This document shows positions 1-64,000 of a stretch of 64,000 nt of DNA, in pieces. The notes under the pieces were generated by a model, which was not told the DNA's origin, searched no databases, and saw nothing but the letters and a program-made list of their open reading frames with translations. Made by a program: the position numbers and the translations under genes. The DNA is taken from NCBI RefSeq assembly GCF_013372265.1, contig NZ_CP054051.1, forward strand, positions 1,500,587 through 1,564,586. Direction: 5' to 3'. Every line of letters begins with the position of its first letter. Within the stretch, counting starts at the first letter, position 1. The DNA is from Aliarcobacter cibarius. GTDB taxonomy: Bacteria; Campylobacterota; Campylobacteria; Campylobacterales; Arcobacteraceae.

Positions 1-1206
1 ATACCTCATACTGTATTAAATGCAAAACAACATGAAAAAGAAGGAAAAATCATTGCTGATGCAGGACAAAAAGGTGCTGTAACAATTGCTACAAATATGG
101 CAGGAAGAGGTGTTGATATTAAATTAACTCAAGAAATCTTAGCTCTTGGTGGTTTAGCAATTATTGGTACAGAAAGACATGAAAGTAGAAGAATTGATAA
201 TCAGCTTAGAGGAAGAAGTGGAAGACAAGGAGATGTTGGAGAATCACAATTTTATCTATCTTTAGAAGATAATCTTTTAAGAATTTTTGGAAGTGATAAA
301 ATAAAAAGAATCATGGAAAGACTTGGTATTAAAGATGGTGAATACATAGAGTCGAAAATGGTTACAAGAGCTGTTGAAAATGCTCAAAAGAAAGTTGAAT
401 CAATGCACTTTGAAAGTAGAAAACATCTTTTAGAATATGATGATGTAGCAAATGAACAAAGAAAAGTTATTTATGCTTTTAGAAATGATTTATTAAAAGA
501 AGATTATAACATTGGTTCAAAAATAGATGAAAATAGAGTTGATTATGTACAAAATCTTCTATCTCATGCAAATATTTTCCAAGGAATGAGTGAAGAAGAA
601 TTTAATTATAAAGAAATTGTTGCAAAATTCAAAGAAGAACTTCACTTTATAATTGAAGAAAAAGATATAAAAAGTGAAGACTATGACTCTTTAGAAAATA
701 GATTAATTACTATTTTAAAAGATGTTTATGAACAAAAAATGAGTGTAGTTGATACAAAACAAAGAAGTGAAATAGAAAGAATATTATATCTTCAAATTTT
801 AGACAATGCTTGGAGAGAACACTTATATTCAATGGATACTTTAAAAACTGGTATTGGACTTAGAGGTTACAACCAAAAAGATCCTCTTGTTGAGTATAAA
901 AAAGAGTCTTACAATATGTTTGTTGAATTAGTTTCTAACATTAAATTAGAAATTATTAAAATACTTTTTGCTGTACAGCTTCAAAGTAAGGAAGATAAAG
1001 AAAAAGAGCAAGAAGCTTTAAATAGAATGAAAGCTTCTATGGAAAAAGCAACAGAACATCAAACAACAAATAAAGCAAGAGAAGCTGTTTTAAACAGTGA
1101 TAAAAAAATTGCAAGAAATGATCCTTGCCCTTGTGGAAGTGGTTTAAAATATAAACAATGTTGTGGAAAAAGTGGTCCAAAAATAGGACTTGCAGCAGGA
1201 AATTAA
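1..1206 (+). CDS. secA: Protein translocase ATPase SecA, C-terminal part (cut by window edge)
   Basis: The frame is open from the first base, so this is the C-terminal 401 residues of SecA, the cytosolic ATPase that drives preproteins through SecYEG. Visible parts are the second nucleotide-binding domain ([10 protein letters not shown]; the [13 protein letters not shown] arginine-finger stretch), the helical scaffold/wing region, and a C-terminal zinc-binding SEC-C motif ([16 protein letters not shown]) near the end. The N-terminal half lies outside the window. The stop codon falls between the Shine-Dalgarno and the start of the following permease gene, so the two are probably co-transcribed; the same gene pair occurs in Campylobacter. 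Identity is very secure. Confidence 0.97.
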
Positions 1207-1207
1207 T

Positions 1208-2413
1208 TTGAATAAAGCTTTAGTAAATTTTATCGTAAAAAAATATTTAAGATTTGATAAAAAAAATCCATTTATCTCTGTAAGTGCTATTCTAGCATTT
1301 ATTGGAGTTGCTATTGGTGTTATGGTTTTAATTTTATCAATGGCGATTATGAATGGTACAGCAAAAGAGTTTGAAAGAAAACTCTTTACTATGAATTATC
1401 CACTTACTATTTACCCAAAAATGGCAAATACTGTAAATGAAGAGTTATTAAATAAACTTACAAAAGAGTATCCAAATCTTAAATTTTCACCTTTTGTATC
1501 AACTCAAGCAATTGTTCAAAATGGTGATAATATGAGCGGTGGTATGATTTTTGGTGTTATTCCACAAAATGAAGCAGAAATCAATCCTATTTACAAAGAA
1601 GCTGTAAAAGATCAGCTAATAAATAAATATGATTTAATTACAGGAATTGGTATAAGTGATAAACTTTTACTAACTTATGATAGCAAAGTAACTTTATACT
1701 TTACAGAACTTAATCCTGCTGGTTTTTCACTTATGCCAAAGATGAAAAGATTTAATTACTTGAGTTCTTTTAGATCAGGTCTAAATGCCTATGATAAAGC
1801 TTACATGTATACATCTATTGAAGCTCTACAGACACTACTTCAAAAAGAACCAAATGTTTATGATGGAATACATATATTATCAGATGATGCTTTTGGAGAT
1901 ATTGAAAAACTAAAAATTACATTAAAAGATGAAGGTGTAGGAATTGTTGGTTGGTGGCAACAAAATGGAAATTTCTTTGCTGCTATGAAAATGGAAAAAA
2001 CTGCTCTATTTATAGTTTTAATGCTAATTATCCTTGTTGCTTCTTTAAATATTATTTCTTCTTTATTAATGACTGTAATGAGTAGAAGAAAAGAGATTGC
2101 CCTACTTTTATCAATGGGTGCTAGCTCAAAAGAGATAAAATCAATTTTCTTAAGAGTTGGAACGATTATAGGGTTTGGTGGTATTATTTTAGGAATAATT
2201 TTAGGATTTATTGGTTATTTCTTACTTGATACTTTTGATATAGTATCTTTACCTGCTGATGTTTATGGAAGTGCAAAATTACCTTTAGATTTGGCTCTTA
2301 CAGATTTTGTTTCTATAATTGTTGGAGCTGTTTTAATAGTTCTTGTATCATCTTATTATCCAGCAAGCCGTGCTACAAAAATTGATGTAATTGATGTATT
2401 AAGAAATGAGTAA
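1208..2413 (+). CDS. lolE: LolC/LolE-type lipoprotein-releasing ABC transporter permease
   Basis: Inner-membrane permease of the Lol system, which releases mature lipoproteins from the inner membrane for transfer to the outer membrane. The 401-residue product has the MacB/FtsX layout: one membrane helix near residues 20-45, a large periplasmic domain, then three C-terminal helices (about 260-285, 310-345 and 365-390) ending in the typical PASRATKIDVIDVLRNE. I chose the TTG at 1208 because AGGAA lies about 6 bases upstream; a TTG at 1190 would put six more residues inside secA. No LolD ATPase gene is adjacent. Campylobacterota usually carry a single LolC/E-like permease, so the E rather than C symbol is arbitrary. 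Confidence 0.85.
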   Translation: MNKALVNFIVKKYLRFDKKNPFISVSAILAFIGVAIGVMVLILSMAIMNGTAKEFERKLFTMNYPLTIYPKMANTVNEELLNKLTKEYPNLKFSPFVSTQAIVQNGDNMSGGMIFGVIPQNEAEINPIYKEAVKDQLINKYDLITGIGISDKLLLTYDSKVTLYFTELNPAGFSLMPKMKRFNYLSSFRSGLNAYDKAYMYTSIEALQTLLQKEPNVYDGIHILSDDAFGDIEKLKITLKDEGVGIVGWWQQNGNFFAAMKMEKTALFIVLMLIILVASLNIISSLLMTVMSRRKEIALLLSMGASSKEIKSIFLRVGTIIGFGGIILGIILGFIGYFLLDTFDIVSLPADVYGSAKLPLDLALTDFVSIIVGAVLIVLVSSYYPASRATKIDVIDVLRNE

Positions 2414-2430
2414 AATTTTACTTATTTCTT
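2401..2430. terminator. Bidirectional terminator-like palindrome between convergent genes
   Basis: Two 15-base arms (2401-2415 and 2416-2430) are complementary apart from one G-T wobble and run through both stop codons of the convergent permease and exonuclease genes. The arms end in A- and T-rich flanks, as expected for an intrinsic terminator usable from both sides. The stem is AT-rich and has no loop spacer, so strength is uncertain. Confidence 0.45.
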
Positions 2431-2944
2431 AAAGTTTTATATCCATTCTTTTTAAAATTTCATAAGTTTTCGTAACATCATAAGTTGCACTATGATATTT
2501 TGATGAATCAAACTCTATTCCAAAATAATTACAAGTTTCATCTAATTTTGGATTCTTTAAAACTCCATTTTTACCATAAGATTTTACAAGATGTTTATTT
2601 CCAGACATAGTACAAATATGATTTTTAAAGATTACTCTATTATTTATATGTCTTAATTCAAAACTTATATTATGAGCTATTAAAGTAGAACTACCTTTGC
2701 AAAACTCTTCAAAATCTAAATCTTCACTAAAATAAGAGCTATAAGTTTTATCCTTTCTATAATCAAGTATTAATTCAGGAGTTAATCTGTGAACTGAATA
2801 TGAATAAAAATTAAGAGGATATCTTGACAAGTAGTATCTGTGGAATTTATCTAAAACATTAAAATTTTTATCTATTTTAACTGCGGCAACTTCAAAAACA
2901 TCGCCAATATTATGTGTGTTTGTTTCAAAATCTAAAATAATCAT
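2429..2944 (-). CDS. DEDD-family 3'-5' exonuclease (DnaQ/RNase T-like)
   Basis: A 171-residue protein with the exonuclease fold of DNA polymerase III epsilon and RNase T. Motif ExoI is at the N-terminus (ILDFETN, catalytic D and E), ExoII lies in the middle (TLIAHNISFELRHI), and the C-terminal HSATYDVTKTYEIL carries the ExoIIIe-type H....D. It is a stand-alone domain with no polymerase or PHP part, so the substrate (short oligonucleotides, RNA or DNA ends) cannot be told from sequence. A hairpin upstream separates it from the glycine-zipper gene, so it may have its own promoter. Confidence 0.8.
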   Translation of the reverse strand: MIILDFETNTHNIGDVFEVAAVKIDKNFNVLDKFHRYYLSRYPLNFYSYSVHRLTPELILDYRKDKTYSSYFSEDLDFEEFCKGSSTLIAHNISFELRHINNRVIFKNHICTMSGNKHLVKSYGKNGVLKNPKLDETCNYFGIEFDSSKYHSATYDVTKTYEILKRMDIKL

Positions 2945-2964
2945 TGATTATTCTACAATAATTT

Positions 2965-2988
2965 AACTCAAAGCAAAGGCTTTGAGTT
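2965..2988 (-). terminator. Hairpin after glycine-zipper gene
   Basis: A perfect 10-bp inverted repeat (AACTCAAAGC at 2965-2974 and GCTTTGAGTT at 2979-2988, 4-base loop) overlaps the stop codon of the minus-strand glycine-zipper gene and is followed on that strand by AAATTATT. The stem is good but there is no clean U-run, so termination is likely but not certain. Confidence 0.55.
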
Positions 2989-3484
2989 ATCTTGAATAAG
3001 AAAAACCTCCATAAAAGTTTGTTCTTCCTCCATCATAATAATTCGGTCCATTATGATGTTTATTATGTCCATGTTTTTTATGGTGGTGTTTTGGAACATA
3101 ATGGTGAGGTCTAGGATGTCCACCAATATAATTTATTGAAACTTGTGGACTGGGTCTATAATATGGATCATTATAGTAATAATTATTTACATAAGTTGTA
3201 GATTTTTCATATCCACCATCATAATATCCATTGTTGTATTGGTTATTTGGATTACCATAATAGTTATTTGAAACATAACTTTCATTTGGCCTTGTACTAT
3301 TCGCAATAACAGCACCTAAAATTCCGCCAGCAACTTTAGCAGCATCTTTACCACTGCCATGTCCAATCTGATTTCCGATAGCAACACCCAAAGTTGCACC
3401 AACAACTGTATCTAAACCAATAGAATTGTTATTCGCAAAAAGTAGAGAACTTGAAATTAAAAATATTGATACAACTTTTTTCAT
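2987..3484 (-). CDS. Glycine-zipper 2TM protein with His/Asn/Tyr-rich tail
   Basis: A 165-residue exported protein. Residues 1-17 form a signal peptide ending LLFA. A glycine-zipper 2TM block follows (about 23-62: GLDTVVGATLGVAIGNQIG, then GKDAAKVAGGILGAVIAN), the repeat found in envelope proteins such as SlyB/Rcp-like lipoproteins. The C-terminal 100 residues are low complexity: N/Y/G-rich, then a histidine cluster (PRPHHYVPKHHHKKHGHNKHH). I chose the ATG at 3484 because AAGGAAT sits just before it; the longer TTG start would translate the Shine-Dalgarno. No lipobox cysteine is present. The His cluster suggests metal binding, but this is inference and the function is unknown. Confidence 0.75.
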   Translation of the reverse strand: MKKVVSIFLISSSLLFANNNSIGLDTVVGATLGVAIGNQIGHGSGKDAAKVAGGILGAVIANSTRPNESYVSNNYYGNPNNQYNNGYYDGGYEKSTTYVNNYYYNDPYYRPSPQVSINYIGGHPRPHHYVPKHHHKKHGHNKHHNGPNYYDGGRTNFYGGFSYSR

Positions 3485-3548
3485 AAGATATTCCTTCAAA
3501 TTATAATTGTGAAAGAGTATCTATGATTTGTGGATATATTGTGAAAAA

Positions 3549-3887
3549 CTACTTCAATTTTCCAAAAAGATTATATTCATTCCAATAGATATCTAAAGCT
3601 TCTCTTAACGCTTCATTACTAAGCTTCGTTTTCTTTTTTAAACCAAATCTTTTTATTAAAGATTCTGACATTAAACTTTTTTCTAATGTTGGATTTTTTA
3701 AAAATAAAAACATAGCTTCTTTTACATCTTTTTCACTACTATACTCCAACAAATATCTATAAAAATATTTATCAATACTAACAGGAATTCTATTATGACA
3801 AGCTACACAATTTTTTTCATAAATATTTTTTTGATTTGAAAAAGCAAAACTAAATGTTAAACATAAAAAAATTACTAATCTTGCCAT
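3549..3887 (-). CDS. Small periplasmic mono-heme c-type cytochrome
   Basis: A 112-residue protein with an N-terminal signal peptide (ending SFAFS) and one heme-c site, CVACH, near residue 31, followed by a short helical domain with no second CxxCH. It is the last gene of a tight unit with a DUF1104 protein, a response regulator and a histidine kinase, overlapping the kinase gene by 13 bases. It should be an electron carrier or a redox-sensing accessory to the two-component system; which one is not visible. I see no clear distal methionine ligand motif. Confidence 0.72.
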   Translation of the reverse strand: MARLVIFLCLTFSFAFSNQKNIYEKNCVACHNRIPVSIDKYFYRYLLEYSSEKDVKEAMFLFLKNPTLEKSLMSESLIKRFGLKKKTKLSNEALREALDIYWNEYNLFGKLK

Positions 3888-5068
3888 CTTATTTTTATCC
3901 TTGTCCCAACATTAACTTTTGATATAACATCGATTTTAAAACTATACTCTTTTGCTATCATAGATACAATATTCAAACCAATACCAAATCCACCTACACT
4001 CTTATCAAATCTTTTATATCTTGTAAACAAACTTTTTAAATTTTCTTTACTTAAACCTTTTCCACTATCTTCAATTACTAATAAATTAGGCTTCAAAGTC
4101 ACTTTTATGAAACCTTGAAATTTATTATATTTTATAGCATTTGATAAAATATTATCTATTAACTTAGATAATTTTTTTAGGTCACAAAATATAAAAATAT
4201 CGTCTTTTATATCTAATTGAAATTCTATTTTTTTGCTACTTGCTATTGATTTAAAAAAATCTATTCTTTGTTTTAAAATTTCTGACAAATTTAATTTCTC
4301 ATTGTTTGAAATTATTTGATTATTTAAAGATATAAATGTTAAATCTTCATAAATATTTGAAATTGTTTTTGCACCTATTTCTATACGATTTATTTTTTTT
4401 GCTAACTTTTCATCTATACTATTTTTATCTATCATCTGTATATTTGATAAAATAGCAGCAATTGGTGTATTTAATTCATGTGTTGTATCTTTTATAAATC
4501 TATCTAGCATTTGTATAGATTCTCTCATTGGACGTAAAAACAGTTTTGCTATAAAATATCCAATAAAAAGAAGTATTGAGAATGCTATTATAAACCAAAA
4601 AACCATTTTATATTTAATTTTTAAAAACCAAACATTATCATCTTTAATTTCAACAATTACATACTTTGAACCTAAATAATATGACTCTGGTTCTTTTATT
4701 AAATGAATATAGCCATCTTTAAGATATATAACCTCATCAAGTTTTACATTATTCATAGCTAAAGTTGTAAAAATCATTTTTTTTGAACTATCATAAATAG
4801 CTGAATTATATTTTTCATCTCTTGGATAAATATTTGATTTATCAATATTTATATGCAACTCTTTGAGGCTTGCTATCTGATCATTTGAGTAGTTTTGAAG
4901 AGTTTGCCTTTTATCTTGAAGCATCAAATCTTTTTTAAATTGATAATATAAAAAGGTAATAACTCCCAAAATAACTAAAACTAAAACTGAGTAAATTAAA
5001 CTAAACCCAATTATAGTTCTAGTTTCACTCTTGGATAAATCTATACCCGAGTTTTTTAAGGCTAACAA
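3875..5068 (-). CDS. Membrane sensor histidine kinase
   Basis: A 397-residue class I histidine kinase. It has two membrane helices (about 22-45 and 158-178) around a periplasmic sensing segment of some 110 residues, an H-box (DTTHELNTP) near residue 195, an N-box (DNILSNAIKYNK), and G1/G2 motifs (EDSGKGL; GGFGIGLNIV). It pairs with the OmpR-type regulator immediately upstream, overlapping it by 44 bases. The TTG at 5068 is preceded by AGGAAA at about 9 bases and no better start retains the first membrane helix. The layout resembles the second kinase at 49240-50382 and small Campylobacterota kinases of the DccS type. The signal is unknown; neighbours suggest an envelope or redox cue. Confidence 0.88.
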   Translation of the reverse strand: MLALKNSGIDLSKSETRTIIGFSLIYSVLVLVILGVITFLYYQFKKDLMLQDKRQTLQNYSNDQIASLKELHINIDKSNIYPRDEKYNSAIYDSSKKMIFTTLAMNNVKLDEVIYLKDGYIHLIKEPESYYLGSKYVIVEIKDDNVWFLKIKYKMVFWFIIAFSILLFIGYFIAKLFLRPMRESIQMLDRFIKDTTHELNTPIAAILSNIQMIDKNSIDEKLAKKINRIEIGAKTISNIYEDLTFISLNNQIISNNEKLNLSEILKQRIDFFKSIASSKKIEFQLDIKDDIFIFCDLKKLSKLIDNILSNAIKYNKFQGFIKVTLKPNLLVIEDSGKGLSKENLKSLFTRYKRFDKSVGGFGIGLNIVSMIAKEYSFKIDVISKVNVGTRIKIRWQD

Positions 5069-5693
5069 TTGTATCTTTTCCTAAAATTTTTCTAAGATTT
5101 TTTATATAAGTTCGTAAAGAGTTATCACTATACTCTTCGTCATAATCCCATACAAAATCGTAAATTCTATCATGTGTTAAAAGTTCATTTGGATGTTGTA
5201 AAAATAGTTTTAATAGTTTTAACTCTTTTAAATTTAATTTAACTTCTTCATTATCACATTTTAATTCATTTGAAATTGGATTAAATGTAACATTAGTTCC
5301 AATTTTAATTAGTTCATTTTTCTTTGAAAACTCTTTTTTTATTAAAGTTTGAACTCTTAATTGTAACTCTTTTAACTCAAATGGCTTTCTAATATAATCA
5401 TCACAACCACTAGTAAAGCCCTCTTCTAAAGAATCCATTGAGTTTAGAGATGTTATAAAAATTGCAGGTGTTGTTTTTCCATTTGCTCTTGCTTCTTTTA
5501 AAACTTCAAATCCATTTTTATTTGGTACATTTACATCTAAAAGAAAAAGATCAAAAGTTTCTTCATATATCTTACTTATAGCATCTTCACCATCGTAAAC
5601 ACAAATTACTTCAAAGCCCTCTTCTTCAAAATATTCAGCAACTGTTTCACTTAAGTTATAATCATCTTCTAATAATAAAATCTTACTCTTCAT
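5025..5693 (-). CDS. OmpR/PhoB-family response regulator
   Basis: A 222-residue DNA-binding response regulator. The receiver domain (1-120) has the acidic pair D10/D11, phospho-acceptor D53 (LLDVNVPN) and conserved K103 (RKPF). The winged-helix effector (about 125-220) contains the LTHDRIYDFVWD and SLRTYIKNLRKIL stretches typical of OmpR DNA-recognition helices. It is the cognate partner of the overlapping histidine kinase and starts 11 bases inside the end of the DUF1104 gene, so all are on one transcript. Its targets probably include its own operon. Confidence 0.92.
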   Translation of the reverse strand: MKSKILLLEDDYNLSETVAEYFEEEGFEVICVYDGEDAISKIYEETFDLFLLDVNVPNKNGFEVLKEARANGKTTPAIFITSLNSMDSLEEGFTSGCDDYIRKPFELKELQLRVQTLIKKEFSKKNELIKIGTNVTFNPISNELKCDNEEVKLNLKELKLLKLFLQHPNELLTHDRIYDFVWDYDEEYSDNSLRTYIKNLRKILGKDTIVSLKKLGYRFIQE

Positions 5694-5925
5694 CTTCTAT
5701 TACCTTTATTTCTGGTGTTTCGTTTAATCTTTTTTCATATTGTTCTCTTTCAAAAGAGCTCATTTTTGGAATTCTAAATTCTAACTCTTTTTGAAATGAT
5801 ACTTTATCTTTTTCATCAACAAAACCAATAATCTCAATTAACTCTTGTGTACTCATTTGACTATAATTCTCTTTCGCAAAAACAGACACAACTAGCAAAA
5901 AAAACACTAAAAAACCTCTTCGCAT
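5683..5925 (-). CDS. DUF1104-like small periplasmic protein
   Basis: About 80 residues: a signal peptide (RRGFLVFFLLVVSVFA) and a short helical domain reading MSTQELIEIIGFVDEKDKVSFQKEL and ending FEREQYEKRLNE, which I recognise as the DUF1104 pattern of small exported Campylobacter/Helicobacter proteins. It is the first gene of the unit with the two-component system and cytochrome. It could be a periplasmic accessory of the kinase, as small helical proteins such as CpxP are elsewhere, but that is inference. The ATG at 5925 is preferred over a TTG three codons earlier; neither has a good Shine-Dalgarno. Confidence 0.65.
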   Translation of the reverse strand: MRRGFLVFFLLVVSVFAKENYSQMSTQELIEIIGFVDEKDKVSFQKELEFRIPKMSSFEREQYEKRLNETPEIKVIEDEE

Positions 5926-5965
5926 ACAACCCAACTTTTTTTATTTTTATACTACATAAGAACTG

Positions 5966-5971
5966 TATAAT
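5966..5971 (+). promoter_or_regulatory. Sigma-70 -10 box for the ABC exporter gene
   Basis: A perfect TATAAT preceded by TG lies 38 bases before the ATG at 6010, giving an expected transcript start near 5978. Campylobacterota promoters usually show only a strong -10 element and AT-rich upstream DNA, which fits. No -35 box is evident. Confidence 0.5.
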
Positions 5972-6009
5972 AATCGTATATTGTAGCTAAAAATGGATAT
6001 AATAAATCC

Positions 6010-7779
6010 ATGAATGAAAAAATATCTTTAAAATATATATATAAACTTCTTTTAAATAATAAAAAGAGTCTTATTTGGGGTCAAATCTTTACAGTTATAG
6101 GGATTTTAATAAGTGTTCCAATTCCTTTATTGCTACCTTTGCTGGTTGATGAAGTTCTACTTGATAAACCAAGTTTTTTTGTAAATAATATAAATGAGTT
6201 TTTTGGTAGTGGTAGTGCACTATACTATGTTGCAATTGTAACAGTAGTTGTCATTGTTCTAAGAGCTCTACATTTTATTTTTGGGGTAATTAATACAAAA
6301 ATATTTACAAGAATATCTAAAATAGTAATCTTTGATATTAGAGTAAAACTACTAAATCATCTAAAAAAAGTAAATATGAACGAATATGAAAGTCTTGGAA
6401 GTGGTAAAATTGCAGCAAACTTAATAACAGATGTAAATACCCTAGATAGTTTTATTGTAAATGTTTCAAGTAAATTAATTACATCTTCTCTTACTTTAAT
6501 AGCAGTTGCATTTGTAATTATAAAAATAGATTTGCTTCTTGGAATCATGATACTGTTTACACAACCAACAATTGCGATAATTTCAAGAAGAATTGCAAAA
6601 AAAACTGGTGAACTAAAAAAAGAAGAGAATACAACTATTGAAGCTTTTCAAAATAATATTAATGAAACTTTGGATCTATTTTCTCAAATAAAAGCAAGTA
6701 ACAAAGAAAATAGTTTTTTTGATACATCTATACAAAAAGCTGAAGATATAAAAAAAGCTTCAAATGAGTTTAACTATAAAAGTGTGGCCTATGAAAAATT
6801 CTCCTATACAATTTTTCTATTTGCTTTTGAAATATTTAGAGCAACAGGACTTCTATTAGTAGCTTATAGCGATTTATCTATTGGTTTAATGTTTGCTATG
6901 TTTGGATATATCTGGTTTATTATGACTCCTGTTCAAGAGATATTATCTATTCAATACTCACTTGCAAGTGCAAAAGCAGCAATGGGAAGAATAAACAAAG
7001 TACTAGAGTTAGAGACTGAAAATGATGGAGATATAGAATTAAAAGACAGAAAAGTTGATATTAGTTTAAGAAATTTGAGTTTTTCTTATACAAAAGATAA
7101 AAACACCCTAAAAAATATTAGCTTTGATATAAAAAGTGGAGAAAAAGTTGCAATAATTGGAGCAAGTGGTAGTGGAAAAACAACAATTTCACAACTAATT
7201 GCTGGTTTTTATGCCAAAAATGATGGCGATATTTTGTATAACAACATAAGCATAGATAAAATCTCAAAAAAAAGTTTAAGAGAACATATATTTTTAGTTC
7301 TTCAAATGCCTATACTATTCAATAACACACTACGATTTAATCTTACAATGGGTGAAGATATATCTGATGATAAAATATTAGAGGCTTTAAAAATAGCTGA
7401 ACTTAAAGAAATGTTTGAGAATTTAGAAAATGGTTTAGATACTATTGTTGGGAAAATGGGTATAAGATTAAGTGGTGGTCAAAGACAAAGATTATCAATA
7501 GCAAGAATGGTTTTAGCAAATCCTAGTGTTGTTATATTTGATGAATCAACATCTGCTTTAGATGTACACACAGAAACAAAGCTATTTAGAAATTTAGAGT
7601 CATTTTTAAAAGATAAAACAGTTATTACAATAGCTCATAGATTAAGTACGGTTAAAAATGCTTCAAAAATATTTGTTCTTGAAGATGGTGAGTTAGTTCA
7701 AAGTGGAACACACAATGAATTAGAAGAAAAAGATGGGCACTATTTAGAGTTTGTGAAGCATCAACTTACCAATAATTAA
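6010..7779 (+). CDS. ABC-type exporter, fused permease and ATPase (MsbA/LmrA type)
   Basis: A 589-residue half-transporter expected to work as a homodimer. The N-terminal membrane domain has about six helices within residues 20-310. The nucleotide-binding domain (about 345-585) has Walker A GASGSGKTT, signature LSGGQRQR, Walker B VVIFDEST and the switch histidine in ITIAHRLST. The family exports lipids, peptides or drugs. No neighbouring gene identifies the substrate: the divergent unit is a two-component system and the next gene is a separate binding-protein unit. MsbA-like lipid A flippase is possible but not provable here. Confidence 0.88.
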   Translation: MNEKISLKYIYKLLLNNKKSLIWGQIFTVIGILISVPIPLLLPLLVDEVLLDKPSFFVNNINEFFGSGSALYYVAIVTVVVIVLRALHFIFGVINTKIFTRISKIVIFDIRVKLLNHLKKVNMNEYESLGSGKIAANLITDVNTLDSFIVNVSSKLITSSLTLIAVAFVIIKIDLLLGIMILFTQPTIAIISRRIAKKTGELKKEENTTIEAFQNNINETLDLFSQIKASNKENSFFDTSIQKAEDIKKASNEFNYKSVAYEKFSYTIFLFAFEIFRATGLLLVAYSDLSIGLMFAMFGYIWFIMTPVQEILSIQYSLASAKAAMGRINKVLELETENDGDIELKDRKVDISLRNLSFSYTKDKNTLKNISFDIKSGEKVAIIGASGSGKTTISQLIAGFYAKNDGDILYNNISIDKISKKSLREHIFLVLQMPILFNNTLRFNLTMGEDISDDKILEALKIAELKEMFENLENGLDTIVGKMGIRLSGGQRQRLSIARMVLANPSVVIFDESTSALDVHTETKLFRNLESFLKDKTVITIAHRLSTVKNASKIFVLEDGELVQSGTHNELEEKDGHYLEFVKHQLTNN

Positions 7780-7881
7780 ACACTATTTGAAACTAAATTC
7801 TGTAAAAAATAGATTTTTATTTATCTTTTAAGACTTTTTAAATAGAATCAATACATATTAACCAAAACTAGGGGAAAGTTT

Positions 7882-8757
7882 ATGATTAAGGTTATTTTTT
7901 TAAGTCTTTTGGCTATTTTATTTTTATCTTCTTGCTCAAATAATAAAAAAGAAGAATTAGTAATAGTAACTTCAAATTGGATTGGCTATACACCTTTAAT
8001 TTATGCAAAAGAGAAAGGTTATTTAGACAAACTAAATATTGAACTTTTAAACGTTGTTTCTCTTAGTGAGAATTTGCATACTTTCAACTCAGGAAATGCT
8101 GATATTTTCATGGGAACTCAATATGAGTATAAAGTAGCTTCACAAAAAAATCCTGAAGTAATCCCCATTATGCTTTTAAATAAATCAGATGGAGGAGATG
8201 TAATAATGTCAAATTTAGAACTCTCTTCTTTAAAGAATGAAGAAAAGACAATAGATATATTTTTAGAATTAGATTCAATAAATTCTATTGTTTTTGAAGA
8301 TTTTATAATAAAACATAATTTAAAAGATAAAAAGTTTAACTATATAAATAAAGATCAATCTTATATATCTGCATTAAGAGAATTTCAAAATCCTTCTATA
8401 GTAATCACTTATAATCCTTACAATATTTTTTTAGAAAAAGTCGGATTAAAAACAATTGAAACAACAAAAGACAGTATAGATATTTTAATAATTGATGGAA
8501 TGTTTACAAAAAATGATATTTTAGCTAAACATAAACAAGAATTACTCGAATTAAAAAATATAATAGATTTGGCAATAATTGAACTTGAAAAAGATCCTAA
8601 AAAATATTATGAAACAATAAAAGACTATCTATATGATACAAGTTATGATGAATTTTTAGGAAGCCTTTCTAATATTAAATGGCTAAACAAGAATCCAAGT
8701 AAAGAAATATTAAAAAATCTAAAAGATCATAATTTTTCTACTAAAGAGATTCTATGA
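7882..8757 (+). CDS. NMT1/THI5-like periplasmic substrate-binding lipoprotein
   Basis: A 291-residue lipoprotein with a lipobox LSSC (Cys 18) and a type 2 periplasmic-binding fold of the NMT1/SsuA/TauA kind: VIVTSNWIGYTPLIYAKEKGYLD, then FNSGNADIFMGTQYEY. Relatives bind thiamine precursors, nitrate, sulfonates or similar small molecules. The Shine-Dalgarno AGGGGA is very strong. No permease or ATPase genes are near; instead the stop overlaps the start of a membrane GGDEF-EAL protein by 4 bases. That suggests it is a ligand-sensing partner for c-di-GMP signalling rather than a transport component. Ligand unknown. Confidence 0.82.
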   Translation: MIKVIFLSLLAILFLSSCSNNKKEELVIVTSNWIGYTPLIYAKEKGYLDKLNIELLNVVSLSENLHTFNSGNADIFMGTQYEYKVASQKNPEVIPIMLLNKSDGGDVIMSNLELSSLKNEEKTIDIFLELDSINSIVFEDFIIKHNLKDKKFNYINKDQSYISALREFQNPSIVITYNPYNIFLEKVGLKTIETTKDSIDILIIDGMFTKNDILAKHKQELLELKNIIDLAIIELEKDPKKYYETIKDYLYDTSYDEFLGSLSNIKWLNKNPSKEILKNLKDHNFSTKEIL

Positions 8758-10736
8758 TTTTTTCTATTCAAAGATTTATTCTATTTTTTATATTCTTACT
8801 TCTTGCAATTTTTTATGTAGTTTTTGCATATTACTTCCAAAAACAAGAAGAACAGACATCAAAAGTAATTTATACTACTATCTTAAATGATATAAAAGAA
8901 AAAGCCTATTCAATCTCAAAAAATATAGAAAAAAAAGAGGATATCTTACTTTTTAGAGCTCAAATAGGAAACATCTCGGCAAATAGCCCTTTTGTAAGTA
9001 ATATTTTAGTTTTTGATGACAATGAACTACTTTTAACTACAGATCCTAAAATAAAAAAATTAGAAAAAAACTCTTTCATAGATAACTTAGAAACATACAA
9101 TGACAAATTAACAAATTTAAACTATTTAAGTGAAAATATAAATTTTTATGAACAAAATAAACAAAAAAAGTTAGATTTAATCTATGTTATTGATAAGAAT
9201 TATATAAACTCTTATTTCATAAAAAATAGAGATGAATTTTTTATATATTTTGGTATCCTACCTATAATTGGATTTTTAATTCTATTTTTTATTTTTAAAA
9301 AATATATAACAAATCCTCTTGAGAAACTAAGACAACTTGCTTACTATAATACAAAGATTCCAAAAGCTTTTAAAATTAGAGAACTAGAATCAATTAGACA
9401 CTCAATGGTTGACTCTTTTTCTAGATTGGAAAATGAGAAAAAAGAGCTGTTTTTGATGGCAAGAACAGATTCTTTAAGCGGTTTAGCAAATAGAAATTCT
9501 TTAAATGAATTTTTACATAGGCTTATTCCAACAGCAAGAAGAAAAAAAGAAGAATTTGCTTTTTTATTTATGGATTTAGATCATTTTAAAACAATAAATG
9601 ATTCTCTTGGTCATAATGTTGGAGATGAACTATTACAAAATATATCAAAAATTCTGAAAAAGATTTTAAGACCAAATGATTTTGTAGCAAGAATTGGTGG
9701 AGATGAATTTGTTTTAATAATTCAAGATTTTAAGTCTAATTTAGAGCTTACAAATATCATAAAAAGAGTTCAAGAACAATTAGCAAAGCCTTGGATAATT
9801 CAAACCCATCCAGTAAGTACATCTTGCAGTATTGGTATATCAATATTTCCAAAAGATGCTGAAGATATAATCTCTTTAATGAAAAATGCTGATATTGCTA
9901 TGTATGAAGCAAAAAAACATGGAAGAAATAGATATCACTTCTTCACAGCAGAATTAAATGAAGCTGTCTTAAGAATTATAAATCTAGATAAACAAATGAG
10001 ACAAGCTTTAAAAGAAAAAAATTACAAGCTATATTATCAACCAAAAGTGTGCATAAAAACTTCAAAAATAATTGGAGCAGAAGCATTGATTAGATGGATT
10101 GACCCAATAAAAGGATTTATACCACCAAATGAATTTATTCCTTTAGCTGAAGAGAATGATTTTATTATTGAGCTTGGGGAATGGATTATAGATGATGCTT
10201 TAAACCAATATATTAATTGGCAAAAAATAGGTATTGATATTTCAATATCAATAAATATCTCAGCTAAACAATTTTTACAAAATAATTTTGAAGATATTTT
10301 AATTAAAAAAATTAAAGATAAATCAATAAATCCAAATAAAATAATTTTGGAAATAACTGAATATATTTTAATAGACCAAACTGATAAAGTTTACTTAAGT
10401 CTAAAAAAACTCCATGATTTTGGAATAAATATATCTCTAGATGATTTTGGGACAGGTTACTCTTCTTTATCTTATCTGAAAAAATACCCTATAAACTATC
10501 TGAAAATAGACAAATCTTTTGTAGATGATATGAATTCAAAAAATGGAAAAATATTTGTAGAAACTATTGTTAAAATGGGACAAATGCTTGATTTAAAAAT
10601 TGTAGCCGAAGGTGTTGAAACTATTGAACAACTTCAATATTTAAAATCTATATCTTGTGATTTATATCAAGGTTATCACTTTTGCAAACCACTTTCTGCA
10701 AAAGATTTTGAAGAATTTTATAAAGCAAAAAATTAA
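8754..10736 (+). CDS. Membrane GGDEF-EAL protein (c-di-GMP synthase/phosphodiesterase)
   Basis: A 660-residue protein with membrane helices at about 7-27 and 163-181, a periplasmic domain of roughly 135 residues between them, a short HAMP-like linker, then GGDEF (about 235-400) and EAL (about 415-655) domains. The cyclase site is intact (ARIGGDEF) and the phosphodiesterase has EAL (GAEALIRW), the Mg-binding DDFGTGYSS stretch and a C-terminal QGYHFCKP. Both activities look possible. Translation is coupled to the upstream binding protein through an ATGA overlap, so the periplasmic domain probably reads the loaded or unloaded binding protein. Confidence 0.92.
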   Translation: MIFSIQRFILFFIFLLLAIFYVVFAYYFQKQEEQTSKVIYTTILNDIKEKAYSISKNIEKKEDILLFRAQIGNISANSPFVSNILVFDDNELLLTTDPKIKKLEKNSFIDNLETYNDKLTNLNYLSENINFYEQNKQKKLDLIYVIDKNYINSYFIKNRDEFFIYFGILPIIGFLILFFIFKKYITNPLEKLRQLAYYNTKIPKAFKIRELESIRHSMVDSFSRLENEKKELFLMARTDSLSGLANRNSLNEFLHRLIPTARRKKEEFAFLFMDLDHFKTINDSLGHNVGDELLQNISKILKKILRPNDFVARIGGDEFVLIIQDFKSNLELTNIIKRVQEQLAKPWIIQTHPVSTSCSIGISIFPKDAEDIISLMKNADIAMYEAKKHGRNRYHFFTAELNEAVLRIINLDKQMRQALKEKNYKLYYQPKVCIKTSKIIGAEALIRWIDPIKGFIPPNEFIPLAEENDFIIELGEWIIDDALNQYINWQKIGIDISISINISAKQFLQNNFEDILIKKIKDKSINPNKIILEITEYILIDQTDKVYLSLKKLHDFGINISLDDFGTGYSSLSYLKKYPINYLKIDKSFVDDMNSKNGKIFVETIVKMGQMLDLKIVAEGVETIEQLQYLKSISCDLYQGYHFCKPLSAKDFEEFYKAKN

Positions 10737-10759
10737 TTTTGCTCTATAAATAAGTTTAT

Positions 10760-11056
10760 TTACTGAAATCTTGTAGTTTTATAACTAACTTTTAATTTAT
10801 GTTTTGTAGCTCTTCCTTGAACTCTTTTTCTCCACATCTTGAAACTACTCTTTTTTAAAAGATTTCTCATCATTTTTTTAATTTCATTTTCACTAAAACC
10901 ATAAAGTTCTTTTATTGTGTCAAAAGAGACTCTATCTTGCCATGCCATCTCAACAAGTCTATTTTTATCACTTTCACTAAAAGATAAATTACTTGGTTTT
11001 ACACTCTTTTTTTTATTTAAACTAAACTCTCTAGCACTATCTTTTTGAAAATACAT
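10760..11056 (-). CDS. DUF2805 / TIGR03643 family protein
   Basis: A 98-residue basic protein with the family core MAWQDRVSFDTIKELYGFSE, followed by IKKMMRNLLKKSSFKMWRKRV and GRATKHK. The first part looks like a helix-turn-helix and the rest is strongly basic, so nucleic-acid binding is plausible but unproven. In Gammaproteobacteria and Bacteroidota the family is often found beside photolyase genes, and here too two photolyase-family genes are nearby. It is the third gene of the ferrochelatase-lipocalin unit, 3 bases after the lipocalin stop. Molecular function unknown. Confidence 0.82.
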   Translation of the reverse strand: MYFQKDSAREFSLNKKKSVKPSNLSFSESDKNRLVEMAWQDRVSFDTIKELYGFSENEIKKMMRNLLKKSSFKMWRKRVQGRATKHKLKVSYKTTRFQ

Positions 11057-11059
11057 ATT

Positions 11060-11584
11060 TTAATCCTGTACTGTATAAATAAGTTTTGACTTATCAAATC
11101 CCATATTTGTAATTTTTTCTAACAATTTATTTAACAAATCTTGATTCATAGTTTTTTCTCTAGAAAGTATCCATAAATACTCTTTAGATGGAGTTCCAAT
11201 AATTGCATATTTATAATCTTTATCTAAATCTAAAATCCAGTAATCTCCATAAAATGGTCTAAAAAAACTAACTTTTAACTTACTATTTGTTTCATCAACA
11301 TTATAAGCAACTGCTTTTGCATCTTTAAACTCATTTGTAGATATTTTTGTACAACTATTTACAACTTGAATTTTTTTATCATCTCTTAAAGAGTAATTTG
11401 CTTTTACATTTTTACAATCTTTTTGAAACTTATGCTCATATCTAGCAATCTCATACCAATCGCCAAGATATCTTTGTAAATCTACTTTTTCTACAGTTTT
11501 TAAATCTGTATCTTGTTTTGTACTACAAGCTACAAAAAATAATGACAATAAAGTCATACAAAATAAACTAACTATTTTTTTCAT
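11060..11584 (-). CDS. blc: Bacterial lipocalin (Blc), outer-membrane lipoprotein
   Basis: A 174-residue lipoprotein with a lipobox (FFVAC, Cys about 20) and the lipocalin signature YLGDWYEIARYEHKFQK at the start of the barrel; later KVSFFRPFYGDYWILDLD and YLWILSRE match the Blc family. Blc binds lysophospholipids or fatty acids at the outer membrane and is stress induced in E. coli. Here it sits between ferrochelatase and the DUF2805 gene with gaps of 9 and 3 bases, consistent with a role in oxidised or modified lipid handling under light stress. The ligand is inference. Confidence 0.88.
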   Translation of the reverse strand: MKKIVSLFCMTLLSLFFVACSTKQDTDLKTVEKVDLQRYLGDWYEIARYEHKFQKDCKNVKANYSLRDDKKIQVVNSCTKISTNEFKDAKAVAYNVDETNSKLKVSFFRPFYGDYWILDLDKDYKYAIIGTPSKEYLWILSREKTMNQDLLNKLLEKITNMGFDKSKLIYTVQD

Positions 11585-11593
11585 GATTTTTCC

Positions 11594-12529
11594 TTATTTT
11601 AATTTTAAATTTTCATAAATCGATTTTAAAGCAATAATAAAATTTCGATTAGAGTTTGGAGCTTTTGCAACCCTATAATCCTTTATACCGTACTCTTTTG
11701 CTAATTCACCATATTCTAGCACTAATTCTCCTAAAGTTTCTGAATTATCAACTGTAAAAGATATAGGATAAATGATAACCTTTTCACCTAACTCTTTTAA
11801 CTTATCTTCCATATAAGGTTGTAACCATTTCATAGGTCCAACTCTTGACTGATAAGCAACATCAATTTTTTTAAAATTTATGTTTTGTAATTTTAACTCT
11901 TTTTTTACAAATTCAACATTCTCTAAAATATGTTTTTGATATAAATCACCTTTATCTATAACTCTTTGAGTCAATCCATGAGCTGAAAAAACCAACTCAA
12001 AATCTTCTGACCTATCATCTTTTAAAGTTTCTTTTATTCTATCAACTATAGCTTTGTTGTAAAACAAATTATCATAGTAATAATCAATAGTTTTTATTTT
12101 ATGATCTATTTTAAAACTTTTTGCACAAGAGATAAAATCTTCAATTGAAGATAAAGTTGTAGTTCGTGAGTGGTGTGGGTACATTGGAATTGCATAAATC
12201 TCATCGTAATCTTTTACTTTTTTAATAATATCATTTGCAAAAGGAAATGTATATCTCATCTCATAAAATACATCAGCATCAACAACTTTTTGCAGTCTTC
12301 TTACCAATCTTTTTGTATATCCAACTATAGGAGAAATACCCCCTAATTCTCTATAATTCTCTTTTGCAATATTTAACCTTCTAAATATTATTAATTTTGC
12401 AATTAAAGCTCTAATTGGCTGAGGAGCACCTATAATATATTTATCATTAAACATATTTTTCAAAAAGACTTCAACCTCATTAAGATTGTTTGGTCCGCCC
12501 ATGTTCATTAAAACTATTGCTCTTTTCAA
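11594..12529 (-). CDS. hemH: Ferrochelatase
   Basis: A 311-residue ferrochelatase, the last enzyme of protoheme synthesis, inserting Fe2+ into protoporphyrin IX. Motifs include VLMNMGGPNNLNEVEVFLKNMF at the N-terminus, the GGISPI loop, the catalytic histidine region FSAHGLTQRV, YQSRVGPMKWLQPY, and a glutamate-rich C-terminal stretch with DNSETLGEL. The start is TTG with AGGA upstream. It heads a three-gene minus-strand unit with the lipocalin and DUF2805 genes, and faces a photolyase-family gene across a 144-base divergent region. Removing photosensitising protoporphyrin gives it a logical place in a light-protection cluster. Confidence 0.95.
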   Translation of the reverse strand: MKRAIVLMNMGGPNNLNEVEVFLKNMFNDKYIIGAPQPIRALIAKLIIFRRLNIAKENYRELGGISPIVGYTKRLVRRLQKVVDADVFYEMRYTFPFANDIIKKVKDYDEIYAIPMYPHHSRTTTLSSIEDFISCAKSFKIDHKIKTIDYYYDNLFYNKAIVDRIKETLKDDRSEDFELVFSAHGLTQRVIDKGDLYQKHILENVEFVKKELKLQNINFKKIDVAYQSRVGPMKWLQPYMEDKLKELGEKVIIYPISFTVDNSETLGELVLEYGELAKEYGIKDYRVAKAPNSNRNFIIALKSIYENLKLK

Positions 12530-12574
12530 AATTCTTCCTATTATTTTTTGTAAATTTATAATAATAAACAGACT

Positions 12575-12645
12575 ATTTGTAGCTTTTATTTGTTAGTTAA
12601 TCAATTTTGTAAAATATTATAAAATAACAATCAAACTCTACAAAT
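12575..12645. promoter_or_regulatory. Inverted repeat in the divergent hemH / photolyase-like promoter region
   Basis: ATTTGTAG (12575-12582) and CTACAAAT (12638-12645) form a perfect 8-base inverted repeat with a 55-base spacer between the divergent ferrochelatase and photolyase-like genes. TATAAA-like -10 candidates exist for both directions inside this region. Half-sites spaced like this can be operator pairs, but with such AT-rich DNA chance is a real alternative. No regulator is identified. Confidence 0.25.
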
Positions 12646-12673
12646 TAACCTAAAAACCAAATAAAATAAATCT

Positions 12674-14068
12674 ATGAAAATATTTATTCTATATCCAAAT
12701 CAACTATTTAAAAATTTATCAAACTTTATAGATAAGAAAGTTCTTTTAATAGAAGAACTTCTATTTTTTACACAATATGATTTTCATATTCAAAAACTTG
12801 TTTTACACAGAGCTAGTATGAAATTTTATGAAAATTATTTAAAGCAAAATAATATTTTAGTTGAATATTATGAAGATGAAAGTTACCTTCAAATTTATAA
12901 AAATAATGAAATATTTGTTTATGAACTTTTTGATAACTATTTGGAAAAAAAAGTTTATAAGAACTTCTCAAATATCAAAATTCTAAAAAATCCAAACTTT
13001 ATAAACCCAAAAGATAAAAATAAATTTTTACATAAATTTTATATAAATAGAAGGAAAGAGTTAAATATATTTATGCAAAATGGAAAACCTCTTTTTGATA
13101 AATATAGTTTTGATGAAGAAAATAGAAAAAAACTCCCAAAAGATATAAAAATACCCCCTACTTTAGCTTTCAAAAATGAATATGTAGAAGAAGCAATAGC
13201 TTACTGCCAGAAATTCAAAACAGTAGGAATTTGTGAGAATTTTTATTATCCCACAACTTTTGATGAAGCCTCTTTACAACTAAACTATTTTTTAAAAGAA
13301 AAATTTGAAAACTTTGGAACATATCAAGATGCAATTATAAAAGATACAAAACAATCTTTTTTATTTCACTCAAATATTTCAAGTAGTTTAAATATTGGTT
13401 TACTTGATTTACATGAACTAATAGATAAAATAATAAATTTTGATGCTCCATATAATGCCAAAGAGGGTTTTATAAGACAAATTATTGGTTGGCGTGAATT
13501 TATGCTAAGAGTTTATGAAGATGATGGTGTAAAGCTTAGAAATTCAAACTTTTTTGAGTTTAAAAACCCTATGCCAAAAAAAGTAACTCAAGCCAGAAGT
13601 GAAATAAAAATTCTTGATGATACTATCAAAAAACTTGAAATTAGTGCATATAACCACCATATTGAAAGACTTATGATTTTAGGAAATATATTTTTACTAC
13701 TTGAAATAAAACCAAATGAAGTTTATGAATTTTTTATGAAAAATTATATTGATGCTTATGATTGGGTAATGGTTGGAAATGTTTATGGAATGAGTGGTTT
13801 TAGTGATGGTGGAAGCATAACTACAAAGCCTTATATTGCAAGCTCAAATTATCTTTTAAAAATGAGTGATTATAGTAAAAATGAAAATTGGTGTGAAATT
13901 TTAGATGCACTTTATTGGAGATTTTTATATAAATATTCACACAAATTTTCATCAAGTCCTAGAATGAAAATGCAAATAGCACTTTTAAATAAAATGCCTA
14001 AAGAGAAACTTGAAAGACATCTTTTTGTTGCAGAGAAATATTTATCAGAGCTTTTTATTGCAAATTGA
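12674..14068 (+). CDS. Cryptochrome/photolyase-related protein (FeS-BCP/PhrB-like branch), Fe-S cysteines apparently lost
   Basis: A 464-residue flavoprotein of the deoxyribodipyrimidine photolyase-related branch that includes bacterial (6-4) photolyases. The N-terminal Rossmann-like domain (1-140) reads IFILYPNQLF. The C-terminal FAD domain contains GFIRQIIGWREFM, NHHIERLMILGN and NVYGMSGFSDGGSITTKPY. In well-studied members a 4Fe-4S cluster is held by four cysteines, with a CxxC just after the TKPY region. Here that stretch reads KMSDYSKNENWCEILDALYW: the CxxC is gone, the loop is shortened, and only Cys 407 could match the last ligand. The only other cysteines lie near residues 178-186. 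Whether it still repairs DNA or acts as a photoreceptor is unclear. Confidence 0.82.
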   Translation: MKIFILYPNQLFKNLSNFIDKKVLLIEELLFFTQYDFHIQKLVLHRASMKFYENYLKQNNILVEYYEDESYLQIYKNNEIFVYELFDNYLEKKVYKNFSNIKILKNPNFINPKDKNKFLHKFYINRRKELNIFMQNGKPLFDKYSFDEENRKKLPKDIKIPPTLAFKNEYVEEAIAYCQKFKTVGICENFYYPTTFDEASLQLNYFLKEKFENFGTYQDAIIKDTKQSFLFHSNISSSLNIGLLDLHELIDKIINFDAPYNAKEGFIRQIIGWREFMLRVYEDDGVKLRNSNFFEFKNPMPKKVTQARSEIKILDDTIKKLEISAYNHHIERLMILGNIFLLLEIKPNEVYEFFMKNYIDAYDWVMVGNVYGMSGFSDGGSITTKPYIASSNYLLKMSDYSKNENWCEILDALYWRFLYKYSHKFSSSPRMKMQIALLNKMPKEKLERHLFVAEKYLSELFIAN

Positions 14069-14111
14069 CATATTTTTGAATGAAAAAATTTATTTAAAGT
14101 AAAATTATAAA

Positions 14112-15347
14112 ATGAAAACAGATATTTATGGAAAAATGGAAATTTTAGCAAACAGTGCGAAATATGATGTATCTTGTAGCTCTAGTGGAGTTGAAACTTC
14201 ATACAAAAAAGGAGAATTAGGAGCAACTCATACAAGCGGAATTTGTCATACTTTTACTCCTGATGGAAGATGCGTGTCACTACTTAAAGTACTACTTACA
14301 AACATTTGTATATATGATTGTGCATATTGTATAAATCGTGTTTCAAATGATATTCCAAGAGCTGTTTTTAGCCCAAGAGAACTTGCAGATATTACAATCA
14401 ATTTTTATAAAAGAAACTATATAGAAGGACTTTTCTTAAGCTCTGGAATAGTTAAAAATGAAGACCACACAATGACTTTGATTTTAAAAGCTTTGAAAAT
14501 TTTGCGATACGAATATAAATTCAATGGATATATTCATGTAAAACTAATTCCTGGTTGTTCTATGGAATTGATTGAAGAGATTGTAAAACTAGCAAATAGA
14601 GTAAGTTCAAACATAGAGCTTCCTAGCGATAAATCTCTAAAACTTCTAGCACCAAATAAAACTAAAGAAAAGGTTTTGCAACCTTTGAAATTTGCAAGAG
14701 ATTTAAGCCTAGCAAAAGAGCAAAAACCAATAGGAATGAGTACTCAACTAATAGTTGGGGCAACACCTGAAAGTGATAGAGATATACTTAAACTTAGCTC
14801 TGCACTTTATGATAAAGCTTTGCTAAAGAGGGTTTATTATAGTGCTTATATTCCAGTAAATAATGACAAAAATCTTCCTTCAGTTGTTACAAAACCTCCA
14901 TTACTTAGAGAACATAGACTTTACCAAGCTGATTGGTTACTTAGATTTTATAACTTTTCTTATGATGAGATAGTTACAGATGAATTTCCAAATTTAGATG
15001 AAGAACTAGACCCAAAAACATTTTGGGCTTTAAATAACTTAAAATACTTTCCTATGGAAATAAATACCGCTTCAAAAGAAGAACTTTTAAGAATTCCTGG
15101 AATTGGAGCTAGAGGTGTTATGAAAATTTTAAGTGCTAGAAGATTTAAAAAATTAACATTTGACGATTTAAAAAAACTAAAAATCTCTATAAAAAAAGCA
15201 AAATTTTTTATCACTTGCAATAAAGATTTTCAAAAAGAAGTTCCATTTTATAGAGAAAATCTAAAATTAGCATTACTAAAACCTGAACCAAAGAAACTGG
15301 TTCAGCCAACACTTTTTGATGTTAGTTCAATTACAGGTGAATTATGA
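14112..15347 (+). CDS. Putative DNA modification/repair radical SAM protein (TIGR03916)
   Basis: A 411-residue radical SAM enzyme. The cluster-binding CxxxCxxC is at CIYDCAYC (about residues 66-73), followed by a TIM-barrel-like core (GLFLSSGIVKN, IELPSDKSLKLLAPNK). The C-terminal part has a helix-hairpin-helix (EELLRIPGIGARGVMKILSAR), which points to DNA binding. The family almost always sits next to a TIGR03915 partner, as here, where the two genes overlap by 4 bases. Its reaction is not established. The position behind a photolyase-family gene supports a DNA-lesion role. Confidence 0.88.
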   Translation: MKTDIYGKMEILANSAKYDVSCSSSGVETSYKKGELGATHTSGICHTFTPDGRCVSLLKVLLTNICIYDCAYCINRVSNDIPRAVFSPRELADITINFYKRNYIEGLFLSSGIVKNEDHTMTLILKALKILRYEYKFNGYIHVKLIPGCSMELIEEIVKLANRVSSNIELPSDKSLKLLAPNKTKEKVLQPLKFARDLSLAKEQKPIGMSTQLIVGATPESDRDILKLSSALYDKALLKRVYYSAYIPVNNDKNLPSVVTKPPLLREHRLYQADWLLRFYNFSYDEIVTDEFPNLDEELDPKTFWALNNLKYFPMEINTASKEELLRIPGIGARGVMKILSARRFKKLTFDDLKKLKISIKKAKFFITCNKDFQKEVPFYRENLKLALLKPEPKKLVQPTLFDVSSITGEL

Positions 15348-16084
15348 TTTTAGTTTATGATGGAACTTTTGAAGGTTTTTTATCTTTAGTTTATGAAGTT
15401 TATTATAAAAAATTAAAACCCATAAAAATATACAGAACTCTTCCAAATGAGATGATTTTTGATGATATTATAAAAATAGATACAACAAAAGAAGAATATG
15501 AAAAAGTTTTAAATGCACTAAAAATAAAATTTCCAAATGAGATGATTGAAAAAATTCTAAATATTTTTATGTGTGATTCAAAAGATTTTGAGCTAGCTCT
15601 TTTAGAGTATATTATTATTGGTTTCAAAGAGTCAAAACAACTATTTAATATAAATAACTCTTGTGTTTTTTATCTAAACTCTCTTGAAAAAGAGTTATTT
15701 AGAAATGTTCATAAAATGACAGGTTTTATAAGATTTGAAGAGCTAGAAGATAAGACTTTGTACGCTAAAATTGAATCAAAATTTAATGTAGTTTATTTTT
15801 TAGGAAAACATTTTCTAAAAAGATTTAACAACCAAAATTTCATAATTCATGACATAAATAGAAAACTTGCTTTTATAAAAATAGAAAATGATTTTTCTAT
15901 ACAAGAAGTTGCTTACTTTGATGAACCAATCTACTCTTCAAATGAAGAAAAATTCCAAAAACTTTGGAAAAGTTTTTTCAAAGGTGTAACTATAAATGAA
16001 AGAACAAATTTAAAGCTTCAAACTCAAATGGTTCCACTACTTTATAGAACTTATATGAGTGAATTTAAGAATCAAACTACTTGA
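15344..16084 (+). CDS. TIGR03915 family DNA-repair-associated protein (partner of radical SAM protein)
   Basis: A 246-residue protein starting MILVYDGTFEGFLSLVYEVYYKK, the typical N-terminus of TIGR03915, with a DUF4130 region in the middle (MTGFIRFEELEDKTLYAKIESKFNV, then LGKHFLKRF) and a C-terminal IYSSNEEKFQKLWKSFFKGVTI. The family is the obligate neighbour of the TIGR03916 radical SAM protein; the two are translationally coupled by an ATGA overlap. Its biochemical role is unknown, probably a binding or uracil-DNA-glycosylase-like helper. Its 3' end overlaps the convergent UbiB-kinase gene by 8 bases. Confidence 0.85.
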   Translation: MILVYDGTFEGFLSLVYEVYYKKLKPIKIYRTLPNEMIFDDIIKIDTTKEEYEKVLNALKIKFPNEMIEKILNIFMCDSKDFELALLEYIIIGFKESKQLFNINNSCVFYLNSLEKELFRNVHKMTGFIRFEELEDKTLYAKIESKFNVVYFLGKHFLKRFNNQNFIIHDINRKLAFIKIENDFSIQEVAYFDEPIYSSNEEKFQKLWKSFFKGVTINERTNLKLQTQMVPLLYRTYMSEFKNQTT

Positions 16085-17636
16085 TAAACCAAACTCTTAA
16101 AAATCCAAAAGAAACCAAAAGTAAAGCCAAATTTTTTAAGTTTTCATCATAAAAAACTAAAAACATTCCAAATAGAATAAAAGATAAAGATTTTAAATAT
16201 GAGCCAAAATAATCTTTTAAATCTTTTTTTATAAATTCCAGTTGATCTTTATTTAAAAGTACTTCAAGTTCACCCTTTGAACTTTTTGCAACCATATATT
16301 TTAGATTTTTTAAAAATTTTGGTATTGATTCTAACTCATCTAAAACTATTTCAGAAATAGTAGTTTTAATTCCTAGGGCTTTTGGAAGGTTATCTTTTAA
16401 AATTGGTAAAATATCTTTTACACCATTAAAATTTTCTATATATGTAGTTCCTAAACCTTCAATTATTGCACTAACTCTAAGTATATAAACAGCATCACTT
16501 GGTAGTTTAAAAGGTAAATCTCTTGTACTTTCTAAAACTTCAAATGCCAATTTTTGCATAGATTCACTAGATAGATTATCATTTGAGAAAATATCAAACA
16601 TTTTTTGACTAAACTCTACCATTAAACCTTCTGGTGCTTCATAGCTAATAGTTCCCAGCTTCTTGTTTGCTCTTACAAAGGTTTCAAAATCACCTCTATT
16701 TGCACCGTCAATTAACTCAATTATTGCAACTCTTGAATCATTTGCGATATTTTTAACCATTCCATAATCAAGTAAAATCAAATCTCCATTTGTATTTACA
16801 AGTAGATTTCCAGGGTGAGGATCTGCATGAAAATATCCATTTATTAGCATCTGTTCTGTATAAAAATTTACTAGTTTTGAAATAATTTGTATAAAATCAA
16901 TATCATATTTTTTTAAAGAAGCTTTGTCGTCAAATCTAAATCCTTCCATAAAACTCATAACAATAGCACTTTGAGAACAAAACTCTTCATAAGGTTTTGG
17001 AAATAAAATTCCACTATTTTCATAAGTAATAGAAAACTTTTTTAAATTTTCAAGTTCAATACTAAGATTTGTTTCATCTTTTATCATACTTGAGAATTCA
17101 TTTATAACAGCATCTATGGAATTTTTTGTGTAATATGAGAAAAGTGGTCTAAAAAGTTTATTGAAAAAATTTAATATTTTTATATCAACTCTTACTTGTT
17201 TTTCAATATTTTTTCTTCTTAATTTAACTGCTACTTTCGTATCATCTTCTAAAAAAGCAATATGAACTTGACCAATTGAAGCACTTGCAATTGGCTCATT
17301 TTCAAACTTTTTAAAACACTTTTCTTTGAAAGACTCTTTAAAAACTTTTTCAAAATCAGCTTTAGACATTTTTGGAAGTTTGTCATGAAGCTCTTTTAAC
17401 TCATCTAAATACTCTTTTGAAAAAAAATCAGACCTAGTTGCTAAAACTTGTGCAAGTTTTATAAAGCTAGCTCCTAAATAAAAAATTGTCTCTTTTAATT
17501 TTTTTGGTTTTAATGGTTTAATAAATAAAAAGCTATCCCTTTTTTTAATAAGTAAAAAAAGAGATAACAAAAATCTAAATATTAAATAAACCCTGTAAGG
17601 TGAAAAAAGTTTTAAATAAATATAAAAAGTTTTTAT
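16077..17636 (-). CDS. UbiB/ABC1-family atypical kinase, apparent AUA start
   Basis: A 519-residue ABC1/AarF/UbiB protein. The KxGQ-type motif is FIKLAQVLATRSD (A instead of G), the alanine-rich loop is IASASIGQVHIA, and the catalytic block is HADPHPGNLLV with LLDYGM as the metal-binding DFG equivalent. Two hydrophobic helices end the protein. Relatives are ATPases supporting quinone synthesis or lipid homeostasis. There is no ATG, GTG or TTG in the conserved N-terminus; the first canonical codon, TTG at 17570, would delete 22 family-like residues. An ATA at 17636 lies 6 bases after AGAGGA and overlaps the phasin stop as ATAA, so I take it as the start. Confidence 0.85.
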   Translation of the reverse strand: MKTFYIYLKLFSPYRVYLIFRFLLSLFLLIKKRDSFLFIKPLKPKKLKETIFYLGASFIKLAQVLATRSDFFSKEYLDELKELHDKLPKMSKADFEKVFKESFKEKCFKKFENEPIASASIGQVHIAFLEDDTKVAVKLRRKNIEKQVRVDIKILNFFNKLFRPLFSYYTKNSIDAVINEFSSMIKDETNLSIELENLKKFSITYENSGILFPKPYEEFCSQSAIVMSFMEGFRFDDKASLKKYDIDFIQIISKLVNFYTEQMLINGYFHADPHPGNLLVNTNGDLILLDYGMVKNIANDSRVAIIELIDGANRGDFETFVRANKKLGTISYEAPEGLMVEFSQKMFDIFSNDNLSSESMQKLAFEVLESTRDLPFKLPSDAVYILRVSAIIEGLGTTYIENFNGVKDILPILKDNLPKALGIKTTISEIVLDELESIPKFLKNLKYMVAKSSKGELEVLLNKDQLEFIKKDLKDYFGSYLKSLSFILFGMFLVFYDENLKNLALLLVSFGFLRVWFIK

Positions 17637-17896
17637 TTTAAATCCTCTTTTAACTTTTCTAAATCAGCTTTTGTAGCAACTCCAAGCTCATCTAAAACTT
17701 CTTTAAACATATCTTTTATTTTAGATTTAATTCTCTCATCTTCATCTTTTCCTTTTTGCTCTAAAGACTCTAAAAAGCTCTTTGCATCAGAAGTTTTAAT
17801 TTTTCCTTTTTCTTCAAGAGTTTTTAACTCTTCTTCAACTCTTTCTTTTAGCAGTAATGCTCCACCAAGTCCTGTAAATAAAATCTCTTTTAACAT
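17633..17896 (-). CDS. Phasin-like (PHA granule-associated family) small protein
   Basis: An 87-residue protein with a short hydrophobic N-terminus (MLKEILFTGLGGALLLKERVEE) and a charged helical remainder ending in the family-like VLDELGVATKADLEKLKEDL. Short phasin-like proteins of this type often accompany UbiB/ABC1 kinases, and here the stop overlaps the UbiB start by 4 bases. I chose the ATG at 17896, which has AAGGAG upstream; a start at 17980 would lie inside the upstream EAL gene. It is probably a lipid- or membrane-associated partner of the kinase rather than a true polyhydroxyalkanoate granule protein; that is inference. Confidence 0.72.
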   Translation of the reverse strand: MLKEILFTGLGGALLLKERVEEELKTLEEKGKIKTSDAKSFLESLEQKGKDEDERIKSKIKDMFKEVLDELGVATKADLEKLKEDLK

Positions 17897-17906
17897 CTCT
17901 AACTCC

Positions 17907-18977
17907 TTAAAAATTAATTTTTCTAATTGGCTCTGAAGATGGCTTTGCAAAGTAATAACCTTGAGCCAATGAAGCACCATTTTCTTTTAAATATAAAAAC
18001 TCTTCTTTAGTCTCTATACCTTCAGCTAAAACAATAATATTATTATCTTTTGCAATTTTTACAATTGCTCCAAATACAGATTGATTTGCTTTGTTTTTAT
18101 CAATATCTTTTATAATTTCTCTATCGATTTTTACAATATCAGGATGAAGCTGAACAATCATATTTAAAGAAGAATAACCACTACCAACATCGTCTAAAGC
18201 TATCATAAATCCTTTTGATTTATAAAAATTTAAAATATTTTTTAAATGTTCAATATCTTCAACATTTTCACTTTCGACAACTTCAAATATCACATTTTTA
18301 GGATCAAATTCCAATGAATTTGCCCATTTAACTGTTGATTGTAAACAGTGATTTGGATCATAAATTGCCGTTGGTATAAAGTTTATAAAAACTTTTGCTC
18401 TAATATTTTTAATAGCAGCAGTTTTTAAAGAACTCTCTCTACAAGCTCTATCTAGATAAAAAAGCATATCTCCATCTTTTGCCCATTTAAAAAGTTTATC
18501 AGGATAAACTAATGTTCCATCATCATTTACACCTCTTGCAAGAGTTTCATAACCATAAATTGTATTATTTTCTATATCCAAAATTGGTTGGAAATGTGCA
18601 GTTAAACCACCTTTTGTTAAAAGATTAGATAATTCACTTGCTGAAATCAAATTTTTATACTTTTCTAAACTCTTTACATCTCTAATTTTTGAATAATGAA
18701 ACTCTTCATTTTCATTTAAACTAAGGATACAAATAGCTTCTCTCTCATGTTTTTTAAATATGCTTTTTGAAAGAAGAGTACTCAAGAAATCAACCAAACA
18801 TACAGATTTTAAGATTACTGTTAAACTATCTTCTTTCAAGTAATCTATTCTATTCTCATCTAAATAATTTCTAAACTTTTTACATAGTTCAACAACTTCA
18901 AAACCAAATACAACTTTTGAATTTGAATCATCAAACGATGGTAATGTATGACACTTTATACAAGCTGTTGTAGCCAT
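17907..18977 (-). CDS. EAL-domain protein with N-terminal CxxCH
   Basis: A 356-residue cytosolic protein with no membrane helix. The EAL domain covers about residues 115-350: the signature is ETL at 144-146 (YGYETLARG), with FEVVESENV, DDVGSGYSS and LAEGIET, so the metal-site pattern is largely kept and it is probably a c-di-GMP phosphodiesterase or receptor. The N-terminus carries C6-x-x-C9-H10 (ACIKCHT) without a signal peptide, so cytochrome c maturation is unlikely and metal or redox binding is the alternative. The Shine-Dalgarno AGGAGG is perfect and a TATAAT lies 23 bases upstream. It follows the LytS/LytTR genes but has its own promoter. Confidence 0.85.
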   Translation of the reverse strand: MATTACIKCHTLPSFDDSNSKVVFGFEVVELCKKFRNYLDENRIDYLKEDSLTVILKSVCLVDFLSTLLSKSIFKKHEREAICILSLNENEEFHYSKIRDVKSLEKYKNLISASELSNLLTKGGLTAHFQPILDIENNTIYGYETLARGVNDDGTLVYPDKLFKWAKDGDMLFYLDRACRESSLKTAAIKNIRAKVFINFIPTAIYDPNHCLQSTVKWANSLEFDPKNVIFEVVESENVEDIEHLKNILNFYKSKGFMIALDDVGSGYSSLNMIVQLHPDIVKIDREIIKDIDKNKANQSVFGAIVKIAKDNNIIVLAEGIETKEEFLYLKENGASLAQGYYFAKPSSEPIRKINF

Positions 18978-18999
18978 AATTTCCTCCTATAGTCTTAAA

Positions 19000-19005
19000 A
19001 TTATA
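19000..19005 (-). promoter_or_regulatory. Sigma-70 -10 box for the EAL-domain gene
   Basis: A perfect TATAAT on the minus strand, 23 bases before the ATG at 18977, predicts a short leader (start near 18994) containing AGGAGGAAA. It lies downstream of the LytTR gene, separating the EAL gene from that operon. Confidence 0.5.
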
Positions 19006-19044
19006 AAAGAATTTATAAATATTTTGTAGCAGTTTTATGACAAT

Positions 19045-19752
19045 TTATATACTTTTTCTATCTAGATACTCTCTAAACTCTTTTGCACCATCTTTTGAGC
19101 TAACTATATACTCATCTACGCCATTAAAAAATATCTCTAATTTTGACTGTTCTACACTTTTTATAGATTTAATTTTATCTACATTTACTATATATGACCT
19201 ATGAACTCTAAAGAAATTTTTGTCTTTTAATATCTCTTCTATATCACCTATCTTTTTCTTTGCATAGACAAAATTATCTTTAGTTCTTATAATAATTTCA
19301 TCTAAATCTGCTTTTATATAGAATATTTCGTCAAGCTCTACTAGATAGATTTTATCAGAAACTTTTCCTAAAATCTTTTTTGAAACACTCTTTTCTTCTT
19401 TATAAATTGAAATCTTTTGTAAAGTCTTTTTTAGTTCACTATCTTCAACAGGTTTTAGCAAATATCCCATACCACCTTTTTTGAAAGCATCTAAAGCATA
19501 CTCTTCATAAGCAGTTTGAAACACTATAAATGTTTTTGGTTCAATATTTAAAATAATCTCTGCTAGTTCTAAACCACTAAAATTTGGCATAGAAATATCT
19601 AAAAAAGCAGCATCAAACTTTGTTTTTGATACCTCTTTTATAGCTTCAAGTGGGTCATTAAACTCTACAATATCAAAAACATTATTATCATTTAAAATTC
19701 TTTTTAGTCTTGCTAATGCTAAACTTTCATCATCTACTATTAATACTTTCAA
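19045..19752 (-). CDS. LytTR-family response regulator
   Basis: A 235-residue regulator: receiver domain 1-120 (acidic D7/D8, phospho-acceptor D52 in FLDISMPN, Lys in YLLKPVED) and a C-terminal LytTR DNA-binding domain (about 135-230; IYLVELDEIFYIKADLDEI, FRVHRSYIVNVDKI). LytTR regulators bind pairs of short direct repeats. Its gene overlaps the LytS-like kinase by 4 bases, forming a cognate pair. Both follow the photolyase operon on the same strand. Confidence 0.92.
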   Translation of the reverse strand: MKVLIVDDESLALARLKRILNDNNVFDIVEFNDPLEAIKEVSKTKFDAAFLDISMPNFSGLELAEIILNIEPKTFIVFQTAYEEYALDAFKKGGMGYLLKPVEDSELKKTLQKISIYKEEKSVSKKILGKVSDKIYLVELDEIFYIKADLDEIIIRTKDNFVYAKKKIGDIEEILKDKNFFRVHRSYIVNVDKIKSIKSVEQSKLEIFFNGVDEYIVSSKDGAKEFREYLDRKSI

Positions 19753-20747
19753 TTTTTATCCTTTAAAATAATACAAAAGACCATGTTTTCCTTTTCTACA
19801 GAAAAATCCAATTCTCCAATATTTAACAATCTAAGTCTATTTTCTAGATTTGATAAACCTGTTTTAAATTTTATATTTGAACTTTTTTTACCATCATTTG
19901 ATACTTTTATAATATTATTGTCAAATTTAATAAAAATATTCAACTCTTTTCCTAAATATCCATGTTTTATACCATTTTCAACCAAAAGCTGAATAGAAAA
20001 TTTCGGTATTTTTACAAACTTTAAATTTTTATAATCATCTATATGCAAAACAATTTTATTATCAAATCTAATATTTTCTATATTTACATAAGTTTGTACC
20101 ATAAAAATCTCATTTTCAAGTGTAACTAAACTCTCTTTATTTATAGCATTTCTTAAAAACTTCGACAACTGTAGTACAGCATTTTCAGCTTTTTGTTTAT
20201 CTATGTATATTAGCTGTGAAACTGAGTTTAGAGCATTAAATAAAAAATGTGGATTTAACTCATTTTCTAGTGATTTTAGTTTTGATTCTAAAATCTCTTG
20301 TTGTATTTGATTATTTTTATTTTTTAAGAATACAAATTGATGCAATATCAATGCTATTAGAAGAGTTAAAAAACCTACTACAACACCAATATTTAACCAA
20401 AAATCACTTATAAATGCTATTACTTCTGTATTTGATTTGTGAAAAACAAAAAATGATAAAACAAAACCTAAAAAACCAGATAAAAAAGAGAAAAAAAGGC
20501 TCAAAGCTGTCCAAAACTTTTTTTGAATTTTAGGAAGAATAAATCTATTTGAAAAAGTAATTAAAACTATTGCAAAAATAGTTATAAAAAAAGCTGTACA
20601 AATACTAAATATAATTGTAGAAATAGTTTGTAAATTTGGGTTTAGAAAATAAAATATTAAAGATTGAAAAAATCCAAATAGTATTCCAATTATTAAAATA
20701 TTTCTCCAATCCTTTACAGATATATTTAGTTCATTTTTTAGCATCAA
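19749..20747 (-). CDS. LytS/YehU-type sensor histidine kinase
   Basis: A 332-residue kinase with four predicted membrane helices in residues 15-140, almost no periplasmic domain, and a short His_kinase domain with NPHFLFNALNSVSQL (phospho-accepting His about 169) and IQLLVENGIKHG. It lacks the 5TM-5TMR_LYT domain, so it detects something within the membrane or via a partner. It begins 23 bases after the end of the CrtI-like flavoprotein gene in the photolyase operon, so it may be co-transcribed and respond to the same condition, for example light or membrane oxidation. That link is inference. Confidence 0.87.
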   Translation of the reverse strand: MMLKNELNISVKDWRNILIIGILFGFFQSLIFYFLNPNLQTISTIIFSICTAFFITIFAIVLITFSNRFILPKIQKKFWTALSLFFSFLSGFLGFVLSFFVFHKSNTEVIAFISDFWLNIGVVVGFLTLLIALILHQFVFLKNKNNQIQQEILESKLKSLENELNPHFLFNALNSVSQLIYIDKQKAENAVLQLSKFLRNAINKESLVTLENEIFMVQTYVNIENIRFDNKIVLHIDDYKNLKFVKIPKFSIQLLVENGIKHGYLGKELNIFIKFDNNIIKVSNDGKKSSNIKFKTGLSNLENRLRLLNIGELDFSVEKENMVFCIILKDKN

Positions 20748-20770
20748 ATACCTTTTATATTTTTATTATA

Positions 20771-22186
20771 TTATCTAAATAAGTTTGAGTTTAAAACTTT
20801 TGCACCTAAAGCAACTCCTGGCCATCCTTGACCTGCAAAAACCGAATCTCCTACATTGTATAGATTTTCAAAAGGCGTTATAGAGCTTGGAATTTTAAAA
20901 ATATTTTTAAGATTTAAAGGTGTTGCACCGCAATTAAACCTATTTATATATCTTTTAAAGGTCTTACTAGTGGCACAAAAATCTATTTTGATATCCTCTT
21001 TTTTTATATCTTCAAAATTTTTAAATAGTTCATTTAGGATAAAATTTTTTGTAATCTCTTTCTTATTTTCATATTCATCATTTGATAATTCATCCCAAAA
21101 AAGAGCTTTTGTGTGACAAGATATCGTAACAGAATATCCATTTTTTGATAATTTTTCATCATCTTTGTGACTAAAAGATACAAAAAAAGTTTTTGAAACT
21201 GAATTTGGTATATTTTCATTCAAAATTATTTGATAATGATTTAAAAACTCTTTTCTTGAATCTATTTTCAGATAAATTACAAAAGCACTTTGATCATAAA
21301 ATTTAAATTTTTTATAATAGTTTTGTATATCTTTATCCCAAAACATTTCACTACACTCAAAAACTGGCATATTTAAAACAACTTTTGAAGCTAAATATTC
21401 ATCTATTGAAGAGATTAATCTATAAAAATGTTTCTCCTTTTTTATATATTTTATCTGCTCTTTATTTTTTACATTTATATCTTTTAACATATCATCAAAA
21501 AGTTTTCCCATACCACCATTTGCATAAAAAATCTTATGAAAAGGATATGATAAAGCAATTGCAAAAGATAAAAGTGGAATATCTTTAGAAGTTGATTGCA
21601 AAGTAATTTGAAGTTGTGCATCAATAAAATTTTGATAATCTTTTGAGATATCTCCTAGAACTTCTTTTATAAAACCTTTTGCTGTTTTAAACATTAAAAA
21701 TTTATACTCTTTAAAAAGAGTTTCAATAGTTTTTAAACTTTTTAAATAAGAGTTTAAACTATATTTTGCAAAATATATATCTTTAAGTCTCCAAAATCTC
21801 TCATCAATATCTTTTAAAGTCTGCCAAAAATATCTATTGTTTTTATGATAAAAAACAGTGTTTAAACTCTCTATAAACTCTTCAAAATTCGTCTTTCTAT
21901 CTATAATTTTTCCATTTATAATAGTTCTATAAGCATAAGAACTCTCTATTAAATCAGGTACAAAATTTACACTATCAAATATATCTTTTAATATATGATT
22001 ATCTTCATATCCAACAAAAGTAGTCGCACCTGTATTAAAATAGTTTCCAAATCTTTTAAACGTAGATGCAGTTCCTCCTAAATTTTTATCCTTTTCAAAT
22101 AAAACTAAATCCTTATCTTTATTTAAAATAGAGATTAAACTTCCACCTATTCCACTTCCAACAACAGCTAAATCAAACTTTTTCAC
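20771..22186 (-). CDS. FAD-dependent oxidoreductase, CrtI/CrtISO-like
   Basis: A 471-residue flavoprotein with an N-terminal dinucleotide-binding fold (DLAVVGSGIGGSLISIL, FEKDKNLGGTAST) and a C-terminal FAD-binding motif (LYNVGDSVFAGQGWPGVALGA), the plan of phytoene desaturases, carotenoid isomerases and related enzymes. No phytoene synthase or other carotenoid gene is in the window, so the substrate is not known; related amine-oxidase-like flavoproteins occur in photolyase neighbourhoods of other bacteria. It overlaps the photolyase gene by 14 bases and so belongs to that operon. Confidence 0.82.
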   Translation of the reverse strand: MKKFDLAVVGSGIGGSLISILNKDKDLVLFEKDKNLGGTASTFKRFGNYFNTGATTFVGYEDNHILKDIFDSVNFVPDLIESSYAYRTIINGKIIDRKTNFEEFIESLNTVFYHKNNRYFWQTLKDIDERFWRLKDIYFAKYSLNSYLKSLKTIETLFKEYKFLMFKTAKGFIKEVLGDISKDYQNFIDAQLQITLQSTSKDIPLLSFAIALSYPFHKIFYANGGMGKLFDDMLKDINVKNKEQIKYIKKEKHFYRLISSIDEYLASKVVLNMPVFECSEMFWDKDIQNYYKKFKFYDQSAFVIYLKIDSRKEFLNHYQIILNENIPNSVSKTFFVSFSHKDDEKLSKNGYSVTISCHTKALFWDELSNDEYENKKEITKNFILNELFKNFEDIKKEDIKIDFCATSKTFKRYINRFNCGATPLNLKNIFKIPSSITPFENLYNVGDSVFAGQGWPGVALGAKVLNSNLFR

Positions 22187-23525
22187 AATTAGCCCTTTTA
22201 AACTCTAAAATAGCTCTATCTCTTGAATAATTAATTGATACAATTTGTTTTGGATAAGTTAAAAAGATATCTTCTTGTACTCCATTTTCATTATGAATTT
22301 TTTTTGGTTCAACATCTTTTAACTCTTTTAAAACCGTTTTTATAAATAGTGCTTCATTATCAAATTTTTTTGATTGTAAATATGGATTAAAAACTCTAAA
22401 ATAAGGAACTGCATCAACTCCTGTACTAGCAGCCCACTGCCAAGAACCTATATTTGAACTAGCTTCGTAATCCAAAAGTTTTTGTGCAAAATAAGCCTCA
22501 CCTTTTTTCCAATCAACTAACAAGTTTTTTACTAAATATGATGCAACTATCATTCTTAAACGATTGTGCATAAGTCCTGTACTATTTAGATGTCTCATAC
22601 TAGCATCAATTATTGGAACACCAGTATTTCCTTCACACCACTTTTGAAAATCTTCTTCATTTTGATTCCAATTTACATTTATACCATTTAGATTTTCAAA
22701 TTCTGATTTTGGAAAATGATATAAAATATAGTTGTAAAATTCTCTCCAAATAAGCTCTCTTATAAAAAAATCTATCTCTTTTTTAGGAGCTTGCAGTTTT
22801 TTTATTTTATTAAAAACCATTTTAGGAGAAATAAGTCCAAATCTTAAATGAACAGATAAATTTGAACCAACGTCAAGATAAAAGAAATCTCTATTTTCTT
22901 GATAATTTCTTATTTTTTTTGAAAAATCACAGATCAATTCATCTGCTGTTTTATATAAAAAATTAGGTAAATCTTGTTTTTCAAATCCCAATTCATCTAA
23001 GCTAGGAAAAAAACTATAATCAAAATCTACTTTATTTATATTTTTTGAAACTTCAAACTCTTTTATATAATTTGATTGATGAAGTGGTTCTAAAGAATTA
23101 TAAAATGGTGTGAAAACTTTGTATGGTGTTTTATCACTTTTTAAAATATCTTTTGGATTAATCAAGTATGAATCTAAAAATCTTCTAAGAGGTATTATTT
23201 TTTCAATTTCATCATCTCTTTTTTTTGCATAACTATCAAAATCAATAGATGTTAAAATTTCATCAAATCCTTGTTTCTTTAACTTTGTAAAAACATTTGT
23301 CGGAGTATCAAAAAATAGTGCTAAATCAAGCCCTATTTTCTTTAAATTCTCTTTTAACTCATAAACACTTTTATGAATAAATGTTACTCTTTTGTCATTA
23401 TTTGGAAGATTTTGTAAAATATTTTTATCAAAAATAAATATTGGTAATACTTCACCTTTTGCAGATGAAAGTATTTCATTATCAATTATTCTTAAATCTC
23501 TTCTAAACCACAAAATTTGTTTCAT
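22173..23525 (-). CDS. phrB: Deoxyribodipyrimidine photolyase (class I CPD photolyase)
   Basis: A 450-residue photolyase that uses blue or near-UV light and FADH- to split cyclobutane pyrimidine dimers. The N-terminal antenna domain starts ILWFRRDLRIIDN. The FAD domain contains FIRELIWREFYNYIL, GVPIIDASMRHLNSTGLMHNR and the diagnostic NIGSWQWAASTGVDAVPYFRVFNP region. Length is normal. It overlaps the DUF523-DUF1722 gene by 4 bases, matching the ybgA-phr pairing of E. coli, and overlaps the downstream flavoprotein gene by 14 bases. Confidence 0.95.
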   Translation of the reverse strand: MKQILWFRRDLRIIDNEILSSAKGEVLPIFIFDKNILQNLPNNDKRVTFIHKSVYELKENLKKIGLDLALFFDTPTNVFTKLKKQGFDEILTSIDFDSYAKKRDDEIEKIIPLRRFLDSYLINPKDILKSDKTPYKVFTPFYNSLEPLHQSNYIKEFEVSKNINKVDFDYSFFPSLDELGFEKQDLPNFLYKTADELICDFSKKIRNYQENRDFFYLDVGSNLSVHLRFGLISPKMVFNKIKKLQAPKKEIDFFIRELIWREFYNYILYHFPKSEFENLNGINVNWNQNEEDFQKWCEGNTGVPIIDASMRHLNSTGLMHNRLRMIVASYLVKNLLVDWKKGEAYFAQKLLDYEASSNIGSWQWAASTGVDAVPYFRVFNPYLQSKKFDNEALFIKTVLKELKDVEPKKIHNENGVQEDIFLTYPKQIVSINYSRDRAILEFKRANCEKV

Positions 23526-24475
23526 TTATATGCCTTCAAATCACTTCTAAGTGCAAGTTTTGATGGATATGGATTTAAAAATTTCTGATTCTTTAAATAA
23601 ACTATATCAAATCTATTTATATATAAATTAAATATCTTAATTACACTAATTAGAGGAATTACTCTATTTTTAAAATCGTACATGCTTTCTAAAATATCAA
23701 CTTTTTCTTCTTTTGTTATATGTTTTTTAAAATAACCAAAAATATGAAGTAAAATATTGTAAGTTTTATTTAAAGTTGACTTTGTAGCTATTGCTTTTAA
23801 AAATTCTGCTTCATAATCTTTATAAAGTTCTTCAATATCCTTTTTTTCGCTATTTGCTACTATTTTTCCTAAGATTTTGTAAGAATTTTGTGATTTTGAA
23901 TATATTAAATATTTGTATGAAGTGTGAAATTCTACCAAAGTTGAGATTTTTTTCTCTTTTTTTAGTAAATTTTTTAAATCAGCATAAGAGTAAACTTGCA
24001 TCAAGAAATTTTCTCTAAGCCAAGCATCATTTAATCTACCCTCTTCTTCCATTGGTAAATTTGGCATTTTTTCTTTTAGTTTTTTTGCAAAAACTCCAAC
24101 TCCATTTTTAATTGATGGTGCATTTAAAGGTTGATAAACTTTAACTCTCTCCATTCCACAAGAAGGAGAAGCAGATTTTAAAACAAATCCACACAAGTCA
24201 TCATTACAAGCTTTTAAAGCCATTTTTTCACAAGCAACTTCTAGTACATCACTTACATCTTTTGGTTCTTTTGTAGATGTAAATATTTTAACCTCTCCAT
24301 CTATTGAAACTTGTCTAATTGCCTCTCTAGGAGCTCCCCAAATTGAATTTTCAGGACAATACGGTAAAAGAGTAAAGTACTCTTTTAAGCTATCAAATAC
24401 AAACTCATCTTTCGCACCGTGACCATCATATCTACACATATTTCCTAGTAAACAAGAAGAAACTCCCAAAATCAT
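23522..24475 (-). CDS. DUF523-DUF1722 fusion protein (YbgA-like)
   Basis: A 317-residue two-domain protein. DUF523 (about 1-150) starts ILGVSSCLLGNMCRYDG and contains cysteines in LPYCPE and SASPSCGMERVKVY, consistent with metal binding. DUF1722 (about 175-310), the YbgA domain, includes LVEFHTSYKYLIYSKS. In E. coli ybgA lies directly upstream of phr, and the same order is kept here. The function is unknown; DUF523 proteins have been linked to tRNA thiouracil metabolism, which would connect to near-UV sensing, but I cannot show that here. It is the first gene of the photolyase operon. Confidence 0.88.
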   Translation of the reverse strand: MILGVSSCLLGNMCRYDGHGAKDEFVFDSLKEYFTLLPYCPENSIWGAPREAIRQVSIDGEVKIFTSTKEPKDVSDVLEVACEKMALKACNDDLCGFVLKSASPSCGMERVKVYQPLNAPSIKNGVGVFAKKLKEKMPNLPMEEEGRLNDAWLRENFLMQVYSYADLKNLLKKEKKISTLVEFHTSYKYLIYSKSQNSYKILGKIVANSEKKDIEELYKDYEAEFLKAIATKSTLNKTYNILLHIFGYFKKHITKEEKVDILESMYDFKNRVIPLISVIKIFNLYINRFDIVYLKNQKFLNPYPSKLALRSDLKAYK

Positions 24476-24546
24476 AGCAAAACCTTTTTTTATTTTATTT
24501 TATAATATAAAAAAGCTTTTTTGTATAGTTATTTTATAACTTCATA

Positions 24547-25401
24547 CTACTTATTACAAATCTCTTTTAAACACTCTTCAATATTTCTATACTTAAACTC
24601 AAAACCATTTTGTAAAAGATTTTTTGGAACTGCACTTTGTCCATCACTTAAAACTTTAGCACCTTCACTAAATATAAGTTTTAATACAAACTCTGGAACT
24701 GGAAATATTGTAGGTCTATTTAAAATTTTTCCAAAAGTTTTAGTGAATTCATAATTTGTTGTTGGAGTTGGAGCTGTAAGATTATAAACTCCATCTAGCT
24801 CTTTTTCTATAGTAAAATGATAAGCTCTAACCAAATCTTCTATGTGAACATAAGAAAAATATTGTTTTCCACTTCCAATAATTCCACCAAGACCTAGTTT
24901 AAATGGCAACATCATTTTTGAAATTGCTCCACCATTTTTACCTAAAACTATTCCAAATCTAAAAATTGTAACTTTTGTAAATCCATTATTTACTTTTTTT
25001 GCTTCTTTTTCCCACTCTTGACAAAGATTTGATAAAAAATCATTTGAATAACTTCCATTTTCATCATAAGTTGCTTTGTTATCATAAATTCCAACTGCCG
25101 AAGTAGAAATAAGCATTTTTGGTTTTGTTTGAACTCTATTAATACTTTCTACTAAACTTTTAGTTGTGTTTATTCGACTACTATATAAAAGTTTTTTATA
25201 CTCTTCACTCCATCTATTTATAATATTTGCTCCACTAAGATTTACAACAATATCACAACTTTCTATAAGCTCATCAAGTTTTGAAGCATTACTTAAAACT
25301 TCTCTTTTTATTTGTACAGTTTTATAATTTTGTTTTGAAAAATACTCAACCAAACTTTGCCCAACAAACCCACTAGCACCTGCAATTGCAACTGTTTTCA
25401 T
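24547..25401 (-). CDS. TIGR01777-family NAD-dependent epimerase/dehydratase-like protein
   Basis: A 284-residue extended SDR of the TIGR01777 (SulA/YfcH-like) family: glycine-rich nucleotide site GASGFVGQSL, CDIVVNLSGANIINRW, STSAVGIYD, FRFGIVLGKNGGAI, and a C-terminal SDGQSAVPKNLLQNGFEF with the DUF1731 signature. The substrate is unknown. The family is repeatedly found in photolyase and light-induced gene clusters of other bacteria, and here it lies 71 bases upstream of the DUF523-phrB operon on the same strand, close enough for partial co-transcription. Confidence 0.88.
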   Translation of the reverse strand: MKTVAIAGASGFVGQSLVEYFSKQNYKTVQIKREVLSNASKLDELIESCDIVVNLSGANIINRWSEEYKKLLYSSRINTTKSLVESINRVQTKPKMLISTSAVGIYDNKATYDENGSYSNDFLSNLCQEWEKEAKKVNNGFTKVTIFRFGIVLGKNGGAISKMMLPFKLGLGGIIGSGKQYFSYVHIEDLVRAYHFTIEKELDGVYNLTAPTPTTNYEFTKTFGKILNRPTIFPVPEFVLKLIFSEGAKVLSDGQSAVPKNLLQNGFEFKYRNIEECLKEICNK

Positions 25402-25414
25402 ATTTTTTCCTTAA

Positions 25415-26500
25415 TTATAATTTATTTAAAAGTTCATCAATCTTTTTATTTGAATCAACTATTTTTTGTAAAGGTATTTGTTTATTTAATATCTGAGCAT
25501 AAACTGTTTTTATAATTTCATCTAAACTAACTGGTTTTGCTAACTGATTTGCAAATAATAAAAAATTTACACCACTATTTATAGCTAACGTTAAAGTCTC
25601 TTTTAAATCATAATGTTTACTTATTGCACTCATTTGCAAATCATCTGTTATTAATACTCCTTTATATCCTAAATCTTCTCTTAAAAGTTTTGTATTTACG
25701 TTGTATGAAAGTGTAGCTGGATACTTTTTATCCAAATTTTCATTGAAAACATGAGCAGTCATTATGATATCAACTTTATTGTTTTTAATAAAATATTTAT
25801 ATGGCTCTAACTCTTTTTTACTCCACGTATTTGAAATATCTACAAAACCTAAATGAGAATCAGCTAAAGATGAACCGTGTCCTGGAAAATGTTTTAAAGT
25901 TGAAAGAACACCTTCTTTTTGTAACTCATCAACAAAAATTGAAGCATATTTTGTAACTACTTTAGAATCCTCTCCAAAACTTCTTCCTCTTGTAACTACT
26001 ACTTTATTATCTTTATTTATAGCCAAATCAACAACTGGAGCAAAATCAAGATTTATTCCTACACTACTTAAATCTTTTGCTAAGTTTTGATAAGTTTGTT
26101 TTGCAAAATCTTCATCTTTTAATGCTATTTCACTAGCTTTTAAAATATTTACAAATCCCATATCACTTTTTAGTCTCTGAACTACTCCACCTTCTTGATC
26201 AACAGAAATTAAAAGTTTTCTATTAGAAATATTTTGAAGTTGTTGATTTAACTTTTTTAACTGAGCCTTACTTTCTATATTTTTTACTTTTGTCTTATCA
26301 TTTGGATCTTTATCAAATAAAATCACTCCACCCAATCCAAACTCTACATCCTTATAAATTTGACTATTTTTATCTATGCTTGTACCATTAAAACCTAAAA
26401 TAACCATTTTTGCAATCATTTTTTCAACTTCGTTTTTTGAATATGTTTGAGCAAAACTACAAACTGTTGCTAAAAAAACTATTAATAAAGCTTTTATCAT
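25415..26500 (-). CDS. nagZ: Glycoside hydrolase family 3, NagZ-like beta-N-acetylhexosaminidase
   Basis: A 361-residue GH3 enzyme with the NagZ-specific loop KHFPGHGSSLADSHLG (catalytic Asp-His dyad) and the nucleophile region LITDDLQMSAI. It removes GlcNAc from muropeptides. Unlike the cytosolic E. coli enzyme it has a cleavable signal peptide (ending VCSFAQ), so it should act in the periplasm or be secreted. It begins 14 bases before the epimerase gene and 9 bases after the mini J-domain gene, on the same strand. Confidence 0.85.
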   Translation of the reverse strand: MIKALLIVFLATVCSFAQTYSKNEVEKMIAKMVILGFNGTSIDKNSQIYKDVEFGLGGVILFDKDPNDKTKVKNIESKAQLKKLNQQLQNISNRKLLISVDQEGGVVQRLKSDMGFVNILKASEIALKDEDFAKQTYQNLAKDLSSVGINLDFAPVVDLAINKDNKVVVTRGRSFGEDSKVVTKYASIFVDELQKEGVLSTLKHFPGHGSSLADSHLGFVDISNTWSKKELEPYKYFIKNNKVDIIMTAHVFNENLDKKYPATLSYNVNTKLLREDLGYKGVLITDDLQMSAISKHYDLKETLTLAINSGVNFLLFANQLAKPVSLDEIIKTVYAQILNKQIPLQKIVDSNKKIDELLNKL

Positions 26501-26508
26501 TTTATCTC

Positions 26509-26775
26509 CTATTTAACCCAATTTTTATAGTTTGTAAAGCTTGGAAACTGCTTTTTAAACTCATTTTCTTCAAATGAATAACTATAATTATCCATATATT
26601 CTTGCAAAATTTCATAAGCCTCTTTGAGTTGCATAAATTTTTCATTACTTCCACCCTCCATATCAGGATGATATTTTTTAGAAAGTTTTAAATATCTTTT
26701 TTTTATATCTTTTTTACTCATTGTCGAAATAATTCCAAACATTTCAACTGCTTTTATAAAATCTTCATAACTCAT
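26509..26775 (-). CDS. Stand-alone mini J-domain protein
   Basis: An 88-residue protein containing little more than a J-domain: KRYLKLSKKYHPDMEGG with the HPD tripeptide needed to stimulate Hsp70 (DnaK), then FMQLKEAYEILQEY. It has no G/F region, zinc fingers or substrate-binding domain, and ends in an aromatic FTNYKNWVK. The client is unknown. A second, membrane-anchored J-domain gene lies divergently 88 bases away. Confidence 0.82.
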   Translation of the reverse strand: MSYEDFIKAVEMFGIISTMSKKDIKKRYLKLSKKYHPDMEGGSNEKFMQLKEAYEILQEYMDNYSYSFEENEFKKQFPSFTNYKNWVK

Positions 26776-26863
26776 TTTTTAATCCTTTAAAAGGATATTG
26801 TACAAAAACATTATGATTAATCTACTTATTGTATAATATACCCAATTTTTTTTAAGGTATTTT

Positions 26864-27292
26864 ATGGGACAAATTATAAACTTAGCGATAACTATTTTAA
26901 TTTTATATCTAATTTTTACAAACTTTGGTACTTTTCTAATGATAATTGGTGGTATTATTCTGTTTTTAGTAGTAGCTGTATATTTTTTAAGAAGAGCTTT
27001 TTTAAAAAATGCTTCAAAATTTCAATACCAATATCAAAATTTTGAATTCAAAAATTTTAACCAAAATTTTAATAACAGTGGTTTCCAAGGTGGATTTTAC
27101 AATCAATCTTCAAAATTACAAGAAGCAAAAGATTTTTTTGGATTTAGCCAAACTCCTACAAAAGATGATATAAAAAGAAAATACAAAGAATTAGCAAAAA
27201 TTTATCATCCAGATTTAAATGGAGGAGATGAAGAAAAAATGAAAAAACTAAATGAATACAGAGATATTTTAATGCAAACTTACGCAGATTAA
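26864..27292 (+). CDS. Membrane-anchored J-domain protein
   Basis: A 142-residue protein: one or two N-terminal hydrophobic helices (about 4-46), a Q/N/F-rich linker (about 55-85, containing FQYQYQNFEFKNFNQNF), and a C-terminal J-domain with IYHPDLNGGDEEKMKKLNEY (HPD intact). The arrangement, with the J-domain facing the cytosol, resembles DjlA/DjlC-like co-chaperones that recruit DnaK to the membrane. It is divergent from the soluble mini J-protein and followed at 8 bases by a small gene of uncertain function. Confidence 0.8.
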   Translation: MGQIINLAITILILYLIFTNFGTFLMIIGGIILFLVVAVYFLRRAFLKNASKFQYQYQNFEFKNFNQNFNNSGFQGGFYNQSSKLQEAKDFFGFSQTPTKDDIKRKYKELAKIYHPDLNGGDEEKMKKLNEYRDILMQTYAD

Positions 27293-27300
27293 GGATTTTT

Positions 27301-27798
27301 ATGAATATAGATATGACAAAAGTAGCAAATATTATTTTATATATGTTGCACAAACAAGTAAAGGCACTAAATCACAAAAAAATAGAACTAATGCTATTTT
27401 TTATAGAGTACAATCATTTAAACTTTTGTAACCAAAAAATTGTAAATGAAACTTTCATAAAAACTTCTAGAGGTGTAAAACCTCTGGTTTTAGATGAACT
27501 TTTTAATTTGATTATTGATGACGTAGAATTTGAAGATGAAGAAGATGATAGAGTGTTTTTTATTCAAGAACTTATGGATTTTTTAGAAATAGATATTGTA
27601 GAAAAACCTACATTTAGAGAATTGAAATTTGCAAAAATAGATGAAGATTTTGATGAAACTATTTTTACAAGCGATGAACTAAAAACTATTCACAAAGTAG
27701 TAACTTTATACAAAGATACAAGTGTAAGAAATCTTTCAAATGAGTGTTTTTCAATAGATTTGGTGAGAAATACTGAAACAAATGAAGTAATATTTTAA
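27301..27798 (+). CDS. Protein of unknown function, weakly Panacea/SocA-like
   Basis: A 165-residue acidic cytosolic protein. The first half (KVANIILYMLHKQ, IELMLFFIEYNHL, then TSRGVKPLVLDELF) is reminiscent of the Panacea/DUF4065 antitoxin fold, in which KLQKLLYFAH and a GPV.P..Y-like motif are typical, but the match is loose and key residues differ. No toxin-like partner is beside it. It follows the membrane J-domain gene by 8 bases and so is probably co-transcribed. Treat the family call as a hint only. Confidence 0.5.
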   Translation: MNIDMTKVANIILYMLHKQVKALNHKKIELMLFFIEYNHLNFCNQKIVNETFIKTSRGVKPLVLDELFNLIIDDVEFEDEEDDRVFFIQELMDFLEIDIVEKPTFRELKFAKIDEDFDETIFTSDELKTIHKVVTLYKDTSVRNLSNECFSIDLVRNTETNEVIF

Positions 27799-27891
27799 TA
27801 ATATTGCTTTATTAATTGTTACCTTTTTAAACCTTATTTTACTTTCAAAAGAAATCAAAGCTTTTTTTTTTAAATATATATTATTTTTAAC

Positions 27892-27897
27892 TATAAT
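27892..27897 (+). promoter_or_regulatory. Sigma-70 -10 box for the thioesterase gene
   Basis: A perfect TATAAT 30 bases before the ATG at 27927, preceded by a long T-run and AT-alternating DNA of the kind seen upstream of Campylobacterota promoters. AAGG provides the ribosome site. Confidence 0.5.
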
Positions 27898-27926
27898 TTG
27901 GTCAATAATTAATTAAGGTATAAAAT

Positions 27927-28397
27927 ATGGAAAATATAAAAAGAGAAAAATCACTTACTATGACTATGCTTATGACTCCAGATAAAGCAAATTTCTCTGG
28001 TAAACATGTTCATGGTGGAGAGATCTTAAAAATGCTAGATCACGTAGCATATGCATGTGCAGCTAGATATGCAGGAACTTATGCAGTGACTTTATCTGTT
28101 GATATGGTTTTATTTAAAGATCCTATAAAAATTGGTTCACTTGTAACTTTCCATGCCTCTGTAAATTATACAGGAAGAACATCTATGGAAATAGGTATAA
28201 AAGTAATTTCAGAAGATATAAAAGATCATAGTATAAAAAATACAAACGTATGTTACTTCACTATGATAGCCGTTGATGAAGATGGAAAACCAACACCTGT
28301 TCCAAAGCTAGAACTAATAACAGAAGATGATAAAAGAAGATACAATGATGCTATAAGTAGAAGAGAGTTTAGAATGTCATCAAGACATGCAAAATAA
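27927..28397 (+). CDS. Acyl-CoA thioesterase, hotdog fold (YciA/BACH-like)
   Basis: A 156-residue hotdog-fold hydrolase. The conserved HVHGGEILKMLDHVAYACAARY holds the catalytic Asp region of the YciA/acyl-CoA thioester hydrolase group, with SVDMVLFKDPIKIGSLVTFHASVNYTGRTSMEIGIKV as the central strands. It hydrolyses acyl-CoA to free acid and CoA; chain-length preference cannot be read. It is monocistronic, with its own promoter and a strong bidirectional terminator after it. Confidence 0.9.
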   Translation: MENIKREKSLTMTMLMTPDKANFSGKHVHGGEILKMLDHVAYACAARYAGTYAVTLSVDMVLFKDPIKIGSLVTFHASVNYTGRTSMEIGIKVISEDIKDHSIKNTNVCYFTMIAVDEDGKPTPVPKLELITEDDKRRYNDAISRREFRMSSRHAK

Positions 28398-28398
28398 G

Positions 28399-28423
28399 TA
28401 GATTAAAGTAAAACTTTAATCTA
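28399..28423. terminator. Bidirectional intrinsic terminator
   Basis: A perfect 10-bp stem (TAGATTAAAG at 28399-28408, CTTTAATCTA at 28414-28423) with a 5-base loop lies between the convergent thioesterase and GNAT genes and covers the GNAT stop codon. Confidence 0.65.
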
Positions 28424-28885
28424 TGCTATATCTTTTACCATTGCAACTTCATTGCAAATTGGAAAAAGCTTACATTTTATACAGTCAGCCCAAATTTTTT
28501 GCTCAGGAATTTCCTCTTTTGGAATTTCTCTAAACCCACAATTTAAGAAAAAATTTTTTTCATAAGTTAAAGATAGTACTTGCTTTATTCCATAAAATTT
28601 GGCTTCTTCGACACACTTATCAACTAACTTTTTACCTAAACCTAAGCCTCTATATTTTTCATCTACAATCAAACTTCTAACTTCTGCCATTCTAGGTGAG
28701 TGAATATGAGTTGCTGTAAATCCAGCCATTTTTCCATCAACTTTTACAACTATATAAGATCTTATTGTTGTTGCCATTTCATCTTCTGTTCTTAGCAATA
28801 TGATCCCTTTATCAACTTCAGGTTTTACTAACTCCTGCATTTGTGGTATATCAAGAACTGTAGGCTTATAAAATTCAATTTCCAA
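28421..28885 (-). CDS. GNAT N-acetyltransferase, ArgA-like
   Basis: A 154-residue GNAT protein with the acetyl-CoA loop in EVRSLIVDEKYRGLGLGKKLVDKCVEEA and a C-terminal cysteine cluster (WADCIKCKLFPICNEVAM). Single-domain N-acetylglutamate synthases of this form serve arginine synthesis in bacteria lacking a classic ArgA. Alternatively it acetylates another small molecule. It is the last gene of the long minus-strand run and overlaps engB by 11 bases. Confidence 0.78.
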   Translation of the reverse strand: MEIEFYKPTVLDIPQMQELVKPEVDKGIILLRTEDEMATTIRSYIVVKVDGKMAGFTATHIHSPRMAEVRSLIVDEKYRGLGLGKKLVDKCVEEAKFYGIKQVLSLTYEKNFFLNCGFREIPKEEIPEQKIWADCIKCKLFPICNEVAMVKDIA

Positions 28886-29477
28886 AAAGGTGCTCCGTAA
28901 TTTTATTTTGTAAATCGATTATACCTTTTTTCTTTAAATTTGAAACAAAAATTCCATCAGGATAATCTCTTTTCAATTTATTTAATTCACTACTATTTAA
29001 CTTATCAATTTTTGTAAAAGCATTAATTATAATTTGATCGCCTCTTTTAATATGTTTCACAAATTCATCAACATTTTTATCTATTTCTAAATCTGGATGC
29101 CTTGAATCAATTAAATGTACAAACACTTGAAGATTTGGTCTTTGTTCTAAATAACCTGTTAGATTTTTATTCCAAGAAGCTTTTAAACTTTTTGCAACTT
29201 TTGCATATCCAAAACCTGGTAAATCTACAAATCTTGCATAAACATAAGGATTTTCAACATTATCTGTTTTAAATTTAATCTCAAAATAATTTATAAGTTG
29301 CGTCTTTCCTGGAGTTGAAGAAGATTTCGCAAGACCTTTTTGCTTTGTAAGAGAATTTAAAATTGAAGATTTCCCAACATTTGAACGACCTAGGAAAGCA
29401 ACTTCTGCCATTGAAGGTGGTGGAGAATCATTTAAACTTTGGGCTGATTGTAAAAATTTGGCATCTATTAAATTCAT
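28875..29477 (-). CDS. engB: Ribosome biogenesis GTP-binding protein EngB/YsxC
   Basis: A GTPase of about 200 residues required for 50S subunit assembly. It has G1 (GRSNVGKSS), G2 region (SSTPGKTQLINYF), G3 (DLPGFGYA), G4 (TKID) and G5 (VSNLKKKG). I prefer the ATG at 29477 (MNLIDAKFLQSAQ), just past the lptA stop; an upstream TTG at 29504 would overlap lptA by 23 bases. EngB after LptA is conserved in Campylobacter. Confidence 0.93.
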   Translation of the reverse strand: MNLIDAKFLQSAQSLNDSPPPSMAEVAFLGRSNVGKSSILNSLTKQKGLAKSSSTPGKTQLINYFEIKFKTDNVENPYVYARFVDLPGFGYAKVAKSLKASWNKNLTGYLEQRPNLQVFVHLIDSRHPDLEIDKNVDEFVKHIKRGDQIIINAFTKIDKLNSSELNKLKRDYPDGIFVSNLKKKGIIDLQNKITEHLFGN

Positions 29478-29481
29478 ACTA

Positions 29482-29964
29482 TTATTTTTCGCCTCGTTCA
29501 ACATTTATAATAAATTTAACAGGTTTATTTTCACTACCTTTAACTTTTGCTTCACCACTTAATTGATTTATAAAAATGTTATCTCCATAAACTTTTCTAT
29601 CATCTTTTTTCTCATGAACAAAACCATTACCTATAATATTATATTCCTCTTTTTTAGGATCATAAATTATTTTATCACCTTTACCAACATAATGTTTATC
29701 TGCAGTTACGATTTCAAAATCAGCGTCACCAGTAGCTTCATACTTTAAAGGTGTTTTATTGTTTGTTTTTTTATCTGTTTCAAAATATACTTCAACTTTT
29801 TTTGCATTTAATCTATCTTGATTCATTTTTACTTTTACATTTCCTGTAAAAATAGATATACCTTTTTTGTCATCTGCTTGAAAATCTATTGAATCAATTT
29901 CCAAAATATCATTTTGTGCAAATAGTACAGTTGAGAAAAGTAGTGTTGCTACCAAATATTTCAT
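29482..29964 (-). CDS. lptA: LPS transport periplasmic protein LptA (OstA-like)
   Basis: A 160-residue protein with a signal peptide (LLFSTVLFA) and an OstA-like beta-jellyroll (IDSIDFQADDKKGISIFTGNVKV, ATGDADFEIVTADKHYVGKGDKI). It forms part of the periplasmic bridge carrying lipopolysaccharide from LptBFGC to LptDE. lptC is directly upstream with no gap. Length is normal. Confidence 0.9.
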   Translation of the reverse strand: MKYLVATLLFSTVLFAQNDILEIDSIDFQADDKKGISIFTGNVKVKMNQDRLNAKKVEVYFETDKKTNNKTPLKYEATGDADFEIVTADKHYVGKGDKIIYDPKKEEYNIIGNGFVHEKKDDRKVYGDNIFINQLSGEAKVKGSENKPVKFIINVERGEK

Positions 29965-30504
29965 TTATTTTCCTTTTTTATCATTAAGATCAATTTTAAA
30001 ATGTGTATTTTTTGATTTTATAAAATCATTTGTTGCATCTAAATATAAATTTATTCCATCATAGTTATGAGTTTTGTAAATAGCTTTAAAAGGATGTGAA
30101 TTTGTAGCTATTTTTTTTATTTCATCATACTTTAAAAAATCTGTATTAACTTTTGCAAAATTATCTCTTATATACTCAACATTATCTATAAAATTATATG
30201 TATTTCCAATCTTTTCCATTTTATCGGCTTTAATTTTCTCAATTAAAAAATCTTTTGTTTTATCTTGATTTCTTAGAGTAATGTTAGCTAAATACATTTC
30301 ATCTCTATTTTTATATTTTAAAACATTTGCTGCTTCAACAACTCTTGTTACACCTATATCATTTAATGTATACATAGTAGAATTTTCAAACATCAACTGC
30401 GGAGCCTCTTCTTTTTTTAGACTAGTATGCAAACTCTCTACAGGTATAAAATAAAAAATTGTACTAAAAACAAGCATTAAAAAGATGAATATTTTTAAAG
30501 CCAT
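29965..30504 (-). CDS. lptC: LPS export protein LptC
   Basis: A 179-residue bitopic protein with an N-terminal membrane anchor (IFIFLMLVFSTIFYFI) and a periplasmic LptC-like jellyroll. Sequence conservation is low, as is usual for LptC, but its position between kdsC and lptA with overlapping or abutting ends (10 bases with kdsC, zero with lptA) makes the call strong. It hands LPS from LptBFG to LptA. Confidence 0.86.
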   Translation of the reverse strand: MALKIFIFLMLVFSTIFYFIPVESLHTSLKKEEAPQLMFENSTMYTLNDIGVTRVVEAANVLKYKNRDEMYLANITLRNQDKTKDFLIEKIKADKMEKIGNTYNFIDNVEYIRDNFAKVNTDFLKYDEIKKIATNSHPFKAIYKTHNYDGINLYLDATNDFIKSKNTHFKIDLNDKKGK

Positions 30505-30992
30505 GTGTTTAAAAACTCCTCTTCTAGATTATCTTCTCTTAATATGTATTCTATCATTTCTCTAGCTGCACCACTACCACCACTTTTTTTACAAACAACA
30601 TTTACACTATTTTTTACTAGTTCAGTAGCATTTTGTGGAGCAAAAGACAATCCTACTTTTTTAAGCATTTTAAGATCGTTTAAATCATCACCAATTGCAG
30701 CAACCTGACTATAATTTAAACCCTCTTTTTTCAAGATTTCATCAAGAATAGCTAACTTATCTTTTACATTTTGATATAGATGTTCTATTTTTAATTCATT
30801 TGCTCTATATTCAACTATTTTTGATTCACGTCCAGTTATAATCGCAGCTTTTTTCCCAAGTTGTTTTGTCCAAAAAACCATTGCAAAACCATCGTTTACA
30901 TTAAAGGTTTTAAATTCTTCTCCTGAACTTGAATACATAATATCACCATTTGTAAGAGTACCATCTACGTCAAATACTAAAAGTTCAATCAT
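30495..30992 (-). CDS. kdsC: 3-deoxy-D-manno-octulosonate-8-phosphate phosphatase KdsC
   Basis: A 165-residue HAD-superfamily phosphatase with no cap domain: motif I LLVFDVDGTLTNGDI, motif II ITGRES, motif III via AAIGDDLNDLKML. It dephosphorylates KDO-8-P in KDO synthesis for the LPS inner core. It overlaps hisB by 4 bases and lptC by 10, in the conserved KDO-LPS export arrangement. Confidence 0.93.
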   Translation of the reverse strand: MIELLVFDVDGTLTNGDIMYSSSGEEFKTFNVNDGFAMVFWTKQLGKKAAIITGRESKIVEYRANELKIEHLYQNVKDKLAILDEILKKEGLNYSQVAAIGDDLNDLKMLKKVGLSFAPQNATELVKNSVNVVCKKSGGSGAAREMIEYILREDNLEEEFLNTWL

Positions 30993-31561
30993 AAAACACC
31001 TTTTGTACTTGGTATTCCTAATCTCTCATTTTTAACTAAAGCTCGTCTTAGTGCAACAGCAAAAGCTTTAAATGTTGCTTCAATAATATGATGTTTATTT
31101 CTTCCTCTTTCTTGAATTAAATGAAGTGTGATTCCAGCATTACCACTCAATGCATGAAAAAATTCTTCAATTAATTCAACATCAAATTCTCCTACTTTAC
31201 CACTAACATTTATCTCATATACCAAAAAAGGTCTATTTGATAAATCTAAAGCACAAGTTGTTGCAGCTTCATCCATTACAACGGTTGCATTTCCGTATCT
31301 TTCAACAGCTTGAATGGGAAAAATTGCTTTTTTTAAAGCTTGCCCTAAAACTATTCCACAATCTTCAACTGTATGATGTGCATCAATGTGTAAATCACCT
31401 ATACATTCTAAATTTATATCAATACCACTATGCTTACTGAAAGCTTCTAGCATATGGTCAAAAAAACCAACTCCAGTATTTATATTAAATTTTCCACAAC
31501 CATCTAGCACTAAACTACACTTTATTTTTGTCTCTTTTGTATCTCTATTTATTTCTACCAT
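30989..31561 (-). CDS. hisB: Imidazoleglycerol-phosphate dehydratase
   Basis: A 190-residue single-function enzyme (no HisB-N phosphatase) of histidine biosynthesis, converting imidazole glycerol phosphate to imidazole acetol phosphate. Manganese-binding histidine motifs are present: GFFDHMLEAFSKHSG, DAHHTVEDCGI, and ERGRNKHHIIEATFKAFA. It sits 9 bases after rlpA in a run of envelope genes rather than in a his operon. Confidence 0.96.
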   Translation of the reverse strand: MVEINRDTKETKIKCSLVLDGCGKFNINTGVGFFDHMLEAFSKHSGIDINLECIGDLHIDAHHTVEDCGIVLGQALKKAIFPIQAVERYGNATVVMDEAATTCALDLSNRPFLVYEINVSGKVGEFDVELIEEFFHALSGNAGITLHLIQERGRNKHHIIEATFKAFAVALRRALVKNERLGIPSTKGVL

Positions 31562-31570
31562 TGTAAAATC

Positions 31571-32485
31571 CTATTTAATTATAACTGCATTATTTAAACC
31601 ATTTGTAGATCTAAAATTAACTGCATCTTGTTCGCTTGAAAAACCTTTTATCAAAACTTTATATAATCCATTCTGATTTACATATTCTACTATTTTTGAA
31701 GGATATTTATTTTGATAATCTTTTTTCACTTTATTCGCACCTTCTAGTTTACTAAAAGCACCAACTTGTATAGCAACTTTAGAATTACCAACTATTTTTT
31801 GGTTAGAAGATTTATTATTTGCTACTTTCGCGCCAATTTGAGTACTAACTGGAGTCGTAACAACTATATTATCTTCTTTTATTTCAATAGCTTCAAAAGG
31901 TTCAATCTTCTCTTCTTTTGGTGTATCAATAACCTCAACAGCAGGTGCTTTACTATTCTCAATTTCACCATTATACCCTAGAACTGTAACTTTTACTTTT
32001 GCTGTTCCTGCACCTACCATACTTATTGCATGAGCTGCTTTATTTGAAAGATCAATTATTCTTCCTGAAACAAAAGGTCCTCTATCATTTATTCTTACAA
32101 TAGTACTTTTTCCATTTTCAAGATTATCAACTCTAACAACAGTATTCATAGGTAAAGTCTTATGCGCTGCTGTCATATCGTACATATTATAAATTTCACC
32201 ATTTGAAGTTTTTTTAGAATGAAAATCAGGGCCATACCAAGATGCAATACCTTCAAATCTATCACCTATTTTAGCTATCTCAGGATAATATTTTATACCA
32301 AAAACACTATAAGGTCGCATAGTTGCTCTATGCATTTCTGGAGAATTGTTTATTTTTGAATTGTTTGTATTTTTATAAAATTTATTATAGTCGTTATCTA
32401 CATTTTTACTTGAACAACCTGTAAAGAAAAAAATGCTAACTAGTCCTATAAAAAAACTTATATTAACACTATTTAACAATTTCAA
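31571..32485 (-). CDS. rlpA: Septal ring lytic transglycosylase RlpA (lipoprotein)
   Basis: A 304-residue outer-membrane lipoprotein with lipobox FFTGC (Cys about 24), an RlpA double-psi beta-barrel (about 75-165; SWYGPDFHSKKTSNGEIYNMYDMTAAHKTLPM, VRINDRGPFVSGRIIDLS) and a C-terminal SPOR domain (about 230-304; VAIQVGAFSKLEGANKVKKDY) that binds denuded glycan at the septum. It overlaps the preceding transglycosylase gene by 17 bases; the pair is also adjacent in Campylobacter. Confidence 0.93.
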   Translation of the reverse strand: MKLLNSVNISFFIGLVSIFFFTGCSSKNVDNDYNKFYKNTNNSKINNSPEMHRATMRPYSVFGIKYYPEIAKIGDRFEGIASWYGPDFHSKKTSNGEIYNMYDMTAAHKTLPMNTVVRVDNLENGKSTIVRINDRGPFVSGRIIDLSNKAAHAISMVGAGTAKVKVTVLGYNGEIENSKAPAVEVIDTPKEEKIEPFEAIEIKEDNIVVTTPVSTQIGAKVANNKSSNQKIVGNSKVAIQVGAFSKLEGANKVKKDYQNKYPSKIVEYVNQNGLYKVLIKGFSSEQDAVNFRSTNGLNNAVIIK

Positions 32486-33707
32486 TCTTATCTCCTATGC
32501 TTAGCACTTTCTTACTTTTTTTACTAATAATTTTTAACTTCTTTGTAGAAGTTTTATATTTTTTTGCAATTGATTCTAATGTATCCCCTGCTTTTACTTC
32601 ATAAACAGTAATACCTTGCTTTTTCGATACATCTTTTTTACTATCATTTTTTATTACTTTTTTTGTATCTATCTCTTGTTTATTGTTATTTTTTGCAATA
32701 ACTTGTTTTATATTACCCAGTTTTTGATTATAAACATCTAATTTAGTATGTGGGATATAGATATTATATGATTTTATACTAGTTGGTAAAACATCTTTTT
32801 TTATATGTTTATTTAGATTTCTGAATTCGTTAAAATCCATTCCTATCATACCAGCAATAGATTTTAGCTGTACACCCTTTGGAGGATTTACAACCTCTAA
32901 ATTATATTTTGCTTTTTTATCAATTGCACTAAAAGAATCTTTTTCCTTCAATATAGAAAAAGTTACAATTTTTGAAATATATGTCACTGTAGTTTTTGAA
33001 AAATAGTCTTTATGATTATTATTTACTAAATATGCGAGATCAAAATAACTTTTGTATCTATCATAAATTATATATAAATTACTCATACCACTTTTATTTT
33101 TATTATAATCATCTATATATTTTTTATAAATTTTTACCGTAGGGTTATTCTCTTCATTTGGATTTTCTTCAAGATATTTATCTAAACTGGCTCTTGCAAT
33201 ACCACTAATTATTCTTCCTTCTCCACTATTATATGCTGCTATTGCTAAATACCATTTATTGAAAATTTTATAATATCTTTTTAAATATGTTCCAGCAGCA
33301 TCTGTAGATTTTAATAAATCTAATCTTTCATCGATATTATCATCAATTTTTAGTTTTAAGTTACTTGCTGTTTGAGGTATTATTTGCCAAAGTCCTCCTG
33401 GACCTTTTCCTTTTCCTTGATTAACATAACTTGATTCAAATAAAGGAATAAAAAACATAGCATCAGGTAAATTTCTTTTTTCTATCTCTTCTCTTACAAT
33501 TTCCATATTTAAAGCAGATTTTCTTAAAATGTTATTGTAATAATTTATTTGCGAAGAAGAACTATATTCATCATAAACTGATTTAAAAGCTTGCGTATTT
33601 AAAAAAGAACTATTAATTCCTAAGTCATTTAAAACTTTTTGTTCTATTTCATCTAAAGAAAATAGTTGCAAACAAAATAGTAGGATAAGCAGTAGTGTTT
33701 TAATCAA
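32469..33707 (-). CDS. mltD: Membrane-bound lytic murein transglycosylase, MltD-like (SLT + LysM)
   Basis: A 412-residue exported enzyme with a signal peptide (LLILLFCLQLFS), a family 1 SLT domain (about 75-210) with the catalytic glutamate in FIPLFESSYVNQG and downstream GGLWQIIPQTA and IAAYNSGEGRI, and a C-terminal LysM domain (YEVKAGDTLESIAKKYKTSTKKLKIIS). It cleaves the MurNAc-GlcNAc bond non-hydrolytically. No lipobox is evident. It overlaps rlpA by 17 bases, so the two wall enzymes are probably made together. Confidence 0.9.
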   Translation of the reverse strand: MIKTLLLILLFCLQLFSLDEIEQKVLNDLGINSSFLNTQAFKSVYDEYSSSSQINYYNNILRKSALNMEIVREEIEKRNLPDAMFFIPLFESSYVNQGKGKGPGGLWQIIPQTASNLKLKIDDNIDERLDLLKSTDAAGTYLKRYYKIFNKWYLAIAAYNSGEGRIISGIARASLDKYLEENPNEENNPTVKIYKKYIDDYNKNKSGMSNLYIIYDRYKSYFDLAYLVNNNHKDYFSKTTVTYISKIVTFSILKEKDSFSAIDKKAKYNLEVVNPPKGVQLKSIAGMIGMDFNEFRNLNKHIKKDVLPTSIKSYNIYIPHTKLDVYNQKLGNIKQVIAKNNNKQEIDTKKVIKNDSKKDVSKKQGITVYEVKAGDTLESIAKKYKTSTKKLKIISKKSKKVLSIGDKIEIVK

Positions 33708-33740
33708 AAGAGCCTCTTATTATAATTTATTTTATTATAT

Positions 33741-34529
33741 CTAAGAAATATTTTTAAACTCTTTAAATAATTTTTTTGCATTATTTGTTGTTAAATTTAT
33801 TATTTCATCTTCTGAAAGATTTAATAGTTCTGCCATTTTTTGTGCAACATATACAGTATAATATGGCTCATTTCTAATACCTCTATAAGGATGAGGAGTT
33901 AAATAAGGAGCATCTGTTTCTATAAGAAGTTTACTTTTGGGGATTTTAGGTAAAATTTCTACTAATTTTTTTGCATTTTTAAAAGTAAGAACTCCACCTA
34001 TCCCAAAATAAAAATTATGATCAGCCAAAGGAAGTAAATGTTCACTTGCATTGAAACAGTGTAAAACACCACCAACTTCTTTAGCATTTTCATTTATCAA
34101 AATTTGTCTTGAATCATCAGAAGCTTCTCTTATATGAATAATAAGAGGTTTTTTATACTTTTTTGCCAAAGTTATTTGAGATATAAATACCTCTTTTTGT
34201 CTTTTTATATTCTCTTTTTTTTCTTCTTCATCTTCTGGAAGCCTATAATAATCTAATCCACATTCGCCAATAGCAACACATTTTGGATGATTTACATATT
34301 TTTCAATGATTGCTTCATCATATTTTTCAATATCATAAGGATGCGCACCAACAGCAAAAAATACTTCTTCATATTTTTCACTAAGTTTAATTGCTCTATC
34401 TAGTGTATCAAAATCTGCACCAGGAATTAAAAATCCATTAACACCTGCTTCTTTAGCATTTATTATAACACCTTCTATATCACTAAAATATGCTTCGTTG
34501 TCTAAATGACAATGTGTATCGATAATTAT
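33741..34529 (-). CDS. tatD: TatD-family metal-dependent hydrolase, apparent AUA start
   Basis: Read from 34529 the protein is 262 residues, the normal TatD length, starting (M)IIDTHCHLDNEAYF with the HxH metal site, followed by GVNGFLIPGADFDTL, AVGAHPYDIEK, AIGECGLDYYRLPE, PLIIHIREA, GGVLHCFNA and LIETDAPYLTPHPYRG. The reading frame is intact. The start codon is ATA, with AAGGA exactly 6 bases upstream (34536-34540) overlapping the stop of the previous gene. The first canonical in-frame start, ATG at 34169, would delete the metal site and almost half the protein. The family acts on DNA or in RNA/DNA quality control as a Mg-dependent nuclease. Confidence 0.9.
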   Translation of the reverse strand: MIIDTHCHLDNEAYFSDIEGVIINAKEAGVNGFLIPGADFDTLDRAIKLSEKYEEVFFAVGAHPYDIEKYDEAIIEKYVNHPKCVAIGECGLDYYRLPEDEEEKKENIKRQKEVFISQITLAKKYKKPLIIHIREASDDSRQILINENAKEVGGVLHCFNASEHLLPLADHNFYFGIGGVLTFKNAKKLVEILPKIPKSKLLIETDAPYLTPHPYRGIRNEPYYTVYVAQKMAELLNLSEDEIINLTTNNAKKLFKEFKNIS

Positions 34530-34538
34530 GGTATATCC

Positions 34539-34841
34539 TTATGACAATAATCTTTTATTTACTAAATTTATAATGTTATTAATTTGTGAAATATCTTTAC
34601 CTTTTATCCATGCATCTATTCCAAAATTTTTAAATGCATCATAATCACTCTCATCATCAATTACAGCGATAGAAGCAAACTTGTCTTTGCAAACTTTTGA
34701 TTTATTTTCTTCAAAATCAAAAATTGAATCAATTCCTAAAATAACGATATCAGCATCGCTTGAACTACCAGAAAAAGATTCAACATCAAACTCTTTATTA
34801 AATAAAGATGCATCTATATCATAAAAAGTAACTATTTTCAT
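34539..34841 (-). CDS. Small protein resembling a degenerate receiver domain
   Basis: A 100-residue cytosolic protein, KIVTFYDIDASLFNKEFDVESF, then ADIVILGIDSIFDFEENK, SIAVIDDESDYDAF and FGIDAWIKGKDISQINNIINLV. The alternating strands and helices, the late lysine in WIKGKD and the length recall a CheY-like receiver without a clear phospho-acceptor. I do not recognise the family with confidence. The ATG at 34841 fits AAGGA 6 bases upstream; an ATG two codons earlier abuts the Shine-Dalgarno. It lies between hslU (gap about 56 bases) and tatD in the same run. Confidence 0.6.
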   Translation of the reverse strand: MKIVTFYDIDASLFNKEFDVESFSGSSSDADIVILGIDSIFDFEENKSKVCKDKFASIAVIDDESDYDAFKNFGIDAWIKGKDISQINNIINLVNKRLLS

Positions 34842-34897
34842 AAACATTCCTTGGCTAAAAATTTAAGTCTAAACAATTCTATCTAAATATTTTTAAA

Positions 34898-36226
34898 TTA
34901 CAAAATATATCTAGTTGTATCAACGTTATCAACAATCTTCTCTAATTTTGAAGATACTAATTCTTCTGTAACAACAACTTTTGAACCTTTACTCATATCT
35001 GCATCAAAAGATATATCTTCAATAACTTTCTCTATAACAGTATGAAGTCTTCTTGCCCCAATATCTTCAGTTTTTTCATTAGCTAATACACTATATTTTG
35101 CAAAAGCTCTAACTGCGCTATCATCAAACTCTAACTCTACATCTTCAACTTGTAAAAGAGCTTTATACTGTCTTAACAATGAATTTTTTGTATTTGTTAA
35201 AATCTTATATAATGCTTCTTCATCTAAAGATTCTAGTTCAACTCTTAGAGGAAATCTTCCTTGAAGTTCAGGTATTAAATCACTAGGTTTTGATACATGA
35301 AATGCTCCAGCAGCAATAAACAAAATATGATCAGTTTTTATTTGCCCAAATTTTGTTTGAACAGAACTACCTTCAACTATTGGAAGTAAATCTCTTTGTA
35401 CTCCCTCTTTTGAAGGATCTTGTCCATTATTCTTTTTGCTAGTTGCAATTTTATCTATCTCATCAATGAAAATTATTCCACCATTCTCACATCTCTTTAT
35501 TGCTTCAACTTTAATAGCCTCTGTATCTAATAATCCTTCACTTGCAATTCCTCTTAAAAGAACTTTTGCATCTTTTATACTAACTTCTTTTTTTATTTTA
35601 TCTTTGTTTAAATTCCCTAACATCTTGTTAAGACTTTCTTGCATTGAACTCATATCAAAAGGTAAACTGGAATCAATTATTTCAACATGAGCTTTTTTTG
35701 GAACTTCGATCTCTATTTTTTTATCATCTAATTCCCCATCAAGAAGCTTCTTTTCCATAAGATTATATGCTTTTATAAAAGATTCTTTTGCACTATCACT
35801 TGCACTTTCAGGAAGAGGAGGAACTAATTTTTCAACTATTTTTTTAGTAACTTCTTCATCAATCTTATCTTTTATTTTATCTTCATACTCTTTTGTAACA
35901 AGATTTATTCCTTCATACACCAAATCTCTAACCATAGATTCAACATCACGTCCTACAAATCCAACTTCTGTATATTTACTAGCTTCTACTTTTACAAAAG
36001 GAAGACCCATCATTTTTGCCATTCTTCTTGCTATTTCAGTTTTTCCAACTCCAGTACTTCCAATCATTAGAATATTTTTTGGCATAATCTCTTCTTGAAG
36101 TTTTGGTTCAACTCTCATTCTTCTATATCTATTTCTAAGAGCTAATGCAATAGTTTTTTTTGCATCATTTTGACCTATAATATAATCATCTAAATATTCA
36201 ACAATCTGTCTTGGTGTCATATCCAT
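34898..36226 (-). CDS. hslU: ATP-dependent protease ATPase subunit HslU
   Basis: A 442-residue AAA+ unfoldase. Walker A GSTGVGKTE, I-domain in the middle (about 110-240), Walker B GGIIFIDEIDKIA, sensor motif ELQGRFPLRVELESL, and the C-terminal TRYIL tail that docks into HslV. It threads substrates into the HslV peptidase. hslV is 7 bases upstream. Confidence 0.97.
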   Translation of the reverse strand: MDMTPRQIVEYLDDYIIGQNDAKKTIALALRNRYRRMRVEPKLQEEIMPKNILMIGSTGVGKTEIARRMAKMMGLPFVKVEASKYTEVGFVGRDVESMVRDLVYEGINLVTKEYEDKIKDKIDEEVTKKIVEKLVPPLPESASDSAKESFIKAYNLMEKKLLDGELDDKKIEIEVPKKAHVEIIDSSLPFDMSSMQESLNKMLGNLNKDKIKKEVSIKDAKVLLRGIASEGLLDTEAIKVEAIKRCENGGIIFIDEIDKIATSKKNNGQDPSKEGVQRDLLPIVEGSSVQTKFGQIKTDHILFIAAGAFHVSKPSDLIPELQGRFPLRVELESLDEEALYKILTNTKNSLLRQYKALLQVEDVELEFDDSAVRAFAKYSVLANEKTEDIGARRLHTVIEKVIEDISFDADMSKGSKVVVTEELVSSKLEKIVDNVDTTRYIL

Positions 36227-36233
36227 AATATTT

Positions 36234-36770
36234 TTAATCCTCTAACTTTAATATTTTTATATTTTGATTTGTATAAATACATAGTTCTCCAGCAATCATA
36301 AGTGATTCTTTTACCAACTCTTCTTCATCAAGATTTGAATGTTTTGCTAATGCCCGTGCAGCCGAAATGGCAAAATTTCCACCACTTCCAATACTTGCAA
36401 TTTCTCCATCTTCTGGTTCAACTACATCACCATTTCCACTTAATATAAATATTTTCTCTTTATTTAAAACTATCATCATAGCTTCAAGTCTTCTTAAATA
36501 TTTATCTTTTCTCCACTCTTTAGAAAAAGCAATAACAGACTTTAGTAAATCTCCTTTACAAGCTTCTAAATGAGCTTCAAACATATCAAAAAGATTAAAT
36601 GCATCTGCAGTACTTCCTGCAAAACCGGCTAATATTTTTCCTTGATATAAAGTTCTTATTTTTGTTGCATTCCCTTTTAAAACTGTATTTCCAAAAGACA
36701 CTTGTCCATCTCCACCAATTACAGCTTTATTTTTACCTTTGTATGCAAGTATAGTTGTCGCGTGAAACAT
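36234..36770 (-). CDS. hslV: ATP-dependent protease peptidase subunit HslV
   Basis: A 178-residue proteasome-like peptidase. After a short MFHA propeptide the catalytic threonine begins [37 protein letters not shown] and [15 protein letters not shown] are family motifs. It forms the dodecameric protease core with HslU. It follows rplI by 3 bases, the order also seen in Campylobacter. Confidence 0.97.
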
Positions 36771-36773
36771 AAT

Positions 36774-37220
36774 TTAACCTGCAATAATATCAATTTTTAA
36801 TGTAGCATTTATAGAGTGCCCTAATTTACAAACAACTTCATAAATACCAACTGATTTTAATTTGTTATCAGCTGCTATACTTTTTTTATCAATCATTATA
36901 GAAAATTGTTTTTCAAGTTCTTCACTTATCTCTTTATTTGTAACACTTCCAATTAGTTGACCATTAGTACCAGCTTTGTGTCTAATAGTAAGTTTAGTAG
37001 AATTAATTTTTTCTGCTAACTCTTTTGCAGCTTTTATCTCCTCTTCTTCTTTAAGTGCTAATTTTTTTTGTTCTGCGTTATGTTTTGCAATTACATCATT
37101 TGTTGCTTGTAAAGCTAAACCTTTTCCAATTAAAAAATTTTTACCATATCCATCAGCTACTTCTTTTATCTCTCCAGCTTTTCCTAAAGTTTTTACATCT
37201 TTTATTAATAATACTTTCAT
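36774..37220 (-). CDS. rplI: 50S ribosomal protein L9
   Basis: A 148-residue L9: N-terminal domain [36 protein letters not shown], long central helix rich in Ala/Glu/Lys, and a C-terminal RNA-binding domain with [14 protein letters not shown]. It starts the minus-strand run that continues through hslVU to engB; a 64-base gap separates it from the recombinase-like gene upstream. Confidence 0.97.
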
Positions 37221-37284
37221 TTTTATTCATCCTTCTTTTTTAATCTTTTTATTTTACAATATTTTATTTAAAGCCTAATAAAGC

Positions 37285-37920
37285 CTAACTATCTGAAGAT
37301 TGATTAACTTGTTGTTTTATATTTCTTTTTCTAACATAATTATTTAAGCCTATATGGTTATTATAACCTAAAAGTTTTGCTATTTTTCGTACACTTAAAC
37401 CTACACCTAGAAGTTCTTCAATTTTCTCTCTTTGTTCATCAAACTTAGATTTTTGAATAGTTCCTTTTGGTTTTCCTAAAGCTATACCATCTAATTTTTT
37501 TGCAGTTAAAGCCTCTTTTGTTCTAAGACTCATAAGCTCTTTCTCTAAATTTACTGTCATTGATATAACACTTAAAATCATTTGGCTTAGCATATCTTTG
37601 TCATCTATTAAATCCAAATTTTGCTCTATTACAATAATTCGAATTTTATTTTGTAATAAAAACTTTACAATTTCTAAAATTGTATCTATTGTTCTTCCAA
37701 ATACATTTAAATTTGTAACAATAATCATTGAGTTTTTTTCACAATTTTCAAGAAGTTGTAAAATGTTTTTTTCATCTTTTGGTGTATTAATAATTATCTC
37801 AACATTTTTATATATTTGCAACTTCTTTTTTGAAACATAATTAGAAATTGCTTCTTCTTGCTCTTGTGTATATTTATCATTGTTTAAATTTTTTCTAATG
37901 TAAGTAAAAATTTTTGACAT
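37285..37920 (-). CDS. Serine-recombinase-like protein lacking the catalytic serine
   Basis: A 211-residue resolvase/invertase-like protein with the catalytic-domain fold and a C-terminal helix-turn-helix (SVRKIAKLLGYNNHIGLNNYVRKRNI). Compared with gamma-delta resolvase (YARVS with nucleophile Ser10, and the DR..R active-site arginines), the N-terminus reads FTYIRKN, putting Asn at the serine position, and the second motif reads NLNVFGR, losing the Asp and first Arg. Strand exchange is therefore unlikely; a DNA-binding or regulatory role is the better guess. A Shine-Dalgarno AGGAG is present. There are no inverted repeats or transposon genes around it, and it stands upstream of rplI. Confidence 0.82.
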   Translation of the reverse strand: MSKIFTYIRKNLNNDKYTQEQEEAISNYVSKKKLQIYKNVEIIINTPKDEKNILQLLENCEKNSMIIVTNLNVFGRTIDTILEIVKFLLQNKIRIIVIEQNLDLIDDKDMLSQMILSVISMTVNLEKELMSLRTKEALTAKKLDGIALGKPKGTIQKSKFDEQREKIEELLGVGLSVRKIAKLLGYNNHIGLNNYVRKRNIKQQVNQSSDS

Positions 37921-38126
37921 ATTTCTCCTTTATTCAAAAAAACAATCTAGTTTTGCTTAAACATATTGTTTAATTCTTATAGAAAAGTTTATACAAAATG
38001 TTATCCACTAAAATATTAATAAATGCTTACATAAATTAATTGTCTTTTTTACTAAATATTTTGTGATTGAATTCAAAGTTTATTTTAGATAATATCAATT
38101 TTTTATATAAATAATAAGGTTTTAGA

Positions 38127-38681
38127 TTGAAGTTAACTGTTGCAATTAGCGGTGCTAGTGGGGTAAATTTAGCGATAAAATTCGTAAAACTCATACCCAA
38201 AGATATTGAGCTTTTTGTTGTATTTTCTAAAAGTGCAAAAAAAGCATTAAGTCTTGAAAATAAACTGAAAGTAAAAGATATTTTTAAAGATTTTAATAAT
38301 ATCACAATCTTCAAAGATGAAAATATAGGAGCTTCAATTGCTTCTGGATCATTTAAAATTGACAAAATGATAATTATTCCTTGCAGTTCAAATACACTTG
38401 CAAAATGTGCCTATGGGATAGCAGATAGTCTTATTACAAGAGCCTTTTCAGTAATGTTAAAAGAAAAGAGAGAGATAATTGTAGTTCCCAGAGAATTACC
38501 TCTAAATACTATTATGCTTGAAAATATGCTAAAACTATCAAATTTAGGCGTTGTTATTGCTCCACCAATATTAGGATATTACAGTAATCAACAAACACTT
38601 GAAGATATGGAAAATTTTATTATTGGAAAATGGATGGACTTATTAAAAATAGATAATACATTATACAAAAGATGGAAATGA
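38127..38681 (+). CDS. ubiX: Flavin prenyltransferase, UbiX family
   Basis: A 184-residue UbiX/Pad1 protein making prenylated FMN for UbiD-type decarboxylases. Visible motifs: GASGVNLAIKFV near the N-terminus, IASGSFKIDKMIIIPCSSNTLAKCAYGIAD, and VVPRELPLNTIMLENM. The start is TTG with AAGG upstream. It begins the plus-strand run ubiX-coaD-tmk-hisS-speA-cysE, the same order as in Campylobacter jejuni. No ubiD gene is in the window. Confidence 0.9.
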   Translation: MKLTVAISGASGVNLAIKFVKLIPKDIELFVVFSKSAKKALSLENKLKVKDIFKDFNNITIFKDENIGASIASGSFKIDKMIIIPCSSNTLAKCAYGIADSLITRAFSVMLKEKREIIVVPRELPLNTIMLENMLKLSNLGVVIAPPILGYYSNQQTLEDMENFIIGKWMDLLKIDNTLYKRWK

Positions 38682-38683
38682 AA

Positions 38684-39178
38684 ATGGAAAACAGTAATTA
38701 TAATTATACAGGTTCATATAAAAGAGCAATTTATAGTGGTACCTTTGATCCAATAACTATTGGTCATTTAGACATCATAGAAAGAGCAACAAATATCTTT
38801 GATGAAGTTATTATTAGTGTTGCAAAAAGTGAACTAAAAAAACCAATGTTTTCTCACCAAAAAAGAGTGGAATTTGTAAAAGCAGCTACAACTCACCTAA
38901 ACAATGTTAGAGTTGTAGGGTTTGATACACTTTTAGTTGATTTAGCAAGAGAACTTAAAACTAATACAATTATAAGAGGTCTTAGAGCTGTTAGTGACTT
39001 TGAATTTGAACTTCAAATGGGATATGCAAACTCTTCAATAAATAAGAATTTAGAAACTGTTTATTTAATGCCTACTTTAGAACACGCTTTTGTAAGCTCT
39101 ACAATTGTTAGAGAAATTATAAGATTTAAAGGAAAATTTGAACATTTGGTTCCTAAGAAGGTTGTTGAATGTATGTAG
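38684..39178 (+). CDS. coaD: Pantetheine-phosphate adenylyltransferase
   Basis: Catalyses the penultimate step of coenzyme A synthesis. The nucleotidyltransferase motif is [19 protein letters not shown], followed by [16 protein letters not shown] and STIVREI. The protein is about 164 residues with a dozen residues ([11 protein letters not shown]) before the usual start. I chose the ATG at 38684, which has GGAA about 6 bases upstream; ATGs at 38672 and 38678 overlap ubiX. Confidence 0.95.
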
Positions 39179-39738
39179 TTCTTGAAGGTATTGATACAGC
39201 TGGAAAATCTACACAACTACAACTTTTAAAATATAAATTTCCCAGTGCTGTTTTTACAAAAGAACCAGGTGGAACAAAACTTGGAATTAAACTTAGAGAG
39301 ATGATTTTAAATGGTGAAGCAAATTCAAATTTAGCTGAGATGTTTATGTTTTTAGCTGATAGAGCAGAACATACTAAAGAAGTTATTTTAAAAAATAAAA
39401 ATGAATTGGTAATAAGTGATAGATCTTTTATCTCAGGTATTGCTTATGCTTTAGATGAAGAAATTGATAAACTAATAGAATTAAACCGTCTTGCAACTTC
39501 AAATAATTTTCCACAAAAAGTTATATTATTGGAACTAAGTAAAGAAGAATTAGAAAAAAGATTATCACAAAAGCAAAATGATAGTATAGAAAAAAGAGGA
39601 ATAGAATATCTTTTAAATATTCAAAAAAGATTAAAAGAGACGATTTTAAAACTAAATATATCTTATAAATTTATTGATGCAAGTCTAAATATAAATGAAA
39701 TTGAGAAGATTATAGAGGATTTTATAAATGCAAAATAG
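39169..39738 (+). CDS. tmk: Thymidylate kinase
   Basis: A 189-residue dTMP kinase: P-loop [20 protein letters not shown] with the catalytic arginine region, LADRAEH, and [11 protein letters not shown]. It phosphorylates dTMP to dTDP. It overlaps coaD by 10 bases and hisS by 11, so translation is coupled. Confidence 0.96.
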
Positions 39739-40957
39739 TATTAAAAATATACAAAGTTTAAGAGGAATGAAAGATATTGTGGGAAGTGAAAGTGAACTTT
39801 TCACATATTTTGTTGAAAATGCTTCTAAAATTGCTAAAAAATATGGATTTTCTTACATTGAAACTCCACTTTTGGAAGAGACTGCTTTATTTAAAAGAAG
39901 CGTTGGAGAAAGTAGTGATATTGTAAACAAAGAGATGTACCAATTTATTGATAAAGGACAAAATGATGTTTGTCTAAGACCTGAAGGTACAGCTGGAGTT
40001 GTTAGACATTTTGTTGAGAAAAAACTTGATCGTGCTGGAGGGGTTTATAAATGGTACTATTATGGACCAATGTTTAGATATGAAAGACCTCAAAAAGGAA
40101 GATTAAGAGAATTTCACCAATTTGGTTGTGAAGTTTTTGGATTACAAAGTGTTTATGAAGATGCAAATATTATAATCATGATAAAAGAAATTTTAGAATT
40201 TTTTGGTATTGGATTTACTTTAAAATTAAATTCTTTAGGATGCAGTGATTGTATGCCAAAATATAAAGAAAGCTTAGTTGAACATCTATCAAGCTTCAAA
40301 GAAGAATTATGCGAAGATTGTAATAGAAGACTTTTAACAAATCCTATTAGAGTTTTAGATTGTAAAATTGAAAAATGCCAATCACTATTAACTAATTCAC
40401 CAAAAATTACAAATAACCTTTGTAATTCATGTAATACAGATTTCAATAAACTAAAAGAAATTTTAGATTTTAATAATATCTCTTATGAAATAGATTCAAA
40501 CCTTGTTCGTGGACTTGATTACTATAACAAAACAGCCTTTGAATTTGTAAGTAATGAAATAGGTTCTCAAAGTGCAATAGCTGGTGGAGGAAGATACGAT
40601 AGATTAGTTGAATTCTTAGGTGGAAAATCAACTCCTGGTATTGGTTTTGCTATAGGTATTGAAAGACTTTTAGAATTAGTTAAGAAAAATGATGAAAAAG
40701 AAGACTTTGTATACATTGGTGTTTTAGATGAAGCTTCTTTAAATAAAGCTTTTGAAATAGGTATAAAAAAAAGAAAAACAACAAAAACTTATATCGAATA
40801 TACTCCTAGAGGATTTGCAAAGCATTTTGGCATAGCTGAAAAATTAGGTTGTAATATTGTTGCATTAATCGGTGAAAATGAACTAAAGAATGAGACAATT
40901 TATACAAAAAATATAGGTACAAAAGAAGAAATTACAGTGAAGTTGGGAGATTTTTAG
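39728..40957 (+). CDS. hisS: Histidyl-tRNA synthetase
   Basis: A 409-residue class II aminoacyl-tRNA synthetase. It has [13 protein letters not shown] at the N-terminus, motif 2 [27 protein letters not shown], the HisRS signatures [16 protein letters not shown] and GGGRYD, and motif 3 [15 protein letters not shown] cysteine-rich insertion ([32 protein letters not shown]) in the middle may bind zinc. Length is normal. Confidence 0.97.
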
Positions 40958-40958
40958 T

Positions 40959-42773
40959 ATGAAAAATAAATATGGAATAGATATTTGGGGTGATGATAAT
41001 TTTTTTATTGAAGATGGTGTTGTAAAAGTTGATTATAGTTGTTCTCCTTCACTTATTTCAATTGTAAAAGACATAAGAAAACAAGGATTTAAAGGTCCTT
41101 TGCTTCTTAGATTTCCTCATATTACGAAAAAACAAATAAAAACTCTTTTTAATGCTTTCAATGCAAGCATGAAAGAGTATGATTACAAAGGTAAATTTAA
41201 TGCAGTTTTCCCATTAAAAGTAAACCAACTACCTAATTTTATTCACCCTTTAGTAAGTGCTGGGAAAAAGTATGGTTATGGTTTGGAAGCTGGAAGTAAA
41301 GCCGAATTAATAATAGCTATGACTTATAACAACTTGGGAAGTCCTATTACTGTAAATGGATTCAAAGATAAAGAGATGATACATCTTTGCTTCATTGCAA
41401 AAAGTATGGGTCATGATATTACAGTTATTATTGAAGGTTTAAATGAACTTGAAATGATTGTTGAAGTTTTAAAAGAGACAAATATGGAAGCGCCTAATGT
41501 AGGTCTTAGAGTTAGACTTCATAGTGGAGGAAGCGGCGTTTGGGCAAAAAGTGGAGGAATTGATTCTAAATTTGGACTTACTTCAACAGAAATTCTAGAA
41601 GCTTTTGAACTTATGCAAGACAATAATTTAGAAGATTTATTAACTATGATTCATTTCCACATAGGTTCAGCTATGAATACTATCAAACCTTTGAAAAAAG
41701 CTTTAAGAGAATCTGGTCATATCTATGCTGAACTTAAAAATTTAGGAGCAAAAAAATTAAGCTCAATAAACATTGGTGGTGGATTAAGTGTTGAATATAG
41801 TGCTTACGAACAATCAAGATTCTACTCTCTAAATGAATTTGCAAGTGACGTTGTATTTACACTAAAAGAGATAGCAAGACAAAAAGGTGTTGAAGAGCCA
41901 AATATTTTTACTGAATCAGGAAGATTTATTAGTGCTGCATCAACTGTACTTATAGCACCTGTTTTAGAACTTTTCTCAGCAGAATATGAATTAAGTCATC
42001 TAAAATTAAAAGGAGTAAATCCTCCTCTTATTCAAGAGTTACATGATTTGTTTAGAGATATGACTAAGAAAAAAGCATATGAGTTTATGCATGATAGTAT
42101 TGACCACTTAGAGTCACTTTTAACTCTTTTTGATTTAGGATATATTGACTTACAAGATAGATCAAATGCTGAAATTTTAACTCATCAAATTATAAAAAAA
42201 GCTATTTCACTTTTACAAGTAGATGATTATGAAGAGCTTAGAAAATTTGATAAAAATATTCAAGAAAAATATCTACTTAATTTCTCTTTATTCCAATCAC
42301 TACCAGATTATTGGGGAATAAACCAAGAATTCCCTATTATGCCAATTACGCATTTAGATAAGAAACCAACAAGAAGTGCAAGTCTTTGGGATATAACTTG
42401 TGATAGTGATGGAGAGATACCTTTTGATATGCAAAAACCTCTATATTTACATGATGTAAATTTAAATAAAGAAGATTACTTTCTAGGTTTTTTTAATGTG
42501 GGAGCATATCAAGATACTTTAGGAATGAAACACAATCTATTCTCTCATCCAACTGAAGTAAATGTAGTATTTAAAGATGATGAAGTAATTTTAGAAAAAC
42601 TTTTAGAATCTCAAAAAGTTATAGATATTTTGGATGATATTGACTATGATACTGAAGAGATACAAAGTATTTTGAGTAAAAGATTACCTTTAGAAACTTA
42701 TGAAATATTAAAAAAATACCTGAATGATAATAGTTATTTAAAAACTATCTGGAGTTACTATGACGATGAATGA
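40959..42773 (+). CDS. speA: Biosynthetic arginine decarboxylase
   Basis: A 604-residue PLP enzyme (fold III) converting arginine to agmatine for polyamine synthesis. The PLP lysine is in NAVFPLKVNQLPNF; later motifs are GLRVRLHSGGSGVWAKSGG, FHIGSAMNT, NIGGGLSVEY, and the C-terminal SLWDITCDSDGEIPFDM with the catalytic cysteine. It begins one base after the hisS stop. Confidence 0.96.
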   Translation: MKNKYGIDIWGDDNFFIEDGVVKVDYSCSPSLISIVKDIRKQGFKGPLLLRFPHITKKQIKTLFNAFNASMKEYDYKGKFNAVFPLKVNQLPNFIHPLVSAGKKYGYGLEAGSKAELIIAMTYNNLGSPITVNGFKDKEMIHLCFIAKSMGHDITVIIEGLNELEMIVEVLKETNMEAPNVGLRVRLHSGGSGVWAKSGGIDSKFGLTSTEILEAFELMQDNNLEDLLTMIHFHIGSAMNTIKPLKKALRESGHIYAELKNLGAKKLSSINIGGGLSVEYSAYEQSRFYSLNEFASDVVFTLKEIARQKGVEEPNIFTESGRFISAASTVLIAPVLELFSAEYELSHLKLKGVNPPLIQELHDLFRDMTKKKAYEFMHDSIDHLESLLTLFDLGYIDLQDRSNAEILTHQIIKKAISLLQVDDYEELRKFDKNIQEKYLLNFSLFQSLPDYWGINQEFPIMPITHLDKKPTRSASLWDITCDSDGEIPFDMQKPLYLHDVNLNKEDYFLGFFNVGAYQDTLGMKHNLFSHPTEVNVVFKDDEVILEKLLESQKVIDILDDIDYDTEEIQSILSKRLPLETYEILKKYLNDNSYLKTIWSYYDDE

Positions 42774-43509
42774 AGAACAAAAGAAAGAAGAATTAAGCTT
42801 ATGGCAGATAATTAAAGAGGACTTTTCTGTTCCAAAATTAAATGATCCTGTTCTAGACTCAAATTTTGAACTATTTTTTAACTATCCAGGTGTTTGGGCG
42901 ATAATAAATCATAGAATTGCAAATAAACTTTATTATAAAGGATTTAAAAAATTTGCAAGAGTAGTTGCTGGAATTTCATCTTTTTTCACAAAAACAGATA
43001 TTCATCCAGCTGCAACTATAGGACGAAGAGTTTTTATAGACCATGCAATTGGAGTTGTTATTGGAGCAACAGCTATTGTCGAAGATGATGTATTAATTTA
43101 TCAAGGTGTAACTTTAGGAGGGGTAAGTCTTAACAAAGGTAAAAGACACCCTACAATTAAATCTAATGTAGTTCTTGGAAGTGGAGCTAAAATTCTTGGA
43201 AATATAACTATTGGTGCTAATTGTAAAATTGGAGCAAACTCTGTTGTAGTTGTCGATGTACCTGAAAACTCTACAGCTGTTGGAGTACCTGCAAGAATTA
43301 TAAAAAAAGATGGTAAAAGAGATAAATTAGCACACAATGAATTACCAGATATAAATAAAGAAATGTTTAAATACTTAATAGGAAGAATTGCTCATCTTGA
43401 ACATTCAATAAAAAGAGATGAAGATTGTACAGAAGATGAAAAAAACAACATTTTAGAAACAGAATATAACAAATTTATAGAAACACTAAACTCTAGTAAG
43501 AAAGACTGA
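42760..43509 (+). CDS. cysE: Serine O-acetyltransferase
   Basis: A 249-residue left-handed beta-helix enzyme that activates serine for cysteine synthesis. Hexapeptide repeats contain the catalytic histidine region DIHPAATIGRRVFIDHAIGVVIGATAIVEDDVLIYQGVTLGG, then KRHPTIKSNVVLGSGAKILGNITIG. The ATG at 42760 has GGAG 5 bases upstream and overlaps speA by 14 bases. It ends in a charged tail longer than in some relatives. Confidence 0.95.
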   Translation: MTMNEEQKKEELSLWQIIKEDFSVPKLNDPVLDSNFELFFNYPGVWAIINHRIANKLYYKGFKKFARVVAGISSFFTKTDIHPAATIGRRVFIDHAIGVVIGATAIVEDDVLIYQGVTLGGVSLNKGKRHPTIKSNVVLGSGAKILGNITIGANCKIGANSVVVVDVPENSTAVGVPARIIKKDGKRDKLAHNELPDINKEMFKYLIGRIAHLEHSIKRDEDCTEDEKNNILETEYNKFIETLNSSKKD

Positions 43510-43511
43510 TT

Positions 43512-44246
43512 GTGGAATTAGAACTTATTGTATTTGGATTAATTACTGGATTTACATCAGGTTTTTTTGGAATTGGTGGAGGAAGTATTTTAATTCCTAT
43601 GCTTTTACTCGTTGGATTTGTTATGAAGGAAGCTGTTGCAATATCAATCATGCAAATGGTTTTTTCATCAATTTATGGTTCATTTTTAAATTCAAAAAAA
43701 ATAAAAGGCTTAGTTAGAGATGGTATTATTTTAGGAATTGGAGCTATATTTGGTGGATTAGTTAGTGGATATTTTTTACCTAGTATTCCAAATATATATC
43801 TTCAATACATATTCATAGCTACTCTTATTTATACAATATATACCCTTTTTAGAGCTCCTGCAAGTCAAGATGTAGAACAAGAAGATAAAAATATATTTCT
43901 ACTAATTTTTATTGGTTTTTTTGTTGGAATTTTTGCTATGAGTATAGGAATTGGTGGTTCATTGATGCTTCTACCAATATTGGTACGATTTTTAAAATAT
44001 GATTTAAAAGTAGCAACTGCTTTAGGACTGTTTTTTGTTATTTTTTCTTCAATTGGTGGTTTTATTTCAACTTCAATTTATGGAAATATGCTCTACTATG
44101 AAGGAGCAATTATAGGTATAGGTTCTGTTATTGGAGTATATTTTGGAATAAAAGTAAAAGAGAAAACAAAAGCAACTTCGTATAAAAAATTTGTATTAAC
44201 ATTAAATCTGTTTGTTTTAATAATTATGATTTACAAAACTATCTAA
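43512..44246 (+). CDS. TSUP/TauE-SafE family membrane permease
   Basis: A 244-residue membrane protein with about eight helices and two TSUP repeats, each with the glycine-rich pattern (FFGIGGGSILIPMLLLVGF near the start, MSIGIGGSLMLLPILVRFL in the middle). The family moves sulfite, sulfonates, thiosulfate or similar anions. It starts with GTG 2 bases after cysE, so a link to sulfur assimilation is likely; the substrate is inference. Confidence 0.88.
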   Translation: MELELIVFGLITGFTSGFFGIGGGSILIPMLLLVGFVMKEAVAISIMQMVFSSIYGSFLNSKKIKGLVRDGIILGIGAIFGGLVSGYFLPSIPNIYLQYIFIATLIYTIYTLFRAPASQDVEQEDKNIFLLIFIGFFVGIFAMSIGIGGSLMLLPILVRFLKYDLKVATALGLFFVIFSSIGGFISTSIYGNMLYYEGAIIGIGSVIGVYFGIKVKEKTKATSYKKFVLTLNLFVLIIMIYKTI

Positions 44247-44249
44247 AAG

Positions 44250-44274
44250 ATGAGTAAGAATTTAATTCTTACTC
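44250..44274. terminator. Strong bidirectional terminator
   Basis: An 11-bp perfect stem (TGAGTAAGAAT at 44250-44260, ATTCTTACTCA at 44264-44274) with a 3-base loop, flanked by an A-run on the left and a T-run on the right, sits between the convergent TSUP and DUF5610-like genes. It is the clearest intrinsic terminator in the window. Confidence 0.75.
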
Positions 44275-44874
44275 ACTTTTTAATGAATTTATTTTCTCAT
44301 CAATTAAAGCTAAAGTTCTTTCTTGAGTTTTATATGAAATTTCAGGTAAATTCCCTCCAAAAAGTTTGTTTGCCTCTTCAAATCCTTGAACAATTCCATC
44401 TCTTCCTTTTTGAAGCTTTTCTAAATCATCCCCTGCAAAGCTAAAAACAAAATTTGCAACTCTATCTGAAGTTTGAGTTATTCCAAAAAAACCATTTTCA
44501 CTAACTAAATCTTTTGCTTCATCTTGCGTTAAATCTAAAATTGGTTTACCCGTATATCCAATATTTTTTAAACTCATTCCACTTTGAGTCTCTTTACCAC
44601 CAAGGAAATCTAAAAGATCTATTTGACTAGATTTATCAGCTCCTTGTCCAACAACACCAGCCTGAGCTAATGTACCACCCTTTGCCATATGTTTAGCGTT
44701 TATCTCAAATAAAATAACTTGAGCATTCATAGATAAAGTAACTCTAGCTGCAGAATTATTAATAATCTCCTCAACCGATTCACTCTTAGCTGATTCATTT
44801 TTAGTCTTGGCACTTAAATTCGTATTTTGCTTATACATATCCAAAGCTTGGCTCATCTGTCCTTGTACTTTCAT
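44269..44874 (-). CDS. Uncharacterised protein, DUF5610-like
   Basis: A 201-residue cytosolic protein. The C-terminal half (SDRVANFVFSFAGDDLEKLQKGRDGI, then GFEEANKLFGGNLPEISYKTQERTLALIDEKI) looks like the DUF5610 pattern. The N-terminal half is Ser/Asn/Gln-rich and resembles flagella- or surface-associated disordered regions; similar genes are sometimes annotated as hydrogenase-4 component G without support. There is no signal peptide or membrane helix. It has its own TATAAT promoter and AAGGAG site, and is convergent with the TSUP gene. Function unknown. Confidence 0.65.
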   Translation of the reverse strand: MKVQGQMSQALDMYKQNTNLSAKTKNESAKSESVEEIINNSAARVTLSMNAQVILFEINAKHMAKGGTLAQAGVVGQGADKSSQIDLLDFLGGKETQSGMSLKNIGYTGKPILDLTQDEAKDLVSENGFFGITQTSDRVANFVFSFAGDDLEKLQKGRDGIVQGFEEANKLFGGNLPEISYKTQERTLALIDEKINSLKSE

Positions 44875-44901
44875 TTAAACTCCTTTGTGTTTATATGGCC
44901 A

Positions 44902-44907
44902 ATTATA
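44902..44907 (-). promoter_or_regulatory. Sigma-70 -10 box for the DUF5610-like gene
   Basis: TATAAT preceded by TG on the minus strand, 28 bases before the ATG at 44874, with AAGGAG in the leader. Confidence 0.5.
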
Positions 44908-44978
44908 CATTTCTTAAAATTAAATTAAACTTATTTTTAAATAAAGTTTTATTTAAGAGATTTATTAATCTTTTTTAT

Positions 44979-44984
44979 TATAAT
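44979..44984 (+). promoter_or_regulatory. Sigma-70 -10 box for the small flavoprotein gene
   Basis: A perfect TATAAT 27 bases before the ATG at 45011, after a T-rich stretch, with AGGA in the leader. Together with the divergent box at 44902-44907 it explains the 136-base gap. Confidence 0.5.
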
Positions 44985-45010
44985 TAACAAAAATTTTATA
45001 AGGAAGAATT

Positions 45011-45604
45011 ATGATTTATGATGTTGTTATTATAGGTGGTGGTGCGGCTGGATTTGGTTGTGCATTGACTCTTGCTAGTGCTAATGATAAGTTTGAATGG
45101 GCAAAAGATAAAAAATATTTAATTATTGATGATAACAAAAGTGATTTAAATGCTGGTAAATATTTTAATGTTGCTGGAATTGAGGCTGGTATAAATGGAG
45201 TTGATTTATTAGAAAAGATGAAAGTTCAATTAAAACAATATTCTAACAACGAACTAAAAAATAGTACAGTTAACAAAATAGAAAAAGTAGAGTCTGGATT
45301 TATAATCATTTGTGAAAATCAAACTATAGAATCAAAAACTCTTGTTTTAGCAACAGGTATGCATAAATTTGATATAGAATTTAGTGAAGTTCAAGTAAAA
45401 GAAAATATTTTTGCTCCTAAACCAAATAAAATTTTATTAGCAAATACAAATAATCTTATTTCAGAGAATCTTTATGTTGCTGGTCTTGCAAGTGGTGTTC
45501 CTTCTATGTTTGCATGTGCTAATGGAGATGGAACAAAAGTTGCTTGTGATATCTTAAAAAGTTGGTGTGGAAAAGTTGCAGTTGTACACGATGTAAAATC
45601 TTAA
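45011..45604 (+). CDS. Small single-domain FAD-dependent oxidoreductase (thioredoxin-reductase-like)
   Basis: A 197-residue flavoprotein with an FAD-binding fold (YDVVIIGGGAAGFGCALTLA), a conserved LVLATGMHKF strand and a C-terminal GLASGVPSMFACANGDGTKVACDI like the second FAD motif of thioredoxin reductases. It is much shorter than typical thioredoxin reductases (about 310) because the NAD(P)-binding domain and CxxC are absent. It may therefore need a partner or a different electron donor. It is monocistronic with its own promoter. Confidence 0.8.
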   Translation: MIYDVVIIGGGAAGFGCALTLASANDKFEWAKDKKYLIIDDNKSDLNAGKYFNVAGIEAGINGVDLLEKMKVQLKQYSNNELKNSTVNKIEKVESGFIIICENQTIESKTLVLATGMHKFDIEFSEVQVKENIFAPKPNKILLANTNNLISENLYVAGLASGVPSMFACANGDGTKVACDILKSWCGKVAVVHDVKS

Positions 45605-45676
45605 TTAAAAAAGCAAAAAGCCATATATAACCCTTTTTTGGATAAAATCTAACCTTTAAAGATTAAAGGTTTTTAT

Positions 45677-47626
45677 ATGGCACTAATAGACTTACAAAAC
45701 ATCTCAAAACAATACGATATAAAAGTTATTCTAAAAGATGCAAACTTTACCCTACAACAAGGGCAAAGAGTTGCAGTTATTGGTCAAAATGGACAAGGTA
45801 AATCAACTCTATTTAAAATTATTATGAAAACTGTTGAACCAGATAGTGGTGAAATGGCTATTGATAGGTCAGTAAAAATAGAGATGCTAGATCAACAACC
45901 AAAATTTGAAGCAAACTTAAGTGTAAGAGATGCCATTGAAAATCAACTAGTAGAACTAAAAACTGCCAAAGCTGAATATGAAAGAGTTACAAATGAATTA
46001 GCTACAAATTATGAAGATCAAGATTTGTTAAGAAAACAGAGTGATTTAGCTTCATTTATTGATTTTCATAATGCTTGGGATCTAGATAACATGATAGAAA
46101 GAGTTTTGGTTGAATTTCAATTAAAAGAATATGAAAACAAAGATGTAAACATGTTAAGTGGAGGAGAACAACGTAGAGTTAGCCTCGCTGGACTAATTTT
46201 AAAAAAACCAGATGTTCTACTTTTAGATGAGCCTACAAATCATCTTGATGTTTATATGGTTGAATTTTTAGAAGAATTACTTTTAAAAAATAACTTTACT
46301 CTACTTTTCATCTCTCACGATAGATATTTTATTGATAATATTGCTACAAGTGTTGTTGAAGTTGAAGGTGGAGAATTAAGACGTTTTAATGGAGGATACT
46401 CTGCTTATTTAGAACAAAAAGCTCAAATCTTATCAAATATGCAAAAAGAGCATGAAAACCTTCTAAGACTTGTAAAACAAGAAGCTCACTGGATGCAACA
46501 TGGAGTTACTGCAAGAAGAAAAAGAAACGAAAGAAGAAAAGCTGAATATTTTGATTTAAAACAAAAAGCAAAAACAAATCCGGCAGTAATAAAAAAAATG
46601 AGCATAGAACTTCAAAGAGAGCAAAAATCTTTTAATAGTGAAGAAAAACAACAAAATAAGAAAAAAATGCTCTATGAACTTGATAATGTATACAAAACAT
46701 TGGGTGAAAAAGAGTTAATCAAAGATTTTACTACTAGAATTCTACAAAAAGATACTATTGCAATAGTTGGACCAAATGGAAGTGGAAAATCAACTCTACT
46801 TAAAATTTTTATGGAAAAACTAAAAATAGACAAAGGAACTTTTAAAAAAGGTGATTTCCAAATAGGTTACTTTGATCAACAAAGAGAGATGCTAGATGAC
46901 AACAAAACTATTATGGAGATTTTCTGCCCTAATGGTGGAGATAGAGTAGTTTTAGATGATGGAAGAAATATGCATGTTTTTGGATACTTGAAAAATTTTC
47001 TATTTCCAAAAGAGTATTTAGATAAAAAAGTAGGTGTTTTAAGTGGTGGTGAAAAAAATAGAGTTGCCCTTGCACTACTATTTACAAAAAGAGTTGATTG
47101 CATGATTCTTGATGAGCCTACAAATGATTTAGATATTCCTACAATCAATATTTTAGAAGAGTATCTACAAAATTTTCAAGGTGCACTAATATTTGTATCA
47201 CATGATAGGTATTTCGTAGATAAGATTGCAAAAAAACTATTTGTATTCCAAGGAAATGGTCATATTATGGAAAGTTTCCAGCCATATAGTGAATATTTAC
47301 AAATAGAAAAAGAGCTAAAAGAGCTTGATTCTTTAGAAGTTGAAATAGAAAAAGACAAAACTACTTCAAAAGTTGTAAATGAACCGAAAAAACAAACTAA
47401 ATTATCATATAAAGATCAAAGAGAATATGATATTTTACCCAAAGAGATTGAAGATCTTGAAAATAAGATTGCCGAATTAAATAACTGCTTAGCTGATCCA
47501 AAATGTTATGAAAAGATGGGAATTATAGCACTTTCAAAAGAGCTTGAAGATACAAAAACTATCTATGAAGAAAAAGTTGAAAGATTCCTACATCTTGAAG
47601 AGTTAATTGAAAGTTTTAACAATTAA
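45677..47626 (+). CDS. ABC-F family ATPase (Uup/EttA-like)
   Basis: A 649-residue soluble protein with two ABC cassettes and no membrane domain: Walker A GQNGQGKST and GPNGSGKST, signatures LSGGEQRRVSLAG and LSGGEKNRVALAL, and Walker B LLLDEPTNHLDV and MILDEPTNDLD. The P-site tRNA interaction motif linker lies between the cassettes and a coiled-coil C-terminus (about 575-645) resembles Uup. ABC-F proteins act on the ribosome. Antibiotic resistance is not implied by sequence. Confidence 0.92.
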   Translation: MALIDLQNISKQYDIKVILKDANFTLQQGQRVAVIGQNGQGKSTLFKIIMKTVEPDSGEMAIDRSVKIEMLDQQPKFEANLSVRDAIENQLVELKTAKAEYERVTNELATNYEDQDLLRKQSDLASFIDFHNAWDLDNMIERVLVEFQLKEYENKDVNMLSGGEQRRVSLAGLILKKPDVLLLDEPTNHLDVYMVEFLEELLLKNNFTLLFISHDRYFIDNIATSVVEVEGGELRRFNGGYSAYLEQKAQILSNMQKEHENLLRLVKQEAHWMQHGVTARRKRNERRKAEYFDLKQKAKTNPAVIKKMSIELQREQKSFNSEEKQQNKKKMLYELDNVYKTLGEKELIKDFTTRILQKDTIAIVGPNGSGKSTLLKIFMEKLKIDKGTFKKGDFQIGYFDQQREMLDDNKTIMEIFCPNGGDRVVLDDGRNMHVFGYLKNFLFPKEYLDKKVGVLSGGEKNRVALALLFTKRVDCMILDEPTNDLDIPTINILEEYLQNFQGALIFVSHDRYFVDKIAKKLFVFQGNGHIMESFQPYSEYLQIEKELKELDSLEVEIEKDKTTSKVVNEPKKQTKLSYKDQREYDILPKEIEDLENKIAELNNCLADPKCYEKMGIIALSKELEDTKTIYEEKVERFLHLEELIESFNN

Positions 47627-47660
47627 AATAATATAATTTTACATTAAAAAAGGAGAAAAA

Positions 47661-48104
47661 ATGAGTTTAAAAGAAAAATTAAATGAAGATTTAAAACAAG
47701 CGATGAGAGATAAAGAGGTTGTAAAAAGAGATTCTATTAGAGCTATTAATACAATGGTTAAGCAAGTTGAAGTTGATGAAAGAAGAGTTTTAGATGATGC
47801 TGAAGTTATAAAACTTATTCAAAGAGGTATCAAACAAAGAGAGGAAGCAATTTCTCAATATAGCGCTGCTGAAAGAGATGATTTAGTTCAAAAAGAGCAG
47901 GATCAAGTTGATGTATTTATGCAGTATTTACCAAAACAACTAAGTGATGATGAATTAGAAACTGGGATGAAAGAAATAATCAGTGAAGTTGGAGCAACTA
48001 GTTTAAAAGATATGGGAAAAGTTATGGGAGCAGCTTCAAAGAAATTTGCAGGTGTTGCAGATGGAAAAAGAATAAATGAGATGGTAAAAAAACTTTTAGG
48101 ATAA
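47661..48104 (+). CDS. GatB/YqeY domain protein
   Basis: A 147-residue all-helical YqeY protein with a GatB/YqeY domain: MSLKEKLNEDLKQAMRDKEVVKRDSIRAINTMVKQ, ISQYSAAERDDLVQKEQDQVDVFMQYLPKQ and MGKVMGAASKKFAGVADGKRINEMVKKLL. Related to the tRNA-binding tail of the amidotransferase GatB; the exact role is unknown. Strong AGGAG site. It follows the ABC-F gene by 34 bases and is probably co-transcribed with it. Confidence 0.92.
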   Translation: MSLKEKLNEDLKQAMRDKEVVKRDSIRAINTMVKQVEVDERRVLDDAEVIKLIQRGIKQREEAISQYSAAERDDLVQKEQDQVDVFMQYLPKQLSDDELETGMKEIISEVGATSLKDMGKVMGAASKKFAGVADGKRINEMVKKLLG

Positions 48105-48110
48105 AAAAAA

Positions 48111-49226
48111 ATGCAAGAATTCTTTGAAAATCTGTGTGAAATAGAAAAACTTGAAATTAAAAAAAATCAGATAAATTCTGCGGAAGGGCTAATTTCTCTT
48201 CTTTTAAAAAGAGCCCCTAGAAAAAATGTAAGAGTTTTAGTAAATATTTTAAAACAATCTTTACTTCCTTCTATTAGCCAAGATGAAAATAAAGAGCTTG
48301 AAGAACTATTTTTAGAAATAGATAAAGATGAAAATTTAATCTTTGAAAAAGAAGTACAAGAAAAAATTGAACAATTTATTTCACAAAGATTTGAAAAAGA
48401 CAAACAAGTAATTATTGAAAAAACTTCTGATCTTTCAAAACTTGTTTTTATAATGGAAGAATTTTTAAATGAAGCCATTTCAAGTAGTGGAAATGGCTCT
48501 AAAAATGTATTAAATATAAAAGAAAAATTAAAATCTATAGATATAAATGATGGTAGTTTAGAGACTCTTTCTATGGTTCAAGCAGAACTAATAAATGCGG
48601 CTTCTTCAATAGAAGAAGAGATGAACAAAGTTTCAAATAAATTACAATCAGGAAAAACAAAAGTTCAAGAGCTTGAAGATAAAATAAAAAATCTTGAAGA
48701 TGAACTAAAGAAAACGAAAAATGAAAGTATGAGAGATCATTTAACTGGTCTTTTAACAAGAAAAACATTTTTTGAAGAATTAAAAAGAATAGATAGTTCA
48801 TATGAAAGAATGGGAACACAGTATGCAATTATTTTCTTTGATATAGATCATTTCAAAAAGATAAATGATACATTTGGCCATGAAGGTGGAGATATTGTAT
48901 TATCAACTTTTGGAAAAATTCTAAACAAAAGTATTAGAGATTTAGATATAGTTGGAAGGTATGGTGGTGAAGAATTTATCGCTATTGTTCATTTTAAAGA
49001 GACAAAAGAGCTTTTACTTTTCTTAAAAAGAATCAAATCAATAGTTACTGAAAACAATTTTATATACAAAGATAAACAACTAAAAGTTACTTTTTCTGCT
49101 GGTGTAACTATTAGAAATAGCTACAAAAACTATGATGAAGCTATAAATAAAGCAGATAAGCTACTTTATGAAGCAAAAAAATCTGGTAGAAATAAAATTA
49201 TTTTAGAAAATGGAATGGAATTTTAA
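48111..49226 (+). CDS. Soluble diguanylate cyclase (GGDEF)
   Basis: A 371-residue cytosolic protein. The first 170 residues are helical and of no recognised domain. A coiled coil follows (about 175-205; KTKVQELEDKIKNLEDELKKTK), then a GGDEF domain (about 205-368) with FFDIDHFKKINDTFGHEGGD and an active-site GGEEF. No RxxD inhibitory site is obvious. The sensing input is unknown. It begins 6 bases after the YqeY gene. Confidence 0.9.
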   Translation: MQEFFENLCEIEKLEIKKNQINSAEGLISLLLKRAPRKNVRVLVNILKQSLLPSISQDENKELEELFLEIDKDENLIFEKEVQEKIEQFISQRFEKDKQVIIEKTSDLSKLVFIMEEFLNEAISSSGNGSKNVLNIKEKLKSIDINDGSLETLSMVQAELINAASSIEEEMNKVSNKLQSGKTKVQELEDKIKNLEDELKKTKNESMRDHLTGLLTRKTFFEELKRIDSSYERMGTQYAIIFFDIDHFKKINDTFGHEGGDIVLSTFGKILNKSIRDLDIVGRYGGEEFIAIVHFKETKELLLFLKRIKSIVTENNFIYKDKQLKVTFSAGVTIRNSYKNYDEAINKADKLLYEAKKSGRNKIILENGMEF

Positions 49227-49236
49227 TTCCATTTTT
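49215..49236. terminator. Bidirectional hairpin terminator
   Basis: An 8-bp stem (ATGGAATT at 49215-49222, AATTCCAT at 49225-49232) followed by a T-run on the plus strand lies between the convergent GGDEF and histidine-kinase genes, overlapping the GGDEF stop codon. The stem may be shorter than drawn because the loop is only 2 bases. Confidence 0.55.
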
Positions 49237-49239
49237 AAA

Positions 49240-50382
49240 TCAAATATTAAAAAATATATATCTAAAAGTTGAACCCTCACTCTCTTTAGAAAATACATCT
49301 ATTTTAATATTGTTTTTAATACAAATATTCTTTACAATACTAAGCCCTATTCCAAAACCACCTGTAATTTTATCACCTCTATAATACCTTTCAAAAAGTT
49401 TTGAAACATCTTTTATTCCAATTCCTTCATCTTTAAACTCTAAAATAAAACCTTCATCTATTTTTTCTAATTTTACAAAAATTTTTGATTCTTTATTTGA
49501 GTATTTTATTGCATTTGAAAGATTATTATCAATTATTCTATAAGCTTCTATTTCATTAAATTTTATATTTATATTTGGTTCTATATTTTTAAAAATTTCT
49601 ATATTTTTTGCATTTGCTAAATCATTAAAAAAATCTACTCTTTTTTCAAAAAATAAAGAAAAATCCATATCTCTTCTTTCATTTTTTACTTCATTTTGTT
49701 GCATATAATATTCTAAATCTTCATAAATAACTGTCATATTTTTTAAAGCTGATTTAACTCTTAAAATATTCTTATCATTTTTTAATCTCAAAGATAACAT
49801 ATCAATATTTATTCTTGCAACCCCAATAGGTGTTTTTAATTCATGCATTGCATCTTTTAAAAAATTATCTAAATACTCATTTAATTTTCTATAAGGTTCA
49901 ATACTTTGTTTAATTACAAAAAAAGATAACAAAAATATAAAAAAACTAACTATTATAAAAAGTATTAAACAGTTGTAAATAACTTCACTATAATCAATAT
50001 TTTTGCAAATAATCAAATAATTATTATCTAAAATATTATTTAGCTCTCTTTTAAAACAAAGTCTTTCATTAGATTCATTAAAATCATCTTCAAAAAAATC
50101 TAAAGAAAGATTTGTAAAAAATTTCTCTTTTTTATTTTCATCATATAAACTAGAGTAAAATATATTTGATCTAGGAAAATAAAAAACTTCACCATTTTGT
50201 TCTAAAAAATTCTCTATTTTTTTAACTACTTGATTAGAATAGCTTTGTAAGTCAAGTTTATCTTTTATATCTTGATTTTTTATACTTGCATCTATATAAA
50301 AATAGATTGGTATAAAAGCTATTAAAAGAGTTATCAAACCTTGAATTAAAATATATTTAAAATCACTTTTATTACTTTTCAA
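49240..50382 (-). CDS. Membrane sensor histidine kinase (tsdA-linked)
   Basis: A 380-residue class I kinase with membrane helices at about 12-30 and 140-162, a short periplasmic segment of about 105 residues, H-box DAMHELKTPIG (His about 180), N-box DNNLSNAIKYS and G-boxes FKDEGIGIKDV and GGFGIGLSIVKNI. The plan is close to the kinase at 3875-5068, so the two systems are probably paralogues. It overlaps the response regulator by 11 bases and shares a transcript with the cache sensor and TsdA. A thiosulfate/tetrathionate-related signal is inferred from context. Confidence 0.88.
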   Translation of the reverse strand: MKSNKSDFKYILIQGLITLLIAFIPIYFYIDASIKNQDIKDKLDLQSYSNQVVKKIENFLEQNGEVFYFPRSNIFYSSLYDENKKEKFFTNLSLDFFEDDFNESNERLCFKRELNNILDNNYLIICKNIDYSEVIYNCLILFIIVSFFIFLLSFFVIKQSIEPYRKLNEYLDNFLKDAMHELKTPIGVARINIDMLSLRLKNDKNILRVKSALKNMTVIYEDLEYYMQQNEVKNERRDMDFSLFFEKRVDFFNDLANAKNIEIFKNIEPNINIKFNEIEAYRIIDNNLSNAIKYSNKESKIFVKLEKIDEGFILEFKDEGIGIKDVSKLFERYYRGDKITGGFGIGLSIVKNICIKNNIKIDVFSKESEGSTFRYIFFNI

Positions 50383-51031
50383 TCTTATATCCCAAAAATC
50401 TTTTTGTAACTATAAAATTATTATTTGTTTTTTCTCTAACTCTTTTTATGCACATTCTAATATCAGCATAAGAAATTTCTTTATTTTCCCATACATTTTC
50501 ATGTAAACTCTCAATTGATACAAAGAAACCTCTATTTTGTACTAAAAAAGCTACAAGTTCAAGCTCTTTTTGTGATAGCTCTACTATAACATTATCTACA
50601 GATAAAACCATTTTCTTTATATTAAATTTATATCCAAATTGTAATGTTATACAATCTTCATTACTTTGGAAATAATTTTTTATTTGTTGTTCAATCCTAT
50701 GCTTTAATTCAATCATATCAAAAGGTTTTCTTATATAATCATTACAACCTAAAGTATAACCATGACTTAAATCTTTTATATCTGTTAATGAAGTTAAAAT
50801 TATTATTGGAGTATCAATATTTGATTCTCTTACATACTTAACAAGAGAAAAACCATCTATTTTTGGAACTCTTATATCAAGTAAAAGCAAATCATACTTT
50901 GTTTCAAATATAGCGTTTAGCGCATCTTCTCCATTATCAAAATCATCTACAACAAAATCTAATTCTTCTAAAAACTCTTTTATCGACTCTTTATATAAAA
51001 AATCATCTTCTAATAACAATATCTTTATCAT
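50372..51031 (-). CDS. OmpR/PhoB-family response regulator (tsdA-linked)
   Basis: A 219-residue regulator with receiver domain (acidic D9/D10, phospho-acceptor D52 in LLDIRVPK, conserved Lys in RKPF) and a winged-helix DNA-binding domain ending YADIRMCIKRVREKTNNNFI. It is the partner of the overlapping kinase and starts 4 bases inside the end of the cache-sensor gene. Likely targets are tsdA and its own operon. Confidence 0.9.
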   Translation of the reverse strand: MIKILLLEDDFLYKESIKEFLEELDFVVDDFDNGEDALNAIFETKYDLLLLDIRVPKIDGFSLVKYVRESNIDTPIIILTSLTDIKDLSHGYTLGCNDYIRKPFDMIELKHRIEQQIKNYFQSNEDCITLQFGYKFNIKKMVLSVDNVIVELSQKELELVAFLVQNRGFFVSIESLHENVWENKEISYADIRMCIKRVREKTNNNFIVTKRFLGYKIEK

Positions 51032-51906
51032 TTTATTATTATCTCTTTATTTATATTATTATATTTTCTTTCACTATCATTTAAATTAAATTCCCCATGA
51101 TAATTATAATTTGGCAAATATACAAAGTTTTTTACAAATTTCTCAAAACAAACCACTAAAACACCTGCATTTTTATTTCCAAAATTTCCTAAAGGTATCT
51201 TTGAATAAATTTTAGAATCTTGTTCAATAAATAATTTATCACTATTTAAAACTTCTTTTATAAGTTCTTTATTAAATTTATCAAAACTATTTTGTAATAA
51301 TACAAATTCTTCAATATGCTTATTCTCTTTATATGAAGTAGCAATATTCAAAAAATCTTTTTCAAGCAAAATCATCGATGATATACCCAAATTTTTTAGC
51401 CTGTAAATAAAATCTTTAAAATCAATAATTATCTCTATAGATCCTAAGAATTCATTATTTTTATCATAAATTGGAGCTATTGCTTTAACATTAAATCTTT
51501 TTCCTAATTCATTAGAAACAAATGGTTTATTTGAGCTCTTAACTTTTACTAGTCCTTCTCTAAAACTAGTTAAATTCTCTCCAAAATCCTTATCTTCCCA
51601 ACTTCTAGTAAAAACTTCAAGATTTTTTGTATGAATTTGTACGTCAATATCTTGATTTGTATAGGCTTTAATAATCTCTAAAAGTTTTAAAAGCTCTTTT
51701 TTTAACTCTTTTGAATTGTTATCATCAAGATTTTTTACTATATCTTGATTCTTTGAAAATACTAAAGCTAAAGAAAGGGCTTGTTTTTTCTGATTTTCTA
51801 ATTCATCTTCAACTATTTTCATTTGATTAGAAACAAAAATATCTAGTTCTTTTTGATTAAGTATTGTGTTATATCTATTTAAAAAAAATAGTAAAATTGA
51901 AATCAA
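51028..51906 (-). CDS. Periplasmic cache-domain sensor protein without output domain; start unclear
   Basis: A protein of at least 292 residues: one N-terminal membrane anchor and a large periplasmic double-cache-like domain (SLALVFSKNQDIV, DVQIHTKNLEVFTRSWEDKDFG, IAPIYDKNNEFLGSIEIIIDFKDF). There is no cytosolic kinase, GGDEF or MCP part, so it may feed the adjacent kinase. The TTG at 51906 truncates the anchor; the frame continues upstream to 51948 as KISYKKFLISFLILISILLFF, a proper anchor, but with no ATG, GTG or TTG. An ATG with GGTGG upstream at 51959-51961 is one base out of frame across a run of six C. Possibly phase-variable, AUU-started or damaged. Confidence 0.7.
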   Translation of the reverse strand: MISILLFFLNRYNTILNQKELDIFVSNQMKIVEDELENQKKQALSLALVFSKNQDIVKNLDDNNSKELKKELLKLLEIIKAYTNQDIDVQIHTKNLEVFTRSWEDKDFGENLTSFREGLVKVKSSNKPFVSNELGKRFNVKAIAPIYDKNNEFLGSIEIIIDFKDFIYRLKNLGISSMILLEKDFLNIATSYKENKHIEEFVLLQNSFDKFNKELIKEVLNSDKLFIEQDSKIYSKIPLGNFGNKNAGVLVVCFEKFVKNFVYLPNYNYHGEFNLNDSERKYNNINKEIIIK

Positions 51907-51945
51907 TATTAAAAATGATATTAAGAATTTTTTGTAAGATATTTT

Positions 51946-51977
51946 AATTGGGGGGTATCATATAGATACCACCAATT
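51946..51977 (-). other. Hairpin with C6 tract between tsdA and the cache-sensor gene
   Basis: AATTGGTGGTATC and GATACCCCCCAATT (as read on the minus strand) form an almost complete inverted repeat around ATATA. It includes a run of six C (G run at 51950-51955 on the plus strand), a GGTGG that could serve as Shine-Dalgarno, and an ATG at 51961-51959. It could act as a partial terminator after tsdA, a translation-blocking stem for the next gene, or a slippage site controlling its frame. Confidence 0.5.
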
Positions 51978-52954
51978 TATTTAATAATTTTTCCATAAGG
52001 TCCAAATTTGTACTCTTTTGATTCAATTCCTTCTCTATATGTATCAGGAGCTTTTACAACTTCATCAGGAAAATCTTTATCTCTATTTGCTTTTTCTGGT
52101 CTAAAGTGACTATCATCATTCATATAAGCAGCAACATTATAAGCTTCTTCGTCTGTTAAGATAGGACTATCTTTAGATGCACCTAAAGGCATATTACTTC
52201 TAATAAAATCTGCTGCTTTAAGTGTTCTATACATTCCAGCACCTTTATTGTAGCTATCTTGTCCCCATAGTGGTGGATTTATATAACCTGTAGCTAAACC
52301 TTCATTTTTTATCCCCTCACCGTTTGTACCGTGACATGAAGCACAATGAGTATCATATACAACTTTCCCTTTTATAGGATCTGCCGCTTTTTGTTTAATC
52401 ATTTTTCTATCAACTTTATAAAGTTCTCTTTCTTGAAGCTTATTTGCAGCTCCTAGAGGAATACCTTGACTTAACCAAAACATATATGTTTCAATAGCTT
52501 TCATCTCTTTACTGTCAAGTGGTAATGCTTTACCATTCATACTTCTTGTCATACATCCATTGATTCTATCAGCCAATGTTCCAATACTATCACCTCTTGC
52601 TCCATATTGTGGGAATGATGCATAAGTTCCAACAAATGTCCCTGCATAAGGTTTTGTACCTGCTTCTAAGTGGCAATTTTGACATGTTAAATTGTTTCCT
52701 GCAAATCTCATTTTTTCATCACTTACTTCAGGACCTATATATTTAGGAGTATTAACTACCAACTCCTTTCCATATTTAACCATTTCACCAAACTTATTAT
52801 TTGGAATTGTACTCTCATCTGGAATTTTATATTCAAGTTTTCCCTCATACTTAAATCCAGTATCTTGTCGTTTTGCTAACTCTTTTGCATCAAAAGCACT
52901 TAACGAAGTTGCTGCTAATGCTATTAAAGCTGTAATTGAAACTAACTTTCTCAT
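51977..52954 (-). CDS. tsdA: Thiosulfate dehydrogenase / tetrathionate reductase TsdA, di-heme cytochrome c
   Basis: A 325-residue periplasmic protein with signal peptide (ending SLSA) and two heme-c sites, CQNCH (91-95) and CASCH (204-208). The region RINGCMTRSMNG (Cys 134) matches the TsdA consensus; the unusual His/Cys-ligated active-site heme is a hallmark of the family. TsdA interconverts thiosulfate and tetrathionate and is known in Campylobacter. A perfect AGGAGGAAA and a TATGAT promoter precede it, suggesting high expression. Downstream lie a cache sensor and a two-component system. Confidence 0.93.
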   Translation of the reverse strand: MRKLVSITALIALAATSLSAFDAKELAKRQDTGFKYEGKLEYKIPDESTIPNNKFGEMVKYGKELVVNTPKYIGPEVSDEKMRFAGNNLTCQNCHLEAGTKPYAGTFVGTYASFPQYGARGDSIGTLADRINGCMTRSMNGKALPLDSKEMKAIETYMFWLSQGIPLGAANKLQERELYKVDRKMIKQKAADPIKGKVVYDTHCASCHGTNGEGIKNEGLATGYINPPLWGQDSYNKGAGMYRTLKAADFIRSNMPLGASKDSPILTDEEAYNVAAYMNDDSHFRPEKANRDKDFPDEVVKAPDTYREGIESKEYKFGPYGKIIK

Positions 52955-52985
52955 AAATCTTTCCTCCTATATTTATTAGAACCGT

Positions 52986-52991
52986 ATCATA
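52986..52991 (-). promoter_or_regulatory. -10 box for the tsdA unit
   Basis: TATGAT on the minus strand, 32 bases before the tsdA ATG, gives a short leader carrying AGGAGGAAA. It is the only clear promoter seen for the tsdA-cache-regulator-kinase run. Confidence 0.45.
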
Positions 52992-53021
52992 ACAAACAAA
53001 GATAACATTAAAGTAACAAAA

Positions 53022-53798
53022 TCAAAATAACTTTTCTTGTCCCAACCTATAAATTGCAAAATCGTATTTAACGGGATCAGAAGAATCAAACTCTTTTAAT
53101 TTTTTTGAAACTTCAATAGCAGATTTCAAATTATAATTTTTATTTTTCAAAAGTCCAAACTTTTGCGAAATCCTAAAAGTATGAGTATCCAAAGGTAAGA
53201 TTAAATCCTTTTTCTCAATACTTTTCCAAAGTCCCAAATCAATGTTATCATTTCTAACCATCCATCTAAGATACATATTCCACCTTTTATAAGGAGCATT
53301 TGAGTCTTTTATAATTCCATTTTTATCTCTTTTTAAAGAATTTCCAACTAAAAAGTCAAAGCCTTTTGAGCTATAAGAAGAAGTGAGCCTAATTTTTTGT
53401 ATTAAAAAGTCAATACCATCTAAGACATTATTCTCTTTTTTATATGCTTCATAAAAACTATTTTCCAAATTATATTCTTGTTTTAATCTTCTAAAAGTTT
53501 TAAAAACTTCAATTACATCCTTACTACTTTGGAATCTATAATAATGATTTTTAAGCTCCTTTTCTATTTGCTCTTCACTTTGCTCTAACAAAGAAAAATC
53601 CAAGCTATCCAAAAATTTAACAACTAACTTTGCATTTCCATAAGCGAACAAAGCACATAAAAGTATTGCATAATCATTATTTTGTCTTCTAGCAACCAAA
53701 AGTGGGTCAGGTTTATCATAGTTTATTTCAAAAGTAGTATTTCTAGAATTTACTTCTATATCTAACAGTTCTTTTATCTCTTTATCTTTTTTTGTCAT
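53022..53798 (-). CDS. TIGR02757 / DUF2400 family protein
   Basis: A 258-residue cytosolic protein of the TIGR02757 family: DPLLVARRQNNDYAILLCALFAYGNAKLVVKFLD near the N-terminus, YKRWNMYLRWMVRNDNIDLGLW, and the C-terminal PLDTHTFRISQKFGLL with SDPVKYDFAIYRLGQ. The fold is related to HhH-GPD DNA glycosylases, and the late conserved Asp in LPLDTHTFR could be catalytic, but no activity is established. It is divergent from the SDR gene. Confidence 0.88.
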   Translation of the reverse strand: MTKKDKEIKELLDIEVNSRNTTFEINYDKPDPLLVARRQNNDYAILLCALFAYGNAKLVVKFLDSLDFSLLEQSEEQIEKELKNHYYRFQSSKDVIEVFKTFRRLKQEYNLENSFYEAYKKENNVLDGIDFLIQKIRLTSSYSSKGFDFLVGNSLKRDKNGIIKDSNAPYKRWNMYLRWMVRNDNIDLGLWKSIEKKDLILPLDTHTFRISQKFGLLKNKNYNLKSAIEVSKKLKEFDSSDPVKYDFAIYRLGQEKLF

Positions 53799-53821
53799 TT
53801 TTTACTCAAATTATTTTTAGA

Positions 53822-53827
53822 TATAAT
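53822..53827 (+). promoter_or_regulatory. Sigma-70 -10 box for the SDR gene
   Basis: TATAAT 30 bases before the ATG at 53852, with AGGA close to the start codon. Confidence 0.45.
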
Positions 53828-53851
53828 AACTAAAATTTAATTAGGAATATA

Positions 53852-54673
53852 ATGACAAATATATTAATTACAGGTTGTTCAAGTGGTATTGGACTTGAAA
53901 CTGCACTCTTTTTAAAAAAACAAAATGTAAAAGTATATGCAAGTGCAAGAGATGAAGATGATGTAAAAATGTTACAAGATTTGGGATTAAAAACTTTTAA
54001 AATTGATGTTACAAAAAAAGATGAAATAAGTTTTGCTCTAAATGAAATTTTAAAAGAAGATAAAAAACTTGATTGTGTTTTTAATAATGCAGGATTTGCA
54101 ATCCCTGGAGCAGTTGAAGATATAAACACTGATGTTTTAAAAGAGTTATTCGATACAAATTTCTTTGGATTACATGAAGTAACAATCCAAGCTATGAAAA
54201 TATTTAGAAATCAAGGTTATGGGAAAATTGTTCAACATAGTTCTGTTTTAGGAATAATCTCTTTAAGATTTAGAGGAGCTTACAATGCAAGTAAATACGC
54301 TATCGAAGGACTATGTGATACATTAAGACTTGAAACTTTAAATAGTAATATTTTTATAAGCACAATAAATACTGGACCAGTAACATCAAAATTTAGAGAA
54401 AACTCTTTGATAAATTTCAAAAAACACATTAATATAAAAAATAGCTTTTGGAAAAGTGCTTACGAAAGTGAGCTTAAAGCTAGGCTTGAAAGTAGCGATG
54501 ATAAAGGAGCTTTTACTCTTCCTCCAAGTAGCGTTGCTAAAGTTGTTTTAGAAATATTAAAAAGTCAAAAACCAAAACCAAGATATTACGTAACAAAAGC
54601 TACATATATTCTAGGTTTTGCTAAAAGAATTTTATCTCAAGGATTGCTTGACAAATTGTTAGTAAAGATTTAA
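53852..54673 (+). CDS. Short-chain dehydrogenase/reductase
   Basis: A 273-residue classical SDR: cofactor loop TGCSSGIGLETA, NNAG (FNNAGFAIPG), catalytic Ser in QHSSVLGII and YxxxK in YNASKYAIEG. The N-terminal pattern ASARDEDDV suggests NADP preference. The C-terminal extension resembles the retinol-dehydrogenase-like/YbbO group acting on lipophilic aldehydes or steroids; the substrate is not known. It overlaps the convergent permease gene by 4 bases, with no terminator between. Confidence 0.9.
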   Translation: MTNILITGCSSGIGLETALFLKKQNVKVYASARDEDDVKMLQDLGLKTFKIDVTKKDEISFALNEILKEDKKLDCVFNNAGFAIPGAVEDINTDVLKELFDTNFFGLHEVTIQAMKIFRNQGYGKIVQHSSVLGIISLRFRGAYNASKYAIEGLCDTLRLETLNSNIFISTINTGPVTSKFRENSLINFKKHINIKNSFWKSAYESELKARLESSDDKGAFTLPPSSVAKVVLEILKSQKPKPRYYVTKATYILGFAKRILSQGLLDKLLVKI

Positions 54674-55473
54674 CTCTTTACTACCTCTTTTTTATTTGCT
54701 AAATTTTGTAAATAGTCACTTATTTGAATTAAACAAAAAGTTATTATAAATATCATAAGTCCAGGGAAAAAACTAAGCCACCAAGCAATATCAATAACAG
54801 CTTTTCCATCACTTAATAAACTTCCCCAAGACATATTAGGAGGATTTACGCCAAGTCCTAAAAATGAAAGTCCTGATTCAGCTAAAATTGCACCTGCTAC
54901 GCCAAAAGAAAAAGAAATAAGAAATATAGGTGCTAAAAGTGGAGCAAAATATTTTAAAATAATCTTTGTTTTACTAACATTTGTAATTTTTAGGATCTTA
55001 ATAAAAGGCTTATTTCCTATGGCAAAACTCTCACTTCTAATCATCCTTGACATTCCCATCCAACCAGTAATTGAAATAACAACTATTAAAATAAGTGCGT
55101 TTGCTTCAATATAAGATACAAGGGCCAAAAGAAGAAAAAATGTTGGAAAAGTTAAAAACAAATCAATAATTACCGTAATAGTTTTATCAACATATCCTTT
55201 AAAATATCCAGCTGTAATTCCTATAATTAATCCTAATAAAGATGAAAAACTAGCAGCTAGAAATCCAATAATAAGTGAAGTTTGTCCACCTTGTAAAACT
55301 CTTGCAAAAATATCTCGTCCCAGTCTATCAGTTCCAAAAATATGTTCAAAACTAGGAGCCAAAAGAATTTTATTTGGATCTAATTCATAAGGGGAAACTG
55401 TATAAAAGATTGGCAAAATAAACATTACCAAACTAAGAGTTATTAATAAAAATAGAGCAAATTTAAACATCAA
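54670..55473 (-). CDS. Orphan DppC/OppC-type ABC transporter permease
   Basis: A 267-residue permease with an N-terminal anchor and about five further helices, carrying HIFGTDRLGRDIFARVLQGGQTSL and the EAA loop with G (ILAESGLSFLGLGVNPPNMSWG) typical of the DppC/OppC subunit of peptide or nickel importers. The partner DppB-type permease, ATPases and binding protein are missing here. It overlaps rsmD by 4 bases, so it is translated with a 16S methyltransferase gene. The complex is probably completed from elsewhere in the chromosome. Confidence 0.88.
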   Translation of the reverse strand: MMFKFALFLLITLSLVMFILPIFYTVSPYELDPNKILLAPSFEHIFGTDRLGRDIFARVLQGGQTSLIIGFLAASFSSLLGLIIGITAGYFKGYVDKTITVIIDLFLTFPTFFLLLALVSYIEANALILIVVISITGWMGMSRMIRSESFAIGNKPFIKILKITNVSKTKIILKYFAPLLAPIFLISFSFGVAGAILAESGLSFLGLGVNPPNMSWGSLLSDGKAVIDIAWWLSFFPGLMIFIITFCLIQISDYLQNLANKKEVVKS

Positions 55474-56063
55474 ATAGTGTAACTATAGTAAGATAATGAA
55501 CTTTTACCAAATTTTCTAGTTTTTTCCAAACTAAATTTACCTAAAACTGTAGGAACTTCAAGTGCACTTTGATGTTCAATTATAATTTTAAAAATATTAT
55601 CTACTTCAATATTTTTTATCATCCTAAATGATTTATCATAAATATCTTCCATATTATCTCTATAATCAAAAGGTGGATCTACATATAAAATTATTTCATC
55701 TTTAGAATTTTTCAAAAAATCTAAAATAAGAGGAGTTTGAACAAAAGCATTTCCCTGAATAGTCTGACATTTTTCTATATTCACATTTTTACAATTTTTT
55801 ACCAAAATAGAGTAAGAATTTTTATCTAATTCTATAAAATAAGCTCTTTTTGCTCCTCTACTAACTGCTTCAAGACCAATAGAACCACTTCCAGCAAATG
55901 ATTCTATAAATATTTTGTCAATAATATCAAACTGTAAAACATTAAAAACAGACTCTTTTAAAACTGATTTTGAACTTCTTGTAACATCAAGAGATGGTAA
56001 TTCTAAAACTTTTCCCTTATAAGCACCAGCTATAATTTTTGTTGTTGGTTTTGTTTCTTTCAT
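55470..56063 (-). CDS. rsmD: 16S rRNA (guanine(966)-N(2))-methyltransferase RsmD
   Basis: A 197-residue SAM methyltransferase with IIAGAYKGKVLELP at the N-terminus, DVTRSSKSVLKESVFNVL, the SAM loop ESFAGSGSIGLEAVSRGA and the catalytic DPPF (LYVDPPFDY). It methylates G966 of 16S rRNA. It lies 19 bases after rny on the same strand. Confidence 0.93.
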   Translation of the reverse strand: MKETKPTTKIIAGAYKGKVLELPSLDVTRSSKSVLKESVFNVLQFDIIDKIFIESFAGSGSIGLEAVSRGAKRAYFIELDKNSYSILVKNCKNVNIEKCQTIQGNAFVQTPLILDFLKNSKDEIILYVDPPFDYRDNMEDIYDKSFRMIKNIEVDNIFKIIIEHQSALEVPTVLGKFSLEKTRKFGKSSLSYYSYTI

Positions 56064-56082
56064 ATTTTACCTTTATGTGGAA

Positions 56083-57627
56083 TTATCTTGCGTAACTCTC
56101 CGCTCTTAATTCTCTTATTACATTTATTTTAATTTCACCTGGATATTGAACTTTTTCTTCTATCTCTTTTGCTATTTCAGATGCTAAAAGTACAGCTTCG
56201 TCATCATTTACAAGTTGAGCATTTACAATAACTCTTACTTCTCTTCCAGCATTAATAGCATAAGCATTTGTAACTCCAACTTTACTTGTAGTTATATTTT
56301 CAATCTCTTCTACTCTTTTTAGAAAACTCTCTAAAACTTCTCTTCTAGCTCCTGGTCTTGCTGCACTTAAAGCATCAGCCGCACACACAGCTGCACTTTC
56401 TACGTTTATAGGCTCCTCATGTCCGTGATGAGCGTAAATTGCATTTATTACAGTCTCACATTCACCATATCTTTTACAAATTTCAGCACCTAAATCTACA
56501 TGACTTCCTGGAGCTTCGTGAGTTAAAGCTTTTCCAATATCATGCATAATTCCTGCTCTTCTTGCTAAAATTGCATCTCCACCCATTTGTGCAGCAATCA
56601 ATCCAGCAAGATGTGCAACTTCAAGAGTATGTGCAAGTGCATTTTGACCATAAGATGCTCTATATCTTAATCTTCCAACAAGTTTAATAAGTTCTGGATG
56701 CATAGATTTTATTCCAAGCTCCATTACAACATCTTCACCCTCTTTTTGGATATTTTTATCAAATTCTGCTTTAACTTTTTTATAAATTTCTTCAATTCTT
56801 GCTGGTTGAATTCTTCCATCATCAAGAAGTTCTTGTATAGTTTTTGTTGCTATTGCTCTTCTATATAAGTTGAAAGAAGAAATTGTAATTGTATTTGGAG
56901 TGTCATCAATGATAATGTCAACTCCTAAAAGCATCTCAAGAGCTTTAATATTTCGCCCTTCTTTTCCAATAATTTTTCCTTTAGTCTCTTCATCATTTAA
57001 AGGAATATTATTTATAAGTCTTTCAGCTGCAAACTCACCTGCATATCTTGTAACTGCTTGAGATAAAATATTATTTACCTCTTGTTTTGAATTTTGTTCA
57101 GCTAATTTATATTTTTTTCTAAAGATTGATGCAATTGTTGCTCTTGAATCCTCTTTTACTTTTTCAAGCATAAGCTCAGTTGCTTCTATTTTAGTAAGTC
57201 CACTTGCATTTTCAAGTATTTTAATGGCTTCAAGAGTTTTTTGTTCATAAGTTCTTTTTTGCTCTTCAATACCTTCTCTTAAAATTACAATTTTTCTATT
57301 GTTATCTTCTATTTCCTCTTTTTGTCTTTTTATAATTCTTAACTCATTTTCAAGATGTTCATTTAGCTCTTTCTCTTTTTTCTCTATTTTAAAGAGCATA
57401 TTTTCATACTCTTTTCTAGCATTTTTGAACTCTCTGTCACATTCAACTTTAGCCTTTAATTGAGCATCTTTCAAAGCTACTTCTGCTTCATGTTCAATAA
57501 TTTTTGCTTTTGCTTTTGCTTGCTCAATAAAAACTTCAAATTTTGCTTTATTTATTTTTTTTGAAACAAAAACTGTAAGTACTGAACTAAAAAGCCCAGC
57601 AATTATTGCTACTACCATATTCTCCAT
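56083..57627 (-). CDS. rny: Ribonuclease Y
   Basis: A 514-residue membrane-anchored endoribonuclease that starts mRNA decay. It has an N-terminal membrane helix (VVAIIAGLFSSVLTVFV), a long coiled coil (about 30-190), a KH domain (IGKEGRNIKALEMLLGVDIIIDDTP) and an HD domain with catalytic HD in GIMHDIGKALTHEAPGSHVDLG. Length and order are typical. AGG precedes the ATG at 6 bases. Confidence 0.97.
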   Translation of the reverse strand: MENMVVAIIAGLFSSVLTVFVSKKINKAKFEVFIEQAKAKAKIIEHEAEVALKDAQLKAKVECDREFKNARKEYENMLFKIEKKEKELNEHLENELRIIKRQKEEIEDNNRKIVILREGIEEQKRTYEQKTLEAIKILENASGLTKIEATELMLEKVKEDSRATIASIFRKKYKLAEQNSKQEVNNILSQAVTRYAGEFAAERLINNIPLNDEETKGKIIGKEGRNIKALEMLLGVDIIIDDTPNTITISSFNLYRRAIATKTIQELLDDGRIQPARIEEIYKKVKAEFDKNIQKEGEDVVMELGIKSMHPELIKLVGRLRYRASYGQNALAHTLEVAHLAGLIAAQMGGDAILARRAGIMHDIGKALTHEAPGSHVDLGAEICKRYGECETVINAIYAHHGHEEPINVESAAVCAADALSAARPGARREVLESFLKRVEEIENITTSKVGVTNAYAINAGREVRVIVNAQLVNDDEAVLLASEIAKEIEEKVQYPGEIKINVIRELRAESYAR

Positions 57628-57634
57628 TTAAAAC

Positions 57635-58171
57635 CTAACCTGTAATAATGTAATCTGCTTCTATATCATAATTATCACTTAAAATTTTTTCACTTTTACA
57701 AAGTACCAATTGAGTAAAAACTATTGTAGGTTTATATTTTAATCTATAAAAAAATCTATCATACATACCTTTTCCAAAACCGATTCGTTTATTTAAAGCA
57801 TCTACTCCAACTATAGGAACAACTGCTAAATCTATTTTTACAGGTTTCATAAATGAGTTATTTGGTTCATAGATTCCAAATCTTCTTTTTTGTAAAGGTA
57901 ACCTATATTTCACCATTTTAAAGCTATCATCTTGCATAAAAGGTACATATACCTTTTTCTTTGCTTTTCTTAATTCTAAAATCAATGGCTTAATATTAAC
58001 TTCTAATTCCAAAGGCACAAATAATAGTATATTTTCTGCACCTTCTTTTTTTATAATATATTTTAATTTTTCTACAATTTTTTTACTTTTTGAATATCTT
58101 TTAAAAGATGAACAAAATCTTAATCTTTTTATACTTGATATTCTAAAATCACTCTTGTGATTTGTGTTCAT
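57635..58171 (-). CDS. 5-formyltetrahydrofolate cyclo-ligase
   Basis: A 178-residue enzyme of folate metabolism with the C-terminal signature VVPIVGVDALNKRIGFGKGMYDRFF (ATP and folate site). The N-terminal region is more diverged and basic than in textbook members. It converts 5-formyl-THF to 5,10-methenyl-THF using ATP. rny starts 7 bases downstream, so the two are co-transcribed. Confidence 0.9.
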   Translation of the reverse strand: MNTNHKSDFRISSIKRLRFCSSFKRYSKSKKIVEKLKYIIKKEGAENILLFVPLELEVNIKPLILELRKAKKKVYVPFMQDDSFKMVKYRLPLQKRRFGIYEPNNSFMKPVKIDLAVVPIVGVDALNKRIGFGKGMYDRFFYRLKYKPTIVFTQLVLCKSEKILSDNYDIEADYIITG

Positions 58172-58184
58172 ATTTAAGCCTCAC

Positions 58185-58205
58185 TTAGGTAAAATCTCTA
58201 CCTAA
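58185..58205. promoter_or_regulatory. Short inverted repeat in the fthC / tlpA divergent region
   Basis: TTAGGTA (58185-58191) and TACCTAA (58199-58205) form a perfect 7-base inverted repeat with a 7-base spacer, central between two divergent starts 58171 and 58233. This is a reasonable operator candidate; function unknown. Confidence 0.3.
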
Positions 58206-58232
58206 TGAATAATTTTATCTAAAGGAATTAAA

Positions 58233-58790
58233 ATGCAGATTAAAACTCTGGCAATTTTTTCAATTTTTTCTATTTTATTTTTTGCTGGATGCGATTCAAA
58301 AGAGAATAAACAAAATGATAATCAAACAAAAGTAGAACAAAACATTACAAAAAGTGATTTTCTCTTAAATACACTTGATGGTTCAGTTCTAGAAATAAAA
58401 ACAGAAAATAATAAAATTCATATAAAAAGTCTTGAAAATAAATTGGTAGTTTTAAATTTCTTTGCAACATGGTGCCCTGCTTGTAAAGTAGAAATACCTG
58501 CTCTTGTAAGATTACAAAACGAGTATAAAAATGATTTAGTAGTAGTCTCTGTTTTACTTGAAGAATTTAAAAGCGACGAAGAGATCAAAAATTTTGCAAA
58601 AGAGTTTGGAATAAATTATAAAATATCTTATGGAAGCGAAACTTTTGATTTGGCAAAAGCAGTTGGTGGTATAAAATCTATTCCAACAACTTTTATTATT
58701 GATAGAGAAGCTGGAATTCATCAAAAAATTCAAGGTTTAGCTCCTTATGAAATGATTGAGACAGATATTAAAAAGATTTTAGAAAAATAA
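58233..58790 (+). CDS. TlpA-like thioredoxin-fold lipoprotein
   Basis: A 185-residue lipoprotein with lipobox FFAGC (Cys about 20), a low-complexity spacer, and a TlpA/ResA-type thioredoxin domain with active site WCPAC (FFATWCPACKVEIPALVRLQ) and cis-Pro region KSIPTTFIID. It acts in the periplasm as a thiol reductase, perhaps in cytochrome c maturation, which fits an organism with many c-type cytochromes. It precedes ftsY by 10 bases. Confidence 0.9.
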   Translation: MQIKTLAIFSIFSILFFAGCDSKENKQNDNQTKVEQNITKSDFLLNTLDGSVLEIKTENNKIHIKSLENKLVVLNFFATWCPACKVEIPALVRLQNEYKNDLVVVSVLLEEFKSDEEIKNFAKEFGINYKISYGSETFDLAKAVGGIKSIPTTFIIDREAGIHQKIQGLAPYEMIETDIKKILEK

Positions 58791-58800
58791 TAGGAAAAAT

Positions 58801-59847
58801 ATGTTTAGTTTTTTTAAGAAGAAAAAAGATTTACCAGAAGAAAAACCTAATTTAGAACAATCTGTAAAAAAAGATATAGAAGAATCGATAGATAACTTTG
58901 ATTCTAATGCTGCTTCTAATAATTTACAAATTGAAGAAGAAAAAAAAGTTGAAGTAAAACAAGATGAAGAGAAAAAAAGCTTTTTCTCTAGAGCTTTAGA
59001 AAAAACTTTTGCAAGTATAAAAAATGTTGTTCCTCAAAAAAAAGAAAAAATATCTTTTGATGAAATAGAAGAACTTTTAATAGAAGCTGATGTTGAGTAT
59101 GAAATTATAGAAAAAGCAATGAATGGTCTTCCTGATATGATTACAAGAAAACAGTTAAGACATAGACTTGTAATGCTTTTTGAACATGCACCAAAAGTTG
59201 ATTTTTCAAATCTTCCAAAACCTTATGTAAGACTAATTATTGGAGTAAATGGTGCTGGAAAAACTACAACTATTGCAAAATTAGCAAATAAACTAAAAAA
59301 AGAAGGGAAAAGTGTCATATTAGGAGCTGGTGATACATTTAGAGCCGCTGCTATTGAACAACTTAGTACTTGGGCAGCAAAAATTGATGTGCCAATCATT
59401 AAAACTAAACAGGGTCATGATGCAAGTGCTGTCGCTTTTGATACTATAAGCTCTGCAATTGCAAGAAATATTGATAATGTTATTATTGATACGGCTGGAA
59501 GACTTCAAACTCAAACAAATCTAAATAATGAGTTAAAAAAGATAGTAAAAGTTTGTAGTAAAGCTATGGAAAATGCACCTCATCAAAAGCTTATGATTTT
59601 GGATGGAACACAAGGAAATAGTGCAATTGCTCAAGCAAAAGCATTTAATGAAATTGTTGGAATAGATGGAATAATTGTTACAAAATTAGATGGTACTGCA
59701 AAAGGTGGAGCTTTATTCTCTATATCAAATCAACTTGAACTTCCAATTTTTTATGTTGGAATTGGTGAAAAACAAGAAGATTTAATAGAATTTAGTCCTG
59801 ATAGCTTTGTTGATAGTTTACTAGATGAGATTTATATCTCTGAATAA
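58801..59847 (+). CDS. ftsY: Signal recognition particle receptor FtsY
   Basis: A 348-residue GTPase. An acidic lysine-rich A-domain (1-80), N-domain, and G-domain: G1 GVNGAGKTTTIAKLA, DTFRAAAIEQL, DTAGRLQTQTNL, G4 TKLDGTAKGG, G5 region IGEKQEDLIEF. It receives the SRP-ribosome complex at SecYEG. The annotated end of this protein matches the usual length. Confidence 0.97.
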   Translation: MFSFFKKKKDLPEEKPNLEQSVKKDIEESIDNFDSNAASNNLQIEEEKKVEVKQDEEKKSFFSRALEKTFASIKNVVPQKKEKISFDEIEELLIEADVEYEIIEKAMNGLPDMITRKQLRHRLVMLFEHAPKVDFSNLPKPYVRLIIGVNGAGKTTTIAKLANKLKKEGKSVILGAGDTFRAAAIEQLSTWAAKIDVPIIKTKQGHDASAVAFDTISSAIARNIDNVIIDTAGRLQTQTNLNNELKKIVKVCSKAMENAPHQKLMILDGTQGNSAIAQAKAFNEIVGIDGIIVTKLDGTAKGGALFSISNQLELPIFYVGIGEKQEDLIEFSPDSFVDSLLDEIYISE

Positions 59848-59868
59848 TTTTCTTTAAAGGATATAGTT

Positions 59869-60612
59869 TTGAACAGAAAAATTAAAAGTTTTTTTGAAGA
59901 TTTTATTATTGTTGTAATTTTAATTACAGTGATTTATGGTAGTTATAGTTATATTATTGATGACTCTAATGACACTTTTGATACTCACCAAAATGTTGTT
60001 CAAGCAGTTGAAGAAGCAAAACAAGAGATAAAAGAAATATCACAAGATGAAGTGATAAAAGATGTAATTACAGATGAGAATCCTGATAATGAAAATAACA
60101 AACTATTAGAAAATAGAGTTCCACCAGCACTTGTGCAGAGTAATATTGAAGAAAATAGTTCAAATCAAGCTGTTGAAGAAAAATCTATAGCTACTTCTGA
60201 ACAAAAAAATGATATTGCAACAACTTCTAAAACTGAACATCAAACGACTAATGATATTGTTACTAGTTCTGATAAAAAATTAAAATTAATAGAAAATATA
60301 AAATTAGAAAAAGCGGCTTCTCTTGAAGAGCAAACAGAAAAAGAGAAATTTTATAATAATTTAAAAGAAAAAATATATACAAACATAGAAAGTAGTTTGG
60401 ATAAATCAAGTTTTAAAGAACCTGTTTTTGCAGATATTAGAATAACTATTTTAAAAGATGGAAGATATGAACAATTAATTTTAACAAATGGGAACAATGA
60501 ATTCTTTAACTCAATTAAAAATTCTATCTATAAATCTTTTCCTGTTGAAATAAATCCTGTTCTAAAAAATATATTTCCTAGATATTATAGATTAAAAATA
60601 GAGTTTAACTAA
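59869..60612 (+). CDS. Single-membrane-helix protein with TonB/TolA-like C-terminus
   Basis: A 247-residue protein: a short cytosolic tail, one membrane helix (about 10-30; FIIVVILITVIYGSYSY), a disordered Glu/Asn/Thr-rich periplasmic stretch, a helical linker (about 150-180) and a C-terminal domain (ADIRITILKDGRYEQLILTNGNNEFFNSIKNSIYKSFPVE, then RYYRLKIEFN) that looks like the beta-alpha-beta TonB/TolA C-terminal fold. It may link to the outer membrane or Tol machinery. TTG start with AAGGA; follows ftsY by 21 bases. I do not recognise a named family. Confidence 0.7.
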   Translation: MNRKIKSFFEDFIIVVILITVIYGSYSYIIDDSNDTFDTHQNVVQAVEEAKQEIKEISQDEVIKDVITDENPDNENNKLLENRVPPALVQSNIEENSSNQAVEEKSIATSEQKNDIATTSKTEHQTTNDIVTSSDKKLKLIENIKLEKAASLEEQTEKEKFYNNLKEKIYTNIESSLDKSSFKEPVFADIRITILKDGRYEQLILTNGNNEFFNSIKNSIYKSFPVEINPVLKNIFPRYYRLKIEFN

Positions 60613-60624
60613 TTAAACTCTATT
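60597..60624. terminator. Bidirectional terminator hairpin
   Basis: A perfect 12-bp stem (60597-60608 and 60613-60624) with a CTAA loop covers both stop codons of the convergent TonB-like and PAS-GGDEF-EAL genes. Confidence 0.65.
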
Positions 60625-63086
60625 AATCTTTTTGGTTTAGAATATAAGTATCCCTGAGCTATATCTACATCTAGTTCAATTAAAAGTTCTTCTTGCTCTT
60701 TTGTCTCAACACCCTCAGCAATAGTTATAAATCCAAAACTCTTCGATATAGCAACTATAGCTTTTACGATATCATTATTATTTTTTGTTAAATTTTTTAC
60801 AAATGATTTATCTATTTTTAATATATCAATAGGTAACTGTTGAAGATATTTTAAAGATGAATAACCTGTTCCAAAATCATCAATCAAGATTTTAAATCCT
60901 AACCTTCTCATAACTATTAAAATATCTAATATATCTTCTACATTTTTTATTAAGTATGTCTCTGTTAGTTCTATTCCTATTTTATTTGAGTCTACTTTTG
61001 TCTCATTTAATATATTTTCTATTTTATCCATAAAATCATCTTGCATCAATTGAACAACTGATACATTTATACTTATCATTTCTAAACCAAGTTTTTCTTT
61101 TAAACTTACAAAATCTTCACAAGCTCTTTTAAATACAAAAAGCCCTAATTCATAAATGAATCCTATCTCTTCTGCAATAGGTACAAACTGCTCAGGAGTA
61201 ACATTACCTAATGTAGAACTATTCCATCTTAAAAGAGCCTCAACACTATATATTTTTTTTGTTTTCAAAGAATACTTTGGTTGATAAACTACATAAAATT
61301 CATCATTTTTTAAACCAACAGCTAATGCTTGCTCTATTTCAAATCTTCGGCTAACAATGTTTGTTAAATCTTTAGTATAAAACTCATATCTATTTTTCCC
61401 ATTTTGTTTTGCTTTATACATTGCAGTATCAGAATGTTTCATCAAACTTGAATAATCTTCTCCATCAACAGGATATTTTGCAATTCCTATACTACATCCA
61501 ACATGTAAAGAGTGTTTATTTATAAATATCTTTTCATTTACTTTTTTGATTATATTTCTAGCACTCTCTTCTATTTCTTTTACGTGTTTATATTCAAAAA
61601 TGATTGCAAACTCATCTCCACCTAATCTATAAGCATTATGCTTTTGAGCTAAAGTATTTGCAAGCCTATAAGCTATCTCTTTTAAAAGAATATCTCCTAT
61701 ATCATGACCTAAACCATCATTTATAAATTTGAAACCATCTAAATCTATAAATAAAATTGTAAACTTCTTATTATTTGTTTTACAATCATTTAGAACTTCA
61801 ACAATATCTCTTTGTAAAGCACGTCTATTTAATAAAAGAGTTAAGCTATCATGATAAGCCAAGAATTCAACTTTCTCTTTCTCTTTTATATAATCTGAAA
61901 CATTAAGTTTTATTGCTAGATACCCTTTTAAATCATTATCAATAATAATTGGTGTTATTGAAGCATTTTCATAATATATCTCCCCATCTTTATTTTTATT
62001 TATAAATTCTCCGGTCCACTTCTCTCTTCTATCAAGAATTTCATTCATATTGTCATAAAACTCTCTCGGCAAGCTTCCAGATTTTAAAATTCTTGGATTT
62101 TGACCAATAGCTTCTTTTTTTGAGTAACCAGTAGCTTTTTCAAAAGCTTCATTTACATATTTTATTAATCTATTTTTATCTGTTAAAACTATAGCATTAT
62201 AACTATTTTCAACTGCATATCTAAAGGCAATTAATTCATCTTTTGTTTTTATAGATTTAATATATACATAAACAAATATCAATAATAAAACTGTTGAAGA
62301 AATAAATAATAAAAATGATAGTTTTTTTTGTTTTGATATATTTACTTGATTTATGTCATCAAGTTTTTTATCTAAAGAATCTAGAACTATTCTAAGATCA
62401 AAACTAAAATAATCCTGTTCAATTCTATTTAACTTTTTTAAATTCATTAGTAAAGAATTAACTCTTTTTGTTAAAAAATCTATATCTGAATTATTGTACT
62501 TTAAAGCTAATTTTTCAAGATTTGAAATATGATCTTTTATATATAAACTATTTCCATCTTTATCATTTACAAAAAGTCTAAATATAGAACTAATAGCATC
62601 ATCAATAATTAAAATATCATTTGGATTTTTACTCATATAATCCAATTTAACTTTTGAGCTTAATGATAAAATATAATTAATAGATCCAACTATAGAAGCA
62701 TTTACAGATTTAAATCGCTCAATATCTTCAACTTTCTTTTTCCATTCACTATCTAAAACTTCAATCGATAGTTTTAAATCTTCACTAAAATTTTTGTAAA
62801 ACTCTTCTTTATTTAATGCATTTATTAACTTCTCAGTAGTTTCCATTTTTGAAATAAGAGAATCATAATTTATAAAAGTTGCCTTTGTATTTACAAAACT
62901 ATTAAATTCGTTATATAGTATTTTTAATTTTACAACGTTGTTGTAATAAAAATTAAAATTCTTTATTTTTTCATTTGTTTGATTTATATTATAAATAAAA
63001 AGAGCAGTTACAATTATAAATAAAAATAAAATTATATTTATAGGTTCAAAATATTTTAAAAAACTAATCTTATTTTTTCTGTTCAT
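60609..63086 (-). CDS. Membrane PAS-GGDEF-EAL protein (c-di-GMP turnover)
   Basis: An 825-residue protein: membrane helices at about 14-33 and 255-276 around a 220-residue helical periplasmic domain, a PAS domain (about 285-395; RYAVENSYNAIVLTDKNRLIKYVNEAFEKATGYSKKEAIGQNPRILKSG), GGDEF (about 405-565; RLGGDEFAIIFEY) and EAL (about 575-820; SVEALLRW, IDDFGTGYSSLKYL). Both catalytic signatures are intact. The start overlaps the end of a di-heme peroxidase gene by 17 bases, suggesting redox or peroxide linkage of the signal. PAS may hold heme or flavin, but no ligand is visible. Confidence 0.93.
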   Translation of the reverse strand: MNRKNKISFLKYFEPINIILFLFIIVTALFIYNINQTNEKIKNFNFYYNNVVKLKILYNEFNSFVNTKATFINYDSLISKMETTEKLINALNKEEFYKNFSEDLKLSIEVLDSEWKKKVEDIERFKSVNASIVGSINYILSLSSKVKLDYMSKNPNDILIIDDAISSIFRLFVNDKDGNSLYIKDHISNLEKLALKYNNSDIDFLTKRVNSLLMNLKKLNRIEQDYFSFDLRIVLDSLDKKLDDINQVNISKQKKLSFLLFISSTVLLLIFVYVYIKSIKTKDELIAFRYAVENSYNAIVLTDKNRLIKYVNEAFEKATGYSKKEAIGQNPRILKSGSLPREFYDNMNEILDRREKWTGEFINKNKDGEIYYENASITPIIIDNDLKGYLAIKLNVSDYIKEKEKVEFLAYHDSLTLLLNRRALQRDIVEVLNDCKTNNKKFTILFIDLDGFKFINDGLGHDIGDILLKEIAYRLANTLAQKHNAYRLGGDEFAIIFEYKHVKEIEESARNIIKKVNEKIFINKHSLHVGCSIGIAKYPVDGEDYSSLMKHSDTAMYKAKQNGKNRYEFYTKDLTNIVSRRFEIEQALAVGLKNDEFYVVYQPKYSLKTKKIYSVEALLRWNSSTLGNVTPEQFVPIAEEIGFIYELGLFVFKRACEDFVSLKEKLGLEMISINVSVVQLMQDDFMDKIENILNETKVDSNKIGIELTETYLIKNVEDILDILIVMRRLGFKILIDDFGTGYSSLKYLQQLPIDILKIDKSFVKNLTKNNNDIVKAIVAISKSFGFITIAEGVETKEQEELLIELDVDIAQGYLYSKPKRLIEFN

Positions 63087-63990
63087 AATCGTACAGTTCT
63101 CCTGTTAAACTCTTTAGAAAAATAACTATTTCATCTATCTCTTTTTCACTTAAAGATTTTCCCAATTGATAGTTAGCCATAAACTTAACAGTATCTTCTA
63201 AATTATCAAATCGTCCATCATGCAAATATGGTTTTGTTAGTTCAATATTTCTAAGAGTTGGTACTTTAAAGTAGTATAAATCATCTTCATTCTTTGTAAC
63301 TTCATATCTTCCTTTTGAAGTTGTTTCAACATTACTTACAACACCAAATTTTGCATATAAGTTTCCACCTACATTTCTTCCATGATGGCAAGCTATACAC
63401 CCCTGCTCTTTAAATGTTTGATATCCTCTTTTTGCTTCTTCTGAAATAGCTGTTTCATCACCTCTTAAATATTTATCAAAAGGAGAGTTTGGTGTAATTA
63501 ACGTTTTTTCATATTCTACAATTGCATCAACAATATTATTTATTGTAATTCCATCTTTATAAATAGAAAAAAACTTCTTCAAATAATCTGTTTTTCTAAG
63601 TTTATTTTCTAAATCTTTAAAATTCATTGCCATTTCATTTGGATCACTAATTGGTCCAAAAGCTTGTTCATGAAGATTTTTTGCTCTTCCATTCCAAAAT
63701 TGAGAAAAACTAAAAGTAGAATTTAAAATAGTTGGAGAGTTTATAATACCTAGTTTTCCATCAACTCCGACTGATAATTTTTTATTATCAACTCCACCTT
63801 GACTTAATAAATGACAAGAATGGCAAGAGACTCTATCATCTTTTGATAATCTAGAATCAAAGAATAATTCCCTTCCTAAATCTGCTTTTTTAGTATTAAC
63901 AGTTGCACTTAAAGGTATTGGAGTAATAGGTTCAACAGCTCCTAGAAACAATAATAAAAAAATATTTACAAAAATTATTTTTTTAAACAA
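63070..63990 (-). CDS. Di-heme cytochrome c peroxidase (CcpA/MauG family)
   Basis: A 306-residue periplasmic peroxidase with signal peptide (IIFVNIFLLLFLGAVE) and two heme-c sites, CHSCH (about 56-60) and CIACH (about 198-202). RELFFDSRLSKDDRVSC, INSPTILNSTFSFSQFWNGRAKNLHEQAFGPISDPNEMA and VPTLRNIELTKPYLHDGRFDNLEDTVKFM are family blocks. It reduces hydrogen peroxide with electrons from a c-cytochrome or quinol. The TTG at 63990 has no visible ribosome site within the 10 remaining bases, so a start just outside the window is possible. Confidence 0.92.
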   Translation of the reverse strand: MFKKIIFVNIFLLLFLGAVEPITPIPLSATVNTKKADLGRELFFDSRLSKDDRVSCHSCHLLSQGGVDNKKLSVGVDGKLGIINSPTILNSTFSFSQFWNGRAKNLHEQAFGPISDPNEMAMNFKDLENKLRKTDYLKKFFSIYKDGITINNIVDAIVEYEKTLITPNSPFDKYLRGDETAISEEAKRGYQTFKEQGCIACHHGRNVGGNLYAKFGVVSNVETTSKGRYEVTKNEDDLYYFKVPTLRNIELTKPYLHDGRFDNLEDTVKFMANYQLGKSLSEKEIDEIVIFLKSLTGELYDYEQKK

Positions 63991-64000
63991 AAAAACGCTC

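Follow-up and report, generated by a model that had tools for sequence, protein, structure and literature searches.

To our knowledge, very few bacterial genes with non-canonical start codons have been characterised. Published examples are infC, sigR, ccpN, cvfC1, citZ and pcnB. The infC gene is described as starting with AUU in E. coli, ATC in Streptomyces and AUA in S. aureus (PMC5472188, PMC13009471). IF3, its product, is reported to disfavour third-base mismatches with CAU (PMC10158994), and re-initiation in E. coli is reported to respond to IF3 (PMC2268962). In a study of S. aureus, ribosome profiling sees the starts of infC (AUA), cvfC1 (AUU) and ccpN (AUA), the AUA of ccpN is conserved to B. 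subtilis, and the AUH (AUA, AUU or AUC) reporters tested yielded about 10% of AUG in minimal medium, with ccpN reaching up to 30% in rich medium (PMC13009471). The AUU start of E. coli pcnB is given in a title cited by that study (PMC13009471). Streptomyces sigR is reported to have a GTC start that is repressed by IF3 and has been misplaced by annotation pipelines (PMC5472188).

Here we describe a predicted start of this kind in tatD of Aliarcobacter cibarius, within a stretch of 64,000 nucleotides (the window). This gene resembles infC in its conserved AUH codon, lack of a canonical start and good Shine-Dalgarno sequence, and it resembles ccpN, cvfC1 and pcnB in being an ordinary gene with a near-cognate start. 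It differs from infC in that the infC product itself discriminates the codon (self-control), whereas here the AUH codon lies in tatD and infC has TTG. For ccpN and cvfC1, conservation among relatives comes with a measured reduction in yield, and for sigR a conserved non-canonical start that holds expression down is experimentally proven, whereas the tatD start of this family is predicted from sequence. We know of no free interchange for the AUA of ccpN or the AUU of cvfC1, whereas tatD interchanges AUA, AUU and AUC over the family, in several genera. Finally, sigR has GTC and is the first of two coupled genes; tatD has AUH and is the second. A search of the open-access literature returned no report on AUA, ATA or alternative starts of tatD or in Arcobacteraceae, a result that does not by itself establish their absence in print.

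The tatD frame and its proposed start site

The features of the locus, all on the minus strand, are as follows.

33741..34529, minus strand: tatD coding sequence, 262 codons with ATA start; matches PF01026 and TIGR00010
34527..34529, minus strand: near-cognate start codon ATA, aligned with ATG, TTG or GTG of outgroups, with an in-frame TAA three codons upstream
34536..34540, minus strand: Shine-Dalgarno AAGGA, 6 nt from ATA; the 16S rRNA 3′ end is of the usual kind
34539..34847, minus strand: small upstream open reading frame, 102 codons from ATG, its TAA 9 nt before ATA; a homologue lies upstream of tatD in the family

The first eight codons of the tatD frame are ATA ATT ATC GAT ACA CAT TGT CAT (I I I D T H C H), and its 262 codons end with the stop at 33741. 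The TAA at 34541-34539, which ends the upstream frame, also stands in the tatD frame, and GGA, TAT and ACC are the sole codons between it and ATA. The AAGGA at 34540-34536 shares its first two As with this stop. Downstream of ATA, the frame has no ATG, GTG or TTG until a TTG 120 codons further on, at 34169, and a start there would yield a product of 142 aa that lacks the N-terminal HxH.

The predicted product belongs to the TatD DNase family, with a full-length domain and the HxH at its N-terminus. Pfam PF01026 (TatD_DNase) matches at E 4.4e-80, with residues 3-256 on profile positions 1-253 of 253, and NCBIfam TIGR00010 matches at E 4.2e-83, with residues 2-256 on 1-252 of 253 and a score of 278.6, above the cut-off of 206. 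This full-length profile and N-terminal HxH are the same as in TatD/YcfH DNases, and TatD proteins of other Campylobacterota (among the best 80 of 448 relatives) differ only in having an ATG, TTG or GTG start. The gene is present as a single copy in the 2.34-Mb genome (threshold E <= 0.001). By these matches, the frame is that of a complete predicted metal-dependent DNase. The sequence-only reading of this locus had described a 262-codon tatD that begins with ATA ATT ATC GAT, with AAGGA 6 nt upstream overlapping the previous stop and a loss of about 120 residues were ATA not the start; each of these points is borne out by the frame as given above. The pseudogene that it had named as an alternative is excluded by the full-length profile match and the single copy.

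Conservation of the start across the Arcobacteraceae

Within the genus, tatD was found in 30 of 31 genomes, the window's own included, and in none of the sequence of G024 (87% complete). The start codon is ATA in 20 of these and ATT in 10; among them, G005 was scored ambiguous because a TTG that adjoins the Shine-Dalgarno stands two codons ahead of its AUH codon. A search of the family covered 104 genomes from 20 genera and found tatD in 100 (absent in four), and we compared the start regions of all 70 family genomes with tatD outside the genus. Taking as clear a case with no ATG, GTG or TTG from 12 codons upstream (or from an in-frame stop) through the third codon, 60 of the 70 are clear, with ATA in 49, ATT in 7 and ATC in 4. 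G176, with ATA plus a GTG within the Shine-Dalgarno, was scored ambiguous. In G230 (L038), counted as clear, the frame stays open further upstream and contains a TTG 23 codons before the AUH codon.

Across the 100 family genomes with tatD, 89 are thus clear AUH cases, 2 are ambiguous and 9 are canonical (ATG or GTG); ATA sums to 49 + 20 (the ambiguous TTG case included), ATT to 17 and ATC to 4. The canonical codon is GTG in all four genomes of g7 and ATG in the other five, standing at the same position in G187 and G210 but one codon further upstream in G211, G212 and G214; the genomes of g7, G187 and G210 are small (1.2-1.5 Mb). Given these nine genomes with ATG or GTG, the AUH start is not indispensable for tatD. 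Outside the family, 54 rows from a scan of named genomes (the best 80 of 448 relatives, with eight loci duplicating genus genomes, and with L060 and L054, taken to be G071 and G182, treated as family members) have ATG in 47, TTG in 6 and GTG in 1 at the aligned codon. In most relatives' tatD, AAGG or a similar Shine-Dalgarno lies 7-8 nt from the AUH codon; a 4-letter search found none in L052.

In these alignments an AUH start is the state of tatD conserved over most of Arcobacteraceae, with AUA, AUU and AUC interchanging. Sequencing error is excluded, as independently assembled genomes of about 90 species show the same ATA/ATT/ATC pattern. The sequence-only reading had taken AUA initiation as something that this one organism tolerates or uses. 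The non-canonical start stands, widened to AUH; the habit of a single organism does not, since AUH is conserved over most of the family. The comparison with related genomes that it had proposed found no ATG at this codon except in a few lineages (9/100 with ATG or GTG).

The small gene upstream is conserved along with this start. By tblastn (E up to 1), a homologue stands directly ahead of tatD in 46 of 47 AUH rows and also in L053, and in none of the 54 rows with a canonical start outside the family (among the best 80 of 448). Its product (34539-34847, minus strand) has no Pfam or NCBIfam match; by eye only, it looks like a degenerate receiver domain. The distance from the upstream stop to the AUH codon is -4 in 24 rows and +1 to +14 in 22, with eight gaps (-4, 1, 3, 9, 10, 12, 13 and 14 nt) that cover all three frames relative to tatD. 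Four rows (L002, L008, L020 and L052) have a stop in frame just one codon ahead of the AUH codon, and no canonical codon separates the two. These stops carry the distinction between a start and an internal isoleucine codon, because the three AUH columns (codons 1-3 of tatD) vary in the third base as Ile codons do. The Shine-Dalgarno distance stays steady while the frame of the upstream stop shifts, as initiation at the AUH codon would need. The co-occurrence of the small gene suggests that the AUH start is tied to a change in the operon and that the two genes may be translationally coupled. Avoidance of a TGA stop was considered as a cause of the ATAA overlap and rejected: overlaps of the ATGA type occur often in the sampled genome (25 sites versus 11 ATAA), so ATAA is not forced.

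The start column also lacks one codon. In an alignment of 47 AUH rows it contains ATA 34, ATT 12, ATC 1 and ATG 0, although one transition would turn ATA into ATG. To gauge A/G exchange, we used as a control all Lys/Glu/Gln columns conserved in at least 95% of rows of the same alignment. All of them, in a small empirical control of 17 columns, hold at least one G-ending codon, and the start column lies outside their range. ATG is therefore apparently excluded at this position, the third base never being G. Codons 2 and 3 are likewise AUH in nearly all rows. Over the family as a whole, AUG seems to be largely avoided at the tatD start, with reversion possible, as nine canonical genomes show.

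We placed these starts on a TatD tree of 102 rows, made by a quick method with the start residue masked. One group holds 46 of the 47 AUH rows plus one canonical row (L053), and the remaining AUH row (L060) lies outside it on a long branch. The AUH label requires 3 changes on this tree versus a mean of about 34 with shuffled labels, and ATA/ATT/ATC exchanges within the AUH group amount to at least 4 codon changes. This topology fits one old switch of tatD to AUH followed by a few returns, for which three changes are no proof.

Other genes with AUH starts

The window contains another gene with this arrangement, on the minus strand.

16077..17636, minus strand: ubiB-like kinase gene, ATA start at 17636-17634, in an ATAA overlap with the upstream stop; PF03109, E 1.3e-57
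17643..17648, minus strand: Shine-Dalgarno AGAGGA of ubiB, 6 nt from ATA, in the context AGAGGA-TTTAAA-ATA

The sequence-only reading had named ubiB as a companion case with the same 6-nt spacing, which agrees with this context and the ATAA overlap. Of the 31 genomes of the genus, 24 have a ubiB gene whose N-terminus could be read. ATA lies within ATAA in 23 of the 24, with the next canonical codon 20-89 codons downstream; the sole exception, G024, has a TTG start. The two AUH genes of the window, ubiB (16077-17636) and tatD (33741-34529), lie 16 kb apart. In E. coli, ubiB and tatD share one operon.

A wider search of the genome, also proposed in the sequence-only reading, yielded more such genes: 20 random 20-kb stretches (324 ORFs of at least 120 codons) contain two further genes that clearly have no canonical start near a Shine-Dalgarno, one encoding an Amidase_3 protein (L180) and one an RCC1-like protein (L185). 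The amidase gene lacks the 4-nt overlap in the window's genome. A search of the 31 genomes of the genus found it in 30, and 29 of the 30 have an AUH start (ATT 22, ATA 4, ATC 3), with TTG in L240. In 28 of 30 the AUH codon lies exactly 6 nt past GGAGA or GGGGA; in L239 a TTG directly follows the ATT. Elsewhere in the family, G071 has ATG and G097 has ATT. The amidase of G052 (L426), from outside the family, has ATA as its likely start, so the AUH habit is not confined to the family; the amidase genes of 7 other outside genomes have ATG. The RCC1-like gene encodes a long exported protein (L185:9559) and starts with ATC in the window's genome. Among 14 relatives it has an AUH start (ATC or ATT) in 7 and ATG in 7, so some AUH starts are not kept. 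Conservation holds for tatD, ubiB and the amidase gene in the genomes compared. One more frame drew attention, a zinc-ribbon transposase-like frame (L176:18937-19884, minus strand) that has neither a Shine-Dalgarno nor, over 107 codons, a canonical start; it is perhaps a frameshifted insertion element.

In a survey of ORFs of at least 120 codons, judged by eye, clear AUH starts in the window's genome (G000) number 4 of 389. The window, picked because of such starts, contributes 2 of 65, and the random stretches contribute 2 of 324. The single case among 191 ORFs of G013 is tatD, around which that stretch had been selected. The count is 0 of 152 in G097 and 1 of 151 in G156, of a related genus, where the ATC start of a RhlE-like helicase (L333:2823) follows AAAAAAGGA. 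No clear AUH start was seen among 348 ORFs of two genomes outside the family. These numbers are too small to support greater AUH use in the family than in its relatives. Codons linked to a Shine-Dalgarno before the first canonical codon show no clean AUH excess either (ATA 22/166 and ATT 33/172 versus AAT 39/203 and TTT 30/190). This count gives no support to genome-wide AUH abundance, and we therefore take single cases only. Inference of starts without codon identity, from codon usage and a Shine-Dalgarno score, was set aside as too noisy (AAA came second after ATG), as was a coordinate-based comparison with G013, which shares little gene order.

Translation machinery and explanations for the start

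The genome carries two identical initiator tRNA genes with a CAU anticodon, C1:A72 and three G:C pairs. No UAU anticodon was present among the tRNA genes that ARAGORN read from 53 Rfam hits, and we set aside a dedicated AUA initiator tRNA, with none seen among the tRNA genes. An altered anti-Shine-Dalgarno was likewise rejected, as the 16S rRNA 3′ end has the usual CACCTCCTT. Editing of the mRNA that gives ATA a G-like base would leave ATT and ATC unaccounted for, and was set aside too.

The sequence-only reading had also pointed to infC as a place to look for unusual IF3 residues. The start of infC is TTG in 30 of 30 Campylobacterota sequences (12 from the family and 18 outside; L216-L223 and others), so the textbook self-control by IF3 is not set up alike here. 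The protein has FLKGRE in 12 of 12 family sequences versus FLRGRE in 17 of 18 others (exception L192). This leaves the infC suggestion with one residue difference, a lead that is suggestive at best. The K/R residue before GRE is one that we take to be E. coli position 131. Changes at residue 131 affect codon discrimination, and lysine at this position occurs in other bacteria too. A search of the open-access literature for IF3 R131P found no paper.

We think it likely that tatD starts at ATA by means of the ordinary initiator tRNA and the Shine-Dalgarno, and that the near-cognate codon is kept to limit yield. The initiator tRNA (anticodon CAU) would initiate at the ATA at 34529 and place formylmethionine at the N-terminus, with the Shine-Dalgarno at its fixed distance positioning the AUH codon. 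The stop of the conserved small upstream gene, overlapping or near, probably couples the two genes by re-initiation, and the Shine-Dalgarno and upstream gene together would make the weak codon usable. The start appears to have stayed AUA, AUU or AUC through most of the family's history, with exchanges tolerated and AUG largely avoided. Selection for a weak, IF3-discriminated start may thereby keep TatD low or tunable; we infer the low level by analogy with infC, pcnB and ccpN, and control of the tatD start by IF3 is likewise suggested by analogy. The ubiB and amidase genes seem to share this start design. A broader idea is that a small set of AUH genes (tatD, ubiB, the gene of the cell-wall amidase and others) is under common post-transcriptional control in Arcobacteraceae, following the state of IF3 and the ribosome, aided by upstream coupling and with an adapted IF3; we put this forward tentatively and regard it as rather doubtful.

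A neutral origin is another explanation: AUH may have arisen once and work through re-initiation and a good Shine-Dalgarno, with no regulatory role. The upstream gene and AUH indeed co-occur (46/47 AUH rows versus 0/54 canonical rows outside the family, among the best 80 of 448), tatD rows most often show the ATAA overlap (24 rows), which 23 of 24 ubiB genes have as well, and nine lineages, some with small genomes, returned to or kept ATG or GTG. Tolerance alone, however, sits poorly with a start column in which G is absent from 47 rows though one transition away, while 17 of 17 control columns have G, and with an amidase gene that shows the same avoidance without the 4-nt overlap in the window's genome. 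We consider this explanation unlikely. Initiation at the second (ATT) or third (ATC) codon is very improbable. Both are AUH in nearly all rows, but they lie 9 or 12 nt from AAGGA, the ATG of outgroups aligns with the first codon, and the AUH codon of the amidase gene stands 6 nt from GGAGA in 28 of 30 genomes.

The ATA might instead be an internal isoleucine codon, with stop-codon readthrough or frameshifting joining TatD to the upstream protein, as might be supposed from the window, where the upstream frame is the tatD frame with only TAA between, and from three AUH columns that vary like Ile codons. The upstream stop lies in frame 0, +1 or -1 by lineage, so no single readthrough or frameshift fuses both genes and three recoding events would be needed. 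The constant-distance Shine-Dalgarno would be left unexplained, and the aligned codon is ATG, TTG or GTG in other Campylobacterota (among the best 80 of 448); we give this reading hardly any weight. A sequencing error, a pseudogene or a start at the TTG at 34169 has a negligible probability and, because the AUH state is conserved, is already refuted. It would be favoured by the lack of a canonical start, nothing else having been found for it, and it meets the same state in the assemblies of about 90 species, an intact full-length TatD profile match in single copy, and a 142-aa product without HxH.

If tatD starts at the near-cognate codon as we propose, the interchange of AUA, AUU and AUC with avoidance of AUG in this housekeeping nuclease gene offers a natural experiment on the reasons for keeping a weak start. 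The set of AUH genes would also make IF3-dependent control beyond self-regulation directly testable. For annotation, gene callers limited to ATG, GTG and TTG will shorten tatD, ubiB and the amidase gene in genomes of the family or overlook them.

Among the RNA genes of this genome, we also noted that the 16S rRNA (L346) has GTACTCACCGCCC in place of the common GTACACACCGCCC, a variant that is usual in Campylobacterota, and that a tRNA-Sec gene with a UCA anticodon is present (L343:88-182).
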